Made by a program: the position numbers and the translations under genes
Shown here: in pieces, positions 1 through 37,530 of the stretch
How the letters are laid out: each line of letters opens with the position of its first letter
Position numbering within the stretch: the first letter of the stretch is position 1
The notes under the pieces: generated by a model
What the model saw: only the letters and a program-made list of their open reading frames with translations
Told to the model about the DNA's origin: nothing
Databases searched by the model: none
NCBI GenBank assembly: GCA_025456175.1
Contig: JALOLC010000002.1
Location: forward strand, 1 to 37,530
Length of the DNA: 37,530 nt
Direction of reading: 5' to 3'
Origin: Acidobacteriota bacterium
GTDB lineage: Bacteria; Acidobacteriota; Aminicenantia; UBA2199

Positions 1-164
1 GAGGCCTTGAAAATGTAGGGAATGCCGAGCTCGGAAGTGATCTTCTTGGCCTCGACGGCGATCTCGCGGGTCAGCCCCTCGTCCTCGATGACGCAGGGCC
101 CGGCGATGAGGAAGAGCTTGCCGTCGCTGATCTCGAGGTCGTCGACCTTGAAGAACGTCTTCAT
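1..164 (-). CDS. kdsA: 3-deoxy-8-phosphooctulonate synthase KdsA, N-terminal part (runs off left edge)
   Basis: Only the first 54 codons lie in the window; the rest continues past base 1. The protein starts MKTFFKVDDL and carries the family signature IAGPCVIE at about residues 20-27, followed by GIPYIFKAS, which is the usual KdsA N-terminus. KdsA condenses phosphoenolpyruvate with arabinose 5-phosphate to give Kdo 8-phosphate in the cytoplasm, the first committed step to the Kdo of lipopolysaccharide, so the organism is probably diderm. The ATG at 164-162 lies 6 nt after a -10 box and has no Shine-Dalgarno sequence, so the mRNA is probably leaderless. The related DAHP synthases share part of this motif, but the N-terminus fits KdsA better. 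Confidence 0.88.
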   Translation of the reverse strand, partial: MKTFFKVDDLEISDGKLFLIAGPCVIEDEGLTREIAVEAKKITSELGIPYIFKA

Positions 165-170
165 GACAAG

Positions 171-199
171 ATTTTACCAGTATTTGCCGGAAAGGGCAA
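171..199 (-). promoter_or_regulatory. kdsA promoter, leaderless type
   Basis: On the minus strand TTGCCC (199-194), a 17-nt spacer and TAAAAT (176-171) are followed by exactly 6 nt and the kdsA ATG. Transcription would start at or next to the A of the start codon. Confidence 0.65.
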
Positions 200-212
200 G
201 AAATATCGAGGC

Positions 213-318
213 TTAGTGAATAGTGAAAGGTGAAAAGTAAAAAGTGGAGGAGAAAATGCCGGAAAAATAACTTCTCAACTCTTGGTTTTCAACCTTTCAC
301 TTTTTACTTTTCACTTAT
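213..318. repeat. Inverted repeat built from GTGAAAA-like units (element 1)
   Basis: A perfect 17-bp inverted repeat is visible: the left arm at 230-246 reads GTGAAAAGTAAAAAGTG and its complement is at 298-314, with about 51 nt between them. The left arm is preceded by further units of the same kind (GTGAATA, GTGAAAG). The element fills the gap between the kdsA promoter and the mutase remnant that ends at 320. A relative lies at 8434-8530. It could fold into a long AT-rich hairpin in RNA or DNA; its origin is unknown. Confidence 0.75.
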
Positions 319-319
319 T

Positions 320-440
320 TTATATGACGATCTTTTCTTTGTATTCGCCGAAGACGGCGCGCATCTGGTCGGCGATCTCCTGCTGCGTGGAGCACACCTT
401 GACGGCTTTCAGGATCGGCGGCATGAGGTTACCGTTGACG
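320..440 (-). pseudogene. Remnant of a methylmalonyl-CoA mutase 3' end (copy A)
   Basis: The minus strand encodes about 37 residues ending EYKEKIVI and a stop at 322-320. They align end to end with the C-terminus of the intact mutase at 3477-5120. By hand count the DNA is about 82% identical to the real gene end over 113 bp, with 7 amino-acid changes in the last 36 residues. Upstream of codon NGNL the similarity stops abruptly and no mutase sequence follows. It is therefore a cut-off gene end rather than a gene. It is the most diverged of the three copies and may be the oldest. Confidence 0.85.
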
Positions 441-765
441 GTCAAGAAAAGGTCTGTTTTCGAGTTAAAAATGACAGTATTCAGAAGAAAGATGACGGAA
501 TCGTACTTCTCGAAAACACAAAAAGTCACTCAACAGCTGAGTCCTTGACAATGCTTTCAAGGAGCAAGACAATCCAATCAGGTGAGGAGAGAACAGATGG
601 CTTGGTTCAAGTCCTTTGGGAATTCTCGGTTCAGGAATTTGCTTGATGGTGGACATGAAGCCGCAGAATAAGGGCTGCAGCTGCTGGCCGACTCTCTGTT
701 CAGCAAGGTTGCGGCTGGGTATAATCGCCCGGCGGCTATATCCCATATCGGCGAAGGAGAGAAAA
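441..765. other. Intergenic stretch before the lipoprotein gene
   Basis: No convincing gene is visible. A possible promoter for the lipoprotein gene is TATAAT at 720-725, with only a weak -35 (TGTTCA, 697-702) at 17 nt. The stretch is less GC-rich than the surrounding chromosome and belongs to the block inserted between mutase remnants A and B. Confidence 0.4.
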
Positions 766-1869
766 ATGAACAGCTTGAAATTTTCATACAGACTAGTTGG
801 AATGGTAGTGGCGGTCATGCTCATGGCAGGATGCACACCGCCGGCTGACTCAACCGGTGGCAGTCTCTTCAAGCTCGTAAAAGAGGTCCAAGTGACGCCC
901 GCCGGCAACTACCTAAACGCGGACTTCGTCCGCATCGGCTTCGTGCCGGGGAGAGACCGGTTCATCGTAACATTCAACACAATGCTTGCCCAGCCAGAGG
1001 GTGGTTGTTCAAGTGATTCGTTCGATATCGCCCTCGGCCTTTACAGGGAATACGCTTACATCGAATACACATCTGACATGGTGGGGACCGGCAAGTCTGG
1101 AATCATCTCATGCCACGCGACGACAGACACCGGAGGGTGCTTCAACGGGGATGATTTCTATCTCGTGAGCATGGAATTCCACAACAACATTAGTGGATGG
1201 CATCTCGCCAAGTTCAACGCGGTGACTTGGGCGGATTCGGCTGGATATTTCTATCCGCTCAGCGACTCTCGAATGCAGGCAGCCGACCCAACGGTAGCGC
1301 TCGTGAATGGGCAGATAGACATCAGCGGCATTGACGAAGGCAGCGGGGGAACCCACCACAACTTTTTCACGACCGATCTCCAGTTCCTGGACAAGCGGCT
1401 CCTAGTGGACACGCCGCATTCCGGTTTTAGTTCGATGATTGCCCTGGACGGCATCATTCACTTCCTCTCGTCCAGGACCGAGACAGCCAAGGATCCATGG
1501 GGTGTGATCGTGATGCAATACGATCCGAACTGGAGCTACCTTGGGGTGAAGACTCTCAGAGAAAACGCAGCGACGCCACAAGGGCTGGCGTTTGACGGCA
1601 CCCAGTTCTATGTGGCGTATACCGAGAGAACCGCAGGATTTCCATTCGTCGAAAATGTTCATCTTGCCGCGTTCGACAAGAATTGGAGCATCATCGAAGA
1701 TATCGCATTGACGAATTTCACGCAGGAGAATCAGACCAGTTCAATCCACCCATGGGTGGTCTTGAGGGACAAGCGTCTCTATGTTTCATACAGCCAGAAC
1801 TCCCCAGCCGGGGGCATAGAGACCCTGCAGGCGCATGTGAAAGTTTACGAGTTGAGCCCGAATCCGTAG
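766..1869 (+). CDS. Predicted lipoprotein of unknown function
   Basis: The 367-residue protein starts MNSLKFSYRL and has a hydrophobic segment ending in the lipobox LMAGC, with the lipidated Cys at residue 23, so it should be a membrane-anchored periplasmic or surface lipoprotein. I chose the ATG at 766 because AGGAGA at 755-760 is well placed and because the signal peptide starts there; an upstream in-frame start would bury it. The mature part is rich in beta-type segments with recurring aromatic and Gly/Asp turns (for example DGTQFYVAYT, KRLYVSYS), suggestive of a beta-propeller, but I do not recognise the family. The gene stands alone between two mutase 3'-end remnants, points against its neighbours, and has less GC-biased codons than the housekeeping genes, which suggests acquisition by transfer. 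Confidence 0.8.
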   Translation: MNSLKFSYRLVGMVVAVMLMAGCTPPADSTGGSLFKLVKEVQVTPAGNYLNADFVRIGFVPGRDRFIVTFNTMLAQPEGGCSSDSFDIALGLYREYAYIEYTSDMVGTGKSGIISCHATTDTGGCFNGDDFYLVSMEFHNNISGWHLAKFNAVTWADSAGYFYPLSDSRMQAADPTVALVNGQIDISGIDEGSGGTHHNFFTTDLQFLDKRLLVDTPHSGFSSMIALDGIIHFLSSRTETAKDPWGVIVMQYDPNWSYLGVKTLRENAATPQGLAFDGTQFYVAYTERTAGFPFVENVHLAAFDKNWSIIEDIALTNFTQENQTSSIHPWVVLRDKRLYVSYSQNSPAGGIETLQAHVKVYELSPNP

Positions 1870-2025
1870 GAGGAAATCGGGCAGCAGTCGTTGATTTGAC
1901 AACCCTGGGAGAGGGCAATTTTTTTCTTCCCGGACAATTCTTGAACGCGGCCAAGCCGCAGTAGGAATTATTTTCAAACTAAAATTCACGAATGACGAAA
2001 TACGATAGATCGTGACGTATTAATG
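1870..2025. other. Intergenic stretch between lipoprotein gene and mutase remnant B
   Basis: AT-richer sequence with no gene. No clear terminator is visible after the lipoprotein stop; a T-run at about 1919-1926 lies within an irregular, poorly paired sequence. Confidence 0.4.
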
Positions 2026-2145
2026 ACGATCTTTTCCTTGTACTCACCGAAGACGGCGCACATCTGGTCGCAGATCTCCTGCAGGGTGGCATAGGCCTTG
2101 ACCGCCTCCAGGATGGGCGGCAGCAGGTTGGCCTTGCCGGCGGCT
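2026..2145 (-). pseudogene. Remnant of the methylmalonyl-CoA mutase 3' end (copy B)
   Basis: Bases 2026-2138 match the real mutase end at 3484-3596 with only three substitutions in 113 bp by hand count. The match continues a few bases further with a 3-nt deletion (the codon for one residue of AAAVGK is missing). The frame encodes [12 protein letters not shown] through EYKEKIVI but then reads through (NTSRS), so the original stop is lost at the left boundary. No mutase sequence precedes it. It is nearly identical to the living gene end and so was probably copied or displaced recently. Confidence 0.9.
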
Positions 2146-2168
2146 TGCTCGAATCGCGGAAATGGGGA

Positions 2169-2202
2169 CAATCAGTCCCGGTTTTTGACTGCCAATCAGT
2201 CC
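2169..2202. repeat. Short direct repeat CAATCAGTCC at the edge of the DUF4143 block
   Basis: CAATCAGTCC occurs at 2169-2178 and again at 2193-2202, the second copy overlapping the stop codon of the ATPase gene. The first copy is also part of a small hairpin, GGGAC-AATCA-GTCCC. It lies just outside mutase remnant B, near the junction of the inserted block. Confidence 0.5.
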
Positions 2203-3383
2203 TTGGCGGTCAAGACGGCGGGAACTTCGGCCCAATTGCGGGAGCGGATACCTTCATGGTCGGCATGCTCGGAACTCATTGAGATCAAATACGACCTGTT
2301 GTTTTTAAAAATGCTGGCCGTCTTTCTCATCGCCATAAAAAACTCGCGGCGCAGGGTCTTGGCCAGCTTGATTTCCATGAGCTTGAGTTGGCGACCGAAA
2401 TCCAGAACCAGATCGATTTCATTCTGATTGGAGTCGCGATAAAAATAGAGTTCGAACAATCCGCCATGATTGAATTTATGTTTCAGAACTTCAATGACTA
2501 AGAAATTTTCAAAAAAAGCACCGGCGGCAGGGCCAGCCAGCAGGGTTCTGGCATCCGGATACTTAAGAAGAAAAGCGAGCAGCCCGGTATCGGTGAAATA
2601 GAGTTTTGGGCTCTTGATCACGCGTTTGCTCAAATTGCGGAAATAAGGGCGCAGCAGATAAACGATACGCGTAGTCTCCAGGAGCGACAGCCACTTCCCT
2701 GCCGTTGTATGGGAAATGCCGCATTCCTTGGCCACTTCACTTAGTTTCAGGATTCCACCGACACGCGCGGCAAGCAATTCCAAAAAGTTTTGAAAAAGAT
2801 GCAGGTCTTGGACCGAACGGATTTGGCGGATATCTCGTTCCAGGTAAGTTTGCAGATACGAACGGTAAAAATCATTCGTATTTGCTCCATGCACGGCCGG
2901 CTCCGGGAAAAAGCCGTGAAAGAGAAGTTCAAAACAGTCGGATACGGAAACCGCTTTTGCCCTTTCCCCCAGCTCGGCGTAAGAAAATCCCAACAACTCA
3001 TGCAACGCCGCTCTGCCGGCCAGTGACTCGCTGATCCCTGACATCAATGGAAATATCTGGGAACCGGTCAGCAGGAAACGTCCGTTCCGGCCACGATCGC
3101 GGTCAACAGCCATTTTCACATAGGGAAGAAGATCCGGAACATACTGGATCTCATCGATGATCGCCGATTCGCCAAGATTTTCCAAAAATGCCAACGGATC
3201 CGTCTTGGCCAAGTTGCGCTTGAAAGGATCGTCCATCGTGCTGTATTCATGGCGGGGAAAAATTTTTTGCAGCAGGGTGGATTTGCCACTCTGGCGGGGT
3301 CCGGTCAGGACCAGCACTGGAAATTGGGCGGCGGAACGCTGCAACCTGCCTTCAATTTGGCGTGGCACATAGGCTCTTGTCAT
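2196..3383 (-). CDS. AAA-type ATPase with DUF4143 domain
   Basis: The 395-residue protein has an N-terminal P-loop (GPRQSGKST, residues 28-36), a Walker B motif (AIIDEIQ, about residue 75), a sensor-like LLTGSQ stretch, and a C-terminal DUF4143 region ending in an NEIDLVL/LMEIK pattern. That pattern resembles the PD-(D/E)XK nuclease-like core described for this family. Such ATPases are widespread and patchily distributed; their cellular role is not settled. The ATG at 3383 was chosen because the promoter -10 lies 20 nt upstream; an in-frame TTG at 3404 would fall on that -10. The gene sits alone between mutase 3'-end copies B and C and is clearly less GC-rich than its neighbours, consistent with horizontal acquisition. 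Confidence 0.9.
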   Translation of the reverse strand: MTRAYVPRQIEGRLQRSAAQFPVLVLTGPRQSGKSTLLQKIFPRHEYSTMDDPFKRNLAKTDPLAFLENLGESAIIDEIQYVPDLLPYVKMAVDRDRGRNGRFLLTGSQIFPLMSGISESLAGRAALHELLGFSYAELGERAKAVSVSDCFELLFHGFFPEPAVHGANTNDFYRSYLQTYLERDIRQIRSVQDLHLFQNFLELLAARVGGILKLSEVAKECGISHTTAGKWLSLLETTRIVYLLRPYFRNLSKRVIKSPKLYFTDTGLLAFLLKYPDARTLLAGPAAGAFFENFLVIEVLKHKFNHGGLFELYFYRDSNQNEIDLVLDFGRQLKLMEIKLAKTLRREFFMAMRKTASIFKNNRSYLISMSSEHADHEGIRSRNWAEVPAVLTAKD

Positions 3384-3403
3384 ACTTTGATGATAGCACA
3401 ACA

Positions 3404-3441
3404 ATTATGCAAATTGCAACCAGGAAATGCAATTTACATAA
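3404..3441 (-). promoter_or_regulatory. Promoter of the DUF4143 gene with overlapping 14-bp inverted repeat (operator candidate)
   Basis: On the minus strand TTGCAT (3432-3427), a 17-nt spacer and CATAAT (3409-3404) precede the gene. An inverted repeat with arms 3405-3418 and 3428-3441 (one mismatch, 9-nt centre) covers both boxes. A dimeric repressor bound here would block the promoter; which protein that is cannot be seen. The 5' leader would be only about 14 nt without a Shine-Dalgarno sequence. Confidence 0.65.
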
Positions 3442-3476
3442 AATGGGGTCTTGGAAGAATTGCCCCCAACTATTTT

Positions 3477-5120
<1,644 letters not shown>

Positions 5121-5149
5121 GGCTGCAAACCTCTCCCTGATTAATCGTA

Positions 5150-5179
5150 TCTATAGGCCACCCGGACGGTGACGGGCAA
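5150..5179 (-). promoter_or_regulatory. Mutase promoter
   Basis: Minus strand TTGCCC (5179-5174), an 18-nt spacer and TATAGA (5155-5150), about 30 nt upstream of the mutase ATG. Confidence 0.5.
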
Positions 5180-5241
5180 GGAGAATCCCTGCACGCGACG
5201 GCATCGTGTCCATCCGCCGTTCCCGGGTCGGAAAAATCGCG

Positions 5242-5478
5242 TCAGATCCTGGATTTCTTCGAGAACGTTTCCTTGGCGCCTTCGATGAAGCCCTTGGCCT
5301 TCTCGCCGATCTTCTCGACCTCGTCCTTGATCTCGCCGCTGATCTTGCCGGAGAAATCCTTGATCTGCTTGCGCGTCTCTTTCCCGGACTGGGGGGCGAA
5401 CAGCAGCGCCAGGCCGGCCCCGATGGCCGCGCCGGTCAGGAAGCTGAAGAACATCTTGCTACCGGTATTCTCGCTCAT
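5242..5478 (-). CDS. YtxH-family small membrane protein
   Basis: The 78-residue protein has an N-terminal membrane segment (FFSFLTGAAIGAGLALLFAP, about residues 10-29) followed by the typical QSGKETRKQI motif and a charged amphipathic helix rich in Lys and Glu. This is the YtxH pattern, a family linked to general stress and the envelope without a defined biochemical activity. Its ATG directly follows the stop codon of the DUF948 gene with no spacing, so the two are translated from one mRNA. The two proteins together resemble the YtxH/DUF948 pairs found in many bacteria. Confidence 0.85.
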   Translation of the reverse strand: MSENTGSKMFFSFLTGAAIGAGLALLFAPQSGKETRKQIKDFSGKISGEIKDEVEKIGEKAKGFIEGAKETFSKKSRI

Positions 5479-5847
5479 TTATTTACCTCCTTTGATTTTC
5501 TTTACCAGGTTCCAGCCCAGGCGCAGCGCCGGCAGGAAAGCCAGCAGGCCGGCCGAGCGCCGCAGCAGGTTGTGGTTGATGAAATGCAACGTGTCGCCGG
5601 CATTCTCCACCGCTCGCCGCGATTGGGCGAGAACGAGATCGACCTTTTCCAGCCGGTCCTCGGCTACGGCCCCCAGGCGCTTGGCTTCGCGGGCGAGGTC
5701 ACGAACCTCCAGCGAGGTCTTTTCCATGTCGACCAGCAGCGACTTGAATTGCTGGATGGCCGGGACCAGCGTGATGACCAGCAGCAGGAAGCCCAGGGAA
5801 AAAACCAGGGCGACCACAAAAACGACAATCAGGACCGGAGTGCTCAT
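5479..5847 (-). CDS. DUF948-type membrane protein
   Basis: The 122-residue protein begins with one long hydrophobic helix (residues 4-30) and continues with a coiled-coil-like stretch (about residues 35-85). A basic C-terminus, LVKKIKGGK, follows. This layout matches DUF948 proteins, which often precede ytxH. It is probably anchored in the inner membrane with the coil outside the bilayer. It is the first gene of a two-gene operon with its own sigma70-type promoter. Function unknown; assignment rests on layout and neighbour. Confidence 0.75.
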   Translation of the reverse strand: MSTPVLIVVFVVALVFSLGFLLLVITLVPAIQQFKSLLVDMEKTSLEVRDLAREAKRLGAVAEDRLEKVDLVLAQSRRAVENAGDTLHFINHNLLRRSAGLLAFLPALRLGWNLVKKIKGGK

Positions 5848-5865
5848 ATTGATCTCTTATTGATA

Positions 5866-5893
5866 ATTATATGCAAAAGCAGCCGTTTGTCAA
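5866..5893 (-). promoter_or_regulatory. Promoter of the DUF948-ytxH operon
   Basis: Minus strand TTGACA (5893-5888), 16-nt spacer, TATAAT (5871-5866): both boxes match the consensus. An AGAG-type ribosome site precedes the ATG at 5847. Confidence 0.8.
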
Positions 5894-5965
5894 TGCACCG
5901 GCTTTTTTTCCGCTGCCAGGCCGGCGATTGCATCCGGCGAAACGGGCGGGAAAATGATTGCCGGC

Positions 5966-5994
5966 TTTCATGCTTCGCGGTTTTGCTATAGAAT
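5966..5994 (+). promoter_or_regulatory. Dipeptidase promoter, leaderless type
   Basis: TAGAAT (5989-5994) lies exactly 6 nt before the ATG at 6001. The -35 at a 17-nt spacing is poor (TTTCAT, 5966-5971). The overlapping TGCTATAGA (5984-5992) could act as an extended -10. No Shine-Dalgarno is present. Confidence 0.5.
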
Positions 5995-6000
5995 CGGGGC

Positions 6001-7125
6001 ATGAAGAAGAAGCGCAACCTGGATACCGACGGTCCGCCCTTCATTTTCGACGCCCATTGCGACACGGCCAGCGTTCTGGCCGACCGGCCATGGTCGTTCC
6101 GCCGTTCCCCCGCCCACATCGATCGGGACAAGGCGCGGCAGGGCGGACTCGGGGCGCAGGTCTTCGCCGTCTGGGTCGACCCCCTGTTCGCCCCGCAGCG
6201 GGCCCTGAAGCGGGGGCTGGAAGTGCTGCAGGCGCTTGAGGACAAGGTCTTCGCCCCCGCTCTGGCCGCCAAGGTCACCTCGGTGGCCGAGATGGACGAA
6301 GCGGTCAGAGGCGGGCGCCTCGCCGCCTGGATCTTCCTCGAGGGCGGGCACGTCATCGAGAACTCCCTCGAGATTCTCGCCGTGTTCCGCTCCCTGGGCG
6401 TGCGCGGCATGACCCTGACCCACGGCAAGAACACCGACTGGGCCGACTCGGCTACCGATGCTCCCCGCCTGCACGGGTTGAACGCCCTGGGCCGGCGCAT
6501 CGTCGCCCAGATGGAGCAAACAGGGATGGCCATCGACCTATCGCATGTCTCCGATGCCACGGCGCGCGCGGTGCTGCAGGCCGTGGACGTTCCGCTGCTG
6601 GCGTCCCATTCCAACTCCCGGAAGCTGTGCCCCGTGCCGCGCAACCTCCCCGACGACTTGATCCGCGCCATCGCCGGGCGCCATGGTTTTATCGGCGTCA
6701 ATTTCCATCCCGCCTTCATCAGCCGCCGCGTCTACGAGCAGATCGAAGCCAATTTTTTGCGCTATGGCAAGGAGATCAAGGCACGGAGCAGGGGCAGGCT
6801 CGATGACCCCGAGTTTTTGAGCAACATCGAATGGGAATTCTTCAAAAAAGCGGTGGTCGGCAATGACCGGGTCCGCCTGGACCAGCTGCTCGACCACGTC
6901 GTCCACATCGCCGCCAGCGGCGGCATCGACTGCGTCGGCCTGGGCAGCGATTTCGACGGCATCGCCTCCACGCCCATCGACTTGAAGAACGCCGCCGCTT
7001 ACCCCGCCCTGGTGGCGGGGCTGCGCCGGCGGGGCTTGCGGCCGGATGAGGTGCGCAAGGTTTGCGGGCTCAACCTGAGGCGCTTCCTGAGCCGCGTGGA
7101 AAAGGCGGCGCGAGGACGGGCATAA
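6001..7125 (+). CDS. Membrane dipeptidase family (peptidase M19)
   Basis: The 374-residue protein has the M19 metal-site signatures in order: DAHCD (His19, Asp21), the metal-bridging Glu in FLEGGH (about residue 120), DLSHVSD and ASHSN in the middle, and GLGSDFDG near the C-terminus. M19 enzymes are zinc dipeptidases that act on L-Xaa-L/D-Xaa dipeptides. No signal peptide is visible, so this one is probably cytoplasmic and may recycle peptides or cell-wall-derived dipeptides. It heads a three-gene operon: its stop overlaps the patatin start in a TAATG, and patatin overlaps the next gene in the same way. Translation probably starts on a leaderless mRNA. Confidence 0.92.
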   Translation: MKKKRNLDTDGPPFIFDAHCDTASVLADRPWSFRRSPAHIDRDKARQGGLGAQVFAVWVDPLFAPQRALKRGLEVLQALEDKVFAPALAAKVTSVAEMDEAVRGGRLAAWIFLEGGHVIENSLEILAVFRSLGVRGMTLTHGKNTDWADSATDAPRLHGLNALGRRIVAQMEQTGMAIDLSHVSDATARAVLQAVDVPLLASHSNSRKLCPVPRNLPDDLIRAIAGRHGFIGVNFHPAFISRRVYEQIEANFLRYGKEIKARSRGRLDDPEFLSNIEWEFFKKAVVGNDRVRLDQLLDHVVHIAASGGIDCVGLGSDFDGIASTPIDLKNAAAYPALVAGLRRRGLRPDEVRKVCGLNLRRFLSRVEKAARGRA

Positions 7126-8015
7126 TGAAAACCGGCATCGCCCTGGGCGGCGGCGGCGCCAAGGGCCTGGCCCACATCGGCGTGCTCAAGGTCCTGCAGG
7201 AGCACGGCATCGTGCCCGACCTGGTCGCCGGGACGAGCATCGGCGCCCTGGTCGGGGCGCTCTATTGCCTGCGCGGCGACATCCGCGCCGTCGAGGAGTT
7301 CGCCCTGGGTTTCGAAGGGGCCAACCTCACCCCGTACCTGGCGCCCCGTCCCAGCGGCTCGGGCCTGGTCTCGGAAAAACGCATCCGCTCCTTCCTGGAG
7401 AAAACGCTGGGATCCGGGCTCATCGAGGAGCTCGACCGCCCCTTCTTCTGCCCGGCGACCGACATCCGCAGCGGCCGCGAGGTGCTGCTGGATCGGGGCC
7501 CGCTGGCGCTCGCCGTGCGCGCCTCGATCTCGGTGCCCATCATCTTCCGCCCGGTGCGCATTGGCGGCGGCTACCTGGTCGACGGCGGCCTGGTCAACCC
7601 GGTGCCGGTCGACGTGCTGAAGCGCAACGGCGCCGATTTCACCGTCGCCGTCAACATCATCACCCCGCGCTCCCTGCACCCGCGGCGCCATCCCCTGCCC
7701 AGGGGCAAGGAAAAGCTGCTGCTGGCCCGGCTCGACCGCTTCATCAGCCGCAAGCTGCTCAACGGCTCCCAGGACCGGGAGCCCAACCTGGTCGAATCCC
7801 TTCTCTCGACCATCGAGATCATGCAGGAGCGGCTGATCACCGCCCGCTTGGGCAGCGACGCTCCCGATGCCATCATCCACGTCGATACGTCCGATTACAA
7901 GTTTTTCGAGTTTTACCGGCCGGCCGAGCTCATTCGCCGCGGCGAGGCGGCGGCGCGCCTGGCCATCAAGGATGTGCTGCGGCGCAGGCGGGCGGCGCAG
8001 GCCAAGGTTGAATAG
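7125..8015 (+). CDS. Patatin-like phospholipase family protein
   Basis: The 296-residue protein starts MKTGIALGGGGAKG, giving the oxyanion-hole motif GGGGAKG at residues 8-14. The nucleophile elbow GTSIG (Ser38) and the catalytic Asp in VDGGLVNP (Asp153) complete the Ser-Asp dyad of patatin-like hydrolases. The family hydrolyses acyl esters of phospholipids or lysophospholipids; the compact single-domain form resembles the bacterial RssA/YlbK-like group. No signal peptide or membrane helix is visible. I chose the ATG at 7125 because it overlaps the dipeptidase stop and opens directly with the conserved motif. Confidence 0.9.
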   Translation: MKTGIALGGGGAKGLAHIGVLKVLQEHGIVPDLVAGTSIGALVGALYCLRGDIRAVEEFALGFEGANLTPYLAPRPSGSGLVSEKRIRSFLEKTLGSGLIEELDRPFFCPATDIRSGREVLLDRGPLALAVRASISVPIIFRPVRIGGGYLVDGGLVNPVPVDVLKRNGADFTVAVNIITPRSLHPRRHPLPRGKEKLLLARLDRFISRKLLNGSQDREPNLVESLLSTIEIMQERLITARLGSDAPDAIIHVDTSDYKFFEFYRPAELIRRGEAAARLAIKDVLRRRRAAQAKVE

Positions 8016-8446
8016 TGGACGCCTGTAGCTGCGAGAAGTGCATCAGCGCCTGCCGCCGCGACCCCGGCCGCCTGGTGCCGGCCGACCTGAAAAAAATCGC
8101 CGCGTTCCTCAAGCTCGACGGGCGCGATCTCATCCAGCGCCATCTGGTGCTCATCCCGGCCAAGGACAGCCACGTCCGCTTCCTGGCCCCGGCCAAGATC
8201 AAGGCCGCCCGCTTCCTGGCCGCTCCCGGCTCCGTGGTCCCCGATTACTATGCCGCGGAAAAGGGGCGCTGCGTTTTCCTCTCGCCCGAAGGCGCCTGCC
8301 TCATCCACGAGGTCAAGCCCTTCGAGTGCGCCGCCTACATGGGCTGCAAGCACACGTTCCTCGGCCGGCCATACAAAGAGAAAGACGTCGAAACCTTCTT
8401 TATTTCACGCTGGAGAAAAGCCCAGGGCATCATCAGTGAAAAGTGA
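8015..8446 (+). CDS. YkgJ-family cysteine-cluster protein
   Basis: The 143-residue protein has eight or more Cys in the YkgJ pattern: CSCEKC near the N-terminus, then GRCVFLSPEGACLIH and KPFECAAYMGCKH. Such proteins are predicted to hold zinc or iron or an Fe-S centre; their function is not established. It starts with GTG at 8015, overlapping the patatin stop by one base (TAGTG), so the three genes from 6001 are translationally coupled. The last three codons and stop (S-E-K-stop) are formed by the start of the GTGAAAA-type inverted repeat, so the repeat seems to have set the present C-terminus. Confidence 0.85.
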   Translation: MDACSCEKCISACRRDPGRLVPADLKKIAAFLKLDGRDLIQRHLVLIPAKDSHVRFLAPAKIKAARFLAAPGSVVPDYYAAEKGRCVFLSPEGACLIHEVKPFECAAYMGCKHTFLGRPYKEKDVETFFISRWRKAQGIISEK

Positions 8447-8530
8447 ATAGTGAAATGTGAAAGATAACGGCAGTTCAGCAAATCTTTCCTTTGACTTTTC
8501 CTTTCACTTTTTACTTTTAACTTTTCACTG
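8434..8530. repeat. Inverted repeat built from GTGAAAA-like units (element 2)
   Basis: The left arm at about 8434-8465 pairs with the right arm at about 8500-8530 over roughly 32 positions with about five mismatches. The outermost 11 bases, CAGTGAAAAGT, pair perfectly. Unit sequences (GTGAAAA, GTGAATA, GTGAAAT) match element 1 at 213-318. It spans the stop codon of the cysteine-cluster gene and the gap to the convergent thiS, and could act as a transcription stop for either strand. Confidence 0.7.
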
Positions 8531-8562
8531 AGCTCGGGCGGTCCGGCCCGCTCGGGTCTGGA

Positions 8563-8766
8563 TCAGCCCCCCGAGATCAGGTGAATGGCCTCGACGCTGT
8601 CACCGTCGCCGACGAACACGCGGTCGTATTCCTCCTTGCTGACCAGGTGGCCGTTGACCTTGACCACGATCATCGGGAAGGTGAATTTCATCAGTTCCAG
8701 CATCTGGCGGACGCTGAACGTCTCGCCGCTCATGCTGACCTCGCTATTGTTCAGGGTGATCTTCAT
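8563..8766 (-). CDS. thiS: ThiS-like sulfur carrier protein
   Basis: The 67-residue protein has the small beta-grasp pattern and ends in the Gly-Gly tail (HLISGG) that is adenylated and then thiocarboxylated. VKVNGHLVSKEEYD is the typical ThiS middle. It starts 12 nt after the thiF stop and the two form an operon. In thiamine synthesis ThiS-thiocarboxylate donates sulfur to the thiazole ring. No other thiamine genes are nearby, so a role in another sulfur transfer, such as cysteine or thioamide formation, cannot be excluded. Confidence 0.88.
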   Translation of the reverse strand: MKITLNNSEVSMSGETFSVRQMLELMKFTFPMIVVKVNGHLVSKEEYDRVFVGDGDSVEAIHLISGG

Positions 8767-8778
8767 TTGTTTCTCCGC

Positions 8779-9390
8779 TCACTCGTCCCAGACGTCGTCG
8801 CCGGAACCCGGCCGCAGGTCGTCGAGGACGATCTCCAGGACCTGGTTGGCCTGCATGCCGGCCACGATGCCCACGCGCGGCGCCAGGGGCGGCAGCTCCT
8901 CCGACACCTCGCTGGTCTCGTCGCCGCAGATGAACAGGCTGCCCAGGCGGCGGGTGCGCAGGGCGTTGTTGCGGCCGTAGCCGGCCAGCCCCGAGCCGGC
9001 GACGATGAACTTGTCGGGGAAGCGCTCGCTCACCGTCTCGATGAGCATCAGCTTCTGGTCGGCGCGGTCGAAGGCCTCGACGATCACCTGGCAGTCCTTG
9101 AAAATGCGCACGATCTCGTCGGGGCCCAGGCGCAGTTCGTGGGCATCCACCTTGATCTCGGGGGCGGCCTTGCGGATGTTCTCGCGCAGGGCCAGCACCT
9201 TCTTCTCCCCCACCTGGTTCAGGAAATAATACTGGCGGTCGAGGTTCTCGGCGGCCACGATATCGAAGTCGGCGATGACCAGGTGCCCCACCCCGGCCCG
9301 GGCCAGGGCGATGGCGCAGTTCGAGCCCAGCCCGCCGCAGCCGGCGATGCCGACACAGGTGCCTTTCAGCTTTTCAAGTCTTGATTTCAT
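8779..9390 (-). CDS. thiF: ThiF-family sulfur-carrier adenylyltransferase
   Basis: The 203-residue protein has the Rossmann nucleotide-binding motif GIAGCGGLGSN at about residues 14-24. DFDIVAAENLDRQYYF and the EAFDRADQK region of E1-like ThiF/MoeB enzymes follow. It should adenylate the C-terminal Gly of the adjacent ThiS. The protein is shorter than E. coli ThiF and lacks the CxxC zinc pairs of longer members, as in the short ThiF subfamily found beside thiS. Promoter and start at 9390 are supported by TTGATT/TATACT upstream; the leader is about 10 nt with no strong Shine-Dalgarno. Confidence 0.88.
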   Translation of the reverse strand: MKSRLEKLKGTCVGIAGCGGLGSNCAIALARAGVGHLVIADFDIVAAENLDRQYYFLNQVGEKKVLALRENIRKAAPEIKVDAHELRLGPDEIVRIFKDCQVIVEAFDRADQKLMLIETVSERFPDKFIVAGSGLAGYGRNNALRTRRLGSLFICGDETSEVSEELPPLAPRVGIVAGMQANQVLEIVLDDLRPGSGDDVWDE

Positions 9391-9407
9391 AGGATCCCGG
9401 AGAGAAT

Positions 9408-9436
9408 AGTATATATCCTTATCAATAAAAAATCAA
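9408..9436 (-). promoter_or_regulatory. thiF-thiS promoter
   Basis: Minus strand TTGATT (9436-9431), 17-nt spacer, TATACT (9413-9408). The -35 overlaps the end of rlmN by four bases. Confidence 0.55.
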
Positions 9437-10476
9437 GAACTCCCGCCAAAAACGGCGAGCTGGCCGCAGGCCGAGCGGATGCCTTCGCCCTTGGACCAGC
9501 GGGTGACCACGGTCAGCCCCTTTTCCAGGAGAATGGCGCGGAACGACTCCACGGCGACCTCGGTCGGGCGCCGGAAGGGGAGGCGGGGGGTGGCGTTGTA
9601 GGGGATGAGGTTGACCTTGGACGGGATGCCCTGGATCAGCTTGGCCAGCTGCCGGGCCTGGGCCGGCGAGTCGTTGATCCCGGCCAGAAGCACGTACTCG
9701 AAGGTGATGCGCTGGCGGCGCTTGTGGCCGCGCAGATGCGCCAGCAGATCCTCCAGCCGTTCTTTGCGCGCGATGGGCATCAGCTCGGCGCGCAGCTGCG
9801 GGTCGGAGGCGTTGAGCGAGAAGGCGATCTTGACCTGCGGGAAATCCGCCTCCAGATTTTTCAGGTTCTCCAGGATGCCGGCCGTGGACACGGTGACATG
9901 GCGCGGCGAGATGTTCAGGCCGTCGGCTGCGCAGATCAGCCGCAGGGCGCGGGCCAGGTTCGCGTAATTGAGCAGCGGCTCGCCCATGCCCATGAAGACC
10001 AGGTTCAGTTTGCCGGCATAGGCTCCCAGCTCCTTTCTCAGGGAAAGCACCTGGGTGACGATCTCGCCGCAAGTCAAATTGCGGCGGAAACCCATGGCGC
10101 CGGTGGCGCAAAACGCACAGGCCAGGGGGCATCCGGCCTGGCTCGAGAGGCAAAAAGTGTAATGGTCCTTTTCGGGGATCAGGACCGTCTCGATCTTTTG
10201 CCCGTCGGCCAGCCCGATCAGCAGCTTGCGCGTACCGTGTCCGTCGTCCTGCCTATCCAGGACCGGGCGCAGCTCCCAGTCGTAAAGCCCGGCCAGTTTC
10301 TGGCGGTTGGCCTTGGCGATGTTGCTCCAGGAGTTGACGTCCTGGCTGTTCTTGAAGTAGACCCACTGGAAGACCTGGCGGGCGGCGTAGTCGCGGAACC
10401 CTTCGGCCACAAGCTCAGCATTGAGCTCGCTCAGCTGCCGATCCAGGATCCATGGTTTTTTCAAGAGCACATTCAT
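9433..10476 (-). CDS. rlmN: 23S rRNA (adenine-2503-C2)-methyltransferase RlmN, radical SAM
   Basis: The 347-residue protein has the radical-SAM motif CxxxCxxC (Cys116, Cys120, Cys123 in AGCPLACAFC). It also has the family blocks GMGEPLLNY, SLNA and NLIPYN, and a C-terminal Cys (RSACGQL) that corresponds to the methyl-carrying Cys. RlmN methylates C2 of A2503 in 23S rRNA and A37 of some tRNAs. Length and start match the family. A weak -10-like box lies 6 nt before the ATG, so it may be leaderless. It is read towards thiF, with only 42 nt between its stop and the thiF start. Confidence 0.95.
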   Translation of the reverse strand: MNVLLKKPWILDRQLSELNAELVAEGFRDYAARQVFQWVYFKNSQDVNSWSNIAKANRQKLAGLYDWELRPVLDRQDDGHGTRKLLIGLADGQKIETVLIPEKDHYTFCLSSQAGCPLACAFCATGAMGFRRNLTCGEIVTQVLSLRKELGAYAGKLNLVFMGMGEPLLNYANLARALRLICAADGLNISPRHVTVSTAGILENLKNLEADFPQVKIAFSLNASDPQLRAELMPIARKERLEDLLAHLRGHKRRQRITFEYVLLAGINDSPAQARQLAKLIQGIPSKVNLIPYNATPRLPFRRPTEVAVESFRAILLEKGLTVVTRWSKGEGIRSACGQLAVFGGSS

Positions 10477-10482
10477 TCGGAA

Positions 10483-10511
10483 TTAATATATCACAAAATG
10501 CTCAAGGGAAA
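10483..10511 (-). promoter_or_regulatory. Possible rlmN promoter, leaderless type
   Basis: Minus strand TTTCCC (10511-10506), 17-nt spacer, TATTAA (10488-10483), then 6 nt to the ATG. The geometry matches the other leaderless candidates, but both boxes are weak and the -35 lies in the purine-rich repeat. TATATT two bases upstream is an alternative -10. Confidence 0.3.
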
Positions 10512-10630
10512 GGCAGAGGGAAGAAAAAGGGAAGAGCGAGGGAAGAGAAAGTGGGAAAAGCCCTTTTAAAACCTCTTTCTCACTTTCTCTTCTCTCTGCC
10601 TTTCCCTCTGTTTTCCCTCTCTCTTCCCTT
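10505..10630. repeat. Purine-rich/pyrimidine-rich imperfect inverted repeat
   Basis: About 55 nt of almost pure purine (GGGAAAG, GAGGGAAGA, AAGAGAAAGTG) on the left are followed, after CCCTTTTAAAA, by about 60 nt of almost pure pyrimidine. The inner parts pair (GAAGAGAAAGTG with CACTTTCTCTTC). Short GGGAA/GAGGGAA units recur within each arm. The design (long arms made from short purine-rich units) resembles the GTGAAAA elements, with a different unit. It could form a large hairpin or triplex DNA. Confidence 0.7.
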
Positions 10631-10676
10631 AAGTTCGCTTCAAGCACAACAGCCATGCGCCAAAATCAACCGCACA

Positions 10677-10705
10677 TTGATTTCAATGACGAATGAGCAT
10701 ATAAT
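10677..10705 (+). promoter_or_regulatory. Aminotransferase promoter
   Basis: TTGATT (10677-10682), 17-nt spacer, TATAAT (10700-10705). A GGAGG ribosome site follows before the ATG at 10733. Confidence 0.75.
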
Positions 10706-10732
10706 TTATTTTTTAACATCGGAGGCAATCCC

Positions 10733-11920
10733 ATGAAGATCTCGCAGCGCGCCCAGAACATCCAGGAATCGCCGATCCGCAAGCTCTCCGCCCTGGCCAA
10801 CGCGGCCAAGAAGCGCGGCACGACCGTCTACCATCTGAACATCGGCCAGCCCGACATCGACACCCCTCCCGCATTCATGGAGCGGATCATCAACTACAAG
10901 GAGAAGGTCCTCTCCTACGGTCCCTCCGACGGCCTCGAGGCGCTGAAGGTGGCCATGATCCACTACTTCGCCTACTTCAAGATCACGCTGGAGGTCAAGA
11001 ACATCGTCATCGCCACCGGCGGCAGCGAGGCCATCGCCTTTGCCTTCAACGCCGTGGCCGACCCCGGCGACGAGGTCATCGTCTCCGAGCCCTTCTACAC
11101 CAACTACAGCGGCTACGCCTCGCAGTGCGGCCTCACCATCGTCCCGGTCACCGCCAAGGCCGAGAACGGCTTCCATCTCCCCGCCATCGCCGAGTTCGAG
11201 AAGAAGCTGACCCCGCGCACGCGCGCCGTCCTCATCTGCTCGCCCAACAACCCCACCGGCACCGTCTACACTCCCGAGGAGCTGAAGGCCATCGGCGAAT
11301 TCGCTCGTGAGCACGACCTGTTCCTCATCGCCGACGAGGTCTACAAGGAGTTCACCTACGACGGCAAGGTCCATTTCAGCGTCCTGCAGCTGGCGGGCCT
11401 GGAGGACCGGGTCATCGTCGTCGACTCCATTTCCAAGCGCTACTCCGCCTGCGGCGCCCGAATCGGCGCCGTCATCTCGCGCAACGAGGAGGTGATGAAG
11501 GGCATCACCAAGTTCGCCCAGGCCCGCCTCTGCCCGCCCACGCTGGAACAGGTCGGAGCCATCGGCGCCTACGAACTCCCGCACGACTACTTCAAGGAAG
11601 TCATGGCCGAATACCAGAAGCGCCGCGATATCCTGTATGACATACTGACCTCGCGCCGCGAGATCGTCCTGCAGAAGCCCGAAGGCGCCTTCTACATCAT
11701 GGCCAAGCTCCCGATCGAGGACGGCGAGACCTTCGCCCGCTGGCTGCTCAACGAGTTCAACGACCGGAACGAGACGGTGATGATCGCGCCGGGCGAGGGC
11801 TTCTACAGCACTCCCGGCAAGGGCAAGGACGAAGTGCGCCTGGCCTATGTCATCGAAGCGGCCAAGCTCGAGCGCGCCGCCCGCCTTCTGCTCATCGCCC
11901 TGGACAAATTCTGCGGTTGA
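10733..11920 (+). CDS. PLP-dependent class I/II aminotransferase (aspartate-aminotransferase-like)
   Basis: The 395-residue protein has the fold-type I aminotransferase motifs in order: NIGQPDIDTP near the N-terminus and the GGSEA phosphate-site stretch. SPNNPTG, ADEVYKEF, SISKRYSACGARIG with the PLP-binding Lys, and a C-terminal RLAY Arg follow. It should exchange amino groups between an amino acid and a 2-oxo acid in the cytoplasm; substrate preference cannot be read. The start has a clear GGAGG site. The gene is monocistronic in appearance: the promoter of the next small gene begins at the base after its stop codon. Confidence 0.9.
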   Translation: MKISQRAQNIQESPIRKLSALANAAKKRGTTVYHLNIGQPDIDTPPAFMERIINYKEKVLSYGPSDGLEALKVAMIHYFAYFKITLEVKNIVIATGGSEAIAFAFNAVADPGDEVIVSEPFYTNYSGYASQCGLTIVPVTAKAENGFHLPAIAEFEKKLTPRTRAVLICSPNNPTGTVYTPEELKAIGEFAREHDLFLIADEVYKEFTYDGKVHFSVLQLAGLEDRVIVVDSISKRYSACGARIGAVISRNEEVMKGITKFAQARLCPPTLEQVGAIGAYELPHDYFKEVMAEYQKRRDILYDILTSRREIVLQKPEGAFYIMAKLPIEDGETFARWLLNEFNDRNETVMIAPGEGFYSTPGKGKDEVRLAYVIEAAKLERAARLLLIALDKFCG

Positions 11921-11949
11921 TTGACATTGAATTCTCCGCGTGGTATTGA
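11921..11949 (+). promoter_or_regulatory. Promoter of the small Lys-rich protein gene
   Basis: A perfect TTGACA (11921-11926), a 17-nt spacer and TATTGA (11944-11949), beginning directly after the aminotransferase stop codon. Confidence 0.7.
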
Positions 11950-11967
11950 ATTCGTGGGGGTCTACTC

Positions 11968-12144
11968 ATGCCTATCAAAAGAACCGTAATGAAGAGTTCG
12001 AAGGGGAAGAAGCTCTACGCCGTGCGCGACGCCAAGGGGCGCTTCAAGGACATCCAGAGCTTCAAGAAGGCGCACGGCGCGGACATCAAGCGCAAGAGCA
12101 AGGCCGAAACGGCCAAAAAGGCAAAGGCCAAAAAGAAAAAGTAA
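11968..12144 (+). CDS. Small basic protein, 58 residues, Lys-rich tail
   Basis: The ATG at 11968 has a GGGGG stretch about 7 nt upstream and a good promoter before it. The protein starts MPIKRTVMKSSKGKKLYAVR, continues with DAKGRFKDIQSFKKAHGADI, and ends in a Lys/Ala tail like histone H1-type tails (AKKAKAKKKK). The middle part resembles a small conserved bacterial hypothetical family with a KLYAVRDxxGxFKDIQ pattern, as I recall it; no activity is known to me. Its charge suggests binding to DNA or RNA. It converges on purA with 22 nt between the stops. Confidence 0.72.
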   Translation: MPIKRTVMKSSKGKKLYAVRDAKGRFKDIQSFKKAHGADIKRKSKAETAKKAKAKKKK

Positions 12145-12166
12145 GAAATTTTCATAGCTGCGCCGC

Positions 12167-13435
12167 TTAGCGGCCGGTTTCGATCGTCTGCCGGCGCTCG
12201 CCGCCGACAGAGAGGTGGCTGATTTTTGCCCCGGTGAATTCCTCAATGAAGTCGAGATACGCACGCAGCGGCTGCGGCAGATCGTTCATGCGTTCCATGG
12301 CGCCCAGCGTTTTCTGCCAGCCGGGCAGGACGCGGTACACGGGCGTGACTAAGTCCAGGGCGTCGGCGTGGCAGGGGAACTGCTCGCTGCGGACGCCGTT
12401 GACTTCGTAGGCTACCGCCACCGGAATCTCGTCCAGGTCATCCAGGACATCCAGCTTGGTGAGGAAGAGCGCATCGACGCCGTTGACCTGCACCGCGTGC
12501 TTCAGCGCCACCAGATCGAGCCAGCCGACGCGGCGCGGCCGTCCGGTCGTGGCGCCGTACTCCTTGCCGCGCTCGCGCAGCCGCCGGCCGCTGTCATCCT
12601 GCAGTTCGCTGGGAAACGGTCCCTCGCCGACGCGCGTGGCGTACGCCTTGGAGATGCCGATCACGTGGTCCACCGACTTGTGGGAAAGCCCGGTCCCCGA
12701 AAAAACACCGGCAATGGTCGTGCTCGAGGAAGTGACGAAGGGATAGGTTCCCAGGTGGATGTCCAGCAGGCTGCCCTGGGCGCCCTCAAAGAGGAGCTGC
12801 TTCTTTTCATGGCAGGCCCGCTGCAGCAGGGCGGTCGTGTCGCAGACATGGGGCCTGAGGAACTCGCCCGCCTGCAGATAATCCGTGATGGCCGGCTCGC
12901 TGTCCACGGCAGGATGGCCATAAGCGGCGAACAGGCGGTTGTAGTACTCGGCCAGGCGGGCGAATTTCTTGCGGAAAACGCTCTCTTGCAGCAGGTCGCC
13001 CACGAAAAGGGCGCGGCGGCCGATGACGTCCTCATAGGCCGGGCCGATGCCGCGCCGGGTGGTGCCGATGCGCTGGTAGCGGGAATCCTCGAAAACGATG
13101 TCCAGCTGCTGATGAAAGGGCAGGATCAGCGGCGCGTTCGCGCTCAGCGCCAGGTTCTGCAGCGATAGGCCCAGACTGCGGGCGTTGCGGATCTCCTCGA
13201 TCAGCTGCAGCGGCTGCACCACCACGCCATGGGCGATCACCGCCAGGCAGTCGGGATAGAAGATGCCCGAAGGCAGCACGTGCAGGACAACCCGTTTCCC
13301 CTGGTAGTACACGGTGTGGCCGGCATTGTGCCCGCCCTGGAAGCGCACCACCACGTCAAAGTTCCCCGCCAGGTAATCGATGGCCTTGCCCTTGCCCTCG
13401 TCGCCCCATTGCAGCCCCAGTACGACGGTGTTCAT
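12167..13435 (-). CDS. purA: Adenylosuccinate synthetase
   Basis: The 422-residue protein starts MNTVVLGLQWGDEGKGK, the GTP-binding and catalytic N-terminus of PurA. FQGGHNAGHT, TTRRGIGPAYEDV, LLFEGAQGSLLDIHLGTYPFVTSS and GATTGRPRRVGW follow, all in family order. PurA converts IMP, aspartate and GTP to adenylosuccinate on the way to AMP. I prefer the ATG at 13435, which matches the family start and follows a GGAG, over a GTG three codons upstream. It is the last gene of an operon with ndk and a partner-switching module. Confidence 0.95.
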   Translation of the reverse strand: MNTVVLGLQWGDEGKGKAIDYLAGNFDVVVRFQGGHNAGHTVYYQGKRVVLHVLPSGIFYPDCLAVIAHGVVVQPLQLIEEIRNARSLGLSLQNLALSANAPLILPFHQQLDIVFEDSRYQRIGTTRRGIGPAYEDVIGRRALFVGDLLQESVFRKKFARLAEYYNRLFAAYGHPAVDSEPAITDYLQAGEFLRPHVCDTTALLQRACHEKKQLLFEGAQGSLLDIHLGTYPFVTSSSTTIAGVFSGTGLSHKSVDHVIGISKAYATRVGEGPFPSELQDDSGRRLRERGKEYGATTGRPRRVGWLDLVALKHAVQVNGVDALFLTKLDVLDDLDEIPVAVAYEVNGVRSEQFPCHADALDLVTPVYRVLPGWQKTLGAMERMNDLPQPLRAYLDFIEEFTGAKISHLSVGGERRQTIETGR

Positions 13436-13445
13436 GATCTCCACG

Positions 13446-14696
13446 TCAGCGCACCTTGACGATCAGGATGGTGAAATCATCGCGGAACCGGGTCTTGCGG
13501 CTGAAACTCTTGATCCGCTTGTACAGGGTCTCGCCCAGTTCGGCGGCGCCAAGGCCGCGATTGGCCAGGATGAACTCGGCGATGGCCTTTTCGCCGAACT
13601 CCTCGCCGGCGGGGTTTGTCACTTCGAACACGCCGTCGGTGAAGGCGCAGATCACGTCGCCGCTCTCCAGGACCACCGTCCCCTCCTGATAGACGCCATC
13701 GCCGCGGAAGCCAAGCAGCATGCCGCCCGCTTCCAGCTTGCGCACGCCCGATTTCGTGACCAGGTAGGGGGCGTTGTGGCCGGCATTGACGTAGGTCAGC
13801 GCGGGATGGTCATCGTTGAGCAGCATCCAGAAAAGGGTGATGAAGCGTGAGCCGCGGGTCATTTCATGGAGAAAGGCGTTGGCCTTGGCAATGAAGCGGG
13901 CCGGCTTTAAAAAGTACAGCTCGTTCATCGAGTGGAAGATGGCCTGGCAGGAGGCGGCCAGCAGCGCGGCGGACAGCCCCTTGCCCTCGACGTCGGCCAG
14001 CACCAGCGGCTGGATATGCTTTTTCTTTTTCAGGATGTCGTAATAGTCGCCGCCCACCTCATGGATGGGCTCGTAGATGACGGCCAGGTCATAGTGGCAC
14101 AGCTCGGGCAACCCCTGAGGCAGCAACGAGAGCTGGATGCTGCGGGCGATCTGCATCTCGTGCTCCATCTTCTTCTTCTCGAAGATCTGCGCCAGGTAGC
14201 GGACATTGTCCAGCTCGATCAGCAGGAAGCGCGACAGGATGCCGGCGAATTCGAAATCCTCTTGCTCCAGGTCGCGCAGGTTGAACTTGCGCCCCAACCC
14301 CAGCACGATCACCCTTTTCCTGCTGTCGGAGACGCTCAGCAGGTAGTGGATCTGCCGGGCCAGCAGCAGCTTCTTCAGGTCGTCGAGAGCGGCGGGCAGA
14401 TCCTCGGTGCGCACGCAGGACGCGCCGGCCAGAGCCCGGGAGAGCTTTTTTTTCAGGCAATGGGATTCGCCGGCAGTCAGGGTGAAGCCGCGCTTGCGGA
14501 ACAGGTCGTGGCCGCGGTCAAAAAAGAAGACGCGTGATACGCCCAGCGGGGCCATGAGCGAGGAGAAGAAGATGCGCATGAGATGGTCGACATCAAATTG
14601 CGCCTGCATGGCCGAGGAGAGCTCGTAGATGGAGTTCAGCTGGAACTTCTTGAATTTCAGCTGTTTCTGCAGAAGCTTCAGTTCGTTTTCCGCCAC
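13446..14696 (-). CDS. SpoIIE/RsbU-type PP2C phosphatase with N-terminal GAF-like sensor region
   Basis: The 416-residue protein has an N-terminal coiled stretch, a GAF-like region (about residues 30-170), and a C-terminal PPM/SpoIIE phosphatase domain. The metal-site motifs are EVGGDYYD, DVEGKG (usually DVSGKG), NAGHN, FTDGVFE and DDFTI. It should dephosphorylate the phospho-STAS protein encoded two genes upstream and so free it to bind the anti-sigma kinase. It starts with GTG at 14696, overlapping the kinase gene by 19 nt. What the sensor region detects is unknown, and no sigma factor gene is next to it. Confidence 0.9.
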   Translation of the reverse strand: MAENELKLLQKQLKFKKFQLNSIYELSSAMQAQFDVDHLMRIFFSSLMAPLGVSRVFFFDRGHDLFRKRGFTLTAGESHCLKKKLSRALAGASCVRTEDLPAALDDLKKLLLARQIHYLLSVSDSRKRVIVLGLGRKFNLRDLEQEDFEFAGILSRFLLIELDNVRYLAQIFEKKKMEHEMQIARSIQLSLLPQGLPELCHYDLAVIYEPIHEVGGDYYDILKKKKHIQPLVLADVEGKGLSAALLAASCQAIFHSMNELYFLKPARFIAKANAFLHEMTRGSRFITLFWMLLNDDHPALTYVNAGHNAPYLVTKSGVRKLEAGGMLLGFRGDGVYQEGTVVLESGDVICAFTDGVFEVTNPAGEEFGEKAIAEFILANRGLGAAELGETLYKRIKSFSRKTRFRDDFTILIVKVR

Positions 14697-15121
14697 TTGA
14701 TCATCTCGCAGATGTTCTCGCCGTCGACGGTGCGGTAGGTGACCGAATCCATGATGGTCTTCATCAGCTTGACGCCGAGGCCGCCCTTCCGCTTCTTTTT
14801 GATCATGCGGCCGAGGTTCACCTCCTCTTCGGAGATCTCGGGGGGCAGGCCGCGGTAGAGGATGCGGATTTGCATGCCCTCGGGAGCCAGGTAATACTCG
14901 ATGGTGAGCGGTCGGTCGCCCTGATTGCCATAGGAGTGCTTGATGACGTTGGTCACGGCCTCGTCGATGGCCAGCGAAATCTTCTGCGCCTCGGCGACGG
15001 CAAACTGAAACAGGGTGGCGATGTGCCGGGTCAACTCGACGACCATCTTCAACAGCTGGGTCTGCGAGAGGATGGTGATCGAAAAATCAGGCTTCGGGGG
15101 AAAACGGCTTGAATTTTTCAA
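14678..15121 (-). CDS. Anti-sigma regulatory factor, RsbW/SpoIIAB-type serine kinase
   Basis: The protein has the GHKL ATPase N-box (LAIDEAVTNVIKHSY) and a G-box (KGGLGVKLMKTIMD), typical of RsbW-like kinases that bind a sigma factor or phosphorylate a STAS antagonist. No ATG or GTG is found near the expected start; I propose a TTG at 15121, which gives 147 residues (MKNSSRFPPKPDFSITIL...) and overlaps the STAS gene by 35 nt. The open frame reaches 15178, so the start is uncertain. Together with the neighbours it forms a complete partner-switching set: antagonist, kinase, phosphatase. Confidence 0.85.
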   Translation of the reverse strand: MKNSSRFPPKPDFSITILSQTQLLKMVVELTRHIATLFQFAVAEAQKISLAIDEAVTNVIKHSYGNQGDRPLTIEYYLAPEGMQIRILYRGLPPEISEEEVNLGRMIKKKRKGGLGVKLMKTIMDSVTYRTVDGENICEMIKWRKTN

Positions 15122-15449
15122 TGGCGGCCTGCTCGTTCGGCACGAAATCGTAAATCTCGGTGAACCCAACCAGGTCAAAGGTCTCGTGCACGCGTTCGCT
15201 CAGCGCGCACAGTTTGATGTCCCCGCCCTTTTCGCGGACCTCGTCGATGTAGCCCATGATGATGCCCATGCCGGCCGAGGTGATGTAGTTCAGGTCCTGG
15301 CCGTTGATCAGGATGTTGTAGTTGCTGTCCTTGATCATGCGCACGAGCTCCTTTTCGAAGCGGGCCACCTGGTGGGCGTCCAGGTGTCCCTTGAGATAAA
15401 GGACCGCCACGCCGCTGACCATCTTGCTGCGGATCTGGAAGCTTTTCAT
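15087..15449 (-). CDS. STAS-domain anti-sigma factor antagonist (RsbV/SpoIIAA-like)
   Basis: The 120-residue protein is one STAS domain: VAVLYLKGHLDA, then DLNYITSAGMGIIMG with the conserved phosphorylatable Ser at residue 58. Unphosphorylated, such proteins sequester the RsbW-type kinase; phosphorylation by it ends the interaction. The ATG overlaps the ndk stop in ATGA, so translation is coupled to ndk. Confidence 0.92.
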   Translation of the reverse strand: MKSFQIRSKMVSGVAVLYLKGHLDAHQVARFEKELVRMIKDSNYNILINGQDLNYITSAGMGIIMGYIDEVREKGGDIKLCALSERVHETFDLVGFTEIYDFVPNEQAAIEKFKPFSPEA

Positions 15450-15853
15450 ACTCCTTCTCCAAAGAAAAAATCGATCTCCCGTTCAGCCGTCGTTGCCGTG
15501 TCAGCCCCATGGACGCTGTTGCGCTGGATGTCGAGGGCGAAGCGCCGGCGCAGCGTAAGCGGCCCCGTTTTAACGGGGTTGGTCGGCCCCATCAGTTTCC
15601 GCCACTCCTCGACCGCGCTCTCCCTTTCCAGCACCAGGGCATAAAGCTGTCCCGATGAGATGTAGCCCACCAGGCTTTCATAGAATGGTTTTTCACAGTG
15701 CTGCTGGTAGAAAAGCGCCGCCTGGTCCCTGGTCAGGCGCAGCGTGCGGATGGCGCGGATGGCGAATTGGTTCATCTCGATCTCGGAGATGATCACCCCC
15801 ACCAGCTGGCGCTGGACCGCATCGGGCTTGATGATGGCCAGAGTTCGCTCCAT
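15446..15853 (-). CDS. ndk: Nucleoside-diphosphate kinase
   Basis: The 135-residue protein starts MERTLAIIKPDAV and contains the active-site His115 in NSVHGAD. It transfers the gamma phosphate between nucleoside tri- and diphosphates through phospho-His. I place the start at 15853 because GAGGAG lies just upstream and the promoter -10 (15875-15870) covers the in-frame ATG at 15871, which therefore cannot be translated from this transcript. It is the first gene of the operon ndk, STAS, anti-sigma kinase, phosphatase, purA. Confidence 0.95.
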   Translation of the reverse strand: MERTLAIIKPDAVQRQLVGVIISEIEMNQFAIRAIRTLRLTRDQAALFYQQHCEKPFYESLVGYISSGQLYALVLERESAVEEWRKLMGPTNPVKTGPLTLRRRFALDIQRNSVHGADTATTAEREIDFFFGEGV

Positions 15854-15869
15854 GAATCTCCTCGCCGTC

Positions 15870-15898
15870 ATTGTAGACCAAAAGTTTTTTAATTACAA
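15870..15898 (-). promoter_or_regulatory. ndk operon promoter
   Basis: Minus strand TTGTAA (15898-15893), 17-nt spacer, TACAAT (15875-15870). It fixes the ndk start downstream of 15870. A small perfect inverted repeat, AAAACT-GAGA-AGTTTT (15923-15938), lies between this promoter and the divergent pstS-like promoter. Confidence 0.65.
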
Positions 15899-15948
15899 TC
15901 ACCGCTGTCGGCCGCGCTTTGAAAAACTGAGAAGTTTTCAGCGGGGGC

Positions 15949-15976
15949 TTGACAGGCAATTTATTTGTAATATAAT
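15949..15976 (+). promoter_or_regulatory. Promoter of the PstS-like/porin operon
   Basis: Perfect TTGACA (15949-15954) and TATAAT (15971-15976) with a 16-nt spacer. The leader is about 75 nt and ends with a GGAGGT ribosome site before the ATG at 16060. Confidence 0.85.
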
Positions 15977-16059
15977 TGTACTATGTTTGTAGCCCAAGCG
16001 CATTCAGCTCCTTTCTTGGACATGATGAATAGGGAAACACAAAAACGGAGGTAATCCCC

Positions 16060-17019
16060 ATGAAAAAATCCATTGTTTTCTTGACCCTGCTGGCCTTGTT
16101 GAACCTTGCTGCAGCGCCTACGCTGCCGGCGCAGAAGGCGGCCGCGAAGCTGCAGGGCACGATCACGATCTCCGGGGCCTGGGCCCTTTATCCCATGGTG
16201 GTGAAATGGTCCGAGGAGTTCGGCAAGATCAACCCCGGCGTCCGCTTCGACATCTCCGCCGGCGGCGCCGGCAAGGGCATCGCCGACGCGCTGGCCAACA
16301 TGGTCGACATCGGCATGGTGTCGCGCGAGATCTATGCGGTCGAAATCCAAAAGGGAGCCTGGTTTATCCCGGTCACCAAGGACGCCGTGGTACCGATCGT
16401 CAATACCGGCAATCCCCTGTTTGGCGAGATGATCAAGAAGGGAGCCAGGAAATCCGACCTTGCCCGCATCTGGCTCAGCGAGGACCCCCCGACATGGAGC
16501 CAGCTCCTCGGCGCCAAGGGCAGCGTGCCGCTCCATGTCTACACCCGCTCCGATTCCTGCGGCGCGGCCGAGACCTGGGCCCTGTTCCTGGGGAAAAAGC
16601 AGGAGGATCTCCTGGGCATCGGCGTCTTCGGCGATCCCGCGCTGAACGAGGCCGTGCGCAAGGACGCGCTGGGCATCGGCTTCAATAACATCAATTACGC
16701 GTATGACGCGACCACGCTCAAGCCCATGGCCGGCACCGCCGTCCTGCCCATCGACCTGAACGGCAACGGCACGATCGATCCCGGGGAAGACTTCTATGCC
16801 GACCGCAACGCCATCACCCGGGCCATTGCCGCCGACCGCTATCCCAGTCCGCCGGCGCGCGACCTGTACCTGGTCTGCAAGGGCCAGCCCAAGAAGCCCC
16901 TGGTCAAGGCCTTCCTGAAGTGGGTGTTGAACGAGGGTCAGAAGTTCGTCCCGGAAGCCGGATACATCGGGCTCACAACCGCCAAAATCGACAAGGCCAT
17001 GGCCAAGATCGGCCAGTGA
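16060..17019 (+). CDS. PstS-like phosphate-binding periplasmic protein
   Basis: The 319-residue protein has a Sec signal peptide (about residues 1-25, ending near LPAQ). The fold pattern of PstS-like solute-binding proteins follows: TISGAWALYPMVVKWSEEF, SAGGAGKGIADALANMVDIGMVSRE and the SDSCGAAETW phosphate-site region. Near residue 230 the stretch DLNGNGTIDPGED looks like a calcium-binding EF-hand-type loop. It should bind phosphate or another oxyanion in the periplasm. A porin-like gene follows 28 nt downstream, but no ABC permease or ATPase genes are in the window. Confidence 0.87.
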   Translation: MKKSIVFLTLLALLNLAAAPTLPAQKAAAKLQGTITISGAWALYPMVVKWSEEFGKINPGVRFDISAGGAGKGIADALANMVDIGMVSREIYAVEIQKGAWFIPVTKDAVVPIVNTGNPLFGEMIKKGARKSDLARIWLSEDPPTWSQLLGAKGSVPLHVYTRSDSCGAAETWALFLGKKQEDLLGIGVFGDPALNEAVRKDALGIGFNNINYAYDATTLKPMAGTAVLPIDLNGNGTIDPGEDFYADRNAITRAIAADRYPSPPARDLYLVCKGQPKKPLVKAFLKWVLNEGQKFVPEAGYIGLTTAKIDKAMAKIGQ

Positions 17020-17047
17020 CCCATCTGAAACGCCAAAGGAGTTTGAC

Positions 17048-18079
17048 ATGAAACACAAGAACCTCATCCTGTTTTTGGTGATCGGCCTGCTGCTCCTGCC
17101 CGCCTCGCTGCTGAAGGGCGAAGGCAAGTTCTCCGGCCTGGTGTTCGGCGACTACTACTTCGCCGTCGCCCACCACGACGAGGCCGTCGAGGGCAACAAC
17201 GGCTTCTGGCTGCGGCGCGTCTATTTCACCTACGACAACGCCCTGGGCGACAAGTACGCCATGCGTTTCCGCCTGGAGATGAACAGCCCCGGCGACTTCA
17301 AGACGTCGTCGACCCTGGTCCCCTTCGTCAAGGACGCCTATCTCAGCGCCAAGCTCGGCAGGCAGACGCTGCTGCTGGGTTTGATCGGCACCCCCCTCTA
17401 CGACACCCTCGACGAGTTCTGGGGCTACCGGCCCATGGAGAAGACCCCCATCGACCTGTTCAAGTTCGGCAATTCCCGCGAGTTCGGCGTCGGACTGAAG
17501 GGGGCGCTGGACGCCAGGAACAAGCTGACCTACACCGTCATCGTCGGCAACGGCGCCGGCCTGAAGTCGGAGACCAACCACGGCAAGGCGGTCTACGGCC
17601 GCCTCAATTTCCAGCCCACGCCATCGCTGTTCTTTGAAGCGTATGCCGACTACACCGACATGGGCAACGACAGCTCGGTCAACATCCTGCAGGCCTTCGC
17701 CGGCGTCAAGGGCAAATGGGGCCGGGCCGGCCTCAACTTCGGCTATCGCCACTTCACGTTCCTGGTCGGTGACCTTAAAGGCAGCAGCGACCTGAAATTC
17801 ATCTCCCTGTTCGGCGTCTTCAAGATCAGCCCCACGCTCGACCTGGTCGGCCGCTACGACCGCCTGCTCGACCCCAACCCCAATGGCGACAAGATCGACT
17901 ACATCCCCATGGCCAACGGCTCCAAGGCCAACGTGGTGCTGGCCGGGCTTGGCTGGACGATGAGCGATAACGTCAAGGTCATCCCCAACTTAAAGTACGT
18001 CTTTTACGACGCCCCGGAAATCGGCGACAAGCCGGCTGCGGATTTTTACGCCTATCTCACGCTCTACTTCAAGTTCTAG
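17048..18079 (+). CDS. Outer-membrane porin-like beta-barrel protein
   Basis: The 343-residue protein has a signal peptide (about residues 1-25). After it come alternating beta strands with aromatic ends (FWLRRVYFTYDN, YAMRFRLEMNSPG, GRLNFQPTPSLFFEAYADYT) and a C-terminal Phe (TLYFKF) typical of outer-membrane barrels. The pattern FWLRRVYFTYDNAL resembles the phosphate-selective porin O/P family. Its place behind a PstS-like gene supports a role in oxyanion uptake across the outer membrane. A strong terminator follows 15 nt after the stop. Confidence 0.8.
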   Translation: MKHKNLILFLVIGLLLLPASLLKGEGKFSGLVFGDYYFAVAHHDEAVEGNNGFWLRRVYFTYDNALGDKYAMRFRLEMNSPGDFKTSSTLVPFVKDAYLSAKLGRQTLLLGLIGTPLYDTLDEFWGYRPMEKTPIDLFKFGNSREFGVGLKGALDARNKLTYTVIVGNGAGLKSETNHGKAVYGRLNFQPTPSLFFEAYADYTDMGNDSSVNILQAFAGVKGKWGRAGLNFGYRHFTFLVGDLKGSSDLKFISLFGVFKISPTLDLVGRYDRLLDPNPNGDKIDYIPMANGSKANVVLAGLGWTMSDNVKVIPNLKYVFYDAPEIGDKPAADFYAYLTLYFKF

Positions 18080-18094
18080 AAAAGATCCACATCG

Positions 18095-18121
18095 GGGGGA
18101 GCCCGGCTCCCCCTTTTTTTT
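18095..18121 (+). terminator. Rho-independent terminator after the porin gene
   Basis: An 8-bp perfect stem (GGGGGAGC 18095-18102, GCTCCCCC 18106-18113) with a 3-nt loop is followed by eight T. The T-run touches the stop codon of the convergent xerD. Confidence 0.92.
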
Positions 18122-19034
18122 ACCCTTTCCCGCCTTTTTTCCCGCGCGGATGGAACTGGTCATAGATGCGCTTCAGCTGGTCCTTGGCCAGATGGGTGTA
18201 GATCTCGGTGGTGGTGATCGAGGAATGGCCCAGCAGCATCTGCACCGAGCGCAGGTCGGCGCCCCTTTCCACCAGGTGGGTGGCGAACGAGTGGCGCAGA
18301 GCGTGCGGGGTCAATCGTGAGGAGATGCCGATCCGGGCCCCATGGCCCTTGATCATTTTCCACAGGCCTTGGCGGGTGAAGGGATTGCCGCCATAGTTGA
18401 CGAACATGTGCCCGGGATCGTCGTTCTTGACCAGGAGCGGCCGGGACTGTTCCAGATAGTTTTTCAGGCAACCGCGCGCAGCGTCGCTGAAGGGGACAAT
18501 GCGCTCCTTGCCGCCCTTGCCGCGCACACGCAGGAAGCCCTCGTCCATGTAGATGTCCGCCCGCTTCAGCTGCGCCGCCTCGGATATGCGCAAGCCAGTG
18601 GCTACCATCAGCTCCAGGATCGCCTTGTCCCGACAGCCAAGGGGAGTGGCCGCGTCAGGAGCAGCCAACAGCAAGGTGACCTCCTCCAGGGAGAGATACT
18701 TGGGCAAACGGGCCCACTTCTTGGGCAGGGCGACGGCGGCCACCGGGCTGAACTCGAGCAGGTCATCCTGGAGCAAGTAACGATAGAAGCTCTTCAGCAC
18801 CGAGATCAGGTGGGCCTGGGAGGAAACGGCACCCCCCTTGCGCCCCTCGTGGCGGATGAAGGCCAGGATCTCTTTTTCATCCAGGTGCAGACAGTCGCGG
18901 CGCAGGCGGGCCAGGTAGGCGAAAAATTTTCCCAGCTCGCGGCGATAGGAAAGGATGGTATTGGCGGCCAGCCCTCTCTCGAATTGCAGATGAGCCAGGA
19001 AGCGGTCAAGAAGCGAAGCCGCGGGTCTGGTCAT
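18120..19034 (-). CDS. xerD: Tyrosine recombinase XerD-type
   Basis: The 304-residue protein has the SAM-like core-binding domain (about residues 1-90) and the catalytic domain with all active residues: Arg149 (ATGLRISE), Lys173 (GKGGKER), His244 and Arg247 (HALRHSF), His270 (LGHSS) and Tyr279 (TEIYTH). Length and spacing fit chromosomal XerC/XerD, which resolve chromosome dimers at dif, rather than phage integrases. The ATG at 19034 is 2 nt after the stop of the hydrolase gene; a TTG at 19040 is possible. Third gene of the apgM operon. No dif site was recognised in the window. Confidence 0.92.
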   Translation of the reverse strand: MTRPAASLLDRFLAHLQFERGLAANTILSYRRELGKFFAYLARLRRDCLHLDEKEILAFIRHEGRKGGAVSSQAHLISVLKSFYRYLLQDDLLEFSPVAAVALPKKWARLPKYLSLEEVTLLLAAPDAATPLGCRDKAILELMVATGLRISEAAQLKRADIYMDEGFLRVRGKGGKERIVPFSDAARGCLKNYLEQSRPLLVKNDDPGHMFVNYGGNPFTRQGLWKMIKGHGARIGISSRLTPHALRHSFATHLVERGADLRSVQMLLGHSSITTTEIYTHLAKDQLKRIYDQFHPRGKKGGKG

Positions 19035-19036
19035 GA

Positions 19037-19648
19037 TCAAAGATAGGGATTGTCTTTCAGCTCAATCTCCAGAACGCTGCCCTCGCCGTGGCCGGGGAGG
19101 ATGACCGTGGCGGCTGGGAACTCCCGGATCCTGGCCAGCGAGCGCTTGAGTTCCTCCTCGTCCCCTCCGGGCAGGTCGGTGCGTCCCACATCGTTCTTGA
19201 AGAGCGTGTCGCCGGTGAACAGCAGGCCGTCTCCGTAAAGCAGGATCGATCCCGGCGAATGGCCGGGGCTGTGGATGACCTTAAGTTCGAGCCCGTCCAG
19301 CGCCAGGACATCTCCGTCAAGCAGCAGGCGGTCCGCTGCCGGCGCCTTGACGCCGAACATGGCGGCCAGGCCGCGTCCGGCCGGCGAGCACATCAGCTTC
19401 TCATCGGCCGGATGGACCCACAGCGGCACGCCGAAGCGGCTGACCAGCGCCGCGGCGGCACCCAAATGATCGGGATGGGCGTGGGTCAGAACGACGGCCT
19501 GGGGGAGGAGCCTCGCTTCGGCGATCCGCGCCAGGATCTTCTCCGCTTCGGCGCCGGGATCGATAACGAAGCAATGGCGGCTGCCCGCGGCGAAGAAAAG
19601 GTAGCAGTTGGTTCCCAGGTCGCCGACCTCGAGGCTGAGGTAAGGCAT
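19037..19648 (-). CDS. Metallo-beta-lactamase-fold hydrolase (glyoxalase II-like)
   Basis: The 203-residue protein has the MBL metal motif THAHPDH (His56, His58, Asp60, His61), the downstream HSPGHSPGS and FTGDTLF motifs, and a final PGHGEGS. This is the short glyoxalase-II-like type (YcbL-like) rather than full-length GloB, which has an extra C-terminal domain. It probably hydrolyses a thioester, with zinc or iron in the active site; the substrate is unknown. Start 3 nt after the apgM stop and stop 2 nt before the xerD ATG show it is the middle gene of an operon. Confidence 0.9.
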   Translation of the reverse strand: MPYLSLEVGDLGTNCYLFFAAGSRHCFVIDPGAEAEKILARIAEARLLPQAVVLTHAHPDHLGAAAALVSRFGVPLWVHPADEKLMCSPAGRGLAAMFGVKAPAADRLLLDGDVLALDGLELKVIHSPGHSPGSILLYGDGLLFTGDTLFKNDVGRTDLPGGDEEELKRSLARIREFPAATVILPGHGEGSVLEIELKDNPYL

Positions 19649-19651
19649 GGG

Positions 19652-20896
19652 TCAGGCTCCGTACTTTTTCAACTTCAGGGCGTTGGCCATCATCAGCGGC
19701 AAGACATCCAAGGCGTTGAAGTGGCCCAGGACTCCCCGGGCGCAGGCTGTTTCGCAGAACTTGGACCGCTGCGCGACCACGGCGGCTCTGCCCGGAGTTC
19801 TCCTGCCGGCGGGCATGATCCGCTGGAAGGCCGACTTGAGCAGCACCGGATTCGGATGCCAGGAGTGGCCCTTCATCAGGGCGGGGGTGGAATGGTCACC
19901 GGTGACGACCAGGACGTCGGGGGTGAGTTCGAGGATCTCCGGCAGCCAATGGTCGAACTCCTCGATGACCGCGACCTTGTGCGCGAAGTCGCCGTCCTCG
20001 CCGTAGGAATCGGTCTTCTTCACATGCAGGAAGAAGAAGTCGAAGTCGGCATAGTGCTGCTTGAGCGTCGCCGCCTGGTCCTGGATGGAGCGTCCTGTCT
20101 CGAGGATCTCCATGCCGACCAGCTGCGCCAGTCCCTTATACATTGGGTAGACGGCAATGGCCGCCGCCTTCAACTTGAACAGCTCGCCCATGGATGGGAT
20201 CGCCGGGTATTTCGCGAAACCGCGCAGCAGGCAGGTGTTGGCCGGGAGCTGCCCGGCCAGCTCGGATGTCAGGCGGTCGATGAAGCGGTTGACGATGCGC
20301 GCCGTTTTGGCGGCTTGCTCGTTCTTCGCCTGGGCGTACTTGAGCGGCAGGCCGGTCGCCTCGGGATCGGCGTCGGTCAGCTGGTCGCTCAAGCCGTCGG
20401 CAGTCAGCACCAGCACGAAGCGGTGCTCCTCGCCCGAGTAGAGTCGGACCTCGGCGTCATCGATCATCTTGATCCTTTCGCTCAACAAGGCGACGATCTC
20501 GCGGTTTTGCGCGGTGGGGATGCGTCCGGCGCGGCGGTCGGTGATCACGCCGTTCGCCAGGGTGGCGAAGTTGCCGCGCACGGCGACGCTCCTGGACTCG
20601 ACGGCGATCCCCACGCCCAGAGCCTCGAGAATGCCGCGGCCGATCTCATATTTCAGCGGGTCGTAGCCGAAGAGCGAAAGGTGGGCCGGGCCGCTGCCCG
20701 GGGTGATGCCGGGGGCGATGGGATGGCTCAGGCCCAGCTCGCTCTCGGCGGCCAGCAGGTCGAGGTTGGGGGTGTGGGCCGTCTCCAGCTCGGTCTTGCC
20801 GTTGACCGGCAGCCCGCCCAGGCCGTCCAGCACCAGCAGCACCATCTTCCTGTCGTTCTCCATGCTGATTTTCCTGAACAGTTCTTCTCGCTGCAT
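19652..20896 (-). CDS. apgM: 2,3-bisphosphoglycerate-independent phosphoglycerate mutase, archaeal (ApgM) type
   Basis: The 414-residue protein belongs to the alkaline-phosphatase superfamily. Early motifs LLVLDGLGGLP and AHTPNLD, the metal-bound nucleophile region in TPGSGPAHLSLFGYDP, and the late VTGDHSTPALMKGHSWHPNP with metal His residues all match ApgM. It interconverts 3- and 2-phosphoglycerate in glycolysis/gluconeogenesis. The ATG at 20896 has AGGAG 5 nt upstream; a second Met at residue 12 is less well supported. First gene of apgM, MBL hydrolase, xerD. Confidence 0.92.
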   Translation of the reverse strand: MQREELFRKISMENDRKMVLLVLDGLGGLPVNGKTELETAHTPNLDLLAAESELGLSHPIAPGITPGSGPAHLSLFGYDPLKYEIGRGILEALGVGIAVESRSVAVRGNFATLANGVITDRRAGRIPTAQNREIVALLSERIKMIDDAEVRLYSGEEHRFVLVLTADGLSDQLTDADPEATGLPLKYAQAKNEQAAKTARIVNRFIDRLTSELAGQLPANTCLLRGFAKYPAIPSMGELFKLKAAAIAVYPMYKGLAQLVGMEILETGRSIQDQAATLKQHYADFDFFFLHVKKTDSYGEDGDFAHKVAVIEEFDHWLPEILELTPDVLVVTGDHSTPALMKGHSWHPNPVLLKSAFQRIMPAGRRTPGRAAVVAQRSKFCETACARGVLGHFNALDVLPLMMANALKLKKYGA

Positions 20897-20912
20897 AGTG
20901 GCTCCTGCTTCA

Positions 20913-20941
20913 ATTATCGCCGCAAAACGGAATTAAGGCAA
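20913..20941 (-). promoter_or_regulatory. apgM operon promoter
   Basis: Minus strand TTGCCT (20941-20936), 17-nt spacer, GATAAT (20918-20913). Confidence 0.55.
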
Positions 20942-20990
20942 GCGGGGATGCGCCGCTGTCGGAGGGGAACCGCGGCGATGATCGAGGTCG

Positions 20991-21935
20991 CTATTGCTCT
21001 TCGCCGCAGTAGGGGCAGACCTTGACGCGGCGGCCGGTCGCCTTGCGGCAGTTCCAGCAGACGGAATCGGTGCGGCTCTCGCGGGCCTGGATGCGCTTCT
21101 GGATGTCCTTCAGCTCGCTGGTGTAGTCATGGTTCTTCTTGCCCAGGCGCTCCAGGTCGTTCAGCACGTCGCCGGCATGGGCGTAGCGCTGCTTGAGATC
21201 GGGAGCCAGGGTCTTCATGATCAGCCAGTTCAGCTCGGCTGAGACCTGGGAGTTCTTCTGAGCCAGCGGCGTGAACTGGGCGGCCTTGGCCCGCTTGTAG
21301 ATCTCCATGGGATTGGCCAGAATGATGGGCGGGAAGCCGGTCACCATCTCGTAGAAGAGGCTGCCCGCCGAATAGATGTCCGAGGCGAACACCGCCTTGC
21401 CCTCGAACTGTTCCGGAGCCATGTAGGGCGGCGAGCCGATCTTGGTGGTGGCGAACTGCTTATCCTGCAGCAGCGTCGAGGTGCCGAAATCGGCGATCTT
21501 GACGTCGTCATCCATGTTGATCATGATATTGGAGGGGCGGATGTCGCGGTGGATCACCGATTTCTGGTGGGCGAAGGCCAGCGCCGACAGGATCTGCTTG
21601 AAGTACTTCAGGGCGGCCTTGATCTCCAGGGAGCTGGACTTGTCCAGGATCTTCTCCAAATCGGTGCCCTCGATAAACTCCATGACCATGATCAGGATGT
21701 TGTCGATGATGTCGACGGTCAGGAGTTTGACGATATGGGGATGGTCCAGGAGCCGGGTCTGCAGGACCGACTCCTGAATCAGTTTGTCGGCCTGGCTGCT
21801 GGTGCGGTGAGGGATCTTCAGCGCCCGCTGGCACCTGAGGATCGTGTCCTCGGCCAGGTAGACCGTGCCGAAGCCGCCGCTGCCCAGTTTCCTCAGGATC
21901 CGGTACTTGCCGATCTGTCCTTTCAGCTCAATCAT
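20991..21935 (-). CDS. Hanks-type Ser/Thr protein kinase with C-terminal zinc ribbon
   Basis: The 314-residue protein has the glycine loop GSGGFGTVY (residues 18-26), Lys40 in ALKI, the catalytic loop HRDIRPSN (129-136), DFG (149-151) and APE. No transmembrane helix is seen. After the kinase domain a charged coil leads to CWNC...CPYC (about 293-310), a zinc-ribbon pattern. The catalytic-loop Lys of Ser/Thr kinases (HRDxKPxN) is Arg133 here, as confirmed from the codon CGC. The start at 21935 was chosen because the family begins just before the glycine loop and the longer frame is Arg/Pro-rich. It lies 90 nt behind dnaJ in the same direction, so it may be co-expressed with the Hsp70 genes. Confidence 0.88.
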   Translation of the reverse strand: MIELKGQIGKYRILRKLGSGGFGTVYLAEDTILRCQRALKIPHRTSSQADKLIQESVLQTRLLDHPHIVKLLTVDIIDNILIMVMEFIEGTDLEKILDKSSSLEIKAALKYFKQILSALAFAHQKSVIHRDIRPSNIMINMDDDVKIADFGTSTLLQDKQFATTKIGSPPYMAPEQFEGKAVFASDIYSAGSLFYEMVTGFPPIILANPMEIYKRAKAAQFTPLAQKNSQVSAELNWLIMKTLAPDLKQRYAHAGDVLNDLERLGKKNHDYTSELKDIQKRIQARESRTDSVCWNCRKATGRRVKVCPYCGEEQ

Positions 21936-22025
21936 TTCTCGGCATGGCGGCCGGGGCCGCGGCTCTGTTCCTGGCTGCGTGGTTCTCCGCTGTTCGCCGC
22001 GCAAGAGCAAAGCGCCGCTCGCCCA

Positions 22026-23129
22026 TCAGTTGACCCGGTCGCCCTCGACCGCGTGCTGGCCCTTCCCGGCTTCGATCTCCCGCAGCTGGCGGAACAGCTC
22101 GCTTTCCTGGCGGGTGAGATTGCGTGGCGTGACCACCTGTACCTGGACCAGCAGGTCGCCGCGGCTCCAGCGGTTCACCTGGCGGAAGCCCTTGTTCTTG
22201 ATCTTCAATATATGACCGTTCTGGGTCCCGGCGGGAATCTTGATCTTTTCCGCGCCCTCGAAGGTCTCGGCGCTGACCAGATCGCCGAGCGCCGCCTGCG
22301 AGAAGCTGATCGGCAATTGGAGCAGCAGGTCCTGGCCGTGGCGCTGGAAGCGCGGGTCGGGCTTCACGCGCACCACGACATACAAATCGCCGGGAGCCCC
22401 TCCCTGCCGTCCGCCTTCTCCCTCGCCGGCGACGCGCAAGCGGTTGCCCTCGTCGATCCCGGCCGGGAAGGAAACCTTGATCTTCTTGCTTTCGCGCTGC
22501 CGTCCCAGGCCGCGGCATTTCGCGCAGGCATGGGTGATGACCTTGCCCCTGCCGCTGCAGGAAGGGCAGGCCGTGGCCATGGAGAAGAAGCCCTGGCTGA
22601 CACGGACGCTGCCGCTGCCGCCGCATTTGCGGCAGGTCTCGGCATCGTGCCCCGGGGCGCTTCCCGAGCCGTCGCAGGCATCGCAGTTCCTCTCGCGCTC
22701 GACCTCGATCTCCCGCTCAATGCCCAGGAAGGTTTCTTCCAGCGTCAGCGTCACTTCGAGCCCGAGGTCGCTTCCCTTGCGCGGGCCGCGGCGCTGACGC
22801 CCGCCGGCGAACCCCCCGCCAAAGCCGAACATGTCGCCCAGAATATCGCCGAAGTCGGAAAAAATCGAATCGGAAAAGAAGCCGAAATCAGAGCCGCCGC
22901 CCGCGCGCAGGCCCTCGATCCCGTACTGGTCATACACCTGCCGCTTTTCACTGTTGCCCAAGACCGAGTAGGCCTCGGAGGCCTCCTTGAACCTTTCCTC
23001 GGCCTCGGGGTTGTCGCGGTTGCGGTCGGGATGGTGCTGCAGGGCGAGCTTGCGGTAGGCCTTCTTGATCTCCTCGGCGCTGGCGGTGCGGCTGCAGCCC
23101 AATACCTGGTAGTAGTCTTTTTTGGCCAT
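22026..23129 (-). CDS. dnaJ: Co-chaperone DnaJ (Hsp40)
   Basis: The 367-residue protein has the J-domain with HPD (LQHHPDRN, about residue 33), a Gly/Phe-rich linker ([11 protein letters not shown] to GFGGGFAGG), and four CxxCxGxG zinc-finger repeats ([32 protein letters not shown]). The C-terminal substrate-binding domain completes a type I DnaJ. It stimulates DnaK ATPase and delivers substrates. Only 6 nt separate it from the dnaK stop. Confidence 0.96.
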
Positions 23130-23135
23130 GGCGGG

Positions 23136-24950
23136 TTACTTGGAGAACTCCGAGGTCAGGATGGAATTGATCACGTTACGGTAGTTCTTCATTTTTTTCA
23201 GCAGGGTTTCCAGGAGGGCCATGTCGTCGCCCTTCAGGGCCTCCTCGCAGCGGCTGATCAAGGCATCAATCTCGGCGCCGTCGTGGGGGCTCAGCTTCTC
23301 GATGTAGCGCTGGTAGTAGAACTTGACGGTTTCCCATTCCTCCTTCAGCTGCAGTTTGTCCCTGACCAGGCGCAACTCGTTGCGGTCTTGCTCCTCGTAT
23401 TTCTTGGCGTCCTCGACGATCTTCTCGATCTCCTCGGGGGAGAGGCCGCTGGCGGGCTGGATCTTCATGCTCTGGGTGAGCCCGGTGGCCTTGTCCTGGG
23501 CCGAGACGCGGACGATGCCGTTGGCATCGATTTCAAACGTGACGTCGATCTGGGGAATGCCTCTCAGCGACTGGGGGATGCCGACTAGGTTGAAGAATCC
23601 CAGCGACTTGTTGCCCGAAGCGGTCGAACGCTCCCCCTGCAGCACGTGGATCTTGACGGTGGTCTGGTTGTCGGTGATGGTGGTAAAGATCATCGATTTC
23701 TTGGTGGGGATGGTGGAGTTGCGTTCGATGATCCGGGTGAAGCTGTCCCCCTTGGTCTCCACCCCCAGCGAGAGGGGGGTGACGTCCAGCAGCAAGAGGT
23801 CGCGCACCTTGCCCCTGATGATCTCGGACTGCAGGGCCGCCCCTTGGGCGACGGCTTCCTCGGGGTTGATCTGGATGTCGGGGGGCTTGCCGAAAAACGC
23901 CGACATCTTGGCGAAAATGAGGGGCATGCGGCTTTGGCCGCCCACCAGCACGACGCGCTCGATCTGCTCGGGCTTAACCTGGATGTCGTTCAGCGAGGTG
24001 CGGATGAGCTCCTGGGTGCGCTCAATGTAGTCCATGGTGAACGACTCCAGGTGCGAGCGGGTGAGCTTCTTCTGAAAATGATAGTTTGTGCCATCGTTGA
24101 AATGGTGCAGGTAGGGGATGGAGATCAACGTCTCCTGGTCGAACGAAAGTTCGATCTTGGCCTTCTCGGCAATCTGGATCACCCGCTGCACGACATCCCG
24201 GCTGTCGCGCAGGTCGACCGTGGTTTCGCGTTCGACTTCGTGGAAAATCCAGTCGCAGATCTGGGCGTCGAAATCGCTGCCGCCCAGAAACGTATCGCCC
24301 AGCGTGGAGACGACCTTGTAGATGTCGCCGTTGACCTCGACGATGGAGATGTCGAACGTACCGCCACCCAAGTCATAGACCGCGTACAGGCCGTTTTTCT
24401 TGATCTTCTGCCCGTAGGCGATCAAGGCCGCCGTGGGCTCGTTGATGATGCGCGTGATGTTCAAGCCGGCGATCTCGCCGGCCACCTTGGTGGCCTGACG
24501 CTGGGCATCGTTGAAGAAGGCGGGCACGGTGATGACCGTGTCGCCCAACGCCTCGCCAAGGTAGTTCTCGGCAATGCCCTTCAAATAGCCCAGGAACATG
24601 CCGGAAATCTCCTCGGTGGAATACAGGCTGTCTCCCATCTTGATCTTGATGTCGCCGTTGGCGGCCTCGACCAGGTCGTAGCCCACCCGCTTGCTGATCT
24701 CCCTGACCTCGGGGCTGTTGAACTTGCGGCCGATCAGGCGCTTGATTCCCCAGATGGTGTTCCGGCTGTTGGTGATCGCCTGCCGCTTGGCGGCGTTGCC
24801 GAAGATCCGCTTCTTTTCGTGGGTCTGGGCGATGACCGTCGGGATGACGCGGGCGCCTTCGGGATTGGGGACGATCAGCGCCTCCCGCCCCTCCAGGTAG
24901 CTGATGCAGGAGTTGGTTGTCCCCAGGTCAATGCCGATGTTCTTGGGCAT
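23136..24950 (-). CDS. dnaK: Chaperone DnaK (Hsp70) with shortened C-terminus
   Basis: The 604-residue protein has the Hsp70 nucleotide-binding signatures GIDLGTTNS (residues 5-13), YDLGGGTFD and VVLVGGQSRMP. The substrate-binding region with VLQGER and IDANGIVRVSAQDKATG follows. It is about 30 residues shorter than E. coli DnaK: the helical lid is reduced and there is no acidic EEV-type tail. The ATG overlaps the grpE stop by one base. It is the middle of grpE-dnaK-dnaJ. A shortened lid may mark a specialised Hsp70; whether another dnaK exists cannot be told from this window. Confidence 0.95.
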   Translation of the reverse strand: MPKNIGIDLGTTNSCISYLEGREALIVPNPEGARVIPTVIAQTHEKKRIFGNAAKRQAITNSRNTIWGIKRLIGRKFNSPEVREISKRVGYDLVEAANGDIKIKMGDSLYSTEEISGMFLGYLKGIAENYLGEALGDTVITVPAFFNDAQRQATKVAGEIAGLNITRIINEPTAALIAYGQKIKKNGLYAVYDLGGGTFDISIVEVNGDIYKVVSTLGDTFLGGSDFDAQICDWIFHEVERETTVDLRDSRDVVQRVIQIAEKAKIELSFDQETLISIPYLHHFNDGTNYHFQKKLTRSHLESFTMDYIERTQELIRTSLNDIQVKPEQIERVVLVGGQSRMPLIFAKMSAFFGKPPDIQINPEEAVAQGAALQSEIIRGKVRDLLLLDVTPLSLGVETKGDSFTRIIERNSTIPTKKSMIFTTITDNQTTVKIHVLQGERSTASGNKSLGFFNLVGIPQSLRGIPQIDVTFEIDANGIVRVSAQDKATGLTQSMKIQPASGLSPEEIEKIVEDAKKYEEQDRNELRLVRDKLQLKEEWETVKFYYQRYIEKLSPHDGAEIDALISRCEEALKGDDMALLETLLKKMKNYRNVINSILTSEFSK

Positions 24951-25597
24951 CAGGAGCTGGAAGCGGCTTCCGCCGGCGGGTTTTTCACGGCCGGGACCGC
25001 CACCTTGGTCAGGACTGGACGCAGCAGCTTGTCGTTGTAGGTGAAGCCCTTCTGGTAGACCTCGATGACCACCGGCTTGCTGATGCCCTCCCGCTCCTCC
25101 TTGCTCAGGGCCTCGTGGAAAGCGGGATCGAAGTGTTTGCCCAGCGCGTCGATCTCAAGCACCTGGTATTTTTTCAGCAGCTCCAGGAACTGCCTGCGGA
25201 TCATCTCTACACCGGAGACGATCCCCTTCTCCTGCTCGCCCGTCTTCGCCTTCAGCGCCCGCTCCAGGTTGTCATAAATCTGCAGCAGGTCGACCAGAAA
25301 TTCGGTCAACACGTAGCGCTGATGGTCTTCCTTCTCCTTCTTCATGCGTTTGCGGAAATTGTCTATCTCGGCGAGGCCGCGCAGGTACTTGTCCTTGAAT
25401 TCATCGCGTTCGGTCAGGGTTTTCTTGAGAATGTCCTCGGGTTCGGGCGTCCTGGGCACGTGTCTTTTTTGGACGCCTCTGCGCCTATGCGCCAGATCGT
25501 CATGGGGCCGCTTCTCCGGGGCCTTCACTTCGTCCCCGTCCGGCTCTTTCTCATCCGGCACGTAGCCAATGCCTTCCTTGTCTTCATCCGTCGCCAT
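24950..25597 (-). CDS. grpE: Nucleotide-exchange factor GrpE
   Basis: The 215-residue protein has an acidic and then basic, low-complexity N-terminus (to about residue 55) and a long coiled coil (EFKDKYLRGLAEIDNFRKRMKK). The GrpE head with HFDPAFHEALS and GFTYNDKLLRPVLTKVAV follows. GrpE releases ADP from DnaK. I place the start at 25597 (MATDEDKEG) behind a GAGGGG site; the longer open frame to 25672 has no ribosome site. The basic block RRRGVQKRH near residue 45 is unusual. Confidence 0.93.
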   Translation of the reverse strand: MATDEDKEGIGYVPDEKEPDGDEVKAPEKRPHDDLAHRRRGVQKRHVPRTPEPEDILKKTLTERDEFKDKYLRGLAEIDNFRKRMKKEKEDHQRYVLTEFLVDLLQIYDNLERALKAKTGEQEKGIVSGVEMIRRQFLELLKKYQVLEIDALGKHFDPAFHEALSKEEREGISKPVVIEVYQKGFTYNDKLLRPVLTKVAVPAVKNPPAEAASSS

Positions 25598-25698
25598 ATA
25601 CCCCTCGCTGTGGCCACCGCGGCCGGCACTCGGCGCCCAGCGGGCGGAAAACGGCACCGCTGCCCAACACACACCGCGTTCTGGGCGACCTGCGAAAA

Positions 25699-25727
25699 AT
25701 TCTAATATAACCAGGACCGTTTGTCAA
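25699..25727 (-). promoter_or_regulatory. grpE-dnaK-dnaJ promoter
   Basis: Minus strand perfect TTGACA (25727-25722), 17-nt spacer, TAGAAT (25704-25699), leaving a leader of about 95 nt. No CIRCE inverted repeat (TTAGCACTC-N9-GAGTGCTAA) is present in the leader, so HrcA control of this promoter is not supported. Confidence 0.75.
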
Positions 25728-25756
25728 TTTCGGCAAATCCGGGGGAGCGCGCCCTG

Positions 25757-25780
25757 CCGGCGCCGGCGCCGGCGCCGGCG
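25757..25780. repeat. Four tandem copies of CCGGCG
   Basis: CCGGCG is repeated exactly four times, directly before the -35 of the FtsB-like gene and between the divergent grpE and FtsB-like promoters. Confidence 0.9.
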
Positions 25781-25781
25781 A

Positions 25782-25810
25782 TTGCGCCCTGGGTCGATCT
25801 GTGGTATTTT
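25782..25810 (+). promoter_or_regulatory. Promoter of the FtsB-like/htpX operon, leaderless type
   Basis: TTGCGC (25782-25787), 17-nt spacer, TATTTT (25805-25810), then 6 nt (ATCCCC, no Shine-Dalgarno) to the ATG at 25817. Confidence 0.55.
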
Positions 25811-25816
25811 ATCCCC

Positions 25817-26182
25817 ATGGCCGTTTCCGTCCGGACCCGCGCAGGAGAGGATCGCGTAAACAGGAGAAGGGAGAACCCCCTGCTTCAGTCGCGGGGCCTT
25901 GCCCTGCTGCTGGCGTTCTTCCTTTTCATCCTGATCCTGGCCTTCGTGTTCGGCGACCACGGCATGGTCGAGATCATCCGCACCCAGAGGGAGATTCGCA
26001 AGCTGCAGACGACCATCCGCGAATTGGAGATGCGCAAGGAGCGGCTGCTGCGGGAGATCTCGTTGCTGCAGGAAAATCCCCTGGCGCTGGAGAAGAAAGC
26101 GCGCGAAAATCTCTGGTTGATGAAAAAGAACGAAAAGGTCGTGGTCCTGGCCCCGGAGATAAAGGAGACACCCCATGAGTAA
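25817..26182 (+). CDS. FtsB/DivIC-type septum formation initiator protein
   Basis: The 121-residue protein has a short cytoplasmic N-terminus and one membrane helix (about residues 29-46, LALLLAFFLFILILAFVF). A leucine-rich coiled coil (about 52-95) and the family-typical stretch NPLALEKKARENLWLMKKNE follow. FtsB/DivIC proteins join FtsL and FtsQ/DivIB in the divisome. The ATG at 25817 was chosen over the upstream Ala/Pro-rich open frame, which is only translation of the CCGGCG repeat. Its end overlaps htpX by 8 nt, with the AAAGGAG ribosome site of htpX inside this gene. Confidence 0.8.
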   Translation: MAVSVRTRAGEDRVNRRRENPLLQSRGLALLLAFFLFILILAFVFGDHGMVEIIRTQREIRKLQTTIRELEMRKERLLREISLLQENPLALEKKARENLWLMKKNEKVVVLAPEIKETPHE

Positions 26183-27017
26183 AGTGAAAACCGTCGTACT
26201 GCTTGGCGCCCTGACCGGGATTCTCCTGTTCATCGGCGGCCTGGCCGGAGGGCGGTCGGGCATGCTGATCGCCCTCATCATGGCCGGGACGATGAACTTT
26301 GTGTCCTACTGGTTCTCCGACAAGATCGTCTTGAAAATCTACGGAGCCAGCGCGCTGAACGAGAGCGAGGCTCCGCGCCTGTACGCCATGGTCCGCGAGC
26401 TGTGCCAGCGGGCGCAGGTCCCCATGCCCGCCATGTATGTCTTCGAACAGGATTCACCCAATGCCTTCGCCACCGGCCGCAATCCGCAAAAAGCGGTCAT
26501 CGCGCTGTCGCGGGGCATCTTGAAGCTGCTCAGCGAGGAGGAACTCAAGGGGGTGATCGCCCACGAGCTGACCCACGTGCTGAACCGCGACACGCTGCTG
26601 CAGACCGTCGCCGCCACCTTGGCCGGGGCCATCATGTTCCTGGCCTACCAGGCCCGCTGGTTTGGCGTTTTCGCCGGCGGCCGCGACGACGACGAACGCG
26701 GCGGGATCCTGGGCTTGATGCTCATGGCCATCCTGGCACCGCTGGCGGCCAGCCTCATCCAGATGGCCATCTCACGCTCGCGCGAATACAAGGCCGACGA
26801 GGGCGCCGCCCGGCTGACCCACCATCCCGAGGGACTGGCTTCGGCCCTGGAAAAGTTATCGGCCTATTCCACGCGTCTGCCGCTGCCGGCGACCGGGCAG
26901 ACCGCCCACCTCTTCATTGTTTCCCCCTTGAGCGGCAGGAGCCTGATGAACCTCTTTTCGACCCATCCGCCGATCGCGGAACGAGTGGCCCGCCTTAGGG
27001 CCATGCGCCTGGCCTAG
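26175..27017 (+). CDS. htpX: Membrane zinc metalloprotease HtpX
   Basis: The 280-residue protein has two N-terminal membrane helices (about 7-23 and 28-46) and the zinc motif HELTH (His130, Glu131, His134). A third membrane region (about 177-195) and the later zinc-binding Glu in SREYKADEGA follow. HtpX degrades misfolded inner-membrane proteins on the cytoplasmic side. The neighbouring grpE-dnaK-dnaJ operon, divergent from the same intergenic region, gives a protein-quality-control context. Confidence 0.93.
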   Translation: MSKVKTVVLLGALTGILLFIGGLAGGRSGMLIALIMAGTMNFVSYWFSDKIVLKIYGASALNESEAPRLYAMVRELCQRAQVPMPAMYVFEQDSPNAFATGRNPQKAVIALSRGILKLLSEEELKGVIAHELTHVLNRDTLLQTVAATLAGAIMFLAYQARWFGVFAGGRDDDERGGILGLMLMAILAPLAASLIQMAISRSREYKADEGAARLTHHPEGLASALEKLSAYSTRLPLPATGQTAHLFIVSPLSGRSLMNLFSTHPPIAERVARLRAMRLA

Positions 27018-27034
27018 GGGGACTTGCGCCGGTT

Positions 27035-27499
27035 TCAGACCTGGGTGGTCAGGAAGATGGCCGTTCCCATGTGCCCCAGCTGGTCCTGCAGCTCCTCGAT
27101 CTTGTCGATGTGGGCATCCTCTTCGTTCAGGATTTTCTCCAGGACCTCGCGCGTGGCGAAGTCGGCCAGTTCGCCGGCCAGCTTGATGGCCTGGTTGTAG
27201 GCCACGATGGCTTCGCTTTCCGAAGCATGGTCGCTGGCCAGCTGTTTGGTGATGTCGGCCCCGATTGAGATCTTCTTCAGCGAGCTGACTATGGGCAGCC
27301 CCTCCAGGAAGAGGATGCGGCCAATGAGCTTCTCGGCGTGCTTCATTTCGTCGATGGCCCGCTTTTCAAAATGCTTGTGCAGCTTCTCGTAGCCCCAGTT
27401 GGCATTCATCTCCGAATGCACCATGTATTGATTGATGGCCGTCAGCTCATCGGCCAACAGTGCATTCAGCGTCATGATCAGTTTTTTATTGCCCTTCAT
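27035..27499 (-). CDS. bfr: Bacterioferritin
   Basis: The 154-residue protein is a four-helix ferritin with the di-iron ligands in order: Glu in LADELTAINQY, Glu and His in DEMKHAE, Glu in SESEAIVAYN, Glu and His in EEDAHID. The Met of DEMKH corresponds to Met52, the haem ligand of E. coli Bfr. It stores iron as a 24-mer and oxidises Fe(II). The C-terminus is a little different from the E. coli protein. It converges on htpX with 17 nt between stops. A GGAGG site precedes the ATG. Confidence 0.93.
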   Translation of the reverse strand: MKGNKKLIMTLNALLADELTAINQYMVHSEMNANWGYEKLHKHFEKRAIDEMKHAEKLIGRILFLEGLPIVSSLKKISIGADITKQLASDHASESEAIVAYNQAIKLAGELADFATREVLEKILNEEDAHIDKIEELQDQLGHMGTAIFLTTQV

Positions 27500-27524
27500 C
27501 CGGACCTCCGTTGCCTGATTGGCT

Positions 27525-27547
27525 CCCGCAGGCTATCGGCTTGCGGG
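27525..27547 (-). other. Hairpin in the bacterioferritin 5' leader
   Basis: CCCGCA and TGCGGG form a 6-bp stem near the predicted 5' end. In addition GTTGCC near the 5' end (27551-27546) can pair with GGCAAC (27515-27510), which sits immediately before the GGAGG ribosome site. Function is not known. Confidence 0.4.
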
Positions 27548-27554
27548 CAACGTC

Positions 27555-27583
27555 ATTGTACGATGATGGACTGAGAATGTAAA
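27555..27583 (-). promoter_or_regulatory. Bacterioferritin promoter
   Basis: Minus strand TTTACA (27583-27578), 17-nt spacer, TACAAT (27560-27555). No convincing Fur box was found. Confidence 0.65.
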
Positions 27584-27607
27584 GGCCCCGGCGCAGCGGT
27601 CGGCGGT

Positions 27608-28762
27608 TTACGACCCGGTCCAGCTCTGCACCAGCAGGCGCTGGTACAATTCCTGCTGGCGCGCCACCAGCACCTCGGCCGACCACTCGCTGAAATCCTC
27701 ATTGCCGCACTCCCCGAGCCGCCGGCACAGCGCGGGTTCCGCCGCCAGTTTCAAGATGGCCGCGGCGAACCGCCCGTGGTCGGCGACCGGGACCAGGAAG
27801 CCGTTTTCACCGTCGCGGACCACTTCGCGGTTGCCGGGAATGTCGCTGGCCACCAGCGCCCTCTTTTTCAGGCGCAGCTGCACCAGGCTTTGCGGCAGCC
27901 CCTCCCAGAGAGCGGTCGAGACGCCGATATCGAAGCATTCCATGGCGTTCTCCACGTCGCGGATGAAGCCGGGCAGGCGAAACGCCCCGGAGATGCCGCG
28001 CCTTTCCAGCTCGGCCTCCAGCTCCCGGCGCAGCTCCCCGTCGCCGGCAATGAAAAAAATAACCGTTGGATTGCGCTCGAGCACGAGAGCCGCGATGGCA
28101 GCCAGGTGAAAAAGCCCCTTCTGCTGCTTGAAAGGGGCGATGACGCCGCAGACAAAAGAGCCTTCGGGCAGATCAAACCTGGCCCTCTGGACGGTGTTGT
28201 CCCCGCTGCGAACGGCGAATTTTTCCAGGGGGAAACCGCTGCGGATAAGGGAGAAATTGTCGCGGACCAGCCGCTGCCGGCGGGCCATGTCGATGTCGCT
28301 GCGGGCGACGAAGATGAAATGGCTTGTCAGCCGCCGGCAGGCTTTTTCGGCGAGCATATAGAACTGACGCTTGAAAAACGGCTGCCAGGAAGAGAAGGAA
28401 AAACCGTGCACCGAGTGGATGACAACCGGAACTCCGGCCAAGCGGGCGGCGACACGGCCGAGGATCCCCGCTTTGGACGAGTGGGTGTGGACGATTTGCG
28501 GTTGGATGCGCTTGAGCAGGCGAACCAGCTGGAACAGCGCCTGGAGGTCGCGCCAGGGCCGAATCGTGCGCTCCAGGGCGGGAACGACGACCAGGCGGTC
28601 CTCCTGGCTGAGGCGGCTGGCCAACATGCCGTCGGGCCCGCAGAGAAGGTAGGCGTCAAAGCGGGCGGCATCCAGATGCTCGACGGTGTACAGCGTGTTG
28701 AGCTGGGCCCCGCCCAGCTCCAGCTTGGTGATCACGTGAACGACGACGATCGGGCGGCTCAT
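27608..28762 (-). CDS. Glycosyltransferase family 4
   Basis: The 384-residue protein has the GT-B layout: an N-terminal acceptor domain with VITKLELGGAQ and IVHTHSSKAGILGR, and a C-terminal nucleotide-sugar domain. The latter has GVIAPFKQQKGL, FFIAGDGELR, LPGFIRDVENA, and the GLPQSLVQ and SDIPGNREVV stretches. It should add a sugar from a nucleotide donor to a lipid-linked or envelope glycan at the cytoplasmic face. Last gene of the operon that starts at 33124; its start overlaps the oxidoreductase stop (ATGA). Confidence 0.9.
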   Translation of the reverse strand: MSRPIVVVHVITKLELGGAQLNTLYTVEHLDAARFDAYLLCGPDGMLASRLSQEDRLVVVPALERTIRPWRDLQALFQLVRLLKRIQPQIVHTHSSKAGILGRVAARLAGVPVVIHSVHGFSFSSWQPFFKRQFYMLAEKACRRLTSHFIFVARSDIDMARRQRLVRDNFSLIRSGFPLEKFAVRSGDNTVQRARFDLPEGSFVCGVIAPFKQQKGLFHLAAIAALVLERNPTVIFFIAGDGELRRELEAELERRGISGAFRLPGFIRDVENAMECFDIGVSTALWEGLPQSLVQLRLKKRALVASDIPGNREVVRDGENGFLVPVADHGRFAAAILKLAAEPALCRRLGECGNEDFSEWSAEVLVARQQELYQRLLVQSWTGS

Positions 28763-29988
28763 GTCCGGTTGATCCGGCCCGCCGTCTCCCGGGCCATGAG
28801 GATGTCGTCGGCCATGGAGCTATAGTCCCAGCTGCCGTAGCGGCCGATGGAATGGATCCGCTGCCGGCGCAGCAGGGCCAGGACCTTGGGGACCAGCCGC
28901 GGCCAATTGCGGTCGAACACCACATAGGAGACGGGAATCCGTTTCAGGTCGTGGAACAGGATCTCGCTCGGACGGGCGATCATCCCTGTCCGGCGCAGGG
29001 TGTAGGCGACCTCCCGGAACAACTGCGACGCATCGAGAGCGGCAGAACCGGCAACGGTCTTTTCCAGGTAAACCGTGACCGCGCCCGCTGCCGGATAATA
29101 ACCGACGCGGTAGAAGGGGAAGCTCTTCTCGGGCAGATAGAGCCAGTGGAAGCGGCGGCGGCGGCGCGCCAGTACGGCGTTGACCACCAGCGTGGACAGG
29201 TGCAGCAGCTGCTGCCGGGGAAAAGGCGGCGGCGGCGAAATGATCCCCAGGAGCTCCTTCAACGGCATGGTGCTGACCAGATTTTCGTAGCGGTACGCGC
29301 CGGAATTCGTGAAGACTCTCTGTTTTTGCGGCTCGATACCGATGACCTTTTCGTGAAAGCGGATCCGGTCCAGCACGGGCAGGCTGTAGCTTTCGATGAA
29401 CCCCTGGAGCGAGAGGGCGGGATAGTAAAAAACCGGATTGTAGCCCTCGGCAAAGCGCCGCCGCTGCCGTGAGCCGGCCAGCACCTCCTCCAGCCTGGGA
29501 ACGGGGATGCTTCCCTTGTCCATTCCGGGGAGCAGTTGCCCCAGCGGGCGGCCGTAGAATTTTTGCAGGAAGGGAAAGAAAAACAGGCGGTAGAAGCGCT
29601 TCCCGAAGCTGGCCAGCAGGAATTCCTCCAGATTGTCCCCGCCAGCTCCACTGGCGGCGATCATCTCGGCGAGGATGGGACCGCGCAGCGAAGCCGGGAG
29701 ATGGGCCAGGTGGTACTGCAGGGAATAGGGAATGAAGCGCCCGCGAAGAAAAACCTTGCTGTCGCGCCGGAATTCCCGAAAGCGCTGGAACCTCTCCACG
29801 TGCTCCCTGATCCCGGGTTTGCCCTGGAAATGGAAATAATGGCCGCCATGATCGAAGATGAAGCCGCCGGCACGGTACTGCCCCGCCAGGCCGCCGGGCG
29901 TAGCGGCCTTTTCCAGGATGACGAACTCCCCTTCCAGAACCTGGCCGGCGCTCAAGCCCGAGATGCCGGCGCCGATGACGATGTTCAT
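28759..29988 (-). CDS. FAD-dependent oxidoreductase, amine oxidase/UDP-galactopyranose-mutase-like
   Basis: The 409-residue protein begins with the dinucleotide-binding motif GAGISGLSAG and FVILEKAATPGGL. DHGGHYFHF follows at about residues 55-63, in the place of the GAHLFHT motif of UDP-galactopyranose mutases and related protoporphyrinogen-oxidase-like proteins. Proteins of this kind occur in polysaccharide gene clusters, where they may rearrange or oxidise a sugar nucleotide; the reaction here is unknown. The start at 29988 overlaps the previous stop in ATGA; the longer open frame runs through the preceding gene and is not credible. Confidence 0.8.
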   Translation of the reverse strand: MNIVIGAGISGLSAGQVLEGEFVILEKAATPGGLAGQYRAGGFIFDHGGHYFHFQGKPGIREHVERFQRFREFRRDSKVFLRGRFIPYSLQYHLAHLPASLRGPILAEMIAASGAGGDNLEEFLLASFGKRFYRLFFFPFLQKFYGRPLGQLLPGMDKGSIPVPRLEEVLAGSRQRRRFAEGYNPVFYYPALSLQGFIESYSLPVLDRIRFHEKVIGIEPQKQRVFTNSGAYRYENLVSTMPLKELLGIISPPPPFPRQQLLHLSTLVVNAVLARRRRRFHWLYLPEKSFPFYRVGYYPAAGAVTVYLEKTVAGSAALDASQLFREVAYTLRRTGMIARPSEILFHDLKRIPVSYVVFDRNWPRLVPKVLALLRRQRIHSIGRYGSWDYSSMADDILMARETAGRINRT

Positions 29989-30986
29989 TCCATCTTCACC
30001 TGCGCCAGGACGGCGCCCAGCCCGGCGAAGAAGCAGGCGATCAGGACGGTGCTGAGCACGGTGAAGCGCGGGCCGGAGAAGAAATTCGCCACCACCAGGG
30101 CCGAAAGGCAGAGTTGAGCGAACAGGATGGCGGTAACGGTCTTCTGGGCGGACCACTGGCATTTCTTGCGCAAGCGCAGGGCGAAATGGTCGGGGCTCCC
30201 CAGGAAAGGGGTTTTGCCTTTCAACAGACGCAGGATGATCACGTAAGCCAGGTCAAATAGCGGAATGCCCAGCACGAACAATCCCGACAGGAAGGCCAGG
30301 CGGTTGAAGCGGGTATAGCGCACCATCATGGCCAGCGAGCCGATCAGCAGCCCCAGGACCATGCTCCCGGCATCGCCGAGGTAGATCCGGGCCGGCTCCC
30401 AATTGAAGCTGAGGAAAGCCAGCAATGCGCCCGCCAGGCTGATCGCCAGGATGGAGATCAGGAAGTCGCCGCTGTAGAGCGAGACGACGAAAATGGTCAG
30501 GGCGCTCAGGGCCCCCACCGAGGCGGCCAGGCCGTCCATGATGTCGATGATGTTGAACGCGTTGATCACGGTGAGGATCCAGAAGAAAGAGAGGATGAGA
30601 TCCAGCCACAGGGGGAGGAATACCAGGTCGATGACGATGCCGCTCTTGAGCAGGATGTAGGTGGCCACCACCTGAAAAAGGAACTTGATCCCCGGCGTGA
30701 GCGCCTTCAAGTCGTCGAACAGCCCGACCAGCAGCAGGATGGAGCTAGCGAAAAGGATGCCCAGCAGCTGCTGGTTGAACTGAAAGACCAGGCTGATCGG
30801 TGAAATGAAGGCGAAATAGACGATCACGCCGCCCATGTACGGCACGGGCCGGGAGTGCTGCTTCAGCTTGCCGTCGGGCTGGTCCAGGATCTGGTAGCGA
30901 AACGCGACTTTCTGCGCCAGCGGCGTGCCGTACAGCGCCAGCAAAAAAGCGAGGACGAACGAGAAAGCGAGGAGGATTTCATTCAC
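29985..30986 (-). CDS. WecA/MraY-type polyprenyl-phosphate sugar-1-phosphate transferase
   Basis: The 333-residue protein has about ten hydrophobic helices and the family's cytoplasmic motifs: GLFDDLKALTPG (Asp-Asp), NAFNIIDIMDGLA, IYLGDAGS, and a His-containing loop SPDHFALRLRK. It transfers a sugar-1-phosphate from a UDP-sugar to undecaprenyl phosphate and so starts a lipid-linked glycan. The operon context (two glycosyltransferases) and the absence of cell-wall genes speak for WecA/WbpL-like rather than MraY. It overlaps GT2 upstream by 8 nt and the FAD protein downstream by 4 nt. Confidence 0.9.
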   Translation of the reverse strand: MNEILLAFSFVLAFLLALYGTPLAQKVAFRYQILDQPDGKLKQHSRPVPYMGGVIVYFAFISPISLVFQFNQQLLGILFASSILLLVGLFDDLKALTPGIKFLFQVVATYILLKSGIVIDLVFLPLWLDLILSFFWILTVINAFNIIDIMDGLAASVGALSALTIFVVSLYSGDFLISILAISLAGALLAFLSFNWEPARIYLGDAGSMVLGLLIGSLAMMVRYTRFNRLAFLSGLFVLGIPLFDLAYVIILRLLKGKTPFLGSPDHFALRLRKKCQWSAQKTVTAILFAQLCLSALVVANFFSGPRFTVLSTVLIACFFAGLGAVLAQVKME

Positions 30987-31908
30987 GGTCTCGGATCCAC
31001 CTCCTTTTCTGCCATGCCCGTCTGAAGGCGGCGCGGGAGCGGATCACGGCGATTATAATTTTGGGAGAGCGGATTGTCAATGCTCCAACCCACAGCAGAT
31101 CCTTGGCCAGGATAAAGGGCAGCGCCGCTCCGTCGCGGCGGAAGCGAAAATTCTTGACCAGGGTCAGGTAGCGGTTCTTCAGCAGGTGGAAGCGCAACGG
31201 GGCGGGCCGCGCCAGGGCCAGGGAGAAGCGCCGCCAGCGGCTGGGCGCGAGCGTGGCGCTGCGGAAATGGTAGGCGACGACCCCCGGCGCAAAAAACGCC
31301 TTCAAGCCCAGGAGGCGGGCGCGCCAGCCGATATCGAAGTCCTCCCAGAACAGGAAGAAGTCGTTGTCATAGTATTCCCCTTCCATGCGCAGCGCGTCCA
31401 GGGCGCGTCTGGAAAAAACAGTCGCCGCCCCGCAAACGGAGAACACTTCTCTCTCCACCAGGACCACCCGCGCCAAGGGGCGCCCGTAGCCCGCCTCGCG
31501 GGGGTACCGTGCCAGCGAACGCTCCTGCCCGGCCGAATCGATGGTTGTGCGGTCGAAGCGCAGGATGAGCGGCGAGAGGAGGCCGGCCTGCGGGTGAGCG
31601 GCGAAGAACTCCAGGGAGCGGCGGTTGAACTCGGGATCCAGAAAGATGTCGGCGTTGGCCACCAGCACCAGGTCGGACGCGGTGCGTTCGATGCCGCGGT
31701 TGGCGGCGGCGGCGTAGCCGATGTTCTCCGGCAGAAGAATTTTTTCCAGCAGCGGGAACGCCTGCAGCACGGCGCGCGATCGGTCCTGCGAGGCGTTGTC
31801 CACGACGACCACCCGCTGGAAGGGAACGGACTGGTCGAAAAGGGAACGGAGGTTCCGCTCCAGGAAATTCTCGGAATTGTAGCTGACGACTACCGCGCTG
31901 ATTTCCAC
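30979..31908 (-). CDS. Glycosyltransferase family 2 (rhamnosyltransferase-like)
   Basis: The 309-residue protein has a GT-A fold with VVVSYNSENFLERNLRSL, VVVDNASQD, NIGYAAAANRG and the metal motif in VANADIF. Further on, the FFLFWEDFDIGWRARLLG block is typical of WbbL-type rhamnosyl- and related transferases. It is expected to act in the cytoplasm or at the membrane on a lipid-linked acceptor. The start follows an AGGGTGG site 34 nt after the end of the SPT-like gene. Confidence 0.9.
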   Translation of the reverse strand: MEISAVVVSYNSENFLERNLRSLFDQSVPFQRVVVVDNASQDRSRAVLQAFPLLEKILLPENIGYAAAANRGIERTASDLVLVANADIFLDPEFNRRSLEFFAAHPQAGLLSPLILRFDRTTIDSAGQERSLARYPREAGYGRPLARVVLVEREVFSVCGAATVFSRRALDALRMEGEYYDNDFFLFWEDFDIGWRARLLGLKAFFAPGVVAYHFRSATLAPSRWRRFSLALARPAPLRFHLLKNRYLTLVKNFRFRRDGAALPFILAKDLLWVGALTIRSPKIIIAVIRSRAAFRRAWQKRRWIRDRE

Positions 31909-31942
31909 CCTGCCGCCCGACGCCGCGGTCAGCCGCCCTGGC

Positions 31943-33124
31943 TCAGATCAGCCCCAGCTGCTTGCCGCCCTGCTTGAATCCTTCGAGGATGAAGTCCAGG
32001 TCCTTGTCCGTGTGGGTGGCCGTGAACGAAGTGCGGATCAAGGAGTCCTCGGGCGGAACGGCCGGAGCGATCACCGGGTTGGTGAACACGCCGTAATCGC
32101 GCAGGAACTTCCAGAGCATGAAGGTCTTCTCCACGTCGTGGATGAACACCGGGATAATGGGGGTCTCGGTGTTGCCGGTATGGTAGCCCATGCGGGTCAG
32201 TTCCTTGTTCATGATGCGGGTGATCTCCCACAGCCGCTTGCGCCGCTCGGGCTCATTCTGGATGATCTCCAGCGCCTGATACGCGGCGCCCAGGGCGGCG
32301 GGGGTGATGGAGGCGGAAAAGATCAGCGCCCGGGCGTGGTGCTTGATGTACTGGACGATCGTGCGGTCGCCGCAGACGAATCCGCCCAGGGAAGCGAACG
32401 ACTTGGAGAACGTCGTCATGATCAGGTCGACATCGTCGAGCAGGCCGAAGTGCTCGGCCGTCCCCCGCCCCTTCGCCCCCATGACGCCGACGCCGTGGGC
32501 GTCGTCGACCATGAGCCGTGCATGGTATTTTTTGGCCAGCTTGACGATCTGCGGCAGATTGGACAGGTCGCCCTCCATGCTGAAGACGCCGTCGACAATG
32601 ATCAATTTGCCCTTTTCCGCGGGCTGGTGGGCCAGCTTATCCTCCAGGTCCTTCATGTCGTTGTGCTTGAACTTGGCGATATGGGCATAGGAAAGGCGCA
32701 CCGCGTCCATGATCGAGGCGTGGACCATGCGGTCGAGGACGATCACGTCGTCGCGGCCGGCCAGGGCCGAGATGGTCCCCAGGTTGGCCTGCATGCCCGT
32801 CGAGAAGGTCAGGGCCTCCTCCTTGCCCATGAAATGGGCGAGCTTCTTTTCCAGCTCGACATGCAGCGAATAGGTCCCGTTGAGGAAACGGGAGCCGCAG
32901 GTGGACGTGCCGTATTTCTCGATGGCGGCGCTGGCCGCGGCCTTGATCCGCTTGTCGTCAAAGAGCCCGAGGTAGTTGTTGGAGCCGACCATGAGGATCT
33001 TCTTGCCGTTGACCCACACATAATTGCCCTCCACCTTCTCGATCTCGGTAAAATAGGGATAAAGGTCGAGTTTCTTCATGTCCTCAACCCGGGTAAATTC
33101 AAAACACTTCTTGAAAACGTCCAT
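31943..33124 (-). CDS. Alpha-oxoamine synthase, serine-palmitoyltransferase-like
   Basis: The 393-residue protein has the fold-type I PLP motifs: GSNNYLGL, YGTSTCGSRFLNGT, the ring-stacking His135 (VHAS), VDGVFSMEGD, VDDAHGVG, and the PLP Lys241 in TTFSKSFASLGGF. The family joins acyl-CoA to an amino acid with loss of CO2. From memory, blocks such as LYPYF, KFKHND, GRGTAEHFGL, TPIIPVFI and GVFTNPVIAPAVPP match Bacteroides serine palmitoyltransferase more closely than glycine C-acetyltransferase or BioF. So 3-ketosphinganine formation is the favoured reaction, with Kbl as the alternative. ATG at 33124 behind GAGAGG. First gene of a five-gene operon. Confidence 0.8.
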   Translation of the reverse strand: MDVFKKCFEFTRVEDMKKLDLYPYFTEIEKVEGNYVWVNGKKILMVGSNNYLGLFDDKRIKAAASAAIEKYGTSTCGSRFLNGTYSLHVELEKKLAHFMGKEEALTFSTGMQANLGTISALAGRDDVIVLDRMVHASIMDAVRLSYAHIAKFKHNDMKDLEDKLAHQPAEKGKLIIVDGVFSMEGDLSNLPQIVKLAKKYHARLMVDDAHGVGVMGAKGRGTAEHFGLLDDVDLIMTTFSKSFASLGGFVCGDRTIVQYIKHHARALIFSASITPAALGAAYQALEIIQNEPERRKRLWEITRIMNKELTRMGYHTGNTETPIIPVFIHDVEKTFMLWKFLRDYGVFTNPVIAPAVPPEDSLIRTSFTATHTDKDLDFILEGFKQGGKQLGLI

Positions 33125-33136
33125 GCTCACCTCTCG

Positions 33137-33166
33137 TTTGCATAACGCAAATGGATTCTATAAAAT
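33137..33166 (+). promoter_or_regulatory. SDR promoter, leaderless type, with palindrome over the -35
   Basis: TTGCAT (33138-33143), 17-nt spacer, TAAAAT (33161-33166), then 6 nt to the ATG at 33173. The inverted repeat TTTGC-ATAAC-GCAAA (33137-33151) covers the -35 and lies between the two divergent genes, so one regulator could control both. No clear -10/-35 pair was found for the minus-strand gene. Confidence 0.6.
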
Positions 33167-33172
33167 GGCTTC

Positions 33173-34144
33173 ATGAATATTCTGGTGACCGGTGGCACGG
33201 GATTCGTCGGCCGCCACCTGATCGCGGCGCTGGAGGAAGGAGGCGGCAACCGCTTGCACGCCCTGGTCCGGGACAGCCACAGGTTCGCAGCCAGCTCGTT
33301 CTCGGCCGCCGTCGCGCCGCTGCGCGGAGACCTGTTCACCAGCGAACCATTCCCCGAGGACATCGACACGGTGTTCCATTTGGCCGCGGTAACCAAGGCG
33401 GCCACACCCGGCGAGTTCCGGCGGGTGAACGTCGAAGGTACCCGCGCGCTGCTGGAAAAGCTGAAGCCCTTGAAAAAGCTGCAGCGGGTCGTGCTGCTGT
33501 CATCGCTGGCCGCGGCCGGCCCCACTCGCGGCAATGACCCGTTGCGCGAGGACATGACCGCCGCGCCGATCTCCCTGTACGGCCGCAGCAAACTGGCCCA
33601 GGAAGAAATGGTAGCGACGCATTGTCCGGCTCCGTATGTCATCCTGCGCGCCCCGATCGTTTTCGGCCCCGGCGACATGGACATGCTCGACGCGTTCCGC
33701 TTCGCGGCCAGGGGCATCATGCCGCTCCTGGGCAGGAGGGCGCGCCGGTACTCGCTGATATATGTCAAGGACCTAGCGCGCGCCATGGTCGCCGTTGCCT
33801 TCGGCCCATGTCGGAACGAGATTTTTTATGCCGCCAATCCGGACGCGGTCGAATGGCGCGAACTCCTGGAACAGGCGGCCCGCCTGCTGGGCAGGGGAAA
33901 AACACGGAAGATCGTGATCCCCGAGGCGCTGGGCCGCATTCTGGCCGAATTTTCCGAGCAGCGCATGCGCATCCTGGGGAAAAAGGCGATCTTCAACCGC
34001 GACAAGTTCAGCGAGATGAAACACCCCGTCTGGGTATGCTCGGCCGCCAAGATTGAGGCCATGCTGCATTTTCAACCCCGCTTCCCTTTGTTGGCGGCCC
34101 TGCAGGAGACGATCGGCTGGTATCGCGAGCAGGGGTTTCTATGA
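33173..34144 (+). CDS. Extended short-chain dehydrogenase/reductase (NAD-dependent epimerase/reductase family)
   Basis: The 323-residue protein has the NAD(P)-binding motif TGGTGFVG (residues 6-13), a putative catalytic Ser at 110/111 (VVLLSSLAAAG), and Tyr136-x3-Lys140 in LYGRSK. VILRAPIVFGPGD and IYVKDLARAM follow, typical of extended SDRs. The substrate is not readable. Its divergent position 48 nt from the SPT-like gene suggests the 3-oxo-lipid reductase role known for CerR of bacterial ceramide synthesis; this is inference. No Shine-Dalgarno; probably leaderless. Confidence 0.88.
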   Translation: MNILVTGGTGFVGRHLIAALEEGGGNRLHALVRDSHRFAASSFSAAVAPLRGDLFTSEPFPEDIDTVFHLAAVTKAATPGEFRRVNVEGTRALLEKLKPLKKLQRVVLLSSLAAAGPTRGNDPLREDMTAAPISLYGRSKLAQEEMVATHCPAPYVILRAPIVFGPGDMDMLDAFRFAARGIMPLLGRRARRYSLIYVKDLARAMVAVAFGPCRNEIFYAANPDAVEWRELLEQAARLLGRGKTRKIVIPEALGRILAEFSEQRMRILGKKAIFNRDKFSEMKHPVWVCSAAKIEAMLHFQPRFPLLAALQETIGWYREQGFL

Positions 34145-34151
34145 GCAGGCT

Positions 34152-34628
34152 TCATTTTTTTTTGATCTTGTAATTGCGGCGGGAAACGAAATCTGCCGAG
34201 AATTTCTGAGTGGTCTTCACCGCCCAGGAATCGGGGAAGAGCATGGTAAAGACGATCTCGCCGCTGACGGTGAGGTTGCCCAACAAGGCTTCTTCGTTCA
34301 ATTTGAAGGGGACATCGATCTCCTTTTGCGGATCCAAGAACACGCCGTCGTTCTCTTGGGAGGTGGGGAGATTCAGCTCGGAGCCGGCAAAGAAGATCTT
34401 GGCGAAGGAAAAGTTGTCGTTCTCGTCCAAGCGGATCAGGAACTCAGGGTTGGCCGAGATCTTCACTCCGTTGCGGACAAGGATCTTTATCTTCAGCAGC
34501 CCCTCGCTTCCCTGCAGGACCTGGCGCGGGGACACGGAGCACTCGATCTTCAGGAAATCGTCCTGGGCCAGTCCGGGAACAAAGGACAGGGACAGGATCA
34601 TCATTAAAAAAAGGGTGAACTTGGTCAT
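34152..34628 (-). CDS. Secreted protein with DsbD-alpha-like immunoglobulin fold (tentative)
   Basis: The 158-residue protein has a signal peptide (MTKFTLFLMMILSLSFVPGLAQ). The mature domain is about 135 residues with beta-sandwich features (SVSPRQVLQGSEGLLKIKI, EIDVPFKLNEEALLGNLTVSGEIVF). The order resembles the N-terminal domain of DsbD-like thiol-disulfide proteins, but the catalytic cysteines are absent: the only Cys is in the IECSV stretch. It therefore may be a periplasmic structural or binding domain. It is read from its own promoter, convergent with the SDR gene 7 nt away. Confidence 0.7.
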   Translation of the reverse strand: MTKFTLFLMMILSLSFVPGLAQDDFLKIECSVSPRQVLQGSEGLLKIKILVRNGVKISANPEFLIRLDENDNFSFAKIFFAGSELNLPTSQENDGVFLDPQKEIDVPFKLNEEALLGNLTVSGEIVFTMLFPDSWAVKTTQKFSADFVSRRNYKIKKK

Positions 34629-34642
34629 CGTTCTACCTGGGG

Positions 34643-34671
34643 AATATACAGCATTCCGGGCGATTTGTCAA
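34643..34671 (-). promoter_or_regulatory. Promoter of the secreted-protein gene
   Basis: Minus strand perfect TTGACA (34671-34666), 17-nt spacer, TATATT (34648-34643). The leader is short. Confidence 0.7.
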
Positions 34672-34715
34672 CCGGAAGCGGTCCGGGAACCCCATCCAGA
34701 CTTGCTCCCTGGGGA

Positions 34716-35123
34716 TCAGGCCTTGTCCACACGATTCAGGAGAATATCGTGGATCGTGACCGGCAAAAAGCGCTCTTGCAGGGTTTTTTCCAGCATGACC
34801 CACACGTTCCTGGCCAGGCACGAGTCCTTGAGGTCGCATTTCTTGCCCAGAACGCAGTCGGTCAGCGACAGGCGCTCGTTGAACGCGGCCATCAGCCGCT
34901 GCATGGAGATGTCCTCCGGCTTCATGTTCAACTGATAGCCGCCGTAAATTCCCTGCTCGCTCTTGATCAACCCGGCTTTTTCCAACGGCCCGGCCAGCTT
35001 GCGCAGGTACTTCGGCGAGACATGCATCCGCTCGCTCAGCTTGGTCGTATTCACCAGCCGTTCCTCCTGGGCAATGGCAATGAGCATGCGCAAGCCGTAG
35101 CGGATCTTGGTATTGATTTTCAT
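34716..35123 (-). CDS. Rrf2-family transcription regulator, IscR-type with CX5CX5C
   Basis: The 135-residue protein has the Rrf2 winged helix (MKINTKIRYGLRMLIAIA, VSPKYLRKLAGPLEKAGLI, GIYGGYQL) and three Cys at residues 90, 96 and 102. The CX5CX5C spacing is that of IscR, which binds a [2Fe-2S] cluster. It probably senses Fe-S status, oxidants or nitric oxide. No isc/suf genes are near. The -10 box lies 6 nt before the ATG and an 8-bp palindrome CTTATAAG sits between -35 and -10, a possible autoregulatory site. Confidence 0.9.
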   Translation of the reverse strand: MKINTKIRYGLRMLIAIAQEERLVNTTKLSERMHVSPKYLRKLAGPLEKAGLIKSEQGIYGGYQLNMKPEDISMQRLMAAFNERLSLTDCVLGKKCDLKDSCLARNVWVMLEKTLQERFLPVTIHDILLNRVDKA

Positions 35124-35129
35124 GGGGAA

Positions 35130-35158
35130 AATATAACCTTATAAGTACAATCTGTCAA
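35130..35158 (-). promoter_or_regulatory. rrf2 promoter, leaderless type, with CTTATAAG palindrome
   Basis: Minus strand TTGACA (35158-35153), 17-nt spacer, TATATT (35135-35130), 6 nt (TTCCCC), ATG. The palindrome is at 35138-35145. Confidence 0.8.
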
Positions 35159-35188
35159 ATCAATGAATGGCGTTTAATGCCTGGGGCC

Positions 35189-35230
35189 AAAAAAAAACCC
35201 CTTGCTCCTGGAGGGAGGCAAGGGGTTTTC
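35189..35230 (-). terminator. Rho-independent terminator after the TPR lipoprotein gene
   Basis: On the minus strand CCCCTTGC (35225-35218 region) pairs with GCAAGGGG (to 35198) around a 12-nt loop and is followed by nine T. Four extra A-T pairs extend the stem. The T-run is on the minus-strand side, matching the TPR gene. Confidence 0.88.
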
Positions 35231-35243
35231 CTGATGGACGGGG

Positions 35244-36239
35244 CTATTTTTCCTTGGCCAGTTCCTTGAGGAACTGCTCGGAGGCCAATTTGCGCTTGCG
35301 GAGCTCCTGAAACTTGTCAATCATGGTTTTGTACTGTTTTTCGTACTCGGCTACCTTCAGGGGCTCGGCGATCTGCTTCTGCTTGTAGAGCAGGCCCATG
35401 TAGGCCCAGGGATCGGGGAAATTGGGCGACAGTTCCGTCGCTTTGTTAAGCGCTTCAAAGCCCTTTTCCACGACCTGCAGCCGCTCCACCGGCCCCATGA
35501 TGTCGGGCGGGGTCTGGTAGCCCTTGTTCCACAGGACGACCCCCAGGCGATAGTAGCCTTCAGACAGGAGATCGGTCTTCTCCTTCTCGTCCAGTGCCGT
35601 TTCGGAGATCTTCTGCAGGCGCAGCTCGTGGTTCTTGATGGCATCGTCCCACTTGCGCTTCTGCTGGAAGAAATCGGCCAGGTACAGGTAGCCCTCGGGA
35701 TCGGCGGGATTCAGGGCAATCCGCTTCTCGTACATCTCGACCGACTGCTCCCACTTGCCGTTGTTGTTGTAAAAGCCGGCCAGGTTGTAGTAGGAGGCGG
35801 GATCGTTGGGAGTGAACTTCTGCACCTGCAGGTAATATTTTTCGGCTTCGGCAAAATTGCGCAGCTTGTCGTTGATGTCGCCCAGGGCTTGGATGATGTC
35901 CTTGTTCTCGGGGTTCATCTCCAGGGCTTTCTGCAGGTACTCGACGGCCTTGGCGCCATATTCCTTGTTCTTCTCGCTGTCGTCGCCCGGCTTGTAAACC
36001 ATGATGTAGCTGGAGCCGAGATAATAGAAAGCCGATTTCAGCTCGGGGTTCAGCTGCAGAGCGGCCTCGTATTCGGCAATGGCCTTTTTGTATTTTTCCT
36101 CGGTGTAGAACTTGTTGCCGGTCTTGAAATGCTTGTTGGCTTTCAGGTTGGTCATTTTGAGCTTGTCGCAGGCGGTGAAGCCGGCAAGGATGCATGCGGC
36201 CAAGAACAAGATGAGCGTAGCCGAGCTAATTTTTTTCAT
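35244..36239 (-). CDS. TPR-repeat lipoprotein
   Basis: The 331-residue protein has a signal peptide with a lipobox-like end (AGFTAC, Cys about residue 23), followed by at least five tetratricopeptide repeats. Examples are KYKKAIAEYEAALQLNPE, AVEYLQKALEMNPEN, FAEAEKYYLQVQKFTPND and WEQSVEMYEKRIALNPAD. A charged C-terminal helix ends the protein. TPR lipoproteins act as protein-binding scaffolds in the periplasm; the partner is unknown. I chose the ATG at 36239 because of AGGAGGT 6 nt upstream. It has its own promoter and terminator, so it is a single-gene unit. Confidence 0.88.
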   Translation of the reverse strand: MKKISSATLILFLAACILAGFTACDKLKMTNLKANKHFKTGNKFYTEEKYKKAIAEYEAALQLNPELKSAFYYLGSSYIMVYKPGDDSEKNKEYGAKAVEYLQKALEMNPENKDIIQALGDINDKLRNFAEAEKYYLQVQKFTPNDPASYYNLAGFYNNNGKWEQSVEMYEKRIALNPADPEGYLYLADFFQQKRKWDDAIKNHELRLQKISETALDEKEKTDLLSEGYYRLGVVLWNKGYQTPPDIMGPVERLQVVEKGFEALNKATELSPNFPDPWAYMGLLYKQKQIAEPLKVAEYEKQYKTMIDKFQELRKRKLASEQFLKELAKEK

Positions 36240-36263
36240 GAACGACCTCCTAAACAAGATAAC

Positions 36264-36292
36264 TTTATAATTTAATATTGGAAAAAAGTCAA
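36264..36292 (-). promoter_or_regulatory. Promoter of the TPR lipoprotein gene
   Basis: Minus strand TTGACT (36292-36287), 17-nt spacer, TATAAA (36269-36264). Confidence 0.75.
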
Positions 36293-36317
36293 GTTGTCCC
36301 GGCTATTTTTTGAGGTT

Positions 36318-36662
36318 TTATTTGACGCGATAGAACCAGATGAGGAAAAGCCACAGGTCCTGGATATAGGGAATGGCCTTGTTGTTCAGGTATATCTTCG
36401 TGGTGTCCCGGTCCTTGACCAGCTCGAACAGGTTGAAGAGGTCCTCGACGTCGGCAGGATGGAAGCTGGCGTAGGCCCGGTAATGATCGCCCTCGCCCTC
36501 CTCCATGAAATAGCGGTTTTTCCGGGCCAGCTCCAGCGCCTTTTCGAAGTTCTTCGCCAGGTGCTTCTGGAAGCGCAGGGTGATCTTGAACTCGCGGTTG
36601 GCCTTGCGCGGGTTCAGGATGTTCTGGAGCTTTTCCTCTTCGAGCAGCTGCCGGGCGTTCAT
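36318..36662 (-). CDS. Hypothetical protein, 114 residues
   Basis: I do not recognise the family. The protein starts MNARQLLEEEKLQNILNPRK and is soluble, charged and mostly helical, with a hydrophobic/aromatic end (DLWLFLIWFYRVK). The ATG at 36662 is supported by a strong promoter whose -10 is 6 nt upstream; an ATG-like start six codons further out would fall on that -10. It is flanked by its own promoter on one side and the TPR gene promoter on the other. Confidence 0.7.
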   Translation of the reverse strand: MNARQLLEEEKLQNILNPRKANREFKITLRFQKHLAKNFEKALELARKNRYFMEEGEGDHYRAYASFHPADVEDLFNLFELVKDRDTTKIYLNNKAIPYIQDLWLFLIWFYRVK

Positions 36663-36668
36663 GCCGCG

Positions 36669-36697
36669 ATTATATATCAAAGGGAGAAGACGGTAAA
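36669..36697 (-). promoter_or_regulatory. Promoter of the hypothetical gene, leaderless type
   Basis: Minus strand TTTACC (36697-36692), 17-nt spacer, TATAAT (36674-36669), 6 nt (CGCGGC), ATG. Confidence 0.75.
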
Positions 36698-36715
36698 GTG
36701 GGCGCGAAAAACTCC

Positions 36716-37530
36716 TCAGTTACGATCCGCTTTGCCGGCCGACATCCTATTCCAGGTCTCGCGGAAGATGGCCGGCATGTCCAGGTGGTAGGGGCACTTT
36801 TTAACGCATTCGCCGCAGGCGACGCAGTCCTTGTAGGGCAGGAACGAGATCGGCAGCCCCTGCGGGCAGGGCATGCAGTACTCGCAGCGGCGGCAGAACA
36901 CAGCGCCGAGACGCTCCTTCTCTTCCTGAAGCCGGGCGGTTTCCGCGGCGGTCAGGGGCGATAGATCGTCCAGGGCGGCCACATTCTCCTCGACCTGTTG
37001 CTCGGCATTCATCCCCGGGATGGCCACGTCGATGCCCTGGTTGAAGATGAAGCGGAAGTTCAAGGCAATTTCGCGGACATTGCCGCCGCCGATCGGCTTC
37101 ATGGCGATGACGCCGCTGCCGCGGCGGCGCGCCTCCGGGATCAGGCCGCTCATGGCCTCGGTCTCCATGAAATTGGCCGGGACCTGGATGGTGGCGAAAG
37201 CGAAGCGCTCCAGCGCCCGGATCAGGATGCGCGGCTTGTGCCCCGATAGGCCGATGTGGAGGATCTTGCCCTGCTCCTGCGCCTGGAGCATGCCGGCCAC
37301 GGCCCCGTCCGGGGCGAGGACTTTTTCCAGGTCAACCTCGCTGGCCACATTGTGGCACTGGTAGAGGTCGATGTAGTCGGTGCGCAGCTCGCGCAGGCTG
37401 GACTCGATGTCGCGCCGCATTTCCGCCGCGTCGCGGCTGAACGATTTGCTGGCGATCAGCACCTGGCCGCGCTGGCGGGGCAGGACGCGGCCGAACTTGC
37501 CCTCGCTGTCGCTGTAGCCGCGCGCCGTGT
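36716..37530 (-). CDS. Aldo/keto reductase with C-terminal 4Fe-4S cluster (N-terminus beyond right edge)
   Basis: About 271 residues are visible; the start lies outside. The visible part begins in the ARGYSDSEG region and continues with VLIASKS, DYIDLYQCHNV (catalytic-barrel strand with His), ILHIGLSGHKP and GVIAMKPIGGG. A C-terminal ferredoxin-like segment follows with CRRCEYCMPCPQG and CVACGECVKKCPY. This is the Fe-S-containing AKR group often found in anaerobes, which reduces aldehydes or ketones with NAD(P)H; substrates are unknown. The frame remains open to base 37530, so no start is assigned. Confidence 0.9.
   Translation of the reverse strand, partial: TARGYSDSEGKFGRVLPRQRGQVLIASKSFSRDAAEMRRDIESSLRELRTDYIDLYQCHNVASEVDLEKVLAPDGAVAGMLQAQEQGKILHIGLSGHKPRILIRALERFAFATIQVPANFMETEAMSGLIPEARRRGSGVIAMKPIGGGNVREIALNFRFIFNQGIDVAIPGMNAEQQVEENVAALDDLSPLTAAETARLQEEKERLGAVFCRRCEYCMPCPQGLPISFLPYKDCVACGECVKKCPYHLDMPAIFRETWNRMSAGKADRN

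Follow-up and report, generated by a model that had tools for sequence, protein, structure and literature searches.

We somewhat favor the view that, in one family of the Aminicenantes, a cluster of glycan-assembly genes has come to be headed by the first gene of a ceramide-type pathway. The locus lies in a window of 37,530 nucleotides (the whole stretch of DNA analyzed) from an uncultured Aminicenantes MAG that is 73.5% complete (G000). The five genes read in one direction and the divergent SDR gene listed in a preliminary description were all present where it had placed them, with clear Pfam assignments for all six (Table 1). The coordinates also agree with its account of overlapping starts and stops and of an SDR read away from a short shared gap. 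With the SPT starting at the ATG at 33124 (an alternative GTG at 33130 is also in the list of open reading frames) and the SDR at the ATG at 33173, this gap is exactly 48 nt. SPT and GT2 are spaced by 34 nt, and the following genes overlap by 8 nt (GT2-WecA) and by 4 nt each (WecA-FAD enzyme and FAD enzyme-GT4, both in the form ATGA). The open reading frame of 467 amino acids for the FAD enzyme is over-extended, and the protein is likely to comprise ~410 amino acids from the ATG at 29988.

Table 1. Features of the SPT-glycan locus and their positions in the window
Feature	Position	Strand	Remark
Serine palmitoyltransferase-type alpha-oxoamine synthase (SPT)	31943..33124	-	393 aa from ATG
CerR-type extended SDR, putative 3-keto-lipid reductase	33173..34144	+	Divergent from SPT
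GT2 glycosyltransferase	30979..31908	-	PF00535, E = 3.5e-21
WecA/MraY-type polyprenyl-phosphate sugar-1-phosphate transferase	29985..30986	-	PF00953, E = 5e-32
FAD enzyme, UDP-galactopyranose-mutase (UGM) fold, eukaryotic-type UGM-like	28759..29988	-	Profile and predicted fold
GT4 glycosyltransferase	27608..28762	-	PF13692/PF00534; TIGR03088 143 bits, below cut-off
Probable internal promoter TTGACA-N17-TATAAT in the 3' end of GT2, upstream of wecA	31052..31080	-	
Near-palindromic ATTCTATA(A/G)AAT in the SPT/SDR gap	33155..33166		Putative function
Small secreted beta-sandwich protein, DsbD_N-like	34152..34628	-	Adjoins SDR

The resemblance of the synthase to serine palmitoyltransferases, as initially proposed, was borne out by the tree, the active-site residues, and the profile scores. 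The suggested phylogenetic comparison with SPT, Kbl, and BioF placed it with the characterized SPTs: in a maximum-likelihood tree, the synthase and all SPT references formed one 30-row clade (support 100/98). Outside it lay BioF, the Thermus Kbl/BioF, and a group (100/100) of E. coli Kbl and the Kbl of the MAG itself. The synthase thus did not group with the glycine C-acetyltransferases, and a true Kbl is encoded by a separate gene on contig 99 of the MAG; Tdh is also present in most congeners. The refuting condition set out in the preliminary description thus does not hold. The synthase keeps the PLP lysine Lys241, His135, Arg364, and Asn349 (numbered from the ATG), the last of which is present in every SPT compared and absent from Kbl/BioF, as well as the SPT-type TFSKS motif. 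The catalytic Lys/His/Asp/Arg and the SPT-type Asn are identical to those of the Sphingobacterium multivorum SPT (3a2b/8guh), a member of the same clade. This protein (3a2b) was also the best match among solved structures, with 446 bits over residues 7 to 386 (numbered from the GTG start), followed at lower scores by the Thermus Kbl/BioF (301 bits) and the cysteate acyltransferase 28eh (253 bits). Among the NCBIfam models, NF047600 (SPT, CFB/Bacteroidota type) scored 551.9 bits, PRK06939 378 bits, and the Kbl model TIGR01822 297 bits. Since the NF047600 score remains below the curated cut-off of 640 bits, we place the synthase in the SPT clade alone and not under this model. In comparison with the Bacteroidota-type SPT, the Aminicenantes SPT sits on its own branch and heads a glycan cluster. 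At the level of sequence, the assignment as a serine palmitoyltransferase is well supported, with serine as the presumed substrate by homology.

As a reference for the SDR we used CerR/epi (ECD_RS14835) of E. coli BL21, a strain that carries the ceramide gene set (PMC9386255). The SDR aligned with this protein over its full length (318 columns, 27% identity, E = 4e-27), shares its C-terminal motif, and contains the catalytic Tyr-x-x-x-Lys as YGRSK at residues 136 to 140. In the tree, it belongs to a starred 40-row clade (support 96) composed of the SPT-adjacent SDRs of many Aminicenantes families; the broader group that holds E. coli CerR was weakly supported (87). Taken together, the full-length homology, the C-terminal motif, and the SPT-linked clade sustain the original assignment as a CerR-like extended SDR. 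No obvious signal peptide was noted in the SDR on inspection by eye; Caulobacter CerR is a periplasmic, inner-membrane-associated protein (PMC11087976). The adjacency of SPT and SDR recurs across Aminicenantes families and in other phyla and is therefore not due to chance.

Because no Pfam or NCBIfam model matches E. coli YghO/bCerS, the third enzyme was searched for with a profile from our own alignment (A1), and a second YghO-like clade among the matches was split off by a tree. This search for a bacterial ceramide synthase, which had been proposed as a check, retrieved a homologue on another contig of the MAG, truncated at the contig end (G000:C33:1-672), and intact homologues in the congeners G015, G001, G008, and G004. 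The fragment and the congener sequences fell inside the bCerS clade (support 100), apart from the paralogous clade. According to the profile search most congeners have bCerS, and it is unlinked to SPT in the genus of the MAG. Homologues of all three Caulobacter pathway enzymes are thus present in the genus, with an incomplete bCerS in the MAG itself. In other bacteria, a bCerS of the E. coli YghO type directly adjoins SPT, as observed in Nitrospirota, Deltaproteobacteria, Poribacteria, Planctomycetota, Elusimicrobiota, and other loci, and the SDR is then mostly found on the opposite side of SPT. Complete SDR-SPT-bCerS sets are present in Nitrospirota, Planctomycetota, Elusimicrobiota, and delta-proteobacterial loci, and the Poribacteria have SPT-bCerS; in the Aminicenantes genomes G038 and G035, bCerS adjoins the SDR. 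Relatives of acpR and aasR were not found near the Aminicenantes SPTs.

The coupling of SPT to glycan genes, initially described as unusual, is real and extends over the whole family, which we sampled with 34 genomes from 9 genera. SPT and the FAD enzyme gene were found on one contig and in cluster order in 25 of the 34 genomes. In another 6 (G002, G022, G025, G027, G030, and, judged from match positions, G032), a contig end interrupts the cluster, and both genes are missing in the remaining 3. Among the 34 genomes, contig ends accounted for every observed separation of SPT from the FAD enzyme gene. GT2 adjoins SPT in every family member in which both are visible; variation concerns GT4. In locus L040, a gene for a restriction-type methylase lies between it and the rest of the cluster, and in G029 there is no GT4 behind the cluster. 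Since the order SPT-GT2-WecA-FAD enzyme-GT4 recurs across the 9 genera, it is not a product of chance, and the linkage must be old because within the family the identity falls to 73% for SPT and to ~42% for the FAD enzyme. The genes beyond the cluster are not retained in the sister genera. In two of these, g3 and g9, SPT and the glycan genes are retained, but a search for orthologues of the SDR found none, and their YghO relatives belong to the paralogous clade only, with no recognizable bCerS.

The preliminary description also proposed an operon. A single transcription unit does not fully describe the cluster, because a conserved promoter is located within GT2. This element is a perfect sigma-70 sequence, and 66 nt separate the end of its -10 box from the start of wecA. 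The element matches the consensus at 12 of 12 positions in 24 of 27 family genomes and at 11 of 12 in the other 3. Within the genus, codon identity at this site (0.94) is the highest of any stretch of GT2, the mean of which is 0.71. Given this conservation, the sequence very probably functions as a promoter, so that wecA, the UGM-like gene, and GT4 could be transcribed apart from SPT and GT2. In the gap between SPT and SDR, the sequence ATTCTATA(A/G)AAT is located six bases before the SDR start and is kept in 13 members of the genus; it is likely to form a shared bidirectional -10 element for both genes.

Two of the glycan enzymes required a cautious assignment. WecA-type enzymes use polyprenyl phosphate and not ceramide as substrate. 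The enzyme encoded here is filed in the PF00953 superfamily only, because its score with the WecA model TIGR02380 (92 bits) does not reach the curated cut-off of 326 bits. Profile comparison and predicted fold assign the FAD enzyme to the UDP-galactopyranose-mutase fold, and within it to the eukaryotic type: it matches the Aspergillus fumigatus UGM with E = 1.7e-39, its predicted fold superimposes on UGM 4dsh with a TM of 0.84, and it shares the GGH loop and the PFYR motif with the eukaryotic enzymes (A. fumigatus 3ute and 4dsg/4dsh). It differs from these in being shorter (~410 amino acids) and in lacking one of the two catalytic arginines. The equivalent of Arg327 of A. fumigatus UGM is kept, and the position of Arg182 is occupied by Phe here and mostly by Lys in relatives. 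Due to this substitution, its reaction is uncertain and we refer to it as UGM-like only.

In the sister genus g9 (G023/L046), SPT is preceded by an MMPL transporter, a LolA-like protein, and a DUF1302-type outer-membrane protein, and the same cassette precedes the SPT of Pelobacter sp. UBA5610 (L036), which is ~90% identical to members of the MAG's genus; these contexts support the reading as an envelope lipid. On the other side of the SDR, we extended the earlier description of the locus by the gene of a small secreted protein. In many Aminicenantes families, this gene lies beside SDR/SPT or beside bCerS and is thus a class-wide companion of the sphingolipid genes. Of 25 members, 2 gave a weak DsbD_N match (E = 0.007); a structure search with its model (pLDDT 84) returned generic beta-sandwich matches only. 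As to lipopolysaccharide, LpxC is present in most family members, so that an explanation based on a lack of lipopolysaccharide was ruled out for the genus. Some related families have ceramide genes and no LpxC match; there, lipopolysaccharide might have given way to sphingolipids, as is the case in Sphingomonas.

By homology, the first steps of the proposed pathway are well supported. SPT would join a fatty acyl thioester and an amino acid, presumably serine, into a 3-keto long-chain base. Reduction of the keto group would fall to the CerR-type SDR encoded across the shared gap, and a bCerS-type N-acyltransferase encoded elsewhere would add the second chain. A destination of the resulting long-chain-base lipid in the outer membrane is supported more weakly, by the cassette that precedes close SPTs in one sister genus and in the Pelobacter MAG. 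Further downstream, GT2, whose gene is closest to SPT, may glycosylate this lipid, perhaps together with GT4. A polyprenyl-linked glycan, possibly with galactofuranose, may be the joint product of the WecA-type enzyme, the UGM-like enzyme, and GT4, destined for the same envelope or the same lipid. The locus hints at a decoration of the sphingolipid by the glycan genes, which is plausible and unproven.

The chance of such a coupling, as opposed to an independent glycan unit, is little better than even in view of the internal promoter, the presence of LpxC, and the genera g3 and g9, in which the cluster is kept without orthologues of this SDR and bCerS. The polyprenyl-phosphate substrate of WecA-type enzymes and the incomplete bCerS of the MAG also count against the favored reading. 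The locus may instead consist of two neighboring envelope modules, a ceramide-type pathway and a polyprenyl-diphosphate-linked glycan unit, that are linked without a shared product. The product of GT2, the WecA-type enzyme, the UGM-like enzyme, and GT4 would then go to lipid A or protein. We regard this as a serious possibility that nevertheless falls short of even. The perfect promoter that splits wecA-UGM-GT4 from SPT-GT2 is in its favor, as is LpxC, which makes lipid A another possible glycan acceptor; other Aminicenantes families, moreover, have SPT and SDR and thus ceramide genes but not this glycan set, which equally speaks against coupling. It accounts less readily for a linkage so strict across the family despite the divergence of SPT and the FAD enzyme, for the narrow SPT-GT2 spacing and the overlaps of the downstream genes, and for the loss of genes further out in the sister genera.

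Another alternative concerns the lipid and would fit both interpretations of the glycan cluster. SPT and SDR could make a long-chain amine from alanine, glycine, or cysteate, resulting in a 1-deoxysphingolipid, a sulfonolipid, or a similar compound and no normal ceramide. Spt can use alanine, 1-deoxysphingolipids occur in euxinic water (PMC11334938), the NF047600 cut-off was missed (552 of 640 bits), and no bCerS adjoins this SPT. However, the synthase is far nearer to the S. multivorum SPT than to the cysteate acyltransferase and keeps the SPT-type Asn and TFSKS motifs, and we consider this alternative unlikely. A role of the synthase as glycine C-acetyltransferase or BioF, unconnected to lipids, is barely conceivable, despite the shared fold family and 402 bits with the BioF/Kbl family model TIGR01825. 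A Kbl/BioF identity is ruled out by the tree, with Kbl in a separate clade, and by the residues; the genus has separate Tdh and Kbl; and the conserved partners are CerR and bCerS and not Tdh or bio genes.

The favored reading, a ceramide-type pathway whose first gene heads a glycan cluster, can be compared with known systems. In Caulobacter crescentus and E. coli B, the ceramide set comprises spt, cerR, bcerS/yghO, acpR, and aasR (PMC9386255, PMC11087976, PMC11324152). The MAG has SPT, the CerR-type SDR, and a truncated YghO/bCerS homologue in common with it, but bCerS is unlinked, the SDR is divergent from SPT, and SPT is followed by glycan genes and not by lpt or phosphosphingolipid genes. 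In the Black Sea, SPT-like genes were reported in 38 phyla, with CerR and bCerS often not co-localized (PMC11334938). The sphingolipid part of the locus is thus a further member of an already known bacterial type. Ceramide is glycosylated directly by Caulobacter Sgt1/Sgt2 (PMC6445935) and by the GT4 ceramide glycosyltransferase BF9343_3149 of Bacteroides fragilis (PMC9692976), the latter counting in favor of the coupling. These enzymes act on long-chain-base lipids, one being a GT4; the Aminicenantes set differs in also containing a UGM-like mutase and a putative polyprenyl-phosphate enzyme of the WecA type. In the open-access literature, we found no description of an SPT followed by a UGM-like mutase and a sugar transferase acting on polyprenyl phosphate, and no paper on Aminicenantes sphingolipids.

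Bacterial sphingolipid genes are widespread. It seems quite improbable that the WecA-type, UGM-like, and GT enzymes first build a galactofuranose-like glycan on polyprenyl diphosphate, which is then transferred en bloc to the ceramide-type lipid to give a glycosphingolipid of a new type; if true, it would represent a sphingolipid carrying an O-antigen-like chain. The family-wide association of SPT with a glycan-assembly block names candidate glycosphingolipid genes in the Aminicenantes.

The coding sequence of the GT2 gene harbors a perfect sigma-70 consensus promoter, which is conserved family-wide, with a 12/12 match in 24 of the 27 genomes and a frozen choice of codons at the site. In the gap between the serine palmitoyltransferase-type synthase (SPT) and the divergent CerR-type reductase (SDR), a -10-like near-palindrome, 6 bases ahead of the SDR ATG, is kept within the genus, which points to a promoter acting in both directions and to an SDR mRNA without a leader.

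Coordinates of promoter elements and SPT-associated genes
Feature	Location	Strand
GT2-internal promoter	window 31052-31080	-
-10-like near-palindrome	window 33155-33172	
DsbD_N-like small secreted protein	window 34152-34628	-
MMPL/LolA-like/DUF1302-type genes, sister genus g9	L046:1191-7611	
Same arrangement, Pelobacter sp. UBA5610	L036:5162-11185	

The secreted protein, a putative companion of the sphingolipid genes, accompanies SPT/SDR or bacterial ceramide synthase-type genes throughout the Aminicenantes class (e.g., loci L158, L154, and L197). In g9, SPT is immediately preceded by MMPL transporter, LolA-like, and DUF1302-type outer-membrane genes, an arrangement shared by the Pelobacter-labelled MAG. 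The two SPT genes of this MAG (L036 and L052) lack the glycan cluster and are 84-90% identical to those of the window's Aminicenantes genus, so that either the genes were transferred recently or the MAG carries the wrong label. In genome G016 (L206), a related LolA-like/outer-membrane gene pair adjoins a second SPT-like gene.

Three loci, L208 (G063:C7), L209 (G040:C70), and L216 (G078:C95), each carry a distantly related second alpha-oxoamine synthase beside a YghO-type acyltransferase paralogue, and two of them also have an SDR; these genes may form a parallel long-chain-base pathway. Furthermore, CerR-like-group SDRs form a tandem pair in the window's family (G000:C43 [L196], G015:C14, G033:C130, and G017:C122), one of which might substitute for CerR in sister genera without an SPT-adjacent SDR.

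LpxC had no match in the well-complete genomes G036, G053, G055, G056, G058, and G059 of Aminicenantes family f4. Several LpxC-negative genomes of this family carry an SPT of the window's type, whereas the sole SPT-like copy in G059 is more distant. In these genomes, lipid A may be replaced by sphingolipids.
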